DNA of 64,000 nucleotides. Source: Tachypleus tridentatus. Lineage: Eukaryota > Arthropoda > Merostomata > Xiphosura > Limulidae. Positions 1 to 64,000 of the stretch are shown one piece after another (within the stretch, counting starts at the first letter, position 1; every line of letters starts with the position of its first letter). The position numbers were made by a program, and so were the translations under genes. The stretch is taken from positions 93,004,170 to 93,068,169 of the forward strand of contig NC_134834.1 in assembly GCF_004210375.1 (NCBI RefSeq), written 5' to 3'. The notes below the pieces were generated by a model. The model saw nothing but the letters and a program-made list of their open reading frames with translations, was not told the origin of the DNA and did no database searches.

Positions 1-19
1 CGTGATTATGGCTTGCCAT

Positions 20-256
20 AGGTTTGTGATTACGGTGCTTGACTCGCAACATGCGGGTTCGAATCCCATCGCCGGATATACTCATCCCTTCGGCCGTGGT
101 GATGTCATAACGTTATGATCAATCCCACTATTCTATTAGAGTAGGTAAGAGATGGCGATGGGTGGTGTTAACTGGTTATCTACCCTCTAGTATATATTAG
201 ACTAATGTAGATAGCGCTCGAGCAGTTTTGCGCAAAATTTAACAAATAAATAAACG
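20..256 (+). repeat. SINE-A, diverged copy
   Basis: The copy has a tRNA-like B box (GGTTCGAATCCC), then the family's body landmarks: CAATCCCACTATT, a GATGGGTGGTG block, CCTCTAGT and GCGCAAAATTTAACAAATAAATAA at the 3' end. The 5' part of the tRNA-like head is poorly preserved. It resembles the copy at 47079 more than the main subfamily. Confidence 0.75.
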
Positions 257-669
257 AGAAAACATTTTTTTTTATTTCATCCTTCGTGAATCGCCTTAAA
301 GTGTTCGCTTTGCATTCAGTGAAATGAAAACTTTATATGAAATGAAAACAGTCGTATTTCTGTAATGTTTTGTCCTGTTCATTTCGTATGTAGTTCGTTT
401 TCACAGGTTATGATGACAGTAAAGCTATTCGTTAAATTCGAATTTCATGACCGGAGTTTATGCTGAATCAAACATTTTATGACATTCAGATCGAAAGCTC
501 AAAAATTGATTATAAATACAAGGGTATTAAACGCTTAGTTAAATTACCACATGAGAAACAAAAATCCGTTTCCTGTTTTTGTTTCTTTATCTCAAGTTAT
601 TATAATTCCTTAGTCACTAAGAGAACAAATTTTCATTGTAATGTATTTCGCCAGTATCAAGAAAACGCA
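257..669. other. Intergenic, nothing recognised
   Basis: AT-rich sequence. A 75-codon open frame beginning at 460 runs into the following SINE and has no recognisable motif, so it is not annotated as a gene. Confidence 0.6.
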
Positions 670-920
670 GCATGGCCAAGTGGTTAGAACACTTGTAATC
701 AGAGGTTCGCGGGTTCGAATCTCTCTAACACCAAACAAGCTGGCCCTTTCAATCGTGGAGCGTTATAATGGTTAATCCCACTGTTCGTTGGTAAAACAGT
801 AGCCCAAGAGTTGGTGATAGGTGGTGATTACTAGCTACACTCCCTCTAGTCTTGCACTGCTAAATTAGGAACGGCTAGCGCAGATAACCCTCGTGTAGCG
901 TTGCGCAAAATTCAAAAGGA
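670..920 (+). repeat. SINE-A copy
   Basis: The tRNA-like head (CATGGCCAAGTGGTTAGAAC, then GCGGGTTCGAATC) is followed by the body with AGTTGGTGATAGGTGGTGAT, CCTCTAGTC, GGAACGGCTAGCGCAGATAA and GCGTTGCGCAAAATTC. The head is slightly shortened. Confidence 0.88.
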
Positions 921-1702
921 CGAAACGTGTTTGGTTGTTAGAATGAGTAATAACTAGTTTTGTATTACCTTACTCTTTCCCAAACTTTTGTTCCCTCCCT
1001 TTAATAAGTTTAGTTTTTTGTGCACCTTATCACCTTCTTTTAAATGAGTAAAAATTGAACTAAGCGATGAAACATAACACTCAGATACACAAAAAGGTCC
1101 GATATGTAATGATGTAATTATGTATTATTTTCATTCATTAAAATTACATTCAAACACTGAATTTTGTGTTATTGCACTATTGACTCGAGTGTAATTGTTT
1201 GTGCAACCCCTAAAGAAAACAGTTGCACTATTCTGTTGGAGAGTGCTCATACTTTGCATATAAGATGAAAAAGAAAGTATTAGAGACACCACGGAAAATC
1301 GGGAGACGCCAGAAGGATTTTGCCTGACTTTTTGATAAAACTATAGACATTAGGACTTGTAGTTCTCTGGAACCTTCCAGTAAGTTCCATTTGGATCATC
1401 GTCTTCAGAAGTGTCCAATGGGGGTTACTTGCTGATACCCTTAGGTTATAAAATATCTGAGAAATCTCTGCCCTTCTGGGATATCTATTGATACCTCATG
1501 TTTAAGTGTACTTTTTTTTAACACGATATTTTTTGTTGATTGATTCTTCACGGATTTAAAACCAGAGTTACATGAAAACTAAATTTGCACTATTAATTTA
1601 ATGTCGACCATTAGTATCTTCTTAAGAAAGATTTAAATCCAGAATTCACCAGTTAAGCTGATCTAGCACGAGCTTAAAGTCTATCTGTAAGATCTGTTTG
1701 TT
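921..1702. other. Intergenic, nothing recognised
   Basis: AT-rich sequence without a supported open frame, repeat or RNA structure that I can recognise. Confidence 0.55.
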
Positions 1703-1802
1703 TATTTTAGAGCAAAGCCACATTGGAGTGTCCGAGCGAGTGGTTTCAAAACCCGGCTTTTAGCGTTGTAAATCTATAGACACACCGCTGTCCCACCAGA
1801 CG
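1703..1802 (-). repeat. SINE-C copy
   Basis: Read on the minus strand it begins at the tRNA-like head (CTGGTGGGACAGCGGTGTG), passes TTACAACGCTAAAAGCCGGG and ends with the family tail CCAATGTGGCTTTGCTCTAA. The stretch between the B box and the tail is degenerate. Confidence 0.7.
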
Positions 1803-1947
1803 ACTTGTTTGGAAGGTTAATGGTGGGTGATACATTCTATAAGAATAGCGCTCTAAACAACAACTGTAACTTTTTGCAACACTTCGAAGACAGAACGTAC
1901 CATAGTTGTTGCATAATGTTGAATGATTAATTTGTCACTAGCACACG

Positions 1948-4084
1948 TTAACCTGTTCAGTGCCGTCGACGAGATAACTCATCCAAGCCGATCGGTAACA
2001 CAGTGCCACGGACGAGTTTTCTCGTTCTCAATAATACCTAACGTCAACGCTAGATGTCAGCACCATACATGCATTTGACCTACTTACAAATTGTTTAAAT
2101 TTCGATCCAAAATGGCGTCACGAAAAAACTTACAAAATGAAGAAGCATTAGAGTTGTATTTTGAACTTGGTTCGGAGTTTGAAGATAGCAGTGGCGATTC
2201 AGAAGATTCGAACTTTGAAGATTCTTTTAAAAATACGGAACTACAACGCTCAGATGTTAGTGAAGATGATGATAATTGGCCATCAACCATCACTGGTAAA
2301 CGAGTGATAACAACAGGGAGCAGACGTAAAATTGTAGGTCGGGATAAGAACGGTTCCAAGAAAAAGTGCCCTAATGACAATGATTGGAGTGCTGAATCCT
2401 TTGCTGCTCCAGTTATAAACCCCATCTCAGGAAATCATGATGTCCAGTACGACGATTTGAGCCAAGACTCAAAGCCCTTTCGTTGGTTTCAAAAGTTCTT
2501 CCCTCCCAAAATTATTAACCATATTGTAACAGAGACCAATGAATATGCAGAAACTATGATGGCCCGCGCTGATTTGAAGGAACATTCTAGAGTAAAATCA
2601 TGGAAGTCAACTAATGAGAAGGAAATTTATGAATTTATGGGTCTGATAATGCTAATGGGCATAGAAAGAAAACCAACTATTTCCATGTACTTCAGTTCTG
2701 ACCTTTTGCTTGCCACATTCATTTTTGGTCAGTGCGTGTCAAAAAACCGGTTTTTTTTTTTGCTGCTATCGATGCTACACTTTGCTGACAATACTCAGGA
2801 AAATATTGTTACCAACGACAGCACAAGATGCAGCCCATTATTGACCATTTACGGGAGAAAAATTTAGAACCTCATATGTACCAAACGAATATGTGTGTAT
2901 TGACGAATCTTTGATACTAAGGAAGGGTCGACTGGGAATTCGACAGTACATTCTATCTAAAAGGGCTAGGTTTGGAGTCAAACGTTGTGAGCTATGTGAA
3001 AGTGTAACAGGCTATATTTGGGACTTTTTCATCTACACTGGTGCTACTACACAGTACAGCACTAAAGAGGGCGGACAGAGCGAACGTGTTGTACGCACAT
3101 TGATGGAATTATTGTTTGGACAAAATTGTAAGCTCTATTTGGATCGTGTTTTTTTACAAGTCCCACTTTAGCGAAGTCATTGCTTGATCCTGACACCTAT
3201 ATGTATGGGACAGTAATAAAAAATCGAGTTGGGATGCCGAAATGTTTCACAAATATCCAAAGGGGAGAAATGGAAGTGGAACAAAAAGACAAAATTGGTG
3301 TTTTTCACTGGAAGGATAAGAGGGACATTTTCAGGTTGAGTACAATACGTGACAATACCATGCAAAGCACTGGAAAGATATACCGTGCTACTGGTACAGC
3401 TATTGTAAAACCAAAATGTGTCATTGAATACAATCGTTATATGGGAGGGGTTGACTTATGTGACGGTGTGTTGCATACTTATCCGAGTATGAGCAAGGCT
3501 GTCAAGTGGTACAAAAAAAGTATTTTTTCATATGATGGATATAGCAGTGTACAATGCTTTGGTAGTTTACAAATCACTGGGAAACAACCTGTCTCTCCTG
3601 GAGTTTAGACTCGGAGTCATCCGTACCCTGATTGAAAATTACTACACTTAGCGCCCAAAATCCACTGGAGGCCGGCCGGCCTTCCTTGGAAATCCCCCTT
3701 TACCTCACAGAACGTCACTTCCCAACACTTATTCCCCAAACAGGAAAGAAAATGAACCCCACTAGAAAGCGTAAAGTGTGCTTTGACAAATCCACGAGGA
3801 GGAAAGCAGATATGAATGTACTGATTGCAAAGTGGCTCTTTCTGTTGACACCTGCTTCAAAACATTTCACACGAAAGTGAATTATTAAATGTGTCATGTA
3901 TTTCAATACCCAAAAATGACATTTTGTGCATTATTGTTTCATGTTTTGTACATATTTTTTTCATTTTGTGTACCACTATAAGTTTGACTTAAAAAAAAAA
4001 GCATTTGTTGCTTATTTCCAAAATTACTCGATTTTGCTGAAAAAAACCCATAGCAGCTGAAATACTTGGCAGTCAACAGGTTAA
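1948..4084 (+). mobile_element. piggyBac-like DNA transposon, degenerate
   Basis: Seen directly: the element is flanked by TTAA at 1948-1951 and 4081-4084, the target-site duplication of the piggyBac superfamily. Its ends are inverted: CCTGTTCAGTGCC at 1952-1964 matches the reverse complement of the right end (CCTGTTGACTGCC, 4068-4080) at 11 of 13 positions. Inside lies a transposase on the plus strand broken into four open segments (see next entry). The element is 2129 bp between the duplications, a normal size for an autonomous piggyBac. Complete ends with a decayed gene mean an old insertion that can no longer supply its own transposase, although its ends might still be recognised by a related enzyme. 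It is bordered by SINE-C copies on both sides. Confidence 0.92.
2112..3880 (+). pseudogene. piggyBac transposase (PGBD/DDE_Tnp_1_7 type), frameshifted
   Basis: A DDD transposase that would cut and paste the surrounding element at TTAA sites. The likely start is ATG at 2112 (MASRKN...), 7 codons inside a slightly longer open frame that begins at 2091. The first segment (to 2867) has the acidic, Ser-rich N terminus and the start of the catalytic domain. The second (2893-3171) holds VCIDESLILRKGR, with the first catalytic Asp, and CKLYLD, with the second. The third (3180-3608) holds YNRYMGGVDLCDG, with the third catalytic Asp. The fourth (3632-3880) is the basic C-terminal tail; the Cys-rich finger residues (ECTDC) are readable only in another frame near 3814. 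The frames used are 3, 1, 3 and 2, so there are at least three or four frameshifts, near 2870, 3150, 3610 and 3805. A run of 12 T lies near 2750. All three Asp codons survive, but no intact protein can be made. Confidence 0.92.
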
Positions 4085-4234
4085 AGTTGTTTGTAGATTC
4101 TTACTTGAATCTAGGGCTATATGTGACATCCATTCCTTCGTTTGAGGCAATATATGAGTTGAAAGTTAATTGGTCAAAACACCCACTGCTAATGCTTGAA
4201 CTATTCTTAGAAAAATTGGGTTTTTGACTGTCAC

Positions 4235-4362
4235 GCTTATAACGTCTCCCACTGGGACTGCGGTAAGTCTACGGATTTCAACGCTAAAATCACAGGTTTG
4301 ATTCCTCTCGGTTCACAGCAGATAGCCTGATGTGACTTTCTACAAGAAAAACACACTTATAA
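4235..4362 (+). repeat. SINE-C copy
   Basis: The tRNA-like head (TGGGACTGCGGTAAGTCTAC, ATTTCAACGCTAAAATCAC) is followed by GGTTTGATTCCTCTCGGTTC and the tail CAGATAGCCTGATGTGACTT, then an A-rich end with CACAC. It sits next to a minus-strand SINE-D. Confidence 0.75.
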
Positions 4363-4364
4363 CG

Positions 4365-4465
4365 CACCTATAGACCCAAAATGTGAAGCGCATTTTTTTC
4401 CGTAACATGGCGAAAATCACGGAACCTCAGCCCAGCACACTAGCCACTGGGCCATACCTGGCCCC
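4365..4465 (-). repeat. SINE-D copy
   Basis: Read on the minus strand: GGGGCCAGGTATGGCCCAGT with A-box-like sequence, then GTGTGCTGGGCTGAGG, CGTGATTTTCGCC and the 3' motif TAGGTGCGTTATAA. The same layout recurs near 25280 and 55430, which is why I treat it as a family. Confidence 0.55.
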
Positions 4466-4788
4466 ACATTATAAAATATACATTTACTAGTAAATCGTAA
4501 AATATTCGTTGGTTAATTGGGACTTTATGGCACAAAGCAGTTACGCTATCAGCGCCACCGTAAAAACAAAATCAGTCATGCTTATATAAATGACAGTGAC
4601 TTAATATAAATTAACTGATATAGATGCACCTCCTAAATGTTTAGCTTTAAAAAACAAAACAACAAGAAGAAAACAATAATAGAATATTTGAAAACAAGAA
4701 GGGAATGTTTACAAACCAGACAATAAGATATCATGTTTATTTGTAAAGTTATATTAAAATAAGCATTGACTTAACTCATCTAACGACC
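4466..4788. other. Intergenic, nothing recognised
   Basis: AT-rich spacer without a motif that I can name. Confidence 0.5.
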
Positions 4789-5056
4789 GGATATGGCCAG
4801 GTGGGTTTAGGCGTTCGACTCGTAATCTGAGGGTCGCGGGTTCGAATTCCCGTCGCACTAAACATGCTCGCCTTTCAGCCGTGGGCGCGTTATTAGGTGA
4901 GGGTTAATCCCACTATTCATTGGTAAAGGAGTAACCCAAGAGTTGGCGGTCGGTGGTGATGACTAGCTGCTTTCCCACTAGTCTTTCCCACACTGCTAAA
5001 TTAGGGACGGCTAGCGCAGTAACCCTTGTGTAGCTTTAGGCAAAATAAAAAACAAC
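4789..5056 (+). repeat. SINE-A, full-length copy
   Basis: Complete head (ATGGCCAGGTGGGTTTAGGC, ACTCGTAATCTGAGGGTCGC, GGGTTCGAATTCC), complete body and tail ending TTTAGGCAAAATAAAAAACAAC. Confidence 0.93.
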
Positions 5057-5352
5057 AACTTATCTTAAAAACAATTATCTTTAAATTCCTACATACAGAT
5101 CGCATTCACATCAAAAACAACAACTTTACCTCGACGATGTCTTAATTTGAATTAAAGGAACTAAACTGACGAAATAAATAGTATGGAATAAACATATTAT
5201 CATGGTTTTGTATTCATTCGATTACACTACCAATTTTAATTTGTCCCTGAAGAAGAAAGGCCCACCTTTTGAGAGCGCTCGGGTTATAGGTTTTTATTTA
5301 TTTCTATCATAATTTTGTGCATAATTTCCTAGCCATAGGAAATTTACAACTA
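5057..5352. other. Intergenic, nothing recognised
   Basis: AT-rich sequence up to the presumed left end of a Tc3-like element. No open frame or repeat is supported. Confidence 0.5.
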
Positions 5353-6911
5353 CAACAGTGTGCAAATATATTAGGAGAAAGCAGATTTCAGGCTACTTTC
5401 AGAGAACAATGGAAAGTAAATCACAGGTGAAACATTAAAATATTATTAATATTTACCTTTAGTACAACAGAAATTCAATGAAGTACTGGTGCTCAACAAA
5501 CAGTTAATATTGTGTGTTCTCCTTTGGCTTTAATAACTGAAGAGTCTTTCGGACACTGTTACAACATATTTAATCAAATGTTCTTTGGCATTTTGCTCCA
5601 AATGTCTTTAGTAAACTTTGATTTGTCAAGCTTTTAATCTACCAAATTCCAGATCTGCTCATTTGGGTTGAGATTTGGTCTTTATGGGAAATACTGCATT
5701 ACTTGAATGATTCTAGAAGCTTCTTTCTTAGTTATGTAATTTCTGCATAGATCAAATGAGTGTTTGTGGTCACTACCTTCTTGGTAGTAGAATCATTCAC
5801 CAATAATACGCACAAAATGGGTACATCATGACGGATCAGTATCTACCTGATGGTACTTGTACTGGTATATTATTCCATCTATTTTGCATAGATTTTTATT
5901 GCCTCATCAGGAAAAAAAACACTCTCAAACCTTCACAGGTAGGTGCTATGCATTGAAGTAAGTATATTTCCGTCGGATGTACAACCTACGTTTTGAACCA
6001 AATATTTCGAACTTGGATGAATCATTTTCTAATTATCAACAGTCCAGTTTTTTATAAAATTTAACAAATTCCAGTTTCTTGACAACATTTTGAGATTGAA
6101 ATAAACAGTTGTAACTGCTACATGATCAAATATTCCATTTTCATTGGGTCTTCTTGATACTGTACATCTGGACACTTTTCTATCATTTGTTGCATGGTTG
6201 TTTATCTCATGCTTGAGATCAGTAACAGTTTTCCTTCTGTCCTAAAGGCTGCATAAACGAAAATACTTAGCATCAGTATCATTTAGTTTAGGTGTTCTGC
6301 CTCTTACTTTACTATATCCAGATTTATTTGTTTCGGTCTCATATCCAGGGTGTACATGATAGAGTTTGAAAAAACATTTCGAGTCTGGAGCAATTTATCA
6401 GAGAATCCAATCAGCATAAGGTAAAGTTTTTATGATAACTCTCTGCTCTACTGACAATTATCTACGCTTTTTGGGCTGTGATATGAAAACAAAACTTAAT
6501 CTATAATGTTAAACACTGTCTTTATTAAGGTCTGTTTGTGGAACGTTATTAAAATCATTTTGTTTTTTGCATATACCGATATCATATGCTAGCTCCTTGC
6601 TAGCTTCTTTCTATGTAGCTCAGACATTGCTTATTGTATCGTGATATTTATTTTAGACCCAAAATTTGAAAAGTATGTTCATTCAAGCAGAACCTTTATG
6701 ATATGCCATTGGTACATGTACATGGGAATTCTAAAAAAATAATAAATATTCCCACCCTGACTCATTGAATTGACAGTACGGATCAGTGAAGCATTACCAC
6801 AGTGTTGAAAGTTACATTCTGTAATGGCAGGGAAGAATTAGCCCCCAAAAAAGGAAAAATGACAAAATATTCTTTTGTCCCAACACTTTTTTTTTTGTTT
6901 GCTCAGTACTG
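5353..6911 (-). mobile_element. Degenerate Tc1/mariner (Tc3-like) element
   Basis: On the minus strand near 5640-5700 I can read a decayed end of a DDE catalytic domain: MQYFP, then RPNLNPNEQIWNLV, the counterpart of the family's SPDLNPIENVWNLL, with the third catalytic acid retained in NPNEQ. Stops and frameshifts occur throughout. The right end, read inwards, is TA then CAGTACTGAGCAAA and GTGTTGGGACAAAAG, a typical Tc1-type terminus. A weak partner lies at 5353 (CAACAGTGTGCAAA ... TTAGGAGAAAG). The span of about 1.56 kb fits the superfamily. The superfamily is fairly sure; the left boundary is uncertain. Confidence 0.65.
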
Positions 6912-6913
6912 TA

Positions 6914-7205
6914 AACCATCTTTCACGCCTTTCAAAGGTTAGTGGTATATTTTATCGTTGTTTAAATGTGTGAAACTGATATTTAAACACTAATACATGA
7001 AGTAAAAGCATAGCAGTAACATTGAAACACCCTAATAAACTAGGATAAATATATAAAAGTAATATTGAAACATCAATGAAAGTAGGCATCCACCACAATA
7101 GATTATAACATGAATAAACCAAAATCACTGACAAATCACAACGTACGTATTTTGTAAAATTCCAAACACCTATTTGAAAAAAAATAAACTGTTTGGTTGT
7201 TTTTT
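6914..7205. other. Intergenic, nothing recognised
   Basis: AT-rich sequence; an 88-codon minus-strand open frame here has biased composition and no motif, and it runs into the SINE poly-T end. Confidence 0.5.
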
Positions 7206-7468
7206 TTTTTTCGCTCAAAGCTACACAAGAGCTATCTGCACTAGTTGTTCCTAATTTATCAGTGTAAAACTACAGGGAAGACAGATAGTCATCGCCACCC
7301 ACCGTCAACTCTTGAAATGCTCTTTTACCAACGAATAGTGGGATTGACCGTAGCGTTACAACGCCCTCACGGCTGAATGGGCGAGTATGTTTGGTGTGAC
7401 GAGGGTTCGAACCCGCAACCCTTGGATTATGAGTCGAGTGTCTTAACCATCTGGCCAAGTCGATCCGG
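7206..7468 (-). repeat. SINE-A, full-length copy
   Basis: On the minus strand: head with ACTTGGCCAGATGGTTAAGA and CTCATAATCCAAGGGTTGCG, the body with TAATTTAGC-type blocks inverted, and a tail adjoining poly-T at 7200. Small changes are scattered through the body. Confidence 0.9.
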
Positions 7469-7804
7469 TAGTAGTCATGACCGACTGATCAGTCCATAAA
7501 AGATTTTCTCATGCTTCGGATCAGGAAATGTTTATTAGAGGACTTAAAAAATTCTATTTATACGATAATTTCTGTGATTTCTAAGAAACTAACAAATTTC
7601 GAAAACTCGTATATCTGTTAAATACACTCTTAAGTTCGATTTTCGAGGCTCAACCTCACTCTTTTCTCTACATCATAGTTTTAAATTCATTGGCGTAGCA
7701 GACATTTATAATTTTACGCATCAAGAAAGCGTTGCGCAATCGCATCTGAATTAAATGTAAATGTATTACATTTTCCTCCTAACTGCACCTATATAATGAG
7801 GGTC
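7469..7804. other. Intergenic, nothing recognised
   Basis: No open frame, repeat or RNA feature supported. Confidence 0.5.
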
Positions 7805-7920
7805 CCCGCTAGTACAGCTGTATGTCTCCGAATTTACAACGCTACAATCAGGGGTTCGATTACCCTCGGTGGGCTCAGTAGATAGTTCGATGTGGCTTTG
7901 CTATAGGAAAACACACACCT
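7805..7920 (+). repeat. SINE-C copy
   Basis: The head has CTAGTACAGCTGTATGTCTC and ATTTACAACGCTACAATCAG, the B box GGTTCGATTACC, then TCGGTGGGCTCAGTAGATAG and the tail GATGTGGCTTTGCTATAGG followed by AAAACACACAC. This is one of the best-preserved copies of the family in the window. Confidence 0.82.
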
Positions 7921-8234
7921 ATATAACGAAGGTGTATCGGCAAGATTAAAATAATGCTAGTCAGCAATCAAACTACTACGTGTTACTTGTGGTATGAACA
8001 TTCATAGTAGGTTCTGGTTAATTTTGAACTCCACGCTATAATTTATTGGCTTTCATTCAGATACCATTATATGCATATATGGAATGTTTTTGTTTGTTCA
8101 CTTTGTTTTTTGGTCTGACATAATTGCGCTTTTATTGGCTGAATTGCTTTATTTATTTAGAATTGACTTTCTATCATTTAAGCAGATCGTCAGGCAGTTA
8201 GTTACCAATTTCAGAAATCAGTCTTACATGCTCT
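7921..8234. other. Intergenic, nothing recognised
   Basis: AT-rich sequence with no supported feature. Confidence 0.5.
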
Positions 8235-8427
8235 TGTGGTCAGGGCGTAATTAAGGTTGTGTAATATGGTAGCCAGTTCAACTGTTCGTTAAATAAAAGA
8301 GTATACCAAGAGTTGGCGTTCAGTAGCGTTCAGTAACTGCTTTCCCTTTAGTCTATCACTGCTACACTAGAGACGACTAGCGCGCGAAAAACCCTCTTGT
8401 AACTTTGCGCGAAATTTAAACAAACAA
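8235..8427 (+). repeat. SINE-A, damaged copy
   Basis: The tRNA-like head is lost or unreadable. The body is recognisable from AGTATACCAAGAGTTGGCG through CTAGTCTATCACTGCTACAC to GCGCGAAATTTAAACAAACAAG. Confidence 0.78.
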
Positions 8428-8599
8428 GTCATCTGAAGTAAAGCTAATAACTAATCATGAACACTACACGAAAAGCTGGTAATTTTCCAAATGATATTTT
8501 CTCTTTTTATTTTCTTATTAAGTTTTTATTGTACTACAAATTCTGTCTTTTCATGTTTTTCTCATTACTTTGCTTCTGAAACTCTGAACATCCAGCATT

Positions 8600-9235
8600 T
8601 AGATGCTCTTCATCAGTCAATGTTTTTCCCGGTTCATTGTATAGTTGTTTTAAATTAATGGTTGTATGCCAACTCAACCAATTTTTCTTCTCTCTTGTTC
8701 TCCATTTTTTTTATTGGTTCGTTACTTATCCATTTTAAATCAAAGGTTATATACAAACGCAATCGATTTTTGTTTTTCCTTGTTTTCCTGGTTCATTATT
8801 TCATATGTTTACATCAATGGTTGAATATCAAACTTAACTCATTTTTCTTTTCCCTTGTTCTTCGTTTTTTCCGGGCCCGACAGGGTCAGGTGGGTTAAAT
8901 CGTGTGACTCGTAATCCGAGGGTCGTGGGTTCGAATACCCATCGCACCAAACATGTTCGACTTTTCAGCAGTGAGAACATTATAATGTGATGGCCAATCC
9001 CACTATTTCTTGGTAAAAGAGTAGCCCAAGAGTTGTCTGTGTGTGGTGATGACTTGTCTTGTACTTCTAAATTAGGGACGGCTAGCCCAGTTAACCCTCG
9101 TGTAGCCTTGCGCAAAAAAACAAACAAACTCTTCTTGGATTCATTATTTTTTTCCTTTTTATCACTAGTTCTATACCTAACTCACCTGATTTTTGTTTCT
9201 CTTGATTTTCGGCATCACGCTGAATCACCACAACT
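8600..9235. repeat. Degenerate tandem repeat, about 75-85 bp, split by a SINE
   Basis: The motif GGTTgtATaccaACTCAACC followed by ATTTTT, a CTTGTT/TTCC block, GGTTCATTA and a TTTAAATCAA-like spacer recurs with starts near 8662, 8747 and 8822. A further unit near 9167 (TTCTATACCTAACTCACCTG) lies beyond the SINE at 8873-9128. Units differ by many substitutions. The open frames that cross the array have no known motif. Confidence 0.6.
8873..9128 (+). repeat. SINE-A copy inserted in a tandem repeat
   Basis: Head GGGCCCGACAGGGTCAGGTG, GACTCGTAATCCGAGGGTCG, GGGTTCGAATACC; body lacks a short block around the CCTTCCCTCTAGT segment; tail CTTGCGCAAAAAAACAAAC. The flanks on both sides belong to the same degenerate tandem repeat. 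Confidence 0.9.
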
Positions 9236-9575
9236 TATTTTGCCTGCTTATTTAGCTGACGTTTTGTTATTTCTTTCTAAAAAATAAGGCCTCAGGTTTA
9301 ATTTCCCTTGGATATCCTTTGATGCCTTTATCTATCTAATTCTATGAGAAAAAAGGAGATAGTCTCTTTAACCCCTATCAAGCTAGCCTGCAAATTATGT
9401 CTTTATTGTTGGCCACATGCTAATATTGTTTATTGTGGCTCTAAAATATGAATATTGTACTCTTACACTCAATGTCTAATTAACTAAGTGTAGTGTTACG
9501 GCTGGTTATTGTAGACTAGATAATCTAATATACTTAAACAAATATTCTGCATTGTTTTACTCTGAAATGATTGTT
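9236..9575. other. Intergenic, nothing recognised
   Basis: No open frame or repeat supported. Confidence 0.5.
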
Positions 9576-9800
9576 TTTGAATTTTGCGCAAAGTTACACA
9601 AGGGCTATCTGTGTTAGCCGTCTCTAATTTAGCAGTGTAAAACTAGAGGTAAGACAGTCAGTCGTCACCACCCACTGCCAACTCTTGGGCTATTCTTTTA
9701 CCAAGTGAGATTGACCGTCACATTATAACGCCCCCACGGCTGAAAGAGCAACGATGTTTGGTGTAACGGGGATTCGAACCCGCGACCCTTGGATTACGAG
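9576..9800 (-). repeat. SINE-A, 5'-truncated copy
   Basis: The tail and body are complete on the minus strand (tail near 9576, B box CGCGGGTTCGAATCCCCG near 9775), but the match ends just after CTCGTAATCC, so the first part of the tRNA-like head is missing. Confidence 0.88.
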
Positions 9801-10204
9801 AAACAGGAAAGTTTCATGTCCGTTTCTACCAGTTGTTATGGAATTTTAAATATTTTAATCGTAACCCAATTTTTTAGTCAACATTTATTGTTTGTTTCCA
9901 TGATAGTCACCTACACACTGTTTACTTTTGATATACACCTAAGAGGTGAGACTAATGGTTTCTTAATTACTTCTAGTAAAGGCTAGTGTGGTTGACCTGC
10001 AATCTCAGTCGTTTAACTTTCTAACTATCCTGACCAATTGCAAATATATTACATGATGCTTATTACTGTAAATAATTTGTTTGTTGTTAAGCAAAATACT
10101 GAGGATTACGGTATTTAATTATTTCAATCCGTACTGTATCGCTAAGACAGGTGTGTGAAAATATTGTCTCAGAGCATTTTTGTATTTATTTTTAGAGATT
10201 GTTT
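9801..10204. other. Intergenic, nothing recognised
   Basis: AT-rich sequence with no supported feature. Confidence 0.5.
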
Positions 10205-10285
10205 CTGGGGGAGTCGGTGTTTTCTTATAGCAAAGCCACATTGAGCTATGTGCTGAGCCCACCGAGGTGAATCGTGTCCCTGTTA
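10205..10285 (-). repeat. SINE-C, 3' fragment
   Basis: The minus strand shows the B-box area (GATTCACCTCGGTGGGCTCA) and the tail CTCAATGTGGCTTTGCTATA followed by an A-rich end. The 5' half of the head is absent. Confidence 0.65.
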
Positions 10286-10591
10286 GAGTTTGTTTACGAT
10301 TTTCAAGAGTAGTTGAATGGTTAACACAAAGACAATGGTTCTGATGTTAGAAGTAACAATGCTATTGTACAAAATGTTGAAATTTTGGTTCGTGAACACG
10401 ATCATTAAAGATTTAGTAGAGCTGGCCAAGAAACCACAAATTCGATCCAATACGACAGTTTCTTTTTTTTTTATAAGTAAAGAATGAAACAAGATAGCAA
10501 ATTATATAACAGCTTTTAGATTTAAGCATTACCTAAAAACTATTGAGAAAAACTCAAATTACAGATTAAACAAGAAGTAACATTTTGTGGT
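10286..10591. other. Intergenic, nothing recognised
   Basis: A 69-codon minus-strand open frame has no recognisable motif; it is not supported as a gene. Confidence 0.5.
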
Positions 10592-10871
10592 GGCCCGGCA
10601 TGGCCAAGCGTGTTAAGGCGTGCAACTCGTAATCTGAGGGTCGCGAGTTCGCATCCCCGTCGCGCCAAACATGCTCGCCCTTTTAGCCGTGGGGGCGTTA
10701 TAATGTGACGGTCAATCCCACTATTCGTTGGTTAAAGAGTAGCCCAAGAGTTGGCGGTGGGTGGTGATGACTATGTGCCTTCTCTCTAGTCTTACACTGT
10801 TAAATTAGGGACGGCTAGCACAGATAGGCCTCGAGTAGCTTTGTGCGAAATTCCAAAACAAACAAACAAAC
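10592..10871 (+). repeat. SINE-A, full-length copy
   Basis: Starts GGCCCGGCATGGCCAAGCGT and ends in CAAACAAACAAACA. Near-identical AACATTTT(T)GT segments just before and after it look like a target-site duplication. Confidence 0.95.
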
Positions 10872-11674
10872 ATTTTTGTTAATTTGTTCTTAATTTTTTA
10901 AAGGCGAATGTATGGTTTTAATACACATTTGTGGAACAAGGGCATTTGTTACAAATAAACGGCAGGGTAAGAAAAGCAAGGAGCTTAGGGGCATTGAACT
11001 TTAGCACAAGAGGGACGCGAAGCTTATTTTATTGACCTCTGATAATAAATCTTGAGAACTGAAACCAAAAGTTAGTTTCTTAAAATAAAGTAAATGAAAT
11101 TTTGAAGAGAAGTCCACAAAAATATATAAACTATATGTACTTCCGCAGAGTCCCCGAAAATGTATTATTTCAAAATTAATAACATTAAAATCAAGAGCAA
11201 CAAATATTTTGATTTACTGATTTTGAAGTTTGTAATGTCATTCTGTGTTGCAGCCTTCATTGTGCATAATTTTTCTCGTGATTCATAGCACAGCACGTTT
11301 TACTGACATCGTGACAGTAAAAACGCTAAACGTCCCTTGTGTAATGTCATTTTAGTGTCTACTGACTGACTGACAGACAGACAGACAACACAATAATGTA
11401 TAATATTGCGAGTGATTAAAAGAAGTGACCCCTTTGAGCCCGTTTCGGGAGAATTATAAGCATGGAGTACATAAATATCAGAGAGATATTTTTTTAAAGA
11501 TTAAATGGTCTTTGACATTTACTTATGTACAAGAACAACTTGAAGCATTTTAAGTAAGCCCTGTAATTCAGTTCGAAATAACAACTGAGACAAGACTGCC
11601 TAAAACCATTATATATATGAAACATGGGATTTTTTGTGGAATTTTTGTTAAGTACAAGTAATAATAACAAGCAA
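10872..11674. other. Intergenic with a small (TGAC/CAGA)n tract
   Basis: Unrecognised AT-rich DNA. At 11361-11388 there is a short tetranucleotide tract, CTGACTGACTGA followed by CAGACAGACAGA. Nothing else stands out. Confidence 0.55.
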
Positions 11675-11940
11675 TTATTTACTTATGTAATATAATTTTG
11701 CCCCAAATAACTTATATCTACTGACTTCTGTACAAGTGGTGATGGTTGACCTTGTTAATTTACTATCAGTTAGTGTAATATACTTTTACTCTAAACTGTT
11801 TACATGTGCTTACTTCCCTACAAGTATTGCAGGTTAGAAATGTCAATTTACTATCAGTTTATGTAATATAATTTTACTTGAAATCAGTTTACATCTATTT
11901 ACTTTCATACAAACGTTTCTGGTTGGTCATATAACTTTAA
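11675..11940. repeat. Degenerate ~90-bp tandem repeat, 3 copies
   Basis: TTTACTATCAGTTTATGTAATATAATTTTACT followed by a TTTACATCTATTTACTT block and TACAAGT...GGTTGACC recurs with starts near 11675, 11758 and 11848 (the first 20 bases are enough to spot each unit). Copies differ by about one base in five. Confidence 0.6.
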
Positions 11941-12236
11941 AAAGTGTTCATTTAAACGTCTGTCTAGATTTTATTGTGAATTCAAAAATTTTTTGCGTAT
12001 TCTTGGAGTTTATAAAGCCTCAAATATTCGATTAATATTTTTTAAAAAAAAACACCGTACATTTACTGCTGCTAACTGGGCAAGTAATGAAATATATTTG
12101 AATAGAGATCTGAATTTTAAAAAATGTGAAATATTTTGCCAAGATCTAGATTTAAATAATAAAAGTGGATAACTTTTAAACAATGAGTCGAAGTCTTATG
12201 AGTTACAAATTACATATGAGATTTCAAACAAGCAAT
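11941..12236. other. Intergenic, nothing recognised
   Basis: AT-rich sequence; no feature supported. Confidence 0.5.
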
Positions 12237-12516
12237 GGCCCGCCGTGGCCAAGCGTGTTAAGGCGTGCGACTCGTAATATGAGGGTCGCGGGTTCGCATC
12301 CCCGTCGCGCCAAACATGCTCGCCCTTTCAGCCGTGGGGGCGTTATAATGTGACGGTCAATCCCACTATTCGTTGGTAAAAGAGTAACCCAAGACTTGGC
12401 GGTGGGTGGTGATGACCAGCTGCTTTCCCTCTAGTCTTACACTGCTAAATTAGGGTCGGCTAGCACAGATAGCCCTCGAGTAGCTTTGTGCGAAATTAAA
12501 AAACAAACAAACAAAC
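12237..12516 (+). repeat. SINE-A, full-length copy
   Basis: Head GGCCCGCCGTGGCCAAGCGT, anticodon-loop region GACTCGTAATATGAGGGTCG, B box GGGTTCGCATCCCCG, body close to the window consensus, tail AAAAAACAAACAAACAAAC. Confidence 0.95.
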
Positions 12517-13582
12517 TTATACTTCAACAGATACCATAACGCTGGTATGAAGAGCCGTTTTTTTTTAGTTATACCCACCTCCGGAATACTTTGATCCGTG
12601 AACTTTCAACTTCGCCTCATAATACACTTCTGCTATCAATTATCGTTCATTAATTAATCAGACGAAACACTGTGAAAGGATTGCAAGCAAGCGTTGGGTA
12701 TTGAAAGCAGGTAACAGAAAATACCCTTACCGTCACGACTTTGGTCGCTACCTCTTCCTATAAAGTTACCCTGCCCAATACACAGTGTACACTATGTTTT
12801 AAGTATATACATATTGAGTTATTAAAGTTTATACAAAACGTTTGGTGAGGTAATAATGAAAGCTATAATAGTGTGTTACTTTATTAATAAATTGCGTGAA
12901 AGTTAGTATTCTTGTATTATTTATTAATAATACACCCCCAGACTTTTTAAGGTTCATAATCCGACAAAGGACGAGTACCTCAGCTTGTTGGTTATAAATG
13001 TATTAATAACGTTTGAACATTTCTTATTAAAATTATACTTATGGAGATTATTTAGAAATGCTAGCTTAGTATACAGTTTTATGATTACCCAAAATTTTCC
13101 AATTAATCGAACCTCTTGAGGTGTTATTGCGATTACAGTTGAAAATATCACTCTGTTGGTGTTCAAGTGATAATTCAATGGATTCCGGTCCTCATGGGTT
13201 TTACTTTATTGGTGTTTTGGTTTATGATGTTAAGTATTTTTAAACAGATTATTACACCAGACTGGATTTAGTAATGGATAAGTTAGTTGTTGTTTTTTTT
13301 AAATTATTTTAAATCTGATCTAAATGAATAACTTATTTTGATCAGGAATTCTTAATAATAAGAAGATGAGATCAAACGTCCACACAAATGGTCGTCATTT
13401 TCAGTGTTAACTGCTAACAGGTATAAACCTGAGTTTAACGCTTTATATTTTCATCTGTTTAAAAGTTATATCTAAAAATAAGACATTGGACTTCTTTTAA
13501 CAAGCTTAAATATCATTAAAGCTATTTATTGGGTTTTCGAGGCGCTATTCCCCTTTTGTAAATGTCCATAGTGACACCGGCG
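12517..13582. other. Intergenic, nothing recognised
   Basis: About 1.1 kb of AT-rich DNA. A 74-codon minus-strand frame at 12954-13178 has no motif and is not called. Confidence 0.5.
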
Positions 13583-13781
13583 GGCCCGGCATGGCCAAGC
13601 GTGTTGAGGTGTTCGAAACCCGGTCGCACCGAACATGCCCACCCTTTCAGCCGTGGGGGCGTTATAATGTGATGGTAAATCCCACTATTTGTTGGTAGAA
13701 GAGTAGCCCAAGAGAGACGGCTAGCACAGATAGCCCTCGAGTAGCTTTGTGCGAAATTCCAAAACAAACAAACAAGCAAAC
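13583..13781 (+). repeat. SINE-A with internal deletions
   Basis: The head starts GGCCCGGCATGGCCAAGCGT, but part of the anticodon arm is missing before the B box, and a block between CCCAAGAG and the 3' region (the GGCGGTGGGTGGTGATGAC to TTAGGG segment) is deleted. The tail is intact. Confidence 0.88.
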
Positions 13782-14085
13782 GCATCTGAATAAAACAAGT
13801 ATCAGGAAATGTGTTTAAATTTTCCACTTTTAGACGTTTAAATGTTCAATGAATTTTGCAGAAAATTGTTCTAAGCCAATGAAAAGGAATCGGAACGGTA
13901 CATTTTCAGAAGGACTATTTTGTTTTCAAATAATTTTGAAGTGAAACATGACAACCTAAACTAAAAGAAATGTTCATTTTAGGCCTTACTTAGTAAATAA
14001 AACCCACTCTATCAAGATCTACCCTCTTAAATATCTACACCGTGAAAGTTGGATTTTCATCAAGTAATCTTGTAGCTCATACATA
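13782..14085. other. Intergenic, downstream of cuticle gene 1
   Basis: No feature recognised between the SINE and the probable 3' end of the minus-strand cuticle gene. Confidence 0.5.
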
Positions 14086-14102
14086 AATGTCTACAAAACG
14101 TT

Positions 14103-14108
14103 TTTATT
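14103..14108 (-). terminator. Possible distal poly(A) signal of cuticle gene 1
   Basis: AATAAA on the minus strand about 310 nt after the stop codon. That distance matches the poly(A) signal of the paralogue at 57081, so it is the more likely functional site. Another AATAAA lies at 14386-14391, only 26 nt after the stop. Confidence 0.4.
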
Positions 14109-14385
14109 CGAAAACTGTATTTTTATCTTGTGGACATCAAATTATAATAATACACAAAATTTACAATACATTACAGTTAAAGCTCTAAATCAACTTGCCG
14201 TCGCAGAAGATGCTAACCAAATCTTATGAATAAATATATATACTAGTAAAAAGAAAGCACTTAAAAGTATCAAGCTATTAACATATTATCCAAAAGTTAC
14301 AGAAAGCTTACTGAAAAACATTAGACACATGTTACGTGTTTCGTATTCTGAGAAAGCCAAAAGCTTGCAAAATATTTATCTTCGA

Positions 14386-14391
14386 TTTATT
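14386..14391 (-). terminator. Possible proximal poly(A) signal of cuticle gene 1
   Basis: AATAAA on the minus strand, 26 nt downstream of the stop at 14417. It would give a very short 3' UTR; the signal at 14103 is an alternative. Confidence 0.35.
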
Positions 14392-14416
14392 CAAGGTGCC
14401 ACAAAATTGTATCAAA

Positions 14417-15880
14417 TTATTGCCAAGGTCCGCCAGATGGAACAACAACATATTTATGATGGCCACCACCAACATAACCCCCGTGTCCGTAAACTCCTCT
14501 GGATGGATGATAAGGCACGACAGGAGCAGAGGATTCGACCGTGACGTCAGCAGGGTTCTCACTCTTGGTTCCAGGCTCGTTGGTAATGACGTGAGCTCTG
14601 AATCCTTCGGGACCCGCAGTGTATTGGACATTTCTTTGGCGTCCATCGGCGTCAGAGAGTTGATAGGATCCGCTAACACTTCCGTATCCATCGCCAGATT
14701 CCTGGCGGGCACTAGCACCACCAATAGCGGGAGCAACATAGCTAAAAGAATAAGGTGTGGGAACTGAAGGATACACTGGTTGTTGGCCGTAGTAGCCTCT
14801 CTGTTCAGAAAAATAAACTCGTTTTGAGTTATTCGCTTCTAAATATTCTCTTGTCAATATCGTGACTGACCTATTTCATTACAAGGAATTTTTAAAAAGG
14901 CATCATTTATTATGTAAATAATAACATACACGTTCAAAAACACTACAAAATGTAACATTTTTTTAAAATGAAAGTGAAACGTTAGAGTTGGTATTTTTTC
15001 TTCACTAAGCTATCCTATCTGTTCTTTCGTCTCACTTCTTTTCAAAGTTGTCCTATTTATACTTTGGTGAGTTTTCTTCACTAACTTGTCCTATCTATAC
15101 TTTGGTGAGTTTTCTTCACTAACTTGTCCTATCTATACTTTGGTGAGTTTTCTTCACTAACTTGTCCTATCTATACTTTGGTGAGTTTTCTTCACTAACT
15201 TGTCCTATGTATATTTTGGTATTATTTATTATTTAAACTGTCCTATCTGTACTCTGGTATTGCTTCTTCTCAAAGCTGTGCTATCTGTACTTTGGTATTT
15301 TTCCTTCTCTAAACTGTTCTATCTTTATACTTTGGTACTATTTCATCACTAATTTGCCCTATCTGTATATTTGGTACTATTTTTTCACTAAATTGTCTGT
15401 ACTTTGGTATTTTTTCCTCCCCTTAGTTGGCTGTGTCTAATATTTAGGAAAGCTTTGTATTTTGACACTTTGTGCATGTAACAGTTTCCTCATATAAAGA
15501 TTCTAAGTTTTAGTAAAATAACGATGATGAACCACAAATAAATTTTATGAATTTCAACTGTTAACAAGTTTACTTTAACACTTCAAACCACGAGGTGAAC
15601 GTTTGTCACTACATTAACATTTAAAATAAAATAAAAAAATTTCTTCCTGCTATATAAGAGATAGTGGTACTAAAAGCATTATAATTTTACTTTCTTAAGT
15701 AACTAAAGATTTATATTTGTTTTCAGAGGGAGCGCTAAACATTTGGTTTTTCTTTAGTTCTTCTACGTCTGTTTGTTTTTTAATACACAGAATAGACAAA
15801 CATTTACAATTTTATCACGTGTTTTTCAAACTTAAGGTCACTATTGCATTTCAGATCTGATTAATATCAACTAGCATGAA

Positions 15881-15911
<31 letters not shown>

Positions 15912-16827
15912 GTTTTTCTATCAACAAGACATTAGGCCTGGTATAACCTAGTGATTAAGTCTTTCGACTCGCAATCTGAGAGTCATGAGTTTGAATCCCT
16001 TACCACCCAGCATGCTTGTTCTATATGATTGTTAACTGGGTTATAAAATATATTGGCTTACTAGATTACAGATGGACCACTAATGTGATGCGCGGACGAT
16101 CGAACAAAACAAAAACCACACTACTGCTCCAAAAAAGGGAATGTGTTAGAAGATGATTTAGTGGGCTTTAAAGGAAGGAATCTTTTATAAAATTATTCAA
16201 GTAGGTATAACAGTATTATATGAATGTCTTAGAGAAACGGGTATAGATTAATAGATTAATTGAAATATTAACAGAAACCAGGTTAACAAAACTTACCGCT
16301 AAGCCTCCTCCTACGCCACCAGCAAATGCTCCAGCATGTCCTCCATGGAAATAACCACCTGCAGCTACCAATCCTGTACCAGCCAATCCTCTGGCTCCTC
16401 CCCCGACAAATCTCCCTAATCCTCCTCCAGTAATAAATCTACCTGCGCCTCCTAATCCTGCACCAATGAATCCTCCTTCTGTTGCAGCAAAGAATGCCAA
16501 AATCACCAGAACCTAGATATGTAAATAAAGCAACAACTGTAAACACAAATAAAACCATATTGCGTTTTTAATTTACCACAAATAGTATTTCAGAAAGTGC
16601 TTAATAATAGTAATTTCTTTGACAGGTTAGTATATTTTCGTGAAATAATTAATGATTTACGAGAACAGTTTGAAAATTATTGCATTCATTTGAACGAAAT
16701 GGTAGCGAAATGCATCGTATCATTGGATTGACGGTGTGCTTTATTTTTCTAGATATGACGCGAATCGAAACTCAGACTTACATATAAATAAGTATTATAT
16801 ATACACATATATACTCACCTGAATCAT
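14417..16827 (-). CDS. Cuticle protein with chitin-binding domain, gene 1 (three coding exons)
   Basis: A secreted structural protein of the exoskeleton, predicted to bind chitin. Coding exons on the minus strand: 16827-16819 (M-I-Q), 16512-16297 and 14800-14417 including TAA. Splice sites are canonical: donors GTGAGT and GTAAGT, acceptors ATCTAG and GAACAG, both introns phase 0. The product is about 202 residues. Residues 1-15 form a hydrophobic signal peptide split by intron 1 (MIQ-VLVILAFFAATEG). Residues 18-75 are Gly/Ala-rich. Residues about 92-153 form the chitin-binding block (Chitin_bind_4/RR-like, chelicerate type) with PYSFSY, GDGYG, SYQLSDADGRQR, VQYTAGPEGFRAHV and TNEPGT. The tail is Gly/His/Tyr-rich and ends GGPWQ. 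No in-frame stop interrupts it. The start is set by the ATG 95 nt after a TATA box and by the matching structure of the paralogue at 54701. Intron 2 holds a 38-bp tandem repeat, a GT microsatellite and a SINE fragment. Exon boundaries are inferred from sequence signals, not transcripts. Confidence 0.9.
15000..15440. repeat. 38-bp tandem repeat in intron 2 of cuticle gene 1
   Basis: Unit GTGAGTTTTCTTCACTAACT + TGTCCTATCTATACTTTG. Four units around 15067-15215 are almost identical at a 38-bp spacing. The flanking units on both sides (TTCTTCTCAAAGCTGTGC..., TTTCATCACTAATTTGCCC...) are diverged, giving about 10 copies in all. Confidence 0.85.
15881..15908. repeat. (GT)14 microsatellite
   Basis: Uninterrupted GT dinucleotide tract inside intron 2 of cuticle gene 1. 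Confidence 0.95.
15935..16060 (+). repeat. SINE-A head, diverged fragment
   Basis: GGCCTGGTATAACCTAGTGA, TTCGACTCGCAATCTGAGAG, GTTTGAATCCCTTACC and CAGCATGCTTG resemble the SINE-A tRNA-like head; the body fades out after about 16060. It lies antisense in intron 2 of cuticle gene 1. Confidence 0.65.
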
Positions 16828-16971
16828 TCTAACTATTAAACAGACCTCGAGAAATGGGAAGTATGTATTAAAAGGATAGTTCGACGAAGCTGTTAGTTAC
16901 TTGATTTTGAGCAACTTTTATACTGACACGAACTGTGTTACTTTACTGACGTCACTCATAACAATCCAATG
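16828..16971 (-). promoter_or_regulatory. Promoter of cuticle gene 1
   Basis: On the minus strand, reading downstream: ATTGG (inverted CCAAT box, 16970-16966), TTATGAG (16961-16955), the palindrome TGACGTCA (16954-16947), then TATAAAAG at 16922-16915, 95 nt before the ATG. The start of TGACGTC is exactly 32 nt upstream of the start of the TATA box, as in the paralogue. TGACGTCA is the CREB/ATF-type consensus; which factor binds is unknown. Confidence 0.8.
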
Positions 16972-16984
16972 GGAGTTGTTCTAT

Positions 16985-18095
16985 CTTAAAGTAACGAAAA
17001 TACAATATCAAATTTCAGTCACGTAGGATACTTTCTGGTTTCCTCAAACAGCCTTGGTTCAAAATATCCCCTTCTTCCACATGAAGGGATGACGGTGGAA
17101 AAACTGCCCTAGTTTAGTATGTGTGATGAAAGACAAGTTGGAGGTATGAATAACCACATTTTACTGGTATTTAAGAATATGAACTTATGTGTCTTAGACA
17201 TTGAATCAACAACACTATGAGCTCACGTTCGTGACTTTTTCTTTATTGTAAACCTAACTTATTAAACTTTCCAGGTTAAACAAGAAAAACTAAAATTGTC
17301 GTTATTTCTACAGCAATCTTTCAATCTTTGGCAAAGGCTTAAAGACATTCGGGGAGGGGGGCAGATGACAAAAGTTCCAAACTATGTCATACAGTATACG
17401 AGTTTCACGACTTTAAATAAACTTAACTTATATAAGTTGTATAGATTATACGAGCCAAAGTCGTAACAATTTATGTTAGTAATTGACCTGACAAATATAC
17501 GTCTGATTCTAGTCTTTATTAATGGGTGTTTTTCTGATTTTCTTTAATCAGCCTAGATTTCTCTCGCAACACTAAATACACTGAAAAAATTACTTTGTTG
17601 AAGATATTATGATCAAAGACATACTTATAAAGATACATATCTTTTGCGTAGAGAATGCTCATATTAAAAAATTGACCCAATCAGATTCGAAGTTGTTAGT
17701 AATATTTTTTTTTGAAAAATTGTTCGATGTAACCGTAGTTTTAATGACCATATACATTTCAACTCTACAGAAGCATTTAACACGCTTTATTTGTAGTCAA
17801 TCTAAGATCATTTATCTACAAAGAAGCAATATATAAAAGGATTTTAACCTCAACTTGTGCTCTACTTTGTGCATTTCAATAATTTAAAAGTTCCATTTAC
17901 TAATCCTATGGGACAATCGCAGTAAATAATTCAGGTGCTAACAAAAAAAAACATCAAAAGAGGTAATTAAAAAGTGTGATATATGCAGGTTACTAAAGGT
18001 TTGCAAAATATAAAAGATACGGTGCACGTGCTGATTTCACCATATAACACGATATACTACACCTTTTGATTAATGATAAAATGGTAAAACATATA
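16985..18095. other. Upstream intergenic, nothing recognised
   Basis: About 1.1 kb of AT-rich DNA with a GGGGAGGGGGG run near 17351. The 75-codon plus-strand open frame at 17609 has no motif. Confidence 0.5.
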
Positions 18096-18099
18096 TTTT

Positions 18100-19312
18100 T
18101 ATATGGTCAGTATCTTATTGGTCAACATGTATAACATATCTTGTTGTGTAAATAATCACAATATTACTAATAAAAAGGTTTGGTGTATCTTACTGGTTAC
18201 TAAAACCTGGCGAAGTATATAGGAGATGTTATAGTAAGATATAGCCACTTCTCTCTTAAATTTGACAATATAACAAGATATGTTATACGTGATTATTACC
18301 TTGGTGGCATAATAAAATATGTTCTACATATTGATATGGCAAGATATGTTATATGTAATTATCACTTACAATCTTGGTGATATAACAAGATATGTTATAC
18401 GTGATTATTACCTTGGTGGCATAATAAAATATGTTCTACATATTGATATGGCAAGAGATGTTATATGTAATTATCACTTACAATCTTGGTGATATAACAA
18501 GATATGTTATACATGATTATCACTTATAGTTTTATAGATATAGCAAGATATACACAATTATAACTTATAGGTTTATAGATATAGCAAGGTATGTTATACA
18601 TATTGATATAACGATATATGTTATACATGATTATCACTTATAGTTTTATTGATATAACAATATATGTTATACATGATTATCACTTATAGTTTTATAGATA
18701 GAAAGATATGTTATACACGATTATAACTTATAGGTTTATAGATATAGCAAGATATGTTATACATATTGATATAACAATATATGTTATACATGATTATCGC
18801 TTATAGTTTTATTGATATAACAATATATGTTATACATGATTATCACTTATAGTTTTATAGATAGAAAGATATGTTATACACGATTATAACTTATAGGTTT
18901 ATAGATATAGCAAGATTTGTTATACATATTGATATAACAATATATGTTATACATGATATAGTTTTATTGATATAACAAGATATGTTATACATGATTATAA
19001 CTTATAGGTTTATAGATATAGCAAGATATGTTATACATATTGATATAACAATGTTATACAAGATTATCACTTAGAATTTTATTGATATAACAAGATATGT
19101 TATACATATTGATATAACAATATTATACATGATTATCACTTAGAGTTTTATTGATATAACAAGATATGTTATACATGATTATCACTTATAGGTTTATAGA
19201 TATAACAAGATATGTTATACATATTGATATAACAATGTTATACATGATTATCACTTAGAGTTTTATTGATATAACAAGATATATTATACATGATTATTAC
19301 GTACAACATTTA
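18100..19312. repeat. AT-rich tandem repeat with higher-order structure
   Basis: The basic motif is ATAACAAGATATGTTATAC followed by ATGATTATCACTTATAG and GTTTTATTGAT, about 45 bp. ATAACAnnATATGTTAT is itself nearly palindromic. At 18300-18500 the units form a 112-bp higher-order repeat (TTGGTGGC at 18301 and 18413). From 18601 the motif ACATATTGATATAAC recurs at 163-bp spacing (18601, 18764, 18927). Later copies vary in length. Confidence 0.88.
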
Positions 19313-19397
19313 TGACAAGTTTTGTTTTCCTCATTGATAAAATGTTTTCTTGCTCTTGGAAATCAAAATCACTTTCACAGAAAAAGCCAAAGTTAAA

Positions 19398-19527
19398 CAA
19401 TGACTCCACAGTGGCACAGCGGTATATCTGCGGCCTCGCGCTACTATAAACTGGGTTTTGATACCCGTGGTGGGTGGAGCACAGATAGTCCATTGAGTAG
19501 CTTTGTGCTTAATTCTAAACAAACAAA
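19398..19527 (+). repeat. SINE-B copy
   Basis: Head CACAGTGGCACAGCGGTATA and TGCGGCCTCGCGCTACTATA, B box GGTTTTGATACCCG, then GGTGGGTGGAGCACAGATAG and tail TGAGTAGCTTTGTGCTTAAT followed by TCTAAACAAACAAAAA. Confidence 0.88.
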
Positions 19528-19759
19528 AACCATTAAATACATTGTACATCTAAAGATAATCATTACTCAAGTAACTTTCAACGTTTCACAGAAAAATTAC
19601 GACACCACATTCTCAGAGTATTGGTACAGATGAAGTTTTGCAAACAGAAAACATAAGTAATTTCGTTTGGAATATGAAGACAAATATATTGCTGGAAATT
19701 TAATTTTTAAAAACGTACAATACATCGCGAAACTAAAAATAAATTATTTTATAACAGTT

Positions 19760-21240
19760 CCGTAGTAGGTCATATAATAATAGTGTTTTATTGCATTCCC
19801 ATAATAGGTCATATTAAACTTGCTTTTTTTTGACTTTGTCATATAAAATTATCAGTAACAGTCATATAAAAAATTCATCTCTCTCTATAAAATTATCTTC
19901 TCTCACAGTCCTACAGTAGTCATATAAAAATTATCATCTCTAACACTCCTAGAATAGATCTATAAAATTATCTTCTCTCACAGTCGTATTGTAGGTCATA
20001 TAATAATAGTGTTTTATTGCATTCCCATAATAGGTCATATTAAACTTGCTTTTTGACTGTCTTACAGTAAATCATATAAAAATTATCTTCTCTCACAGTC
20101 CTACAGTAGTCATATAAAAATTATCATCTCTAACACTCCTAGAGTAGGTCTATAAAATTATCTTCTCTCACAGTCGTATTGTAGGTCATATAAAAATTAT
20201 CTTCTCTCACACTCCTACGGTAGGTCATATAAAAATTATCTTCTCTCACAGTCCTAAAGTAGGCCATATAAAATTATCTTCTTTCACAATCCTTCGATAG
20301 GTTATATAAAAATTTTATTTCGTCATAATCCTGTTGTAGGTCAAAGAAATATTTTTTCTCACAGTCTAACTATTGGTCATACAAAAATTGTGTTTGTCAC
20401 GGTCTAGTAGGTCATATAGCAACTGTTTTTGTCACAGTTCGACAATAGGTCGTTTCAACTTGTATTCTGTTGCACTCCCAAAGTAAGCCACATCAAACTT
20501 ATCTTTTGTCATAGTTCTATAGTAGGTTATATAAAAATCTCCTTTTTTCACAGTTGTACAGTAAATCATAAAAATTGTATTTTTTCAAAGTCCTATAGTA
20601 CGTCAAACAATTTGTTTCTCACAGTAGGTCATATAAAAATTGTATTTTGTCGCAGTCCTGTAGTAAGTAATATAAAAATTGTATTTTGTCGCAGTCCTGT
20701 AGTAAGTCATATAAAAATTGTATTTTGTCGCAGTCCTGTAGTAAGTCATATAAAAATTGTATTTTGTCGCAGTCTTGTAGTAAGTAATATAAAAATTGAA
20801 TTTTGTCGCAGTCCTATAGTAGGTCATATAAAAACTGTATTTTGTCGCAGTCCCGTAGCAAGTCATATAAAAACTGTATTTTGTCGCAGTCCTGTAGTAA
20901 GTCATATAAAAATTGTATTTTGTCGCAGTCCTGTAGTAAGTCATGAAATTGTATTTTGTCGCAGTCCTTTAGTAAGTGACATAAAAACTGTATTTTGTCG
21001 CAGTCCTATAGTAGGTCATATAAAAACTGTATTTTGTCGCAGTCCTGTAGTAAGTCATGTAAAAACTGTATTTTGTCGCAGTCCCGTAGCAAGTCACATA
21101 AAAACTGTATTTTGTCGCAGTCCTGTAGTAAGTAATATAAAAATTGTATTTTGTTGTACTCTCATAGTAGGTCACATTAAACTTGTCTTTTCTCACAGTC
21201 CTGTACTAGGTTGTAAGAAAATTGGTTTTGTCACTTTCCT
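19760..21240. repeat. 39-bp tandem repeat array, about 38 copies
   Basis: Unit about GTAAGTCATATAAAAATTGT + ATTTTGTCGCAGTCCTGTA. Units in 20630-21150 are close to identical. The left part (19760-20430) holds diverged subtypes with ATTATCTTCTCTCACAGTCC or GTGTTTTATTGCATTCCCA. A block near 19765 is repeated near 19991. Because 39 is divisible by 3, a 313-codon plus-strand frame (20429-21370) and two minus-strand frames stay open, each a 13-residue repeat. I see no signal peptide, homology or codon signature, so these are not called as genes. Confidence 0.93.
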
Positions 21241-21603
21241 TGGTTTTGATACAAAAATTCTTTTATCGTTATCGTATAGTAGTTGCTATAAAAATTGTCT
21301 TTTTCCAAAGTGTTGTATGATAATTGGAACAAGTTCAATTCACTTTTTTTGTTGTTGTAGTTTATTGTGAATAATACCACTAAATAGTGAAGAAATGTCC
21401 ACGTAATTCTATGAAGTTTTCCTAAACTAGAAAAAACGTTTTCGTTTCAATGATGTTTTACTTCTGTTTTCGGTGTGACGATAAAGAGTAATTGCAAACT
21501 ACACACTATTAACATTCCCAGCAATCATTACCTTGGTCATATACTTTCTTATTTACGTATGTCATTGAAGCCATAACCAGAAATGAATTTTATAACTCTA
21601 TCC
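21241..21603. other. Intergenic, nothing recognised
   Basis: No feature supported beyond fading copies of the 39-bp repeat at its left edge. Confidence 0.5.
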
Positions 21604-21871
21604 GGCCCGGCATGGCCATGTGGTTAAGGCGCTCGACTTGTAACCTGAGAGTCGCGGGTCTGAATCCTTGTCACATTAAATATGCTCGCCCTTTCAGTCG
21701 TGGGGGCATTATAATGTTACAGTCAATCCCACTCTTCGTTAGTAAAAGAGTAGCTCAAGAGTTGGCGGTGGGTCGTGATGACTAGCTTCCTTTTCCTCTA
21801 GTCTTACACTGAAAAATTAGGGACAGATAGCCCTCGTTTAGTTTTGCGGGAAATTCAATAACAAACAAACT
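21604..21871 (+). repeat. SINE-A, full-length copy
   Basis: Starts GGCCCGGCATGGCCATGTGG; body complete with small losses near ACTGAAAAATTAGGGACAG; tail TTGCGGGAAATTCAATAACAAAC. Confidence 0.93.
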
Positions 21872-22317
21872 GTAACTATGCTTCCATTTTTTCTTATCGG
21901 TGCAGTTGAAACAACAAATAAAACATTTGATTTTTATCATTCACACACCACAAATGCGTTTAATAGTGTATAAAGTATTTTATTTTCTTATCCAGTGAAT
22001 ATAACGCTAGTACCTTAGCGACACTAATTAAACAAAATTTTTAAAAAACACCTTTATTAACGAAAAAATTAATATAGTTTATTATTTTACGTCCCCAATA
22101 ACAGGTGTACTCATTTTGAGGCACACAGCATGTAAAAAACAAACCCTGACCTATTTGAATTTTAAAAAGTTTAGTTGGTACAATCATTAGAAGTGCTGTT
22201 TCGAATTAACTTAAAATTATTCGGTATTTACTATGTAATTTCGAAATAGATTAAGTAATGTAATTTCGAAATAGATTAAGTCAACTGAACAAGCTTACTG
22301 GTGCTGACCTCTATTGC
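21872..22317. other. Intergenic with a short direct repeat
   Basis: Unrecognised AT-rich DNA. AGTAATGTAATTTCGAAATAGATTA-type sequence occurs twice in a row at 22230-22280. Confidence 0.5.
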
Positions 22318-22435
22318 CTCTCAGTGGCACAGTGGTATGTATGTGAGCTTACAACGCTAGAAAGCGGGTTTCGATACTCGTGGTAGATAGAGCACATTAA
22401 GTAGCTTTGTACTTAATTCCAAACAAACAAACAAA
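22318..22435 (+). repeat. SINE-B copy
   Basis: Head CTCAGTGGCACAGTGGTATG and TTACAACGCTAGAAAGCGGG, B box GTTTCGATACTCG, tail TTAAGTAGCTTTGTACTTAA and CCAAACAAACAAACAAA. The CAGATAGCCC segment is shortened. Confidence 0.85.
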
Positions 22436-22822
22436 GTAACAAAGCTAACCAGCATCAATTAACCGATTTCATGTTCTTTACTTATTTCAACACTCTTGAA
22501 GGCGCATTAAAAGTTGTAACGGCCACTTTTGAAGTAACTCTTGTTCAAAATACGTTCAAACCGAAGTTTCAGTCTAGTAAAGAAACAGTATTTAATAATG
22601 CATTGTTTGCACTCGCTCTTTATTAACTGAGAGCTTTATTATTGTTAAATTCCTGGTTTCTTTGTTCGCAGAACATTTTTTGATTCTCGAAGATCAAGAC
22701 GTACTTATAACTTTCACCACTCTTAAGAATAGTTTTGTCATTTTCACATGAGAGTACGAGTTTCATTTACTCTCTAACAAAAATGGTCTTATCATAATTT
22801 GTTTTTTTCTGAATATCCTCTT
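22436..22822. other. Intergenic, nothing recognised
   Basis: No supported feature. Confidence 0.5.
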
Positions 22823-23047
22823 GGCCCGGCATGGCCAAGCGTGTTAAGGCGTGCGACTTGTAATCTGAGGGTCGCGGGTTCGCATCCCCGTCGCGCCAAA
22901 CATGCTCGCCCTTTCAGCCGTGGGGCTGTGACGGTCAATCCCACTATTCGTTGGTAAAAGAGTAGCCCAAGAGTTCGCGGTGGGTGGTGATGACTAGCTG
23001 CCTTCCCTCTAGTCTTACACTGCTAAATTAGAGACGGCTAGCACAAC
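22823..23047 (+). repeat. SINE-A, 3'-truncated copy
   Basis: Head starts GGCCCGGCATGGCCAAGCGT; a few bases of the GGGGGCGTTATAATG segment are missing; the match stops at GACGGCTAGCACAACTACC, so the final tail is absent. Confidence 0.92.
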
Positions 23048-23744
23048 TACCTGTTGTGTTCCATAATCAATCTATTGAACGAGGGCGCGATCTCTCTAGA
23101 CATTGCAGCCGGTAACTTCACCAACACTTTTTCGTATCATTCTCCAGCTTTTTGAAGTATACAGCAATTGAGATGAGATGTTGTGGAAACAGTTTGTGTG
23201 TACACGTGGTTTGTGTTGTATTTTATATGAATTACGGAGCGAAGCGTTGCCTAGGGCACAGACACGACTTCTGTAACTGAAATTTATGTTCGTAGGGTCT
23301 CACCTGACACAAGATGACACACTGTTTGTACCACAGATAGGAACTACTTGTTAAAGGTCTCTTTGTAGATGATTCTAATGCTCCTAGTTGACAGATATTC
23401 CTTTGTTTTTTCCAACGCCATCACAAATATGGGATAAATCAGATTTGGAAATTTTTATTCTCCGATTTAAGCAAGTCTTTGTGAGTCAAGTATGGAAATG
23501 TTTTTCGTCGGAAAAGGCTGTTACTAACCTTTCCGAGAAGGGATAATTTTTTGCGACATAATTCTTCCTACAAAATGGCAAACAACATCAGTTCCATCAT
23601 TTTTACTGGCTGTGGTTGTCACGTGACTTGCTCAAAATCGCTTTAATGTAATGTACTTATGTATGTAAATCCAGATATATCATATTTAACGTCAAGCTGT
23701 AAAAACATTAAGTATTTCTTTAGATTCTACAGAAATTTGTTTTG
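23048..23744. other. Intergenic, nothing recognised
   Basis: About 700 bp with no open frame or repeat that I can support. Confidence 0.5.
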
Positions 23745-23898
23745 TTGATGAATTTCTACGCAGCTACGTGAAGTTATCTGCCCTAGCTGTTCCTAATTTT
23801 GAATTAATACCGGAAGGATAGCTAGTCGAGATCACCCACCTCCAAATATTAGGTTACTCTTTACCAATGAATCGTGAGATTAACCATCACATTATACT
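23745..23898 (-). repeat. SINE-A, diverged 3' part
   Basis: On the minus strand the tail (GTAGCTGCGTAGAAATTC), AATTAGGAACAGCTAGGGCA, and TGGTAAAGAGTAACC are readable. The copy ends at GTATAATGTGATGG, where a SINE-B begins on the plus strand. Confidence 0.75.
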
Positions 23899-24020
23899 CT
23901 CCAGTGATGCATCGGTATGTCTGCGGACTTACAACGCTAGAATCCGGGTTTCGATACCCATGGTTGGCAGACCACAGATAGTTCATTGTGTAACTTTGTG
24001 CTTAGCTGCAAAACTTATTC
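23899..24020 (+). repeat. SINE-B copy
   Basis: Head CCAGTGATGCATCGGTATGT and GGACTTACAACGCTAGAATC, B box GGGTTTCGATACCC, then GGCAGACCACAGATAGTTC and the tail TGTGTAACTTTGTGCTTAGC. Confidence 0.85.
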
Positions 24021-24094
24021 TATTACGATGTTCAAATCCATGGCTAGCAGGTTGTGAGTTGTTTGCCCTAACCAGCAACCTACACCAAGTCGTC

Positions 24095-24197
24095 CTGACT
24101 CGGAGATAAGTCTTCGGATTTATAACATTAAAATTCGGGTTTAGATACCGATGGCTGATACAATACAGATAGCTTTCTGCTTAATTACAAACAAAGA
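24095..24197 (+). repeat. SINE-B, diverged copy
   Basis: GGAGATAAGTCTTCGGATTT, ATAACATTAAAATTCGGG, GTTTAGATACCGATGGC and CAATACAGATAGCTTTCTGC followed by TTAATTACAAACAAAG. Confidence 0.7.
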
Positions 24198-24834
24198 GAT
24201 AATTAATATTATGAAAACTGTTATTACTACAAAACATCACTTCCAACTTCCAACGTCATATGAAGAGACTTACTCTCTAAAATAATTTTATATGGAGAAC
24301 TAGAACTAGCAAATATTATCCACGTTGCTTGTTTCTACACATCCTCAAATAAGTTATAATTTGAAATTTCAGAGCCGTTTGGCTAGTTTTCACGCACAAA
24401 CTAAATATATTGTTATAAATATCTGATTTCAGATTATTGGTCACTTTAATTAGATTTAATTAGTTTATTTGAGTATCTCAGTTCAACTTATCATTCATTT
24501 CGAACCGGTATAATTACTTGATTTCACATAACTACCTTAGATCAACTTATCAGTTAAATAAAACTAGCTCAGTGTATTACTTACCCTCACCTAAGTTTCT
24601 CATTTCAGGTTTTGATGAGCTCAAACCGATTCATATAATTATTTGACCTTAACCTTGAATAAAGTTATAGGACTTGACTGTCTCTTAGGGTTTTAGGTTA
24701 AAACGTATTAAGTTTTACATTACCTGTAAATACATTTCGAGCAGAATTGAAACTTTTAGCCTAAACGCTACCTCGCGCATATATGGGCTAAACGATCAGG
24801 TTAGAGACCCTTTGGATTCAGATAGAGTCATTCC
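24198..24834. other. Intergenic, nothing recognised
   Basis: AT-rich sequence; no supported feature. Confidence 0.5.
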
Positions 24835-25017
24835 TGATTTTGAATTACTGCACAGAAGGTAAACAGTTAGCAAGAATCACTCGCAGCAGAATGGTCATGT
24901 CTAACTCAGTCAACTGATTAATGGGGTTGATTATAATTGTGGAAGGTGTTAATTAAGCAACATTAGGTTTTGAACTATGGACCTTAGCAGCCCCAAAAAC
25001 AAACCACGGGGCCAATC
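24835..25017 (-). repeat. Old SINE-A-like copy
   Basis: Weak but ordered similarity on the minus strand: body segments around AACTGTTTACC, ATCAACCCCATTAATCAG, CCTTCCACAATTATAA and a B-box-like AGTTCAAAACC. Highly diverged. Confidence 0.45.
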
Positions 25018-25269
25018 CTATCACATTTCATGGTAAATAGGGACTCATTCCAGTCCCAACTTTTTGGCTTTAGCTTTGAAAGCTATTCAATATTACGATA
25101 AATTTGACATTAATTAACTAACAAGTAGTTTTTTTTATATAAATTTGTTCTAACATATTTTTATTTCCCGAATATTACAATTTCGACATTTCAATCACAC
25201 CCAATGCACAGTTTTGAAGAAAATACACTTCGTCTTTGTAGTAGTGTAATATAGAACACAGAAAAAATT

Positions 25270-25405
25270 AGATTTAACTGTTACTCTTATAACGCACTAT
25301 GAATACCAAAGTGCAGACTGCGATATATTTTTTCTTTTTTGGCAGTAAAAGGACACGGACCCCGAGAACCTCAAATCTTAAGACTGACCCATTCACCATT
25401 AAACC
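25270..25405 (-). repeat. SINE-D copy
   Basis: Same layout as the copy at 4365: TTATAACGCACTATGAATAC, CAAAGTGCAGACTGCGATAT, then ACGGACCCCGAGAACCTCAA and ACTGACCCATTCACCA, read on the plus strand. Confidence 0.5.
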
Positions 25406-25710
25406 TTTACAATTTTATAAAATTAATAGGTTGACGGCCTTTATATAATAAATACAATAAAACGTAATCACTTGACTTTGTTCTTCACATTTGTAGACAA
25501 GACAACCAAGAGACGAACCGTGTTGATTAAAGTCGCGTGATTCACATCTTATTAATAAAGATGATGAAATCTCAAATACAGTTTTATTAGTTTGCAGCAT
25601 GTAATAATAATCGAAATGACAAACGTATGAAACTATAAAACTGAAACACGATTATCACATAGTAATTATGCAATTTTTTTTAATTTTATAAAAACAAGTA
25701 GAGATCTACA
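25406..25710. other. Intergenic, nothing recognised
   Basis: AT-rich sequence up to the Tc1-like element; a 61-codon minus frame is not supported. Confidence 0.5.
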
Positions 25711-25712
25711 TA

Positions 25713-27376
25713 CACTGCTGGCCAAATCTTAAGACCAATGAACATAAAGAAAAAATATGCATTTTGCGTTGTTAGACTCAACCATTTATTTGAGTAGAGC
25801 TTCAAAAGATGAAAATAAGAAAAGAGAAAATAAAAATAAAAAACCTTTTTAGCATTTAATAGAGAAAATGGGAACACTATGAAATTAGCCTAAATACTAG
25901 CTGGTCAAAAGTTTAAGACCATACCATACAGAAGCTTTAAACAGGGTAGGAAAATGCCCAACAAGAGATCTCAGTGGTGAGTTGCACAGCCATCATTGCG
26001 AATAACTGCAAACATTCCCAAACGCAAACTAATGTATCAGGGGTTTAGTTTAGAGAGAGAGAAATCTGAAGAATTCTCTCTCCAACTGGGGTGATGAGGA
26101 ACTTTGTGGTTCCTCTTCGTCCCCTCTGCAAACATTCACTTTGTCATGGTCGATATAAGCGTTTGCAGAAGGCTGGCTGGAATGTTATTCATAGTGGTGA
26201 AGATGGCTTCACGAAGATCATACACTGTTTGAAATTGACGTCCATTTCTAAGGACTTCCCATGCCATCTGCCCCAAAACATTTTGAATGGGGTTCAGTTC
26301 GGGCGAACACGCTGGACGGTCCAAATGAATCACGTTATTCGCCATGAAAAAGTCCTTTGTCCTGCAGGCATTTTGGATTGCAGCGTTGTCCTGCAGAAAG
26401 ATCCAGTCATTTCCACACAAGCGAGGGCCTTTACTCAATAAAGATGCTCTCTCCAACATGTCAATGTAGCCAGCTGCTGTTTGACGCCCCTGTTTAACCT
26501 AAAGCTCCATTGTTCCGTGGAAGGAGAAAGCACCCCAGATCATAATGGAACCTCATCCATTGTGTCGTGTAGGAAATGTCTCCGGTGGGATATCCTTATC
26601 GTGCCAGTAACGTTGGAAGCCATCTGGACCATCCAGGTTAAATTTTTCTCATCAGAGAACAAAACCTTCTTCCACTTTTCTACGTCCCATGTTTGGTGTT
26701 TCTCAGCAAAGTTTAACCGAGCTGTTTCGTGGTGTGGAAGGAGACGTGGCCTTTGAAAACGTTTACGGTTTTTAAGGCCTTTCTCTTGTAGATGCTGTCT
26801 TATTGTTCTTGAGCTGTATTCTAAGTCCGTAAGGGCCTTGATCTGGTTCGACGATCGGCTGGTGTCTTGCCGGACAACTCGTCGTATTCTCCTGCTCAAC
26901 GTTGGCGAAGTTTTCTTGGGCCAACCACTTGAAATTTCGTTCTGTATCCCTCAGTGTCTTTTAAGAAATTTGCAACAACAGTTTTACTATGCCAAATCTC
27001 ACCAGCGATGGCACGTTGAGAGAGACCTTGCTTTTGTAGCTTGAAAATACTGCCATGTTTTTACCTAATGTAACACAGGAGTGTCAGTGAGAGGTGTTGA
27101 CAACACTAATGCTTGAACACAAATGATTAAATATCGTTATGTGTTTACCGATTAACGCTTCGTTTCAGTATGGTCTTAAACTTTTGACCAGCTAGTATTT
27201 AGGCTAATTTCATAGTGTTCACAGTTTCCTATTAAATGCTAAAAAATTTTTTAAATTTTATTTTCTCTTTTCTTATTGTCATCTTTCGAAGCTCTACTCA
27301 AATAAGTGGTTGAGTCTAACAACGCAAAATGCATATTTTTTTATGTTCATTGGCCTTACAATTTTGGCCAGCAGTG
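25713..27376 (-). mobile_element. Tc1-like transposon with 212-bp IR/DR ends
   Basis: TA dinucleotides flank the element at 25711-25712 and 27377-27378. Both ends begin CACTGCTGGCCAAA (right end read on the minus strand). The inverted repeats run 25713-25924 and 27168-27376. Each repeat holds two related transposase-site-like motifs: the outer CTGGCCAAATCTTAAGACCA and the inner CTGGTCAAAAGTTTAAGACC, the IR/DR layout known from Sleeping Beauty-type Tc1 elements. The two arms are highly similar over their length. The transposase lies on the minus strand and is broken (next entry). Confidence 0.93.
26136..27050 (-). pseudogene. Tc1-like transposase (DD34E type), broken and catalytically changed
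   Basis: A DDE transposase reading from about 27050 down to 26136. The N-terminal helix-turn-helix is readable as KQGLSQRAIAGEIWHSKTVV, then a frameshift near 26900, then the second DNA-binding part SRRIRRVVRQDTSRSSNQIK. The catalytic domain has [13 protein letters not shown] (first Asp), a stop plus frame changes around 26460-26540, then WIFLQDNAAIQNA (second Asp) and ACSPELNPIQNVLG. In the family the last motif is SPDLNPIEN. Here the third catalytic acid, exactly 34 residues after the second Asp, reads Gln (CAA instead of GAA). C-terminal residues NGRQFQTVYDLREAIFTT are conserved. The enzyme cannot be functional. Confidence 0.92.
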
Positions 27377-27489
27377 TATATGTAACCTCGCTAGCTACAG
27401 TAATGTAGAAAGTTTTAATGCTACTGGAAGTATTGAAACAAGAAAGTGTAAGTTAGAGAAAGTGAGTTACTTAAAATTATATTTTATTT

Positions 27490-27562
27490 ACCCCTACGTT
27501 AGGTGGGGAACAGAGCACAGACGACCTGTTGTGTGGCTTTGGGCTTAATTACAAGCAAACAA
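27490..27562 (+). repeat. SINE-B, 3' fragment
   Basis: GTGGGGAACAGAGCACAGAC followed by TGTTGTGTGGCTTTGGGCTT and AATTACAAGCAAACAA. The tRNA-like head is absent. Confidence 0.65.
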
Positions 27563-28334
27563 CTTTGAGCCAAAGTAGAGATATAAAGTAATAAGTAACC
27601 CAGTTTTTGTAGTTTTTAACTATCTTATTTCAATACCTTTTATAGCATTGAAACTTTCTGTATTGCTACAGTTAGCTAGTTTACGTGTATATTAATTTCC
27701 ATTCTTGTCTTTGTAAAATTAAGTAGTTTTATATTATCTGCATTTTTTGTTCCAGCAGTACCAAGGGTAGAGCGAGTGTATACCCTATCCGGTTTTATTT
27801 ATCATCAGGATATCTACCAACGTACCCTCAAATATAATTTAATGCTTAAAATATATATATATATATATATATATGGTCGTGCCCTTTCCGGTCCAAGAAA
27901 GAAATCACTGGGACCACAGACGACTGTGTCATGTGGAATAATTAAAGCCGTAAGGTTTGTCATTTTGTCTGTAACCTTACCTGGAAAAGTCGCTTACGTA
28001 CTTACTTAAATGGAAATTTGTTGAAATACTGAAATTATGATTCACTTCTTAAACATGTATATAGTGATTTAGGGAGATTTATAAGTACAATAAGTTTTAG
28101 TTTTGCTCAGCCATTACTGTGAAATAGTCATTGTTAATATCTAGACACTTTAAAGGTAGTTTTAAACAATATATTTTATGGCCTCCATTTTCTTTCTTCA
28201 CATTCCTTGATATTAAGTATTACTATACTTAATTATGACAAAACAAGAAATTGTATTTTCTTGTAAACACGTTAAAAAGGTTTGTATTCATAGGGAAAAA
28301 AATAATATCTTGTGTGTTCCAAACAAGTTTAAAG
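27563..28334. other. Intergenic with an (AT)n tract
   Basis: Unrecognised AT-rich DNA with an (AT)12 tract at about 27850-27874. The 77-codon open frame crossing the tract is not supported. Confidence 0.55.
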
Positions 28335-28452
28335 TTTTATTTAGAGCAAAGCCACGTTGCGTTATCTGCTGTATCTACCACGGGGATTCGAACTCCTGAT
28401 TTTAACGTTATAAATTCTTAAACGTATCATTGTTCTACCGGAAGGGGGCATA
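28335..28452 (-). repeat. SINE-C copy
   Basis: On the minus strand: 5' end CCCCCTTCCGGTAGAACAAT, TTTATAACGTTAAAATCAGG, B box GTTCGAATCCCCG, then GATACAGCAGATAACGCAAC and the tail GTGGCTTTGCTCTAAATAAA. Confidence 0.82.
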
Positions 28453-28560
28453 AGTTTTAATGTGTTTGACGTAATCGTTGTCCTACCGGAAGGGGACATA
28501 AGTTTTAATGTGTTTAACGTAATCGTTGTCCTACCGGAAGGGGACATAAGTTTTAAAGTG
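28412..28560. repeat. 48-bp tandem repeat, 3 copies, overlapping a SINE end
   Basis: CTACCGGAAGGGG(A/G)CATAAG and TTTTAATGTGTTTGACGTAA recur at exactly 48-bp spacing (CCG at 28438, 28486 and 28534). The first unit includes the 5' end of the minus-strand SINE-C, so the array arose by duplicating the SINE-flank junction. The 61-codon minus-strand frame across it is a consequence of the 48-bp period. Confidence 0.9.
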
Positions 28561-28870
28561 TTTGATGCAGAACTCGATTTCAGTGAATTTCAATAGATGC
28601 CAGCGTTATGATTTCCTAGTTTAGGGTTTTTGAAGAACGAAAAGAATTATAGAAAAGTGTATAAGATCTCCACAACATACTATCAACAACTGATTATCAT
28701 TTCTCATAACAGCAATTTTGACACTGTTAGTAAATAATATTCAGGAAGTGTGAAACAAACCAGCCATTCTTTTGGTTTTATTTGGAAATGGTTAGCATAA
28801 CCATCACTAGATGGCAGGACAATACAAATTTATTTTAAAAGTACCTAGTGTTTTGTAATAAAGTTCAATA
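28561..28870. other. Intergenic, nothing recognised
   Basis: No supported feature. Confidence 0.5.
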
Positions 28871-28872
28871 CA

Positions 28873-30077
28873 CACACTTAGTTGCCACTTTATTAGGTAC
28901 ACCTATCTAGTACCTGGTAGGATCCTCTTTTACCTCCAGAACTTCCTAAATTCTTCGAGACATGGATTCAATAATTTGTTGGAAACATTCCTTTGGGATT
29001 TTGGTCCATACTGACTCGATAGGATCACGCAGTTCCTGCAGATTTGTCGACCACATAGTCACGCTGCGAACCTCCCGTTCCACTTCATCGCAAAGGTTTT
29101 CTATTGGATTGAGATCTGGGGATCGTGCATGCCATTGGAGTGCAATGAGGCCACTGTCATGTTGATGGAACCAGCTTGAAATGATGCGTGCTTTGTGACA
29201 TGGCGCATTATCCCGCTGAAAGTAGCTATTGGAAAACAGGTATGCTGTTGCCATAAAGGGATGCACATGGTTAGTAACAATACTTAAGGACGCTGTGGCA
29301 TTCAAACGATGCTAAATTTGTATTAAGGGGCCTAATGTGTGCCAAAAAACGTTCTCCACACCATTACACTACCACCAGCAGCCTGTACTGTTGACACTAG
29401 GCAAGATGGATCCATAGATTCACGCTGTTTACGTCAAACTGTGACCCTACCATTTGTATGTTGCAGAAGAAATCAAAATTCATCAGACCAGGCGACATTT
29501 TGCCAGTCTTCAATTGTCCAGTTTTGGTGATCCGGTGTCCATATAATCTCATTTTCCTGTTCTTAGCTTACAAGAGTGGAACCCAGCGTGGTCTTCTGCT
29601 GCTGTAGCCCAGTTCCTTCAAGGTTCGACGTTGTGAGCTCAGAAATGCCCTTCTGCACATCACTGTTGTAAATAGTGTTTTTTTTTTAATATTTGTAGCA
29701 TTTCTTTCAGCTTGAAAGAGTCTGGCCATTCTCCTCTGACCTCACTCATTAATAAGGTGCTTTTGCCCACAGAACTGCCGCTCACTAGATTTTTATTGCA
29801 CCATTCTTTGTAAACTCTAGATATTGTTGTGCATGAAAATCATAAGAGGGCAACAGTTTCTGGGATGCTGGAACAACTATGTCTGGCACCAACAATCATT
29901 CCATGGTGAAAGTCGCTTATATCACACATCTTCCCCAATCTAATGTTTGGTCGAACAACAACGGAACCTCTTGACCATCTTTGCATGCTTTATATATTTA
30001 GTTGGAGCCACGTGATTCAATGTTTGATTACTTACGTGAAAGATCAGATGTACCTAATAAAGTGGCCACTAAGTGCG
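28873..30077 (-). mobile_element. Tc1/mariner element with DD36E-like transposase, degenerate
   Basis: The inverted ends share CACTTAGTTGCCACTTTATT plus AGGTACA on the left and CACTTAGTGGCCACTTTATT plus AGGTACA on the right (minus strand). Outer limits are approximate because I do not see a clean TA on both sides. The length is about 1.2 kb. The transposase is on the minus strand. CACTTTATTAGGTACA ends are familiar to me from elements in fish genomes; that is memory, not a search. Confidence 0.85.
28946..29945 (-). pseudogene. DD36E-type Tc1/mariner transposase, interrupted
   Basis: Reading from about 29945: MCDISDFHHGMIVGARHSCS then SIPETVALL and TTISRVYKEWCNKN form the N-terminal helix-turn-helix region. 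WQNVAWSDEF (first catalytic Asp) is followed at once by an in-frame TGA near 29480. ESMDPSCLVSTVQAAGGSVM is readable near 29400. The open part at 29305-28946 has YFQRDNAPCHKARI (second Asp) and ARSPDLNPIENLCDEVERE (Glu), with 36 residues between them. DD36E spacing is that of the Incomer group. Stops and frame changes break the gene, but all three catalytic residues are still encoded. Confidence 0.88.
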
Positions 30078-31104
30078 GATGATATTAGGTGAAAATCATC
30101 TGAAACCAGATCTAATCTATTATTATAGAGAAGCACAGTTATTGTGGCTCTACTGGGATCATATCCTTCTACCTGGTAGGTATTTAGGGTTTTAACAATG
30201 TTTATGCTTAAATTTTAAATACCTAGGGATTCTCACAAGCAAATATTTTTCTTCATCCCTTACATGGCTTCAGGATTGATAGAAATGTCATCAAGAAAGA
30301 TAAACAGGGAGATTTACATACACGTGTCCACGTATGTGCTACAATGGTCTTGATTTTTGCCTAATGAAAAACAAAAAAGCCCACCCCCACTGTGTTAAAC
30401 TGGTCAGATAACTCTTCCTTCAAAAAGGGTTGACCCATGGAGATAATGGTTCCCTCAATCAGCTTCAATCTCAATCAACTCTGATGTAATGAAATTATAT
30501 TTCGAAATGATCCGCATTCTATCAAGTAACACCAGATTATAAAACCGTCAGTCAAATGGTTCTCTCAAAGGAATTATCGAGAATACGTCATGACAAGTAA
30601 TTTTAAGTACATAACATCCGTGCCAAGGTGTATTTGCTGTTCTTAAAAATCACACTCCCTGTAAAAATTGTAAAGTATCCCCTACTTAATATTCGTTTGT
30701 GGAGAATGTAAACTAAATGATAAATCATTTCCATTTCTAGTCGTGTTATGGATCATCAGGTGTCTAATTTGTAGCATATACAAAAATAGATTTATATTCC
30801 GATTAACTTTCAAATCTTTCTCTACAAAATGTTTGTATGAACAATCTATGAAACATTATCTCAATATCGAATAACAGTAAATATATAAAATTTTATAGGT
30901 ATGAAAAATGAAAACTCCCTATGCATATAAAGATGCGTTAAAATTGATTCCGATTGTTCAATAACTAAAGCACATTCCAATCACGTAGAACAACATACGT
31001 GTGAGCAAGATACGTGTGAGCCTTTGGGCTATCACGAACAAGTGGAATCTCAACAGCTAAATCAACGTACACGTGTATCACATTTTACAAGAGAAAACTA
31101 TGTG
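30078..31104. other. Intergenic, nothing recognised
   Basis: About 1 kb of AT-rich DNA with no supported open frame, repeat or structure. Confidence 0.5.
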
Positions 31105-31780
31105 TAATAAGTGAAGTCGAAACATATCCATATGGTTTTTATCGAGCTTTAATAATGTACTTATGCTTAACAAATGAAGTCGGGATATATCCATATGGGT
31201 TTTTATCCAACTTTAATCATGTAATTATGCTTAACAAATGAAGTCAGGACATATCCATATGGGTTTATCCAACTTTAAACCTATAGCCATGTTTAATAGA
31301 TGAAGTCAGGACATATCCATATGGGTTTAGCCAACTTTAAACCTATAGCCATGTTTAATAGATGAAGTCAGGACATATCCATATGGGTTTAGCCAACTTT
31401 AAACCTATAGCCATGTTTAATAGATGAAGTCAGGACATATCCATATGGGTTTAGCCAACTTTAAACCTGTAGCCATGTTTAATAGATGAAGTCAGGACAT
31501 ATCCATATGGGTTTAGCCAACTTTAAACCTATAGCCATGTTTAATAGATGAAGTCAGGACATATCCATATGGGTTTAGCCAACTTTAAACCTATAGCCAT
31601 GTTTAATAGATGAAGTCAGGACATATCCATATGGGTTTAGCCAACTTTAAACCTATAGCCATGTTTAATAGATGAAGTCAGGACATATCCATATGGGTTT
31701 AGCCAACTTTAAACCTATAGCCATGTTTAATAGATGAAGTCAGGACATATCCATACGGTTTTACCCAACGTGGATCATGC
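31105..31780. repeat. 62-bp tandem repeat array, about 10-11 copies
   Basis: Unit TAATAGATGAAGTCAGGACA + TATCCATATGGGTTTAGCCA + ACTTTAAACCTATAGCCATGTT. Seven or eight central units (31285-31740) are nearly identical at 62-bp spacing (ATGGGTTTAG at 31321, 31383 and on). The units at both edges are diverged, as expected for homogenisation by unequal exchange. Confidence 0.95.
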
Positions 31781-32094
31781 AATATAGATTTTCTTATATT
31801 TGAACAAATAAGATCCCATTAAAAATATGAGAATAAAGTAACAAAGCGGCTTTGTTTTATCTTTTCTTTATAATATTATAATAAATACAAATCATTACCG
31901 TTTCTTACAAGTTGTCTTAATTTACTGACCAGCAAGAAATCTGAAATATAAAACTTAATTAACAAAGTCATTGGAGCCTGTAAGTCGTGAGTAATGCTTT
32001 GAGTTTTGCAGCGAATGATAGATATTTTTTGTAAATAATTATAAGAAGTCATGTATATATATATATGTATATCACCATCTCAAAGTATTATATG
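31781..32094. other. Intergenic, nothing recognised
   Basis: AT-rich sequence with a short TATATATATATATG tract near 32055. Confidence 0.5.
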
Positions 32095-32312
32095 TGGGAA
32101 GAGGGAAGAATCATATTGTTCTGATACAAGGTAACACCGTACTTGACCTGAAGAGGGAGGGATCATATTGTTCTGATACAAGGTAACACCGTACTTGACC
32201 TGAAGAGGGAGGGATCATATTGTTCTGATACAAGGTAACTCCGTACTTGACCTAATGGGAAGAGGGAAGGATCTTATTGTTCTGATACAAGGTAACACTG
32301 TAATTGGCCTGA
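32095..32312. repeat. 52-bp tandem repeat, 4 copies
   Basis: GAAGAGGGAGGGATCATATT + GTTCTGATACAAGGTAACAC + CGTACTTGACCT. Starts of TCATATT are at 32111, 32163 and 32215; the fourth copy follows at 57 bp because of a small insertion. Confidence 0.92.
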
Positions 32313-33419
32313 TGTTTAACAATTTCAGTAGCTTGTATTTTTCCTTCCTCAACTTCGCATAATTCACGAGATTTTGAAATCATTCCAACACTTCAACACC
32401 ACTAACTTGCTTATCTGGCGTGTCTTTGTATTTATAATCTCTGAGGCTCCTTGCGTCGTGCAGGTAAATACTGTCGTTGGTAATGTCATATCTTTATAAG
32501 AAGTGTTAAGACTATTTTCGCAGAAAATGTTCGCGTGTGTTCAGTTCTCCATCAAAGATTCCCTAGTGGGTCAGGGGTAAATTTATGCACTTAGAACATT
32601 TAATATCCGGGGATCTATTCTCCATAATTGACAGCATGCAGATAGATAATTACGTAACGTAGGTTTGAGCTAAATCAACAACAACAATCCGTTTCCAATA
32701 TGATGCCTTCAGCAGTTTCTAGCCTACATTATAATAATAAAAACAAAAACGTTCTGAATTATTTCACTAAAAGAGAAAAGCAATATAAAGGAATTTCTGA
32801 GCTAAAATAGTACTTTGGTCACGTATTAATTTTTGTTAGCCCTTCCACGATTTCTGAATCATACAAACGCTTGGCTGATAGTGTGGTAATTTTACATCAC
32901 GTCACGTTTGTCCTGAAGTAATAGGTGTTATTCTCTGATAAGAAAAGTGGTTTCAGAAACTATAACATCAGGGAATTTAGGAACTAGAGCATTCCTTATT
33001 GACAGTATACACCCAGACTGAAATCCACTCATGTCAACTAAGTGATATATACAAAGAAGTAAATAGAAACCCTTAATAAACAGGTGTAATTTCAAAGGCT
33101 GATGTATTTATATCAATTTAACTCGAGATATTTTTCATTCATCTGGTTGTTGTCTACCAAACACAATTCTCACGTTTCGCTTCAATTGTATTTCTAAGTT
33201 TCACGTATTTTTTGGGTCACTATCACTGGTAATTTCCAGAAATGAAATACGTGCTAATTCCACTTTTCATGTATGATTTTTTTGCGAACAATTGATAACT
33301 ACAAAATTGGGGTTTTAATCCCTGCCATTTTCTCGCCTTTATCTATTTTCTTTTTTCATTTAAAAGAGTTTCTAAGTTATGGGTTTAATTTGTGTTATAC
33401 ATTTTACTTGTTTACACCC
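32313..33419. other. Intergenic, nothing recognised
   Basis: About 1.1 kb of AT-rich DNA. The frame at 33273-33554 overlaps a SINE fragment and is not a gene. Confidence 0.5.
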
Positions 33420-33472
33420 GTGCCCCTCGGATTACGAGTGGAACCCCTTAACACACTTGGTCATGCCAAACC
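33420..33472 (-). repeat. SINE-A head fragment
   Basis: The minus strand shows GGCATGACCAAGTGTGTTAA and CCACTCGTAATCCGAGGGG, which is the 5' half of the tRNA-like head only. Confidence 0.7.
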
Positions 33473-35768
33473 CTCAACAATCTTATTAGAACAGCTGTTA
33501 CACTTATTATTCTGTCCTCTCTGTTCTATATATGTCTACAAATGTCTGAGCTAAAATAATATTTTGTTCACGTTTTTCTTACGTTGTTGTTGGGCTTTTC
33601 TCCAGCCCTTCCACGACTTTTGAATCACACAAACTTATTCTTTTATCCGAACAATTGTCACATTTCTTGTTCTTTCCTTTCTATTACGACTTGGAGACGT
33701 GGTAAAGTTTTGGATTTCATAGCAGGTTAACCAGATTCAAATCCGTTAAAACCTCGAAATATTTATTACGCACACCTTAAGCTGTGGATGTTTTATAAAA
33801 GTTACAATCAATCCATTAGCAAGGATGTTACTGGTTTGTTTAATTTTTAGCTGTGTTTTTAATCTCTCATAGTTTAACTTTCAGTGTCCTTTTTCGCAAG
33901 AATTATTTGGAGATTTTTTTAAATTAAATATGTTTGTTGTTTTTTTACTTTGGCCAAATAACTTATGGAAATTATAACGTTTGGTATAACCAAATTTGGT
34001 TATTTTTATGCCACTTAATTATCATATGCTATTTATATTGTCCGTAGATCAAGACTGTACGTTTTAATATTTGGCAAACCTACTAGATTTTTATTTACTT
34101 AAATGTTTGAACAATGTCCAACCGAACGTTGATGAAATATGCTTGTTAGTAAGGTATTAACAGGCCTAGGTTTAAAACACAAAAACAACAATAAAAAAAT
34201 AACAATCACACAGTACAACTTTCCGCTTCAGTTATGAAAGTAATGCTGTTATCAGAAATCCCAACAAATGTCCCGTTATGATGAAAGATGTTGCTTTCGG
34301 TGTAAAGTTAACCTTTAAAAATGTGTCAAATGCTCGTGAGTTACTTCTCGGAATGTAATTTTCTGGTATTTCGGTAAGCAACACAGAAAGCTTTAATTTA
34401 TTTCTTTTTGATACTATAAATTAAAAAAAAACGTACAGACAGTAAATTCAGTAGATACAAAATCACAGCAAGTAACAACATCATGACTAATTAAAAATCT
34501 CGTTCAATCGCTATATCAGTTTCCATTAGCCTAGCTATGTCATGTAAAGCTTTTCATATTATAATTTATTACACTGGGATATTCAAGGAAACCGGAGCTG
34601 AATAGTTTCAGACTCCGAATGAGAAAAATAATAAAGGTGTCTAGTTTCTAAATACACGAATAAACAAACACTTATCATGTTCACTCATATAACAAAATTT
34701 GCTATGACAAGACAAATCAGTTGATTCAAAACCACTGGGAATCGCGTTGTTTGCAAATGTGATTGCAAGTCCAAACAGCAGATATAAACTGGTTAATAAA
34801 TACGCATTCAATATTTGAAATTCAATGGAAAAAAAAAAAGAAGGCAATATTAACATTGATAAAACACTGCTGCCATCTGGTGCACAACTAGACGGAGGTT
34901 AATCATGAAACAATTATAGAAATATACATCGTTGATGTTTCAAATGTTGTTTAATTTTGTGTTACTTCTTATAAGTTCTAATAATTGATAAATATAGTAA
35001 AATTTTAAAAAATCAATAATCTTGAAACTTACGTTTGAATTTTTATGCTACATAATAGTTATACTGTAGGCTTAGGAGCTTAGCTGCCTGAGATAGATTC
35101 ACCGCAGATGTTATATTTTACCAGTTTTATGATGATGTAGCAATAAGGTGGTAAGAAAAAATACGCTCAAAACTCACTTCAGTTCTCAATGTAGTATACA
35201 GGAGTTACATGTCTCTACGTCCTGATAAATATTCAAATCTTGTGGAAATTCGAATCAGTAGTTTCTTACAGTTAGTAGAAAGTCAAATTTAAGAAGATGT
35301 TTAAATAGTAACAGACTAATTATATAACACATATAAACTGCAGAGATGATGTCAGTGTTTATAAGTTTGTGCTACTTTTGACAGTTATACACGTGTTTTC
35401 TTACACATGCAGAAGATTCATTGTCTTATATTAAATCAATTTTGAATATACAAATCAACAAGTCACAACCACAGTTAAATCGCGATGAAACGGTATGTAT
35501 TAGAATTACATGTAAACATTTTTTTATTTTCCTGGGTAGTGTGATCCACATAAGATTTATTACATTTAGGGAGTGTTTATAACAGCTGTTTCCGGCACGA
35601 AATATTCACTCACTCACTATATACAAATGTGTTTAGACTGGGTGCATGAAACTTCCAAAATGTGACTATCCCATAAACATGATGGATCAGAAAACAAGAG
35701 AAACAAGGGAATGTGTATCAACCTAGGGTACCAGTGTCATCCAAAAAGAGACCTGCAATAACTCATAC
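33473..35768. other. Intergenic, nothing recognised
   Basis: 2.3 kb of AT-rich DNA. A 71-codon minus frame at 34641-34856 has no motif. Nothing else can be supported. Confidence 0.5.
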
Positions 35769-36101
35769 CTCAGCTGGGGTAAGCAAATTACGACGTCTCG
35801 TAACAGATAAGACCCTATAAACACCAAGATCAGTGTCAAAAGCTGTTCGCATGCTCCAGGGAATAGTATGCAAAGTAATCAAGGAAGAATTCCATTTGTT
35901 AAGGCGACCACATCTCAAAGACCTGAATAATTCAACAAGTAGTCTTACTGTTGAATAATTGATAAAGTTATGAAACACAGCATCTATAGATTTCACTATC
36001 TTCGGACTATTGAAACGAGGGCTGTAAAACTCTCGTCTTGATACATTGGACGGCTTATGGACAAAATGCATGGAGAAGTACTGCGTTTTTGGCGTGACAG
36101 C
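35769..36101 (-). CDS. Candidate internal coding exon, product unknown
   Basis: An open 111-codon stretch on the minus strand is bounded by a possible acceptor (GCTTCGTTGTTAG, exon from 36101) and a possible donor (GCTGAG then GTATGAGT, exon to 35769). Both borders would be phase 0 and the length is a multiple of three. The amino-acid composition is ordinary rather than low-complexity (for example HNFINYSTVRLLVELFRSLR), which is unusual for random frames here. I recognise no domain, see no partner exons and no start context beyond an internal ATG at 36071. It may be chance or a fragment of an unknown mobile element. Confidence 0.22.
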
Positions 36102-36349
36102 CTAACAACGAAGCCTTTTGAGGTAAAACTATGTTAAAGAAAAAGAGCTATACTCAAGATAAAATGTCGTCAGATAAAGCATGACCGGAGGTGGCGACGT
36201 GGACTGTAATGACGTGTTGAAGCTCCAAATTCGTTTTCATGTAACATACTCAAGCTCTGGAAAACTACTAGTCGATCTCAGCAGACTTGAATTTATATAT
36301 GTATATTCTAATGGTTACGTAGCTGTGTGGTGTACTACTTAATTTAGCA

Positions 36350-36525
36350 GAAATGGAAAGCTTCCTGAGTGAATAAGCCAACGACAAAAATTGACTTCCT
36401 ATAACGAATAGTAAAGTGAGCTTAAACACGGTTGAGCTTCCTGAGTGAATAAGCCAACGACAAAAATCGACTTCCTATAACGAATAGTAAAGTGAGCTTA
36501 AACACGGTTAAGCTTCCTTGCACTG
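36350..36525. repeat. 76-bp tandem duplication
   Basis: CTTCCTGAGTGAATAAGCCA to AAACACGGTT(G/A)AG occurs at 36361 and 36437, with a third start (CTTCC) at 36513 that then diverges. The two full copies are nearly identical. Confidence 0.93.
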
Positions 36526-36774
36526 GTTAACGCGACATCTCACTTATTTTCTTGGCTCACTCATTCAGAAATGTGTTTCATTCCTGCAAATAAAAATGCG
36601 AATGGTACTTAAGTTTTCTTGTGTCTGATCAAATAAAGATTTTTGAAATGAAAATTTGAATTCGTGTATTATTTTCAACGTTTTTTAAACCTCTGTGTAT
36701 TATTATTTAGTACTCCGTAAAGCATCTTAACCCTTGCTTCAGAAGACCTCTAGATACGGGTCTTATTCTTCTTG
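36526..36774. other. Intergenic, nothing recognised
   Basis: No supported feature. Confidence 0.5.
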
Positions 36775-36872
36775 TATAATCAGTGGTGCAGCTGATTTCG
36801 ATCCTCGTGGTGGGCAGTGCACAGATAGTTCATTGTGTAGCTTCGTGCTTAATTCTAAGCAAACTAACTAAC
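36775..36872 (+). repeat. SINE-B with internal deletion
   Basis: AATCAGTGGTGCAGCTG is joined directly to ATTTCGATCCTCGTGGTGGG, so the anticodon arm is deleted. The tail TGTGTAGCTTCGTGCTTAAT and TCTAAGCAAACTAAC is present. Confidence 0.8.
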
Positions 36873-37685
36873 ACAATTCATTATTTTCATTATATCAAAG
36901 AAATTAAATAATAATTTTATTAATAACATTATCTATATCACCAGTGTTGTCTTCCCCAAGTGGCAGGATCCAGAGACTAGTTTATTGTCATACAGTACTT
37001 CTAAGCCTTACTGTTCGGATTTAGATATAAAAGTACAATGAAAGAAACGCAGAACAAGTGCGCAATGGAAAGCAGATATGTTCTAGAAAATTGGAAGAAA
37101 AGAGGTCAGGTGAAAATGAGGCGAGTTTTCTTGGGCAGTAAATAAAGCACCAGGAAGCTTTACCTCTTGGTGTTATCACTTGTGTTTTCGTTTCTTCCAC
37201 TGATGGAATGAGTCCAAATCGAAAGGCGTGACTGTTGTAGGTCAGCATAAATTAGACGGTGTTAAAGACGGCTGAATCAGTCATGTAAAACCGGACAAGT
37301 AACGTGGTCTGCTTACAAATGCATTTAACAAATTATTTGACTACTCGTCAGCTCTATTCGTAGAAACGTCCGCATGGAAATCAAGGACTTGCTAAAACCT
37401 GATTTTTGTTTTGTTTTTTTTTATTAAATGATTGTTCCAAAGCATATGTTACACGTTTTTATTCCTTTAAAATAAACGAAAGTGGTTAGAAATTATTAAC
37501 AATTTTCTGGTGCATGCAGGTATAGAATCATGATTATATTCATTTATTGTGAAGTTTTGGATTGCCAGCTGAGAGGGATTTCCAGAATGAGCGAGGAAAT
37601 AGTTACAGACAGATGGCGTCTAAGTTTCACGTTTACTTAAAACACTCATAGATACTCTGTTTGTTTGTTTGGAATTGTTTGTTTG
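36873..37685. other. Intergenic, nothing recognised
   Basis: Unrecognised DNA; a 75-codon minus frame at 37021-37248 shows no motif. Confidence 0.5.
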
Positions 37686-37963
37686 TTTTTTTGTTTTTAA
37701 TTTCACGCGAAGCTACTCGAGGGCTATCTGTGCTAGCCGTCCCTAATTTAGCAGTGCAAGACTAGAGGAAAAGCGGCTAGTCATCACCACCCACCGCCAA
37801 CTCTTGGACTACTCTTTTACCAACAAATAGTGGGATTGACCGTCACATTATAACGCCCTCACGGCTGAAAGGGCGAGCATGTTTGGCGCGACGGGGATGC
37901 GAACCCGCGACCCTCAGATTACGAGTCGCACGCCTTAACCCACCTGGCCATGTCCTGCCTTGC
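37686..37963 (-). repeat. SINE-A, full-length copy
   Basis: Minus strand: GGCAGGACATGGCCAGGTGG head, GCGACTCGTAATCTGAGGGT, CGCGGGTTCGCATCCCCG, complete body, tail in GTTTGTTTGTTT on the plus strand. Confidence 0.94.
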
Positions 37964-37965
37964 TT

Positions 37966-38032
37966 GGAATTAAACGCTATGTTACACTATGGGCTATCTG
38001 TGCTCTGCCCACCACAATTACCGAAACGTGAT
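37966..38032 (-). repeat. SINE-B, 3' fragment
   Basis: Directly next to the preceding SINE. Plus-strand reading: TTGGAATTAAACGCTATGTT, GGGCTATCTGTGCTCTGCCC, ACCGAAACGTGATTTC. The first half of the head is missing. Confidence 0.7.
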
Positions 38033-38675
38033 TTCTGGGGGAAGGGGCGCTCTTAGATACAAAAAATAAACGCAAGTTGCCGTGATTAAAAAATTTATGC
38101 CTCAGTTTCAAAACAGATGGACAAGCCTTAATCTACTTATTATATCCGGCTTGAATCTCCTATTTTAAACTTACCCGTCTAATAATATTTGAACTTTTTC
38201 TTTCACATCAAAATGTTCCTACATATAAGTATTCCGATGTGGAAAATGTTTACTATTTATTGACGTATACAGCACTTTATGCAATATATACGTTTAACAG
38301 TGAAGTCGGTTCTCTGACTTAAGGCATTTTTATTTTACAAATGCTGATCCAGAGGAAGTGCAACCAGTCAGAAGCACAGCTATACTTAAAAAAATTGTGA
38401 TATTGACTGTCACTTTTATAATACGCCTTCAACAACATGTTTCTGTCTTCTATATTAGGTATTTTCATTTGAAGCCCTCTCTGTTAACCGCTAGATCTTA
38501 CTCAAGAAGAGGTATAATTCTAAACTCTGTCTTAGCGACATCCAAACTATCTGGTTATGTATACAACTACTTAAAAGAAGTTATTTTAACCTTATCAGTA
38601 ATTAGGTAGTGACATGAGAAAATGGTGATAGTTTTATATCAAGTGTTAGAAGATATTTTATAATCATTTGTTTCT
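38033..38675. other. Intergenic, nothing recognised
   Basis: An 83-codon plus frame at 38358-38609 has no recognisable motif; not called. Confidence 0.5.
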
Positions 38676-38775
38676 TTGCAGTTAATCACAAAGCTATACT
38701 CTCTACATCACGAGTATCAAACCTCGGTTTCTAACGTTTTAAGTCCGTAGAATATCACCCTTCCACTAGGGGGCG
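38676..38775 (-). repeat. SINE-B/C-like copy
   Basis: Minus strand: CCCCCTAGTGGAAGGGTGAT, CGGACTTAAAACGTTAGAAA, CGAGGTTTGATACTCGTG and a tail with TAGCTTTGTGATTAACTGC. Confidence 0.7.
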
Positions 38776-38786
38776 TTTATAATCAA

Positions 38787-39052
38787 TTTGTTTGTTTTGA
38801 ATTTCGCACAAAGCTACTCGAGGGCTATCTGTGCTAGCCGTCCCTAATTTAGCAGTATAAGACTAGAGGGAGGGCAGCTAGTCATCACCACCCACCGCCA
38901 ACTCTTGGGCTACCTTTTACCAACGAATAGTGGGATTGACCGTAACATTATAACACCCCAACGGCTGAAAAGGCGAGCATGTTTGGCGCGACAGGGATGC
39001 GAACCCGTGACCCTCATATTACGGGTCGCACGCCTTAACACGCTTGGGCCCA
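38787..39052 (-). repeat. SINE-A, full-length copy with 11-bp target duplication
   Basis: The body and head are complete on the minus strand. TTTATAATCAA at 38776-38786 is repeated at 39053-39063, an exact 11-bp target-site duplication, the mark of LINE-mediated insertion. Confidence 0.96.
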
Positions 39053-39063
39053 TTTATAATCAA

Positions 39064-39600
39064 AGCATTATGGAATATTAACTGTAGAAAATTTCTTGAT
39101 GTTGAATTTAACTAAAGAATTCGTATACGTACGTTATTATAAGGATGAATGAAACAAATTAGAACACAATATTTTCTACGTATTTCGAGTAGCATCATAG
39201 TGAAACTCTAAATATTTAATTTTTCTAGGTAAAAACCTTTTTTAAAGATTGAACGTTTTCAGTTTATGCTGTTAAATTTGAGTTTTCATTATTGAGTCTT
39301 GTTATTTAGTATATGAGGATAGTTTCAGCTAAACAAGTGCAGTAATTCATTCTTATCTTACAATATTTCTTTATCAGTTATGTCTGTTCAGTTACTTTGA
39401 TTTCTCTAAAAGGGCCTTTTCACTTCTTGATTTAGACATTACCATTTTTTGGATGTTTATAAATTATGCCTGAAAATGAAAAATCCATAAGAACTCACGA
39501 GCTCTCCGATTGTCATTACTTTTATTAGAATGGCAGTGCACATTCTCACTGTAGTAGCGTAACTTACAACTTTGGAATGAATTCCTTGGGGCGTAAAAAA
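39064..39600. other. Intergenic, nothing recognised
   Basis: No supported feature. Confidence 0.5.
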
Positions 39601-39900
39601 CAAAAACAAACAAGCGTCAGAAGCGCAATCAGAATCGTGTGATAAAGCTAGAAATTGATACTAAAGTGACAAATTAAAGCCAGGAATCAAAACCAGAATA
39701 GTACACTAGAATTTTAAATTAGTACCGGAACGAAATACACTTTGTGTCAAAATCAAAACGTTGTGCTAAAGTCTAGGAAAGTAGTCGAAACCGAAACTAA
39801 AACCGGTTACTGGTCTAAAAAACTAGAACTTATATTATATCCTAAGGACTTATAATCAAAACCGTGATAGCATACTAAAACCAGATAGGGTAAAAAACAC
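39601..39900. repeat. Very degenerate repeat with AAACCAGA/AATCAAAACC motifs
   Basis: Motifs such as AATCAAAACCAGAATAG, GTGCTAAAGTCTAG, GAAACCGAAACTAAAACCGG and AATCAAAACCGTGATAG return every 30-45 bp, suggesting an old minisatellite. Unit borders cannot be fixed by eye. Confidence 0.4.
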
Positions 39901-40004
39901 GTCTATTTCACATAAAAATAGCTCCTACTTGATGTCACGGAAAATAGAGTGAAAGTGTTGTAAACACGATCTGTGTTACACATAATGATTTCGTTTCCTT
40001 TTTG

Positions 40005-40108
40005 TCAAACACAAAGCGAAAAAATGGGCTATGTATGCTGTGCCCATGGATATCGAAGTCCGAGTTTCAGTGTAATAAACCACCTAACTTACCGCTGAGC
40101 CACTAGAG
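40005..40108 (-). repeat. SINE-B/C-like copy
   Basis: Minus strand: CTCTAGTGGCTCAGCGGTAA, TTATTACACTGAAACTCGG, ACTTCGATATCCATGGGC and tail TTTTTTCGCTTTGTGTTTGA. Confidence 0.72.
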
Positions 40109-40324
40109 TAATCACGAATTTGTTTACATAATTCAATATCCTCCTAAAACTGGAGTTTCCTGTAACAAAACTCACAGAGAGAGAGAAAGAAGGAGGCGTT
40201 CGTTCAAAGTGTTACATTATATAGCCCCATGGTGGACAAGACTGAAGATCATAAATTGTAAATGAAATACAAAGAGCACAATTCAACTCGTGTTGAATAC
40301 GGTCAAACAGATAGAAATTTAAAT

Positions 40325-40539
40325 TAGTGCTTTTTAAACGTTTTGGTTCATTCTCCCATTTTTTTCTCTGTAATAAACTTTCCTCTCCAAAGTAAAATTC
40401 AAATAAATCGTTATATACGTGTATATATGGAGTCAATGATGACAGCGATATACAATACATTTTTTTGATGTCCCTCATGTTCCTCCCCATACGTTTGCAC
40501 ACTCTAAGGACGTCGCACCCCACAGTTTTGGAACCACTG
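40325..40539. mobile_element. Probable hAT-type MITE, 215 bp
   Basis: The right end, read on the minus strand, is CAGTGGTTCCAAAACTGTGG, and the left end is TAGTGCTTTTTAAACGTTTT. Both fit the CAGTGNTTnnnAAAC ends of hAT elements. The flanks ATTTAAAT (left) and TTTAAAAT (right) look like a slightly altered 8-bp target duplication. The 103-codon minus frame at 40212-40523 crosses this element and has no coding support. Confidence 0.55.
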
Positions 40540-41155
40540 TTTAAAATATCGAGGAATAAACTCAGAAGTTAGGTAGACGCTCGACCACTTAAATTTTTTA
40601 ATCAGTTGAACTGACACAAAATTAATACGTTTTAGTGTTGCAATGGCCTGCAATCTGACGTCATTCATAAGCCACGGTGAGAAACAATGCTCTAGAATGA
40701 AAACTTGAAACAAAAATTATTTATGTACGTTGTAAACATGCATAGTAAACCAATAGTGTCATCGACATTTATATTCCTATGGAATTTAAATAGTATGTTT
40801 CGTATAATTTCCTAAAGTTTGAAAACCTACAACAGGTGTTTCAGATGTGTGTGCTTTTTTGATAAAGGGTAAAATTCAAGGAGAAAAGACATATTACTAT
40901 ATTCAATTATATTTTTATCCATAAAGTTTTGCAGTTTTCAATAATTAAATGCCACAACAAACTTGTTAATATAGCTTCCATTGTGAACCTTTAGATGTAA
41001 AATTATTATAATAAATAACTTAGAAGAGAAAGTACACAGCATGCTCTTAAGAAACAACAAAATAGATACTGTTTTAGTGACTTAAGAAAACTCTTTCAGA
41101 TTACTGTTTAAACTCACACACACCTTAGCATAGTGTAAACGTAGCTTTAACATGG
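40540..41155. other. Intergenic, nothing recognised
   Basis: AT-rich sequence without supported features. Confidence 0.5.
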
Positions 41156-41360
41156 CTATTCCGGTAACAAGTTCTATAATATATACATAAAATAGTTCAT
41201 CAGGCGCAGCTGTAAGTTGGCTAACCAAGTAAGAAGTTTTATAATACATACATATCATAAAGCAGACGCGCTATAAGTTGGCTTACCAAGTAGCAACAAG
41301 TTCTATCATAGATACAACCCATACTGCACGTCAGATATCCAAGTAACAAGTTCTATAAAT
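41156..41360. repeat. Degenerate tandem repeat, about 70 bp
   Basis: AAGTTCTATAATATATACAT, AAGTTTTATAATACATACAT, AAGTTCTATCATAGATACA and AAGTTCTATAAATGTACCA occur in turn, separated by GCAGCTGTAAGTTGGCT-like spacers. Confidence 0.55.
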
Positions 41361-43149
41361 GTACCACCAATTACTGATCTTGTCGCTTACGAGAAAACAA
41401 TAACATTAAATGATAAAATAAAGCAAAATATAACCGGTTGGACAAAGTAATTACAGTATAGAATATTGAAAGAGGGTTTGAAAAGTCAGGAAAATTGAAA
41501 CATTATCTTAAAATCTGTTTAAATCAGAGAAGTTAAGACTTTCATTTTTTTTACTCCCAGAATCTGCACGTGCATACAAACTAGACTGTTTAGCTGTGCC
41601 GGTTGTTAGTAAAGTTTAGTCTAATCTTGGTTAGTCTCTTTGTGTTGTTTTATCTGGTGGTAATTACATAAGTTTTATATTTGGTTGTAAATAACAAAAA
41701 TGAAACCTTTTAATGTCTATTGTCAACATGGAAATTTCAGATTTTTTCCTTTAGAGTCGTAGTTTGAAAAACAGTCTTTTTTATCCTTCATAATCAAACT
41801 ACAAGCTAACGTTGTGTTAACCAGGTAGAATTATGAAAAACTATGAAAATGTCAGCGTGTCCTACAAACACGTGGGGTAGTTTGGTATATCCTGAAATTC
41901 TGGAAAACATACGACCATTTATCAAGTTGAAAAGAAGGGAAAAATTACTTGAAGCCTACATTCTTAAAACATTGCTTCAGGAGTTTAGATTGCAAGTTTC
42001 AGATATTACATGCTGTTATTCATTATGCTGTTGGAACTATATATTATATAGACGTCCATATCTGAATTTAACATCAGTAAAACGATTTTCTGTATAAAAT
42101 ACGAAAGAAGTTCTTTTGTAGTAGAAAGTGTAATAGAAGAACACTACAAAAGTAAAATGGCCCATTATATATATATAATATTCTTTCATTATGCTTGAGC
42201 AATGCATAATTTATGCTTCTTCGTGTGATTTGTTTGGGAATATGTTGTTGTAACTGTATGTGTGACCAGCACAATAGACAAGTCTACTAAGCACTATATG
42301 TTCAATTTACTTAAATGCAACTTTTTAAAAATTGGTAAAGAGAAAATATGACATTTCCGTGACATCGTGATAAGAGCACACTATCTAGAGAACCAATATC
42401 GTAAAACGTATGGACACCAGATGAAAGAGACATTAAAGTAGGAATCGTGGTGGCTGCGAAATAAACCGCTGTGGTTTTAACTACAAGCAAGGGAGCGCTT
42501 CACTTTCCCCTGCTGGTCTCTTTAATGATTTCAGTACATTTGTAACAAAGCTAACAAAGAAATAATATATACAGTTAGCAATTAGTTCACGTCAGAATCA
42601 GGCGGTATCGTTGATTTTCTGAGAATTATTGATTGCGGAACAATAAATACCACATTTTCTTTATTACAAACGAAAAACCAAGACATGCGTGTGTACACCA
42701 GGAATTAACGTCAGCCGACAGCACATTAAAACCAATAAGGTTGCAGGTGCAGATCTGTTGGCTCATTTAGTAATTTACAAACTGCAATTTCAGTTCTTCC
42801 ATTTCTTTCAGAAAAAATGACAACTTCAAAGCTTCTGTCCTAAAGGACTAAATGAGTAATTTAAGATAATAAAGAAAATAGAATGTAATAGTAATACTCA
42901 TGAATGAAGTTTTATCTCAAATCTGTGCTGTTTAAGTCTCGAACCAAAATAATAGTCGGCTGTTGGTGCGAGTAATTACTAGTTGTAGTGTTAAATTGTA
43001 ATATGTTTACATATATTAAAAGTAGTACCGCTTATTGAAAAAAAATAATAGTTTTTAAGAACTCCAGTTTCTCAATACTCCATTTAAAAATTACATTAAT
43101 AAAAATATGATCAACTCTTACGTACAGTTCTGGTTAAAGTCATGTTCAT
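41361..43149. other. Intergenic, nothing recognised
   Basis: 1.8 kb without a supported gene. An 84-codon plus frame at 41843-42097 has ordinary composition but no motif, splice context or homologue known to me. Confidence 0.5.
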
Positions 43150-43545
43150 GTTCCGAGGAGGGTATCTTGGTGTTCTGTGACAAAAATGGTTGTTGCACAT
43201 ACCACGAGGGTATCTTGGTGTTCTGTGACAAAAATGGTTGTTGCACATACCACGAGGGTATCTTGGTGTTCTGTGACAAAAATGGTTGTTGCACATACCA
43301 CGAGGGTATCTTGGTGTTCTGTGACAAAAATGGTTGTTGCACATACCACGAGGGTATCTTGGTGTTCTGTGACAAAATGGTTGTTGCACATACCACGAGG
43401 GTATCTTGGTGTTCTGTGACAAAAATGGTTGTTGCACATACCACGAGGGTATCTTGGTGTTCTGTGACAAAAATGGTTGTTACACATACCACGAGGGTAT
43501 CTTGGTGTTCTGTGTCAAAATGGTTGTTGGACATACCACAGTTTT
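43150..43545. repeat. 48-bp tandem repeat, 8 copies
   Basis: Unit GAGGGTATCTTGGTGTTCTG + TGACAAAAATGGTTGTTGCA + CATACCAC, nearly perfect. One unit near 43370 and the last have AAAA instead of AAAAA, which moves the reading frame. Long open frames on both strands and in several phases come from the 48-bp period and are not called as genes. Confidence 0.97.
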
Positions 43546-45062
43546 TTTCTAATTGTTTGAATCTTGACTATCCAAAATGTAACATTTTACTGATTTGTGT
43601 TTGTGGTGCCGTTCAATAGATGGCGTAGGGGTTTTGGTTACATACATAGATACTGACATGCATGCTATATCCATTACAGTAAGATTACAAGTATCAAATA
43701 TGATAATTTATTTAGCTATCAAATTATCTGTTAAATATGAACTTGGATGTAGGATGAGATGAGGGAAAGTCAGCACTGAGAGTCAGAGATTTTGTGTACT
43801 GCCTGTGTCTTTAACACCATGCTTACAAAGCGCGAAAACAGCTTCCTACAGCATTCAACCAATAGTGTAGTCAGTTCCATTAAAATAATAGGCGTTTTCA
43901 AAATACTTAAAATGTTGCTTTAGGTTGTATGTATCAGATATTGCTGAAAGTGAAGGTCTACTTTTGGGTCTATAAGATTTACACATTAACGTGTTACGAG
44001 GTATTTGTATAAATATAAAAAATGAAAGGAAAAAAAAGGCCCAAAACTCGAGTGCTTTCAAATACTTGACTATCGTTTTTCAGGAGAATGAATAATTAGG
44101 TATCTGTATCATATTTAAAAAAAAACGTATGATACTTCCGTAGGTCACATTTCAGTTTGATCAGGAAGTTACGTGCTCTTACTAGATGCTAAAGTCTCTT
44201 GTAATATACAGTGCGCTTACTTAGTTTTAGAAACAATCAAGAACTACTTGGCGTCCTGATATGTTGTCTTCTCTAAAAGTGTTTAGCGCAGAATGGTTCC
44301 GACTGATAAACTTAAGATAAGCGTGTGACATCTGGCTTCATTAAGCAGTATAACAGAGCATGACCAGACGAGTTTGCTTTATTATAGGTGGGGTGAGCAT
44401 ATCTGTATATTCCACATCGAAGCTATGATAACTCCGATCAGGTTTTAACAACGTACTGAAACGTTACTAGTTGATGTGTCTAGTCCTCTGAACGAGATTT
44501 ATTCAGCTATGTCTCACATAGAGATAATTATCTTTTGCGTGTGTGTAGCAAACTGCATGCTACGCTGCTCCGAGTGTGTTTGTTTGTTTTTTCTCAACCA
44601 ACGGGACAGCGTAAGAATAAGTAATGCGCAAGTCTACGAAGCAAAAGGTTTACTTTTAAGTTGTAGAAAATTTGCAACTCTTATATAATTACTATTTCTA
44701 TTGTTATTTGTTTGTCTTGATAACCAAATCTGGTTTATTACTGTGTTTTCCTTTCGAAGCATGGCTTGATTTACTAATGTTAAAAACTTCAATATACAGA
44801 ATAACTTTCAGTTGTCTCTAACTCTGGGTCTAGACGAAATCACTTCTATGATCTAACTTTTTTATAAAGATAAGTTACTTATACGCTACATATAAATTTT
44901 AGGCACTTAATTTATGTTCGAGGAAGGGAAATCTACTGAGCAAGTACACATTAACGATAATGGAATTATTAAGTGTTTATGAATATTTATATATATAGGT
45001 ACACTTTCAGAACTAAATTTCATAACTTTGTTGAAGTTTCCAGTAAATACAGTGTACACATA
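43546..45062. other. Intergenic, nothing recognised
   Basis: 1.5 kb of AT-rich DNA; small frames at 43855 and 44476 show no motif. Confidence 0.5.
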
Positions 45063-45220
45063 ATTTGTTTGTGTGTTTTGAATTTCGCGCAAAGTTAAAC
45101 GAGGGCTCTCTGCGCTAGCCGTCCCTAATTTAGCAGTGTAAAATTAAAGGGAAGGCAGCTAGTCATCACTACCCACCGCCAACTCTTAGGCTACTCTTTT
45201 ATCAAAGAATAGTGGGATTG
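45063..45220 (-). repeat. SINE-A, truncated by a second SINE-A
   Basis: Tail and body on the minus strand end abruptly at GAATAGTGGGATTG, where the tail of the next copy starts. The head is missing. Confidence 0.92.
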
Positions 45221-45465
45221 TTTGTTTGTTTATTTTGAATTTTCGCGCAAAGCTACACAAGGGCTATCTACGCTAGCCGCTCTTAATTTAGCAGTGTAAG
45301 ACTAGAAGAAAGGCAGCTACTCATCACCACCCACCGCCAACTTTTGGGCTACTCTTTTACCAACGAATAGTGGGATTAAAAGTAACATTATAACAACCAC
45401 ACAGCTGAAAGAACGAGCATGTTTGATGTGATGAGGATTCGAGCCCGCGACCCTCATCTAGCGAT
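45221..45465 (-). repeat. SINE-A copy next to a truncated SINE-A
   Basis: Same orientation as its neighbour. It runs from TTTGTTTATTTTGAATTTTC to the B box (CGCGGGCTCGAATCC); the first part of the tRNA-like head is lost. Confidence 0.92.
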
Positions 45466-46070
45466 TTTAAACATGACACACGTGTTTGGGTATCACTAGG
45501 GGTTGGTTTCGTATGTGGTATCCTTGAGGTAGTTATCGAAGTAATTAGCGATAATGGGGAAGCTTGACCGGTACTTTGGAGCTTGTGAATCAGTGATAAG
45601 GTGAACTTTGGGCAGGTAAAATAAGTTATAAGATTTAATTTTAAAATGGATTTTTTTATAAAACTTTTACGAAGAAACAAACAAATATATTGATGAAGAC
45701 ATCTTGTTAAATCAATTAAAAATCCTTCTCTTGACATCGGACAGCAGGTCGGTTGTTAGCCTCTGAAGCAAAATTCTTATGAAACGAAAAGTTTGATTAA
45801 AGTATATATGTTACTTACAAACAAACAAAAACTGCTCTTTTATCGAATTGTTCTAGACACACTAGAGTTCTAGTATTATTCAGGAAATCTTGACAAGTCA
45901 GAGGGCATTTCAATATCTTTCAGAAAAGATATTAACTGTTTGTCTTTAAGAAAACCTCAGCAAAAATCTGTCTTTGGAATGTCTAGGGATCTCGCCTGTC
46001 GAAGGTGAGCATCCAGTGTCACTTTGTTTAGTAGTGCTACCGAATAACAGTCGCAAGAACCTATAAACCA
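45466..46070. other. Intergenic, nothing recognised
   Basis: The 126-codon minus frame (45357-45737) starts outside and runs into the SINE-A body; no motif is visible. Confidence 0.5.
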
Positions 46071-46072
46071 CA

Positions 46073-46310
46073 TCCACGGCTAAGTGGTTAAGGCACTCGA
46101 CTTGTAATCTGAGGGTTGCGGATTCGACTTTCAGCCTTGGGAATGTTATGATGTTTCAGTCAATCCCACTATATGTTGGTAAAAGAGTAGTCCAAGAGTT
46201 GGCGGTGGGTGGTGATGATTAGCTGCCTTCCCTCTAGTCTTACACTGCTAAATTAGGGACGGTTAACGCAGATAACCCTCGTGTAGCTTTGCGTGAAATT
46301 CAGAAACAAT
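46073..46310 (+). repeat. SINE-A with deletion after the B box
   Basis: ATCCACGGCTAAGTGGTTAA, GACTTGTAATCTGAGGGTTG, then CGGATTCGACTTTCAGCC joins the B box directly to the body, losing the CATGCTCGCCC segment. The tail is intact. Confidence 0.92.
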
Positions 46311-47075
46311 AAACCACCTATTTTACTCAAATAATGAACTTGTACAATTGAAAAGAAGAGACAACAGAAATAAAATCAATGATTGTTCGCGAACATATTA
46401 ATTTATTTATATATAAATTATAATAAGTTTTTAAACATCCGAATTTAACTTTCTCAGATAAAACTTATAAGCGTTAGTGCACTCTTATAGTCATGTTCTA
46501 ACATGAATAGAACAACGGATGCTATTCAGACTTTAATATCAAAATCAGTCAAACCAACAGATTATTCACTGAGGCTGTTTCTGCTTATTTTATGAATGTG
46601 ATTTTAGATAAACAGCTGTTCAATTGATAAATGGTGATTTTGAAAATAGGATTGATTTTTAATACAGTTTTTAAATGTCGTATTTTTATAAACAATTATA
46701 GTAGTCTGTTGACATTGAATTATATTAGGTAACGACCATTATGACGAACACAAATTAATATAAATAAATATGATTATGTTTGTATTTGTTTATGTGTATG
46801 TTCAGTTTTACAACTGCTTGAAATCCTATTTCACTATTTAAACATTTCTGTTTATCTTCTTCGCTTGTGACTCGTTTCTGAGATCTAGTTTACGCCGAGC
46901 ATAACATAATAAAAAGCATGCAGCCGAACCCAACATTCCGTTGTCAAATATTCCTATTCTGCACTTTGGGATCGTGAGTGCGTGATAAGAGTGACGGTCA
47001 AACGCCATCATTCGATTAGAACCTTCCAAGCACAGGTGGTCATTTCTGTTTATCTGTTGTCTTCTCACTATTTTG
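46311..47075. other. Intergenic, nothing recognised
   Basis: AT-rich sequence; no supported feature. Confidence 0.5.
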
Positions 47076-47295
47076 GAGCGAGCGTAGTTCAATGGTTAAC
47101 GTTTCGCTAGCCTCTTCCTTAAAAAATACTCGCCTCACACTTTGAGGCCATTGTTATGTTAGAAGGATAACTGCTCAGTTTAACACGAGTTGACGATGGG
47201 TGGAGTTAACTGGCAGCCTTCTTTCTAGTCTATCAATTCAGAATTTGAAACGATCAACACAGTAATCCCTTCGTCACGCAACACTAAACAAACAG
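47076..47295 (+). repeat. SINE-A, diverged subfamily
   Basis: GAGCGTAGTTCAATGGTTAA head, then ACGAGTTGACGATGGGTGGA, GTTAACTGGCAGCC, TTCTAGTC and GTCACGCAACACTAAACAAAC. It shares GATGGGTGG-GTTAACTGG with the copy at 20-256. Confidence 0.65.
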
Positions 47296-47967
47296 GATCG
47301 ACTTGTTATATTTCATTTCATACACAGGAGGTGTGGAATAAGTATTAGCATATTGTTTGAAAGTATGACATTAATACACAAATCAAAAACTTTTGTTACT
47401 TTCTTCTGTTGTTGAAAACCTATTGTTTTTTTCTCAGGGTTTCTGTGTGTGTAGAGAGATTTTTTCTTAGTTTTGTAAAATTTATACTATCTCTTACGTG
47501 ATTCAAAGAAACGTGAGATATTCTCTAACGTGACTGACTGGCCGTGAGAAAAATGCAGGCAGATTAATATCAAAGAGCGTCACGTGGAATCCTTGAAACT
47601 TTATAACGGTACAAGACCTTTCGTTGATTCTTGAAACTCAAGTAAATCTTCAGTATATTTCTATGTCAGTAGTAATAATAATAAGCATTTAATGTGGTTC
47701 TAATTTCTCCAGAACGAGTTTGAAGTGGGGAAGAGAAATAATTATACAGTCATTTGCTGTGTCCATATGCTTTTGGTTATGTTTCTTTAAGCTGTGTCAG
47801 TAAAATATTTTTTTTCCTTTAGTTTTGTATGTCATAAGATGCTTTATACACCAAACTAAATTAGCTATCCAGCTGTCTTTGTTAACTATTTAACTAATTT
47901 ACGTGAGTTTGTCATGACATTTTATAAAAATCCGCTGTCCACCGACACTTTTTAAAGCCTCATTAGC
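47296..47967. other. Intergenic, nothing recognised
   Basis: No supported feature. Confidence 0.5.
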
Positions 47968-48251
47968 CTCGGCATAACCAGGTGAGTTAAGGCGTGCGAC
48001 CCGTAATCTGAAGGTCGCGGGTTCGCATCCCCATCGCGCCAAACATACTCGCCCTTTCAGCCGTGGGGGCGTTATAATGTTACGGTCAATCCCACTATTC
48101 GTTGCTAAAAGAGTACCCCAAGAGTTGGCGGTGGGTAGTAATGACTAGCTGCCTTCCCTCTAGTCTTACACTGCTAAATTAGTGACGGCTAGCGCAAATA
48201 GCCCTCGAGTAGCTTTGCGCGAAATTCAAAAAAACAAACAAACAAACAAAG
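47968..48251 (+). repeat. SINE-A, full-length copy
   Basis: Head CCTCGGCATAACCAGGTGAG, GCGACCCGTAATCTGAAGGT, complete body, tail CAAAAAAACAAACAAACAAA. Flanks AAGCCTCATTA and AAGCATCATTA are a probable target duplication with one change. Confidence 0.95.
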
Positions 48252-48267
48252 CATCATTAATAAAAAG

Positions 48268-48470
48268 TTCCGGCATGGCCAGGTGGTTAAGGCACTCGAC
48301 TTGTAATCTAAGGGTCGCGGAATCGAATTTCACAAATAATATTATTATCATATTCGACTCGTCTCCGAGTGAACCAGAGGTAAATTTAAGGGCCTTTAAC
48401 CCTAATCTCCAAGTTCCCCACGGTGTATTAATACAGATAGCCCATTGTGTAGCTTTGAACCATGAAAATA
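48268..48470 (+). repeat. SINE-A head with SINE-B tail fragment
   Basis: The tRNA-like head (CCGGCATGGCCAGGTGGTTA to GGTCGCGGAATCGAATTTC) stops after the B box. After about 65 bp of other sequence comes a SINE-B-like end, ATACAGATAGCCCATTGTGT then AGCTTTGAACC. Confidence 0.65.
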
Positions 48471-48534
48471 ACTACAACATAATCGACTTTATAATAACGT
48501 TTTTTATGCAATCATTTCTTTCAGACACACGTTT

Positions 48535-48665
48535 CTTCGGCTCCACTGGCACAATGACATATCTGCGGACTTATAACACTATAAACCGAGTTTCGATACC
48601 CGTAGTGGGCAAAACATAGTTACCTCATTGTAGGGTTTTGTGCTTAACTACAAACAAAAAAAAAA
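48535..48665 (+). repeat. SINE-B copy
   Basis: CTCCACTGGCACAATGACAT, TGCGGACTTATAACACTATA, GTTTCGATACCCGTAGTGGG and TTTTGTGCTTAACTACAAAC. Confidence 0.82.
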
Positions 48666-48737
48666 CATATTTTTATAAACAATCTACTTGTTCCTGGGAT
48701 TTTGTTTAAAACCGCACCATGCGAACTTATTGTTTTG

Positions 48738-49004
48738 GGCCTGGCATGGCCAAGCGCGTAAGGCGTGTGACTCGTAATCCGACGGTCGCGGGTTGGCGCC
48801 CGCGTCGCGCGAAACATGCTCGCCCTCCCAGCCGTGGGGTGTATAATGTAACGGTCAATCCCACTATTCGTTGGTAAATGAGTAGCCCAAGAGTTGGCGG
48901 TGGGTGGTGATGACTAGCTGCCTTCCCTCTAGTCTTATACTGCTAAATTAGGGACGGCTAGCACAGATAGCCCTCGAGTAGCTTTGTGCGAAATTCTAAA
49001 AACA
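48738..49004 (+). repeat. SINE-A, full-length copy with 11-bp target duplication
   Basis: Head GGCCTGGCATGGCCAAGCGC through a complete body to AAATTCTAAAAAC. AACTTATTGTT at 48724-48734 returns at 49005-49015, an exact 11-bp duplication. Confidence 0.95.
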
Positions 49005-49189
49005 AACTTATTGTTCAAATATTAAATGAAGGAATTGCTAACTTTTCCTTAAGGTATGAATTAATACCACAGTTTTGATGTCCATTTAAGGGATATCTAG
49101 CTTTTATTTGATAAACCATAATAATCCAGAGATTGAGAATTAAGTTTTCTGTACAATAGACATAAAAAAATTAATGTATTTATTTTGTG

Positions 49190-49672
49190 TAACACTATGT
49201 AACACAAATTTTGTTCCTAGATAATATGTGTTATTTCTTAATTTCTTGTGTTGTAAAAGTACAGAAAATGGCCATTATTCCCTTCAAACTTTGCTTTTGT
49301 AACCTGAATAATGAAATTTAGAAATTAACCTATTTTCTTTGTAAAAACGGGTAAATTTGCACATTTTCATTTACTTAAGGTCTGAATAAAACAACATATG
49401 AATCAAGATTTACATGTATTTATACTAAAGTTATACAAAACTGTTTAGAAGTGAGAAGTTTTTCGAGATTTGCGACTGTAATGTAAATCACTTTCACGTA
49501 TTAGCCTCCAAATAGTCTCCCATCATGTTTTCGTAATACGCTCTTAGGTCACAAAAGCAAAGCTTGAAGAGAAAAATAGGTCTTTTCTATTTACTTTAGG
49601 CCTAAGCAATTGGGTAATAACACTTTCTGCCCATGAACAAGTAAAAAGTAAAAATTTTGTTACATAGTGTTA
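49190..49672. mobile_element. Foldback MITE candidate, about 480 bp
   Basis: Left end TAACACTATGTAACACAAAT + TTTGTT; right end on the minus strand TAACACTATGTAACAAAATT + TTTACT. The similarity reappears about 100 bp inside both arms (left CTTCAAACTTTGCTTTTGTA, right CTTCAAGCTTTGCTTTTGTG), so the inverted repeats are long and imperfect. The terminal TA could be the target duplication of a Tc1/mariner-type element. No coding capacity. Confidence 0.6.
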
Positions 49673-50555
49673 TTGTTACATTGTGTAATTATCGAAATTA
49701 ATTTATTGAGAATTTAATAATGAATGATAATTTGGTTTCTATACAAAGAGTAACCAATTCTACAAACGTATTATTTAAAACTGTGCTTGTGACCTTACAA
49801 TATATTTACATTTATAATATCAAACGAGCTTATGTTATTTTTAAACTTTTTCACAGAAGGTTATGTTAACTGAAAGACTTTACAATGATACGATTTTTGT
49901 TCCTTTAAAAACTGCCAATGTCTTAACGTACTCACGTCTAAGTAATTTGAATTCACATTTACAGTGTAGAGTATATAAAGTTATAGCATATTATTAGGAC
50001 CTCAGGTTCTATCTTTTTCTGTTCTATCTTCTTTTTTTTTCTTAACCGCGACGTAACGGCTCATAAAACAGCTTTATTTTTTATTTCAAGTACAAACCTT
50101 TAGTTTACAACTTCGTAATATGTTCGCTAATTTGAGATTTAACTACAGTTTTGGATTCAGAAGATTAAACCCTTTCGATTGATGTATTTGATCACACCTA
50201 AGGCCTCAAATCAATTTCATTCTTCTTAAAAGAATTTCAAGTGCCGTGACTATTAAGGATTTCCTCTTGTTCGGTTTTGGGTTCTCAGTTTCACGGCACA
50301 CCTTGTGTCTTTTCATTTTTTTACTTGAAGATTTATTATTTATTTATTTAAATGATGGTCAGAGAGTTTCTTTCATTCTCCTTGTTTTCTGATTCTGATT
50401 GTTGTGAAAATCTTCGAGTTCAGAATGTTCTTCGTTTTTTGAAGCCACAATGACAAAAAATTGACCGTAATTAAAAAGACAGTTTTTAATCTTTATCAGG
50501 AAAGTTAAAGTTTTTTTTTTCCTATTTTTATTACCAGAATGTCTAAATCACTCCA
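49673..50555. other. Intergenic, nothing recognised
   Basis: AT-rich sequence with poly-T runs near 50030 and 50510; no supported feature. Confidence 0.5.
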
Positions 50556-50825
50556 GTACGACCCGACATAGGGTTAGGGCTCTCGAATCACAATGTGAGG
50601 CTAGCATGTTTGAATCCTTTTCACACTAAACATGCACACCCTTTCAGCCACGAGAGCGTTATAAAATGACGGTCAATCCAACTATTCGTTGGCGAAAAAG
50701 TAGCTCAAGATTTGGCTGTGGGTCTGATGACTAGCAGCCTACCCTCTAGTCTTACACTGCTAAATTAGAGGCGACTAAAGCAGAGTGCCTTCCTGTAGCT
50801 TTGGGCGAAATTCAAAACAAACAAA
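50556..50825 (+). repeat. SINE-A, diverged full-length copy
   Basis: GTACGACCCGACATAGGGTT, TCGAATCACAATGTGAGGCT, then TTTCAGCCACGAGAGCGTTA, TCAATCCAACTATTCGTTGG and TTGGGCGAAATTCAAAACAA. Confidence 0.85.
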
Positions 50826-50984
50826 TCCTTCAGTACACACTAGAATTTCTGATTTTAATTTATTTTCATAAGCTTTATTTTTGTAGCACCTCGAAATAAA
50901 AATATCCAATATGTTAAAATTTGGTTCGATACAAAGCTTTCAGAATACCTGATTAGTAATTCATAAATCTGTTCTTGGTTGGCT

Positions 50985-51150
50985 TTTAAAATTACGCGCA
51001 GTTATTGGAAAACCATCTGCGCTAGCCGTTCCTAATTTAGAAGTGAACCTGACTATCACTTGACAAGCCCTCCTGGTTGTAAGGGCGAGCATGTTCGGGA
51101 ACTGGTTTCGATCCCGCTATTCACAAATTATGGACCGATCGTTTCAACCG
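50985..51150 (-). repeat. SINE-A, deleted and diverged copy
   Basis: Minus-strand blocks for the tail (ATGGTTTTCCAATAACTGCG), AATTAGGAACGGCTAGCGCA, ATGCTCGCCCTTACAACC and the B box are present; the central half of the body is deleted. Confidence 0.72.
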
Positions 51151-51182
51151 CAAATCCATGCTAGCTCTAAAAATGTTCTTTT

Positions 51183-51275
51183 TTTCTATTAAGCACAGAG
51201 CTACACAGTGGGCTATCTGTGCTGTGTCCATTGCGAGTATCGAAACTTCATTTTCAGCGTTATAATACCCCAGAC
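51183..51275 (-). repeat. SINE-B copy
   Basis: Plus-strand reading: ATTAAGCACAGAGCTACACA, GTGGGCTATCTGTGCTGTGT, GTATCGAAACTTCATTTTCA, GCGTTATAA. The 5' end of the head is missing or degraded. Confidence 0.8.
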
Positions 51276-52305
51276 TAAACGCTGGGCTTCAGGTGATCTG
51301 AACCCGTTCTTACATCTCGCGTGCAGATACATCACCTTCAATAGGTATTCCTGTTACCAATAAAAAAAATAGTATCATTTGTTCATAAACAATTATACCA
51401 CAACGTCATCGTTATAACAATTTCAACACGTCATGAGAAAGTAGAGATTTTAAAATGATTTCAAGGTGATCCAGATTAAGTCTGTTTGTTTACCATTTAC
51501 GGTACAAAACTGTTCTTTCTGTCTTCTCCTTGATTTCCAGCAGTTGAATTATATGGTTTCCGTTGTTTTATTTATTATTACTGCTTTTGCACATAACTTC
51601 ACGTTCTTAGGTGTTATATTCCCAAGACCTTGTTACCCACACGTGCAGATATTTTCTTAGAATAGTGGTTATTCCCGTTACAGTAATGCACGCTATAACT
51701 ACAAGCTAATACTGTTCGAGATGTCTGCCTTTTTAAGGGTACTTTTAAGTTAGATTATTGAGGTTCGGTTTTTCTTCCGGTTATGATCCAGAAACGTGAT
51801 AACCTCACAGAGAGCACGACTAGTTTTCCTCTGTCTCAAACAATTGGGCGAGCGGTTCCTTCAGATCTAACAGCCTACATTCGTCGTGTTGTATTATTAT
51901 TATTCTTGACTTATCTAAAATAGACCCACCCTTTTACCGCTCCTTCCATTTAATTTACATTATGTCTTGGCCAATTTACTTCTCCTAACCATTTCTTGCT
52001 CTAAAGGTTGGATCTTTGTCTCTATAAAGGTAGGTATTGCTGTGTTTGGCTTCTGAATTAGATAATGACAACTTTCATCCACTGTGACGACCGACCATGA
52101 GCTCATTAAGACAACACTTTATAATTACACTTCCTGAACCTGTAACGCACCACAGCACGTGACCTACAACACAAGAGATAACGTATTAGGATTGACAGTA
52201 GGGTAACTCTTGAAGCCCTCTACTGTTAAGATTGAAAATGACATTTTTAAAATAAGGGTGATATATATTTTTACTTTGAATTAAAAATATATATATCGTT
52301 ATTTG
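51276..52305. other. Intergenic with a short AT hairpin
   Basis: Unrecognised DNA. Near 52259-52300, GATATATATTTTTA and TAAAAATATATATATC form an AT-rich hairpin of about 14 bp. The frame at 51466-51660 is not supported. Confidence 0.5.
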
Positions 52306-52309
52306 AGAT

Positions 52310-52398
52310 GTAAAAAGTTACATAGTGGACTGTTTGAGATCTGCCCACCGTCAGAACAAAACCCGAATTTTAGCGTTTTAAACTATGAGACTTACTGG
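52310..52398 (-). repeat. SINE-B/C-like fragment
   Basis: Plus-strand reading: AAAGTTACATAGTGGACTGT, GATCTGCCCACCGTCAGAAC, CCCGAATTTTAGCGTTTTAA. Confidence 0.6.
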
Positions 52399-52555
52399 AA
52401 ATATAATAAAAGGCTATCTTAATAATGCCTGTGTAAACTACAAAATGTTACGTTTAATTAATTGTCCAGCATATAATCTAAAATTGTAAGTCTGGGTGAA
52501 AAACGTAAACAATAAACCCCATTATGGATCGTATTTCTACTGTCAGCTTTTTGTA

Positions 52556-52625
52556 ATATTTTATTTTATTATTTTATTTATTTTATTTATTTATTTATTT
52601 ATTATTTTATTTATTTTACATATTT
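52556..52625. repeat. (TTTAT/TTTA)n low-complexity tract
   Basis: About 70 bp of ATTTTATTATTTTATTTATT-type sequence; it creates the Phe/Ile/Leu-rich frame at 52496-52678, which is not a gene. Confidence 0.9.
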
Positions 52626-53062
52626 TACAACTTTACAATTATAAAATTACTATTTTTTGTTTTTTCTATTGCAAATAACAACTTCCAAAATCACATTTTA
52701 CCATTTCACGCTTACCAAGAAATATATACAAACAATAGCAGTTTAATCATTAACCGGTTATTATAAAGACTACATTAAAGTCATTATTGTGTGATGTGGG
52801 AATATAATAAGGTATTGGATTCTTTAGAGTATTGAACGGTCTAGAGTCGATTCAGTAACTTTTTAAGTCTGTATTTTGTAAAATAATGGTTCTCTATAAT
52901 GAAGTGATATTTATGCAAATCTGAATACTATTATAACTAGGTAGTTTGGTATTTTCAACCGGAACGACACTTTATAAGCAACATTGGTCAAATAACAAGG
53001 TTAAAGGTAACAAAGTTCAAGTACAGCCATCTTTAGTGTAGAATATTTGACCATAAGAGAGA
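52626..53062. other. Intergenic, nothing recognised
   Basis: AT-rich sequence; no supported feature. Confidence 0.5.
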
Positions 53063-53071
53063 CAAACAGTC

Positions 53072-53349
53072 GGCCTGGCATGGCCAGGTGGTTAAGGCAC
53101 TCGACTCGTAATCTGAGGGTCGCAGATTCGAATCTCCGTCACACCAAACACACTCGCCCTTTTAGCCGTGGGAGCGTTATAATGTTACGGTCAATCTCAC
53201 TATTCGTTGGTAAAAGAGTAGTCCAAGAATTGGCGGTGGGTGGTGATTACTAGCTGCCTTCCCTCTAGTCTTACACTGCTAAATTAAGCACGGCTACCGC
53301 AGATATACCTCGAGTAGCTTTACGTGAAATTCAAAACAAACAAACAAGC
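53072..53349 (+). repeat. SINE-A, full-length copy with 9-bp target duplication
   Basis: GGCCTGGCATGGCCAGGTGG head, complete body and tail. CAAACAGTC at 53063-53071 is repeated at 53350-53358. Confidence 0.95.
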
Positions 53350-53399
53350 CAAACAGTCTGAAGCACCCTCCGCTCATGTAACTACTCTTAACCGAAAAG

Positions 53400-53515
53400 T
53401 AGGACTGGTTTTCACGGTTATAATCACACTCCACGATTGGAAAGGAGGTTGTGTTACATGACTCGAATTTTGGGCCATCTTATCACAGCTCTTACCTCTA
53501 CCGCTAGGACATGAC
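53400..53515 (-). repeat. SINE-D-like copy, diverged
   Basis: Plus-strand reading: ACGGTTATAATCACACTCCA, GACTCGAATTTTGGGCCATC and CTTACCTCTACCGCTAGGAC follow the order of SINE-D. Confidence 0.4.
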
Positions 53516-54560
53516 CCGTTAAAATATTACTTGATCGAAAACTTGGATTGATTTTGAATAAAGTTACTATTCGCATTGAATAACTGAAAATTTGCATCCG
53601 TAATTCACAAGCACACTATCTATAGATATTCAGAAGCAAATCTCACATCTTACTTTAACAAATTCCCAGTAACAATTTATGCTTACTTCAAGTCATTTAA
53701 CATTTTATTGTTTAGAAGTAATATATTTATTGTTACTTCAGTTAACTGTCAAGATTAATTTTTATAAGTTAAACTTAAGACTGACAAACAAAAGAACAGA
53801 GCTGCACTACTTCGTAAATCGTATATTATGGTGATCACCTTCAGAAGTTAAATGTTTCCTTTAAAACACTTGTTGTTATACAAAACAGAAGAAATACTTT
53901 ATTAAGGGTAGATTTTCTATAAGGTGAGTTCATTAGAAGCAGATAATACTGTTCATGATAATTGTGTCATTATACGATATCAAGATGAACTTAGGCTTAA
54001 TCAAAACTGTATTTTGAAGTGTGTTTTAGCTAAGAGGATGTAGTTAAATCAGAGAAATGAAAAGCTACAGAATGATAATTTTACTAACGAAGAAACTCAT
54101 TCGTATACATTTGTCTCCTGTTACAAACTGCAAGTCGTTCAGAGCTCATAAAAATAATAGAAACCTTCGTGTCCGAAATGAAAAGCATATTAGATACATT
54201 CCATCGTATAATCTGTTTTAAAAATATAATCTAACTATACCTTCACACTCTTGTTATCTTTGAAGTCATTGTTTATTATCACGTGTCACATTAATGTTAA
54301 AGTGGTTTCTAATTAGTTTTAACAATCCCTTCATCCTCGAAACTAGAAAAGTAGGACACGTTTTTTATACACGAGTGTTTCTCAGTGGAGAAGAAAGTGA
54401 TGAATTAACCCAATGCTACTTAGAAAATAGAGACAAGGATTTCAGTAGCATTAGCCCAGAAAATAGATCACAGAGGTTCCCGCCTCGCTCAGAAGAACTC
54501 ATGATCTTTGTTTATTAGAACAAGAAATTAGCCTACGTAATCGACATTTGACTACTGACT
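53516..54560. other. Intergenic, upstream of cuticle gene 2
   Basis: A 74-codon plus frame (54294-54518) ends just upstream of the promoter; it has no recognisable motif and no paralogous counterpart near gene 1, so it is not called. Confidence 0.5.
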
Positions 54561-54573
54561 TTGATCGCCCGTA

Positions 54574-54700
54574 TCATTGGCTTATGAGAAGTGACGTCGA
54601 AAGAAACTTGGATCTTGCTGCTATAAAAGCATTATAGAGTTCTTCACTTGGCACACTTAACCAAATATCCTCTGCTAATAAACTATAGACACATTGAGAA
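54574..54700 (+). promoter_or_regulatory. Promoter of cuticle gene 2
   Basis: CATTGG (54574-54579), TTATGAG (54581-54587), TGACGTC (54591-54597) and TATAAAAG (54623-54630), followed by the ATG at 54701, 78 nt after the TATA box. Order, sequence and the 32-nt TGACGTC-to-TATA distance match the promoter of cuticle gene 1. Transcription probably begins near 54650-54660. Confidence 0.82.
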
Positions 54701-56772
54701 ATGATTAAGGTAAGATTTCCAGGCTCTGTTTGTTTGTTTTTGAATTTCGCGCAAAGCTACATAGGGCTATCTGTGTTAGCCGTCCCTAATTTAGCAGTGT
54801 AAGAGTAGAGAAGGAGTAGCTAATTTTCCCCACCCACCGCCAACTCTTGAGCTACTCTTTTACCAACGAATAGTGGGATTGACCGTAACATTATAACGCC
54901 CACACGGCTGAAAGGGCCAGCATATTTGGTGGGAAGGGGATTCGAACCCGCGACCCTCAGATTAGGAGTTGGGCGCCCTAACTACCTGGCCATGTCGGGC
55001 CTTCAGGCTCTAAGTTGGTTTAACTCTTTATCCGCAGTATAACTGACTAATGAGACTCAATGATTAATTAATTTTTTGTTCATTTGTTATGAGTCACGTG
55101 ATATCTTGTTTAGTGTTATGTATGTTATTTCCACTATTTACGTCATTCCTGATAACTTGTGATGGTGAAATAATTCAGGTAGAAATTTAAGTTTACGTTC
55201 AACATGAGTAATGGAAAAACTGGAGCATGTGAATTACGAAGCAATTTTCACCCGCTTGATGCAATTGTTTCGTATTTAAAAGGCCTTTAAAAAAAAAAAA
55301 TTTGTTTGTTTAAGAAAGACGATATTTCTACACAAGGGCTCTCTGTGAATAACCATCCGTAAATGTATTCAGATAAACTACAGAGAAACGAGGTAGTAAA
55401 TACCACCTTCCGCCAACTCCTGAACTACTATAGCTTATAACTGGTATACTAGACAGAGGCCCAAAGTGCAGAATACCTTTATGCAGCAAATGGGTGCAAA
55501 CCGTAAATTCCCGGACTCACAGGCCGTGCTTGAGAACCATTAGACTCCACTTAGTCCACTTTTAACTGAAACTATTTGTCATACTTCTCTTGAAACTCCA
55601 TATATTAAACTATTCGTTTTGAATTGATACATATAAGTTGAAATCGAGTAAAAACCTGTAAAGCCGAGTTGTATATAGACAAAGCTACTATGTTGCTTGT
55701 GAGTTTTTCATGCAAAATTGGAGTACAAGATCACAGTTATCCAGGCTTTAAAGTTTTTTTGTTAAATAGAAATAGTTTAATATATATCTACTGCCAATCA
55801 AATGAGTTTTAACTTTTGTTTCATATTATTGTCTTTAATTTATACAATCCTTTGTCAGGTATTAGTTATTCTTGGATTCTTCGTTGCTACTGAAGCAGGT
55901 TACATTGGAGCAGGAGGAGGGGGTACAGGTGGACTCTATGGTGGAGGTGGAGGAGGTGGCTTTGCCAACTTGGTTCCCGTGCAGATCGTAAGTCGAATAT
56001 TTATAGAAGGAAAAAAACAAATTTGATATATTTGAAAAAAAAACATTAATTGCAACGCTGGATATTTTTCAAACTTGTTAACTGTATAAAAGTAAACATA
56101 GAACTACGATTTTTTTTTATAAGTTCTCAAAGTTGGAGTTCTTAGAAGCACAAAGAAGTTAATATAGTCACTGTAAATATTTTTTTGTTAGGCTTATTTC
56201 TTGTTGGTACAGATTAAAACTTGAAAAACAATGTCTAATTATCTATCATTTTTAAGTCTAATCTGTTTGTATATTGGATTAACATGAAAAAAAAATTATA
56301 TATTGGATTAACCTGATTAAACTTAATATAACTCTAATGAAGTGATAGTGAATCACAGTATTTGTCTTAACAATAGGGTGCCGGAGGAGGCTATGGCCGA
56401 CAACCAGTGTACCCTTCTATTCCTACACCTTACAGTTTCAGCTATGCTGCCCCTGCTCTTGGTGGGTTTAGTGCACGCCAGGAATCTGGTGATGGATACG
56501 GAAGGGTGAGAGGATCGTATAAACTTTCTGGTGCTGATGGACGCCAGAGAAAAGTTCAATACACAGCAGGTCCAGAGGGATTCAGAGCTCATATCTACAC
56601 CAATGAACCAGGCACAAAGAGTGAAAACCCTGCTGATGTCGTTGTCCAATCTTCTGCTCCTGTTGCACCTCCTTATTACCCACCAAGACGACACTATGGA
56701 TACGGAGGCTCTGCTGGTGGTGGTGGTCACAAGAAATATATTATTGTCCCAAGTGGTGGCCCTTGGCAATAA
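54701..56772 (+). CDS. Cuticle protein with chitin-binding domain, gene 2 (three coding exons)
   Basis: Paralogue of the gene at 14417-16827; a secreted exoskeleton protein expected to bind chitin. Coding exons: 54701-54709 (M-I-K), 55859-55987 and 56377-56772 including TAA. Donors are GTAAGA and GTAAGT, acceptors TTTGTCAG and AACAATAG, both introns phase 0. The product is about 177 residues. Residues 1-16 form the signal peptide (MIK-VLVILGFFVATEA), 17-40 are Gly-rich, 65-126 form the chitin-binding block (PYSFSY, GDGYG, SYKLSGADGRQR, VQYTAGPEGFRAHI, TNEPGT), and the Pro/Tyr/Gly-rich tail ends GGPWQ. The Gly-rich segment in exon 2 is 29 residues shorter than in gene 1. An upstream ATG at 55802 that is open through exon 2 is rejected as start because the acceptor, the paralogue and the promoter all place exon 1 at 54701. 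Intron 1 contains a SINE-A 18 nt after the donor. Confidence 0.92.
54728..55002 (-). repeat. SINE-A in intron 1 of cuticle gene 2
   Basis: Complete copy, antisense to the gene; head GGCCCGACATGGCCAGGTAG on the minus strand. CCAGGCTCT (54719-54727) and TCAGGCTCT (55003-55011) flank it as a target duplication. It starts 18 nt after the splice donor. Confidence 0.95.
55299..55432 (-). repeat. SINE-A, diverged 3' part in intron 1 of cuticle gene 2
   Basis: Plus-strand reading: TTTGTTTGTTTAAGAAAGAC, TACACAAGGGCTCTCTGTGA, TAGTAAATACCACCTTCCGC, CAACTCCTGAACTACTATA. It ends in a SINE-D-like segment. Confidence 0.7.
55433..55560 (-). repeat. SINE-D copy in intron 1 of cuticle gene 2
   Basis: Plus-strand reading: TTATAACTGGTATACTAGAC, GGCCCAAAGTGCAGAATACC, ATGGGTGCAAACCGTAAATT and GAGAACCATTAGACTCCA, the same order as at 4365 and 25270. 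Confidence 0.55.
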
Positions 56773-57080
56773 CTTGGTTCTCTTTCTAATTTGATATTTT
56801 GAATAGCTTTATGTAAAATTTTGATTGCTTCGAAATATCTTTTTAACATGTGGGGATTGTCTGGTATCGTTTTTGTTCAATATCCTTGAGTTGTTTGTCG
56901 ACTGCGCCAAAGAAGTGCTGTTCCTCTGCTTGTCACTTCCCTGTTTTATAGGTTGTATAATATGTTTCAATCTGAAGCTTTTGGAGCCACAAGCTGAATT
57001 TATACTAACGAAATTGTTATGTTTTGTACATTTTGTAGATTTCTCTTCATTGTATGTAACACCAAAAAGCATAATGTGCA

Positions 57081-57086
57081 AATAAA
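57081..57086 (+). terminator. Poly(A) signal of cuticle gene 2
   Basis: AATAAA, 308 nt after the stop codon. It would give a 3' UTR of about 330 nt. Short frames inside the UTR on both strands are not called. Confidence 0.65.
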
Positions 57087-57104
57087 TAAGTTCAACAGAA
57101 AGTA

Positions 57105-57344
57105 TCGTGTCTGTGAATCATCTGATAAAAGATTGACTTGAGGACAAATTCAGGAAATAAGTTTTATCCTTATATTTTTCTCCTAAACTGAACAGACAAA
57201 TCCAATTTCAATAAGTTACTTCAGTCTTATAAATCAGTAATGTGTCGACGTTTCAGTGTTAATTGTTATTACTTTACAAAATTTTCATTTAATTATGAAA
57301 ATTGACCATTGTTATAATCTCCCTTGGGGTATTATGTTTACTAG
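57105..57344. other. Intergenic, nothing recognised
   Basis: AT-rich spacer downstream of cuticle gene 2. Confidence 0.5.
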
Positions 57345-57593
57345 TTTGTTTTTTTTTTTGTTTTAAAAGCTATCTGTGCTGACTGCTCCCACATTAGCAG
57401 TGATAGACTAGAGAGAAGGAAGCTATTCATATCACCCACTACCAATTCTTTACCAATGAATAGTGGGATTCATTTTAACATTATAATGACCCCATGGTTT
57501 AATAAACGACCATATTTTGTGTGAGGGGAACTTGAAGCTGCGACTCTCAGATTGTAAGCTAAAAACCCTAATCACCAGGTCACGCTTGAGCCC
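57345..57593 (-). repeat. SINE-A, diverged copy
   Basis: Plus-strand reading: TTAAAAGCTATCTGTGCTGA, TTAGCAGTGATAGACTAGAG, AATAGTGGGATTCATTTTAA, then the inverted head with CTCAGATTGTAAGC and CACCAGGTCACGCTTGAGCC. Confidence 0.85.
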
Positions 57594-57827
57594 TTGTTAT
57601 ATTGAATAACTCACTCGTGATATTTTGAAGTTATAAATTTCTGAATTTAGTTATTGATATACATATCTTTGGTATGGTTTTCCTAAATCCACGAACTCAT
57701 TCAATGTGTTAATTACAAGATTAGAAAAGAAAGTATTTTTAAAAAGAAATTAGACAACTTGTTTCAGTTTTTATTTATTTGAATTTTATTCAGTACTTTT
57801 TACACGTCAAAACCATATTTTTTCCTC

Positions 57828-57952
57828 TGGTTGAGCAGTAAGTCTGAAGACTCACATTGTTAAAAATAAGGTTTTGATACCTCTGGAGGGGGTAGAACAC
57901 TGATAGTTTATTTGTGTAATTTTTACGTTTAGCAACAAACTAAAAATCATAA
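57828..57952 (+). repeat. SINE-B, diverged copy
   Basis: TCTGGTTGAGCAGTAAGTCT, ACTCACATTGTTAAAAATAA, GGTTTTGATACCTCTGGAGG, GTAGAACACTGATAGTTTAT and TTTACGTTTAGCAACAAAC. Confidence 0.7.
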
Positions 57953-57984
57953 TGTGACCTAGTCATTACTTTTTTATGGCGTCT

Positions 57985-58095
57985 CCTCAGGCTCAAATGT
58001 AATACATGTTTTTTCCAAGGGGACTCGAACCATGAATCCTCTCTGTCATGTATGGCTCTCGAAAGGTAAAAGGCATTTGAATAAGTGTTATTATA
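57985..58095 (-). repeat. Possible tRNA-like SINE fragment
   Basis: Only a B-box-like segment (GGTTCGAGTCCCC on the minus strand) and adjoining bases are recognisable; family assignment is unsure. Confidence 0.3.
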
Positions 58096-58254
58096 AACCA
58101 CTTGGAAGAGCAGACAAGTCTGATGTAAACATTGGGCTGACCCAAACGTTCAGCTATTATTCCCTACTACCTGTCTTTGTTTCAACATCTTGAATAAGAG
58201 GTATCGTAAGAGACCAGTGTGGGAACTATTATTCGCCAATAGCCTTGTTCTAGC

Positions 58255-59005
58255 TTCTAAAAGTTAGAATGAGCAACAAACGCAAGTTAACGTGCAGAAG
58301 AAAAGTTTGGAAAGAAGATGCTTGAAAGTGCAAACCAGAAAAATGTAAGTCGTGGTGAACAGGAGTAGAAAGAAACAGACCAAGATCAAAGATGTAAATG
58401 GAAAGCCGCCAGAGCAAGTGGAAAACTAGGTATTTGAGAAGTATAACCCAAAGTAAAACAGGAGGAAAGAGAAAGTTGTGAAAAATAGAATCCAGGTGGA
58501 AATGGAAGGAATTAACCACCAAATATTCGACAAAAGGCTACCAAGGGCAGCGAAAGCCAAAGTGGATGATTAAATTTGTTATCCTCTGAAGAACCAAGAT
58601 TTGCACCCTAAAGATAAAAAAAGAAAGCTTGTAAATAAGAGCGGGTGTGGGAATGCGAAAATGAGTGTTTGGGTTTTTTCTGAAAGAGAAGAGAACGAAT
58701 AAAGAAATGAAGAAAGTGTCACGAGTCTGTAGAATAGAGGAAGAAACGTAAGAAATAGGTTGAGCTGGTATGGTCACGTGATAAGAAGAGAAAAAGAACA
58801 AGCAATAGAAATGAACATTAGATCCACTAGTAGTCAGATAAAGAAGACAGGAAAGACCAGTTAATCATTGTAAAGATGGGATAAAATAAGACATGAACAA
58901 TAAAGGAACTTCTGAAGACTTGGCAATGAACAAAGATGATTGGAAGAGGGCAACAACACATATAAAGAACTGCGACCCCTGATAAAGAGAAAAACCAAAG
59001 AAGAT
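58255..59005 (+). mobile_element. Non-LTR retrotransposon (LINE) 3' remnant
   Basis: Conceptual reading on the plus strand shows RNRLSWYGHVIRREKEQAIE near 58748-58810 and, in another frame, KDGIK then DMNNKGTSEDLAMNKDDWKR and NCDP near 58870-58980. This WYGHVxRR ... GLxEExAxxRxxWRR ... CADP pattern is the usual C-terminal end of many LINE reverse transcriptase proteins. The upstream part to about 58255 is purine-rich and could be more of the same protein, with many stops. Three consecutive minus-strand frames (58250-59033) are shadows of this purine-rich strand. The clade cannot be decided by eye. Confidence 0.6.
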
Positions 59006-59452
59006 AAACGTCGGAACACTTTGTGAGGCACATTACTTTCTATGTTGATAGCGACAATTGAAGTAAAATCTGAAACAGCGTCTTTCCTTGATAGTTAAAA
59101 GTCTATATTCTCCATTCAGTTCATTTGCTTCTGGTTTAAGGTTGGGGGTATTTATCCCCAATGCACTCCTCTTTCTCCGTCTATGTTATCTTGCTTATGG
59201 GTTCGTACCAACAAAACAAAACTACTTCGACACTAACCACGAAAATGCATGGTCCTAGTCAGATGACATGACACAGATAAATGTAACTGGAATATTTTAT
59301 TAGACATTAATTGTTGAATGTATTGTTTATTGTGGCGTTGAATGATTTTGTCAACTCACTTTATTTATTGTGATGATAAATAAAATGTAGACAACTTTTA
59401 CATAAGTGTTCACAATATGCAGAAAACCAAACGTCAGAAACAGAAAATAAAT
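59006..59452. other. Intergenic, nothing recognised
   Basis: No supported feature. Confidence 0.5.
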
Positions 59453-59454
59453 CT

Positions 59455-59562
59455 AAATATTGTTTGTGGTGACCATCCATTCGTTCGGTTCTTTGTGCTC
59501 TGTACACTCTAACTCTGAATTTTAGCATTGTAAGTCCGTAAACTTAACGCTGACCCAACGTT
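59455..59562 (-). repeat. SINE-B/C-like, diverged copy
   Basis: Plus-strand reading: TTCTTTGTGCTCTGTACACT, CTGAATTTTAGCATTGTAAG, TCCGTAAACTTAACGCTGAC. Confidence 0.6.
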
Positions 59563-59629
59563 GACCACTGACAAAACTGGAAAGTGAATTGGTCATAATT
59601 AAAATAATAGTGATAAATAGTGTTATTGT

Positions 59630-59741
59630 TTGAGATTAAGCACAAATTGCACAATGGGCTATCTGTGCTTTGCCCACCAGTGGTATCGAAGCCCAATTTC
59701 TAGCGGTGTAAATCTGCAGACTGTGCCACTGGGGAGAGGTT
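59630..59741 (-). repeat. SINE-B, full-length copy
   Basis: Minus strand: CCCCAGTGGCACAGTCTGCA, GATTTACACCGCTAGAAATT, GGGCTTCGATACCACTGGTG, GGCAAAGCACAGATAGCCCA, TTGTGCAATTTGTGCTTAAT. Confidence 0.9.
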
Positions 59742-59949
59742 ATTTTGTTACTTACTTATTGAGATAAGATGGGAAAATTCACATAAAAGTTACTCCGATT
59801 TATCAGTGACGTCACATGAGATGACCTACAGATACCACCAGGGTATGAGTTGGCGTAGTACCAAGTTTATTTTCTATTTAACTGAAATTCAGTTTTAATA
59901 CTGTTTTACCTTATTTAATTAGAATTATATTTTATCTAAGTCTGTTTTT

Positions 59950-60070
59950 TTTGTTTGGAATTAAGCACAAAGCTAGATAATGAGCGATCTGTGTTCTGCT
60001 CATCACAGGTATCGAAATCCGGTTTCTAGCGGTGTGAGTTCACAGACATATTGCTATGCCACTTGGGTAC
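59950..60070 (-). repeat. SINE-B, full-length copy
   Basis: Minus strand: CCCAAGTGGCATAGCAATAT, AACTCACACCGCTAGAAACC, GGATTTCGATACCTGTGATG, AGCTTTGTGCTTAATTCC and AAACAAAAAAAACAG. Confidence 0.9.
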
Positions 60071-60121
60071 TTCTAAGTTTCATAGAAAAAAAAACTCTCC
60101 GATGAATCAACTGTACGACTA

Positions 60122-60266
60122 AAGTTTTATAATGCCAAACCTCGGGGTTCGCTCCCTGCAAAAAGCACATCGCAGATAGCCTATTATATATTATTATATA
60201 ATTATATATTATATTATTAATATTACATTAGTATATAGCTCTGCGCTTAACAACAAAGAAACTATT
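60122..60266 (+). repeat. SINE-B copy with AT microsatellite expansion
   Basis: GGGGTTCGCTCCCTGCAAAA and GCACATCGCAGATAGCCTAT are followed by about 55 bp of TATATTATTATATAATTATA-type sequence, then the tail resumes as TAGCTCTGCGCTTAACAACA. The head is only partly present. Confidence 0.7.
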
Positions 60267-60787
60267 AAAATCCCACTTCTCTATCCTTAATTACTTTCTT
60301 CTGAAATCACGTGTTCTCAGTTACTTTGCATAACTGAAGAATCTGTATATAAATAACTGATATGAGATCGCAGTTCCACTTTTAAAATATGGTAAGTCAG
60401 ATCCAAACCTTACAATTATATTACGATAAGGAATTTAATAGCTTACAAATGAAAGTTGAAAAATTAGTTTTTATCCTATAACTTAACGACTGATTTTTGA
60501 TTACTGATCAGCCCTCCTGACAAATAATCGGTGATACATTGTTGACAAAAAACATTCCTTCCTCTGGTGATGAATATCAAATAAAGGTAAATTACTATCT
60601 TTCTAGTGTAACGTCAACACCAGTCTGCGAATCATAATATAAATAATCGGAGATAAATTACCATTTGGTGAGACTGCGGATCAGGTTTCGAGCCTGTGAT
60701 ACGTCTGTCAACATGTTTCACACTATCTATTGGAGCATTAAAAGTAACAGAAATTCCGTTACTCGATTAAGAGTATCCACGTAAGTG
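60267..60787. other. Intergenic, nothing recognised
   Basis: AT-rich sequence; no supported feature. Confidence 0.5.
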
Positions 60788-60789
60788 TA

Positions 60790-60970
60790 TGTTTTTGAAT
60801 TTCGCGCAAAACTACACGAGGGCTATCTGCGCCAGCCGTCCCTAATTTAGCAGTGTAAGACAAGGGGGAAGGCAGCTAGTCATTACCACCCACCGCCAAC
60901 TCTTGGGCTACTCTTTTACCAAAGAATAGTGGGATTGACATTCACTTTCTAAAGCCGCCACGTAGGTGAA
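60790..60970 (-). repeat. SINE-A, 5'-truncated copy
   Basis: Tail and body are complete on the minus strand up to the AATCCCACTATTC segment; the tRNA-like head is missing. Confidence 0.9.
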
Positions 60971-61090
60971 GAGGAGAGCTGCAGTTCTAAATTAGAAACG
61001 TTTAAAACCTGAAAGCCTTCCACCCCGCCCTCGAGTTGCATAGGTTGCTATTCATATTGAAAATACTAAATGCCTTATACATATTGTAAC

Positions 61091-61372
61091 GGCCCTGCAT
61101 GGCCAAGGGTGTTAAAGCGTGCAACTTGTAATCTGAGGGTCGCGGGTTCGCATCACCGTCGCGCCAAACATGCTCGCCCTTTCAGCCGTGGAGACATTAT
61201 AATGTGACGGTCAATCCCTCTATTCGTTGGTAAAAGAGTAGCCCAAGAGTTGGCGGTGGGTGGTGATGACTAGCTGCCTTCCCTCTAGTCTTACACTGCT
61301 AAATTAGAGGCGGCTAGCACAGATAGCCCTCGAGTAGCTTTGTGCGAAATTCAAAAACAAACAAACAAACAC
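61091..61372 (+). repeat. SINE-A, full-length copy with 8-bp target duplication
   Basis: GGCCCTGCATGGCCAAGGGT head, complete body, tail TTCAAAAACAAACAAACAAAC. ATTGTAAC at 61083-61090 is repeated at 61373-61380. Confidence 0.96.
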
Positions 61373-61380
61373 ATTGTAAC

Positions 61381-62412
61381 TAAGATATTAAAGTACCGTA
61401 CTATCAGTTCCAGGCTCTCACATTCTTGAGAATATTCTAGTTCTGTCTATTGTGAACATCTACAAATGAGTATCAACTAGCATTAAAAATATTAGTATTT
61501 TATTTATATATTAAAATATATATTACGTTTAAAGTTATTAAACTTATCTATTTTACAATTAGTGCGCATTCAAAAAAAAATGTTTCAAAGATAATATTGT
61601 GACTATTAAAAAATTCAAACCTGATACTGCTATTTAAGTTCTTTGAAAGACCCGACAAATAATGTAGATTTACATAGATAAAATAATGTAGTTTTACATA
61701 TTCCATTAACTGCATTACGTTATTCGTTGATATGTATTAGGAAATATAGCATATTGTCTCGTATATATTTATTACATTAACTTGCTGTACCCCATCACAT
61801 ATTCAGAAAGAGATATGTATATATACATGTGTATGGCTTTAATATATTAGTCTTATATGTCACAAGTAAATTATAATCCATTTTAACGGGACTTAGTTTT
61901 ATATGATTCGTATCTATTTTGTTCTCTAAGGGAATTTCTTCAACACAATCTATGCTGCAAATGGAAAGAAATGGGCCTGCCTGTATTATGCAGTTCATAT
62001 CGTTTCTATAGTAATCACTAGATGGCACTAATGCATATCATTAGAACCTCTTTAACAGTGTATCGTTTCATATTGCTTATATTGTACACAAGAATATACT
62101 TTTGTAATTAAAAGTCATACAATTAAACTTACTCTCACGCGCTAAGCGTTGTGTTTCGAAATACATAAAATTTTCTGTAATTTAGTATCTTGTTGTTATT
62201 AACATGATTAATAATTCTTGCAGAAAGGTCTAGTATAATACATGAAATGCCCACACAATAGAATATAACTAAACTCATTAGCAGTATATATAACTGTTTG
62301 TATATAGTGTAGCTAGGTTCAGAACGATTTTGAGAATAAACAGCTGAGTCTCACCCAATAACAGTTTCATTTTTTTTCCATATCAGTTTCTCACCCGCGT
62401 CAGTGCATAATT
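61381..62412. other. Intergenic, nothing recognised
   Basis: AT-rich sequence; a 77-codon minus frame at 61795-62028 is not supported. Confidence 0.5.
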
Positions 62413-62415
62413 GAA

Positions 62416-62535
62416 GAGTGTGTGTTTTTCCAAAAGCAAAGCCACGTTAGGCTATCTGCCGTACCCACCGAGAGGAATCGAACCCTGATTTTAGTGTTAT
62501 AAATCCGAAAACTTACGGCTGTACCAGCGGAGGAC
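62416..62535 (-). repeat. SINE-C, full-length copy
   Basis: Minus strand: CCTCCGCTGGTACAGCCGTA, GGATTTATAACACTAAAATC, AGGGTTCGATTCCTCTCGGT, GGGTACGGCAGATAGCCTAA, CGTGGCTTTGCTTTTGG. Confidence 0.88.
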
Positions 62536-62812
62536 TGATTGAAGAGACAGACCGATTTTCACCAATATTTAAATACTAGTGCGCACTTACACAAAACTTG
62601 TGGCATTATAGGTGTTTAACCACTTATTTTAGTTTAAATGTAATTTGTCTTTGTGCGTATGTGGATCAGATTTTAAGATTTGATTAAGCTCACAAATGAA
62701 TATTTATTTCACTAGATAATACTTTCACAGCATTAAATATTTTATTCACGCGACTCAACTCGTCTTGACTAATTCACCTTGCTTCCCAGACTTCTCACCT
62801 GATTAATATATT

Positions 62813-62978
62813 AAGATCAATCCCACTATTCGTTGATTCGTTGGTAAAAGAGTAGCCCAAGAGTCGGTGGTGGGTGGTGATGACTAGCTGCCTTCATTCT
62901 AATCTTACACATTTAAATTAGTGACAGCTATCGCAGTTAGCCTTGTGTAGCTTTGCGTAAAATAAAAAAATAAAAAAT
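62813..62978 (+). repeat. SINE-A, 5'-truncated copy
   Basis: Starts at GATCAATCCCACTATTCGTT with a repeated GATTCGTTGG, then the normal body to TTGCGTAAAATAAAAAAATA. No head. Confidence 0.9.
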
Positions 62979-64000
62979 AAACTTCCTGGACTTCTTTAAT
63001 AAAACAAAAATTACCTCCTCTCATTCAACCACCCTTCGATTCAATTAGCTAGTCTTTCCCCAACGTCCAATGATGTGATTTTCATAGCTAATCTTCTGAA
63101 GGACACCACACTAAAAATCGTTTTAAAATCTAAGTATATTGGACCCAAAATATAAATATTTTTGCCTTTTCTTAATTTTACCAAACCACTTGTTATTTGA
63201 TGGCAGTTTTGGTAATGTTCCTTCCGATTCATCTGAAAGATGTTGGTTTTAATGAGTTAAAAATCGAAAGTACAGAATAACAAACAAAAACGGATGATTA
63301 TTTATTACCATAGGAAAGAAATTGTTGAATACACCATTAATACAGTTAAACCAATAACCCGAATGATCTTATATATATATATGTATGTATGTATGTGTGT
63401 GTGTGTGTGAAATAAAAACAGGTTATCACAGATGTCTTTATTTATATGAACTTTTAAATCTGTCTTCTATTCAAGTTGAACGCAAGTTGGAGGAGAGATC
63501 AAATACATTGCTTGCACATTGACTTGAACTTAGTGGTTTTTACTTTTGTGTTACACTTTTAAAGTGAACTGAGAAACTGAGGTACAAACGTGAAATTTAT
63601 TTAAATACTATTTCATCCTGTAAGAATATTCATTTTATTAGTAACCCAGGAACTACACCCACTAAACTAACGTACGGCTTGTTTATGCAGGAAAATATTG
63701 TTTCTACAATAATTGAATCCCAATAGTAAGGAAAATCGTATTTCGTAGGTCTTTCCAGTGTTTTGTTTGTATAAACATAGTTTAAAACTTTATCTTTTTA
63801 CCATTCTACGACATACATTAATATTAGGCTTCTTGGATTGTAAAACAAAATCAAAAAGAAAGAAATCAAACCTTTGGATACTCATAGTATTTAAGTTTGA
63901 TCTAAAGCCACTTTTACCAGTTTCGTCAGAAATAAAAGCTTGTAATTGACTATATTTATTTCTGGTGAATAAATTCATGAACGTACAGAGTTTTAGTGTA
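62979..64000. other. Intergenic with an AT/GTAT/GT microsatellite
   Basis: At 63369-63409 TATATATATATA is followed by TGTATGTATGTA and TGTGTGTGTGTGTG. The remaining sequence to the window end holds small frames without motifs. Confidence 0.6.

What the first reader, a model, noticed from the sequence alone, without database searches (positions are those of the whole stretch)
54574..54700. Promoter module shared by two cuticle genes on opposite strands 38 kb apart
Upstream of both cuticle genes the order is ATTGG, TTATGAG, TGACGTC, TATAAAAG. TGACGTC starts exactly 32 nt before TATAAAAG in both (54591 and 54623; 16954 and 16922 on the minus strand), while the sequence between them and the distance to the ATG (78 vs 95 nt) differ. 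Conserved blocks in otherwise diverged DNA suggest selection on a CREB/ATF-type site plus an adjacent unknown TTATGAG site, perhaps a moult-cycle or epidermal switch for this cuticle family.
Basis: partly seen in the sequence, partly recalled or inferred. Interest (0 to 1): 0.75.

Follow-up and report, generated by a model that had tools for sequence, protein, structure and literature searches.

The report
Shared promoter of horseshoe-crab cuticle genes
A family of horseshoe-crab shell-protein genes on four chromosomes keeps the same short promoter layout, three control sites at nearly fixed distances, although the DNA around them has drifted, so the layout is probably how these genes are switched on together.

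Summary
CRE start to TATA start is 30 nt in gene A and 32 in gene B, not 32 in both. TTATGAG is not part of the module: it occurs in 2 of 20 paralogous promoters, out of register.

The 2.17 Gb genome holds 21 close paralogues on four chromosomes; a promoter was located for 20 of 21. The conserved unit is ATTGG (inverted CCAAT), a CRE-like TGACGTCA 15-18 nt on, and TATAAAAG 30-34 nt after that (19 of 20). Letter identity among eight divergent promoters is 1.00, 0.88 and 0.94 in the three sites, against 0.44 and 0.36 in the spacers. Beyond -230 identity is at shuffle level, and dS is 0.83 or more for the 39 pairs computed with A, B or C.

A tight pattern of the module has 12 matches genome-wide, 10 of them in these clusters; the reversed control has none.

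Best reading: an NF-Y plus CREB/ATF-type composite TATA promoter under purifying selection, co-driving a xiphosuran cuticle subfamily. Factor identity, tissue and moult timing are inferred.

The parts
54576..54580 (+). Gene A: ATTGG, inverted CCAAT box
   Evidence: exact in 19 of 20 located family promoters
54592..54599 (+). Gene A: CRE-like site TGACGTCG
   Evidence: 16 nt after ATTGG start
54622..54629 (+). Gene A: TATA box TATAAAAG
   Evidence: 30 nt after CRE start
54539..54550 (+). Gene A: upstream block AATCGACATTTG, a variant of the type I block GATTGACATTTG
   Evidence: suggestive only
54582..54588 (+).
   Evidence: exact in 2 of 20 promoters
54701..54709 (+). Gene A exon 1 (ATGATTAAG), then donor GTAAGA
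55859..55987 (+). Gene A exon 2, signal-peptide-like and Gly-rich; boundaries by eye
56377..56772 (+). Gene A exon 3 with Chitin_bind_4 domain, ends GGPWQ; start approximate
16966..16970 (-). Gene B: ATTGG, inverted CCAAT box
16947..16954 (-). Gene B: CRE TGACGTCA
   Evidence: 16 nt after ATTGG start
16915..16922 (-). Gene B: TATA box TATAAAAG
   Evidence: 32 nt after CRE start
17029..17040 (-). Gene B: upstream block AACCAGAAAGTA
   Evidence: suggestive only
17009..17020 (-). Gene B: decayed type I block GACTGAAATTTG
   Evidence: suggestive only
16955..16961 (-).
   Evidence: out of register with gene A
16819..16827 (-). Gene B exon 1 (ATGATTCAG), then donor GTGAGT
16297..16512 (-). Gene B exon 2, signal-peptide-like and Gly-rich; boundaries by eye
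14417..14797 (-). Gene B exon 3 with Chitin_bind_4 domain, ends GGPWQ; start approximate

Best explanation
The sites form a family-wide proximal promoter: an inverted CCAAT box (ATTGG), a CRE/ATF-type site (TGACGTCA) starting 15-18 nt downstream, and a TATA box starting 30-34 nt after that. It serves a horseshoe-crab subfamily of Chitin_bind_4 (RR-type) cuticle proteins. Inferred mechanism: NF-Y on the CCAAT box and a bZIP factor of the CREB/ATF or CrebA/Creb3L kind on the CRE bind on a near-fixed geometry, help TFIID at the TATA box, and so give strong, co-ordinated, probably moult-linked expression in epidermis; more variable upstream blocks would adjust subgroups. Shown here: presence across the family, spacing, selective conservation, and rarity in the genome. 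Inferred: the binding proteins, the tissue and the timing.
For: Of 21 close paralogues on C7, C8, C10 and C13, a promoter was located for 20. Recount over the 20: ATTGG exact in 19; TGACGT or GACGTC in 19; TGACGTC exact in 15; ATTGG to CRE 15, 16 or 18 nt; CRE to TATA 30-34 nt in 19. An ATG followed by a splice donor, not used in picking the promoter, stands 53-99 nt after TATA in 17 of 20, at 185 in L041 and near 427 in L029 (an insertion in the leader). Among eight divergent promoters mean pairwise identity is 1.00 (ATTGG), 0.88 (CRE), 0.94 (TATA), against 0.44 and 0.36 in the spacers. Beyond -230 identity is 0.60 against 0.59 in shuffles, while dS is 0.83-2.43 in the 39 pairs with A, B or C among 15 of the 21 genes. 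In 264 kb, 3 of 637 TATAAA sites carry the spaced module, namely genes A, B and C. Genome-wide the tight pattern has 12 matches, 10 in these clusters; its reversed control has 0.
Against: Promoters were picked by TATAAA with CRE and CCAAT words nearby, so part of the agreement is by selection. Paralogues are not independent, and near-copies inflate the counts (L025 and L026 are identical over 510 nt; the C13 array). The looser pattern is hardly specific: 40 matches against 28 for the reversed control, 15 of 40 in the clusters. L033 shows no module within 5 kb. Four genes with open exon-3 frames (L024, L035, L036, L037) have a one-letter departure in the CRE heptamer. A and B alone do not stand out by local alignment of the last 160 nt (score 24, reached by 122 of 4931 random pairs), and an unguided k-mer count over eight promoters was not decisive. 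In 9 more distant cuticle genes the module in range was not found within 2.0 kb, so it is not a general cuticle switch, or their promoters lie outside what was read. No other species was compared; no binding or expression data.
Confidence: 0.72

Rival explanations
1. The likeness is only descent: the promoters are copies of one ancestor that have not yet had time to diverge, with no selection on the three sites.
For: All members are paralogues, several are near-copies (L025/L026 identical over 510 nt; L034-L025 dS 0.05, L035-L036 dS 0.08), and upstream blocks are shared within promoter types.
Against: Among divergent members the three sites are 0.88-1.00 identical but the spacers between them 0.36-0.44, flanks beyond -230 are at shuffle level, and dS is 0.83-2.43 for the 39 pairs with A, B or C.
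Confidence: 0.08
2. The bZIP site is read not by cAMP-responsive CREB but by CrebA/Creb3L or XBP1/ATF6-type secretory factors, tying output of a secreted cuticle protein to secretory capacity. This is a sub-hypothesis of the best explanation.
For: CrebA loss gives defects in cuticle secreted by epidermis and lowers transcripts of secretory machinery and cargo in Drosophila (PMC12262295, passages). CCAAT plus a bZIP site also occurs in ER-stress promoters (recalled).
Against: The sites are mostly the palindromic CRE TGACGTCA or its close variants (15 of 20 have TGACGTC), which suits CREB/ATF at least as well; the passages read print no CrebA motif letters, so the motif was not compared.
Confidence: 0.3
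3. The module is a generic strong TATA promoter found at many unrelated genes of this genome, with no special link to cuticle genes.
For: CCAAT, CRE and TATA are common promoter words (recalled); the loose pattern has 40 matches against 28 for its reversed control, 25 of the 40 outside the clusters.
Against: At family spacing with TATAAAAG, 10 of 12 genome matches are in these clusters and the control has 0; in 264 kb 3 of 637 TATAAA sites have it and these are the three cuticle genes.
Confidence: 0.1
4. One reading: a CREB/ATF site plus an adjacent unknown TTATGAG site is the functional pair.
For: TTATGAG lies just upstream of the CRE in A and B, and gene C has TTATGAT there.
Against: TTATGAG in 2 of 20 promoters and TTATGA in 3 of 20; in A and B they are out of register relative to ATTGG and the CRE.
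Confidence: 0.04

Closest known systems
Shared upstream elements of the 26 co-expressed RR cuticle genes on silkworm chromosome 22 (PMC2848646, passages read)
   Same: Clustered Chitin_bind_4 genes whose upstream regions share sequence elements, proposed to co-ordinate expression.
   Different: Silkworm elements I-III are 41-, 34- and 21-nt MEME motifs within 2 kb; the passages seen name no CCAAT-CRE-TATA unit. Here the unit is proximal, spaced, and lies on four chromosomes.
MHC class II W/SXY module: X2 box (CREB) and Y box (inverted CCAAT, NF-Y) (PMC7866136, passages read)
   Same: A CREB site and an inverted CCAAT box at constrained spacing, shared across promoters of one gene family.
   Different: There the listed order is W/S, X, X2 (CREB), Y (CCAAT); here ATTGG comes before the CRE and a TATA box stands at near-fixed distance. 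No RFX site was looked for. A likeness in build, not kinship.
CrebA/Creb3L promoter-proximal regulation in Drosophila secretory tissues (PMC12262295, passages read)
   Same: A bZIP factor acting through promoter-proximal sites; its loss damages epidermal cuticle.
   Different: Direct targets described are mainly secretory-pathway genes; binding here is untested.

Membership tests
RR-type (Chitin_bind_4, PF00379) cuticle protein genes | Chitin_bind_4 domain above the curated cut-off | tested here: met
   57.5 and 57.4 bits against a cut-off of 25 for exon 3 of A and B
RR-type (Chitin_bind_4, PF00379) cuticle protein genes | Secreted: signal peptide at the start | tested here: inconclusive
   Exon 2 encodes VLVILGFFVATEAG (A) and VLVILAFFAATEGG (B), signal-peptide-like by eye; no predictor run
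CREB/ATF-regulated promoter | TGACGTCA-like site close to the TATA box | tested here: met
   TGACGT or GACGTC in 19 of 20 located promoters, 30-34 nt before TATA in 19 of 20 (one of these 19 is the mutated site of L034)
CREB/ATF-regulated promoter | Binding by a CREB/ATF factor and response to its signal | not testable with these tools
   no binding or expression data
NF-Y (CCAAT) promoter | CCAAT/ATTGG pentamer about 60-100 nt upstream of the start (recalled) | tested here: inconclusive
   ATTGG exact in 19 of 20, 46-49 nt before TATA in 19 of 20 counting TTTGG of L038; no start site mapped, NF-YA search not answered
MHC-II-like SXY module | X (RFX), X2 (CREB), Y (CCAAT) in that order | tested here: not met
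   Order here is CCAAT then CRE in the 20 located promoters; RFX site not looked for
Xiphosuran (horseshoe crab) genome | Coagulogen (PF02035), recalled as known only from horseshoe crabs | tested here: met
   19 matches, best E 1.5e-25; 0 of 14 control genomes

The most novel reading that the evidence does not exclude
An arthropod counterpart, in build, of the MHC-II enhanceosome: NF-Y and a CREB/CrebA-type bZIP on a stereospecific CCAAT-CRE-TATA frame, perhaps read by a dedicated co-activator that switches a whole cuticle subfamily on at moult; kept since before the family spread over four chromosomes (possibly by the horseshoe-crab genome duplications) and found almost nowhere else in the genome.
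Probability: 0.2. Interest if true: 0.65.

Novelty: new member of a known kind. Interest (0 to 1): 0.42.

Why it matters
If right, it gives a concrete, testable control module for cuticle production in horseshoe crabs, and a sequence tag that picks out one cuticle subfamily almost cleanly from 2.17 Gb (10 of 12 matches). It would also be a case of a spaced promoter kept while its genes spread over four chromosomes, useful for asking how long such a grammar survives duplication. The parts are ordinary promoter words, so it is a good instance of a known principle, not a new one.

Tried and rejected
TTATGAG as a conserved site: rejected. Exact 32-nt spacing: rejected. Recent duplication as the whole explanation: rejected for the divergent members.

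A and B alone: local alignment of the last 160 nt scored 24, reached by 122 of 4931 random pairs of window stretches. The case needed the paralogues.

Unguided k-mer count over eight promoters: the top count of 8 of 8 was reached in 9 and 18 of 60 shuffled sets for the whole region (8-mers with 1 mismatch, 10-mers with 2), and in 4 and 3 of 60 for the part upstream of the core, where CCAGAAAGTA-like words led. That script stopped with an error before its last region. I treat the upstream blocks as suggestive.

Broken gene, broken module: L041 (3 stops in exon 3; CRE-TATA 45), L038 (1 stop; TTTGG) and L034 (no ATG-donor word found downstream; TAACGTGA) fit such a link. Against it, L024, L035, L036 and L037 have open exon-3 frames with a one-letter departure in the CRE heptamer. 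L029, which I first took for broken, keeps an exon-1 word near +427 behind an insertion. Left as a suggestion.

Spread by genome duplication: a neighbouring receptor-like gene had no match near the other clusters (6 matches); an Ig-domain neighbour did not complete. The protein tree (15 of 21 genes) gives a supported type III group across C10, C13 and C7 (97/95) but 7 of 12 inner branches are open.

The two C12 matches (identical over the match, about 181 kb apart): no cuticle-like frame seen in about 2.9 kb downstream of one; the other was not read.

Literature: eight searches listed, among the rows shown, no paper on promoters of horseshoe-crab cuticle genes or on a CCAAT-CRE cuticle module. 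The library holds open-licence PMC papers only and most lists were cut, so this is weak evidence of absence.

Full report
WHAT WAS CLAIMED AND WHAT IS THERE. The window holds two RR-type cuticle genes: gene A (+, exon 1 at 54701, exon 3 ending 56772) and gene B (-, exon 1 at 16827, exon 3 ending 14417). Their third exons encode Chitin_bind_4 domains (57.5 and 57.4 bits, cut-off 25) and are 76% identical over 128 aligned positions. Upstream of each lie ATTGG, TTATGAG, TGACGTC and TATAAAAG in that order. CRE start to TATA start is 30 in A and 32 in B, so "exactly 32 in both" is a misreading; ATTGG to CRE is the equal offset, 16 in both. TGACGTC..TATAAAA at 20-32 nt is rare (2 seen, 0.01 expected). 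TTATGAG alone is not (9 seen, 11.8 expected).

THE ORGANISM. The window lies on contig C10 of G000, a 2.17 Gb assembly. Coagulogen-type exons (PF02035) are present (19 matches, best 1.5e-25; 0 of 14 control genomes). As I recall, that family is known only from horseshoe crabs, so I take the genome as xiphosuran; the species is not known to me.

THE PARALOGUE TEST. A protein search with exon 3 of A scored 150 of 294 candidates; 21 form a close group (E at most 1.9e-39), followed by a gap to 9e-22. They lie on C10 (3), C13 (6), C7 (11) and C8 (1). I read 2.5-4 kb upstream of exon 3 of each, 9 kb for gene C and 5 kb for L033 and L034. A promoter was located for 20 of 21; L033 gave none. Selection was by TATAAA with CRE and CCAAT words nearby, which is partly circular. 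The check is exon 1, which was not used in picking: an ATG with a splice donor stands 53-99 nt after TATA in 17 of 20, at 185 in L041 and near 427 in L029; none was found for L034.

THE MODULE. Recount over the 20: ATTGG exact in 19 (TTTGG in L038); TGACGT or GACGTC in 19 (TAACGTGA in L034); TGACGTC exact in 15; ATTGG to CRE 15, 16 or 18; CRE to TATA 30-34 in 19 (45 in L041). TTATGAG is exact in A and B only; TTATGA also in C. Among eight divergent promoters mean pairwise identity is 1.00 in ATTGG, 0.88 in the CRE and 0.94 in TATA, against 0.44 and 0.36 in the spacers. Over nine representatives (36 pairs) the stretch -60 to +10 averages 0.69 identity against 0.57 in shuffles; -230 to -60, 0.62 against 0.59; -400 to -230, 0.60 against 0.59; the leader +10 to +90, 0.60 against 0.57. 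NG86 dS is 0.83-2.43 in the 39 pairs with A, B or C among 15 of the 21 genes (exon 3 of the other six was not fetched). The three sites are kept while silent sites and flanks have largely lost their likeness.

SPECIFICITY. In the 264 kb around and including the window there are 637 TATAAA sites; 3 have the module at family spacing, and they are genes A, B and C. Genome-wide, the loose pattern has 40 matches against 28 for its reversed control, 15 of the 40 in the clusters, so loosely defined it is hardly specific. The tight pattern (ATTGG N10-13 TGACGT N24-28 TATAAAAG) has 12 matches against 0; 10 of 12 are in the clusters. Nine of these ten belong to genes in the list of 21; the tenth (C7:166305318) has an exon-1 word (ATGTTCCAG, donor GTAAG) 92 nt after TATA but no listed exon-3 match near. 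The other two are one repeated sequence on C12; no cuticle frame was seen in about 2.9 kb downstream of the one that was read. The tight pattern misses the type III promoters (TATAAAGC) and those with a changed CRE heptamer, so it is not a full census. Nine more distant cuticle genes (of 129 lower-scoring matches) had no module in range within 2.0 kb; L048 has a loose relative (ATTGG to TGACGT 11, to TATA 22). Their promoters may lie outside what I read.

UPSTREAM BLOCKS. Three promoter types can be told apart by eye in the alignment. Type I (A, L024, L025, L026, L028, L034, L040; all four chromosomes) has a GATTGACATTTG block, exact or with one or two changes; TGATTGACA recalls a PBC-MEIS site (recalled, untested). 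Type II (B and L035, L036, L037, L039, L041) has AACCAAGGCT..AAACCAGAAA-like sequence, and B also carries a decayed form of the type I block. Type III (the C13 array, C, L038) lacks the type I block. Type III is a supported group across three chromosomes (97/95) but the rest of the tree is weak. Spread by block duplication, perhaps in the horseshoe-crab genome duplications described in PMC7815833 (abstract and passages), would fit but was not shown: one search gave no support and searches did not complete.

MECHANISM. Shown: conservation, spacing and rarity. Inferred: NF-Y binds ATTGG, a CREB/ATF or CrebA/Creb3L bZIP binds TGACGTCA, and together they set up strong TATA-dependent transcription of a secreted structural protein. 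In MHC class II promoters CREB and NF-Y sites stand in fixed order, orientation and spacing as one cooperative platform (PMC7866136, passages), which shows that such a pair can work as a unit; the order of the two sites differs here. CrebA loss in Drosophila damages cuticle secreted by the epidermis and lowers many secretory-cargo transcripts (PMC12262295, passages), which makes it a natural candidate. Moult timing is a reasonable guess and no more.

COMPARISON AND VERDICT. Shared upstream elements in clustered cuticle genes are known from the silkworm (PMC2848646, passages). This is a new member of that kind with a better defined unit.

Noticed in passing
window 54745-55001: A tRNA-like, SINE-type repeat in intron 1 of gene A, with similar pieces in other loci (such as L042 and L045); recognised by eye.
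   Followed up: no
Gene C (C10:92994190 region), L027, L030, L031, L032, L040: First intron appears to start with GC (GCAAGT) instead of GT in six family members, while others have GT.
   Followed up: no
G000 C7:166396187 and C7:166939366: Two family genes about 543 kb apart on opposite strands with promoters identical over 510 nt: a very recent inverted duplication or an assembly duplicate.
   Followed up: partly
C7:166303000-166305400 (L066) and C7:166337871: Family promoters with no listed exon-3 match near. The first has an exon-1 word; the second was not read.
   Followed up: partly
window 2079-3880, 26136-26950, 28946-29311: Transposase-like frames, piggyBac-like and mariner/Tc1-like by eye; no library search made.
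   Followed up: no
window 20420-21370 and 43059-43619: Tandem repeats that keep reading frames open over more than 180 codons.
   Followed up: no
C10:93068516-93069886 and C10:93089489-93090814 (right flank): Two long single-frame membrane-receptor-like genes (gustatory-receptor-like by eye), 24 and 35% identical in the matched parts.
   Followed up: partly
C10:92913055-92956989 (left flank): Series of Ig-domain-like exons on the minus strand, resembling a Dscam-type gene by eye.
   Followed up: no
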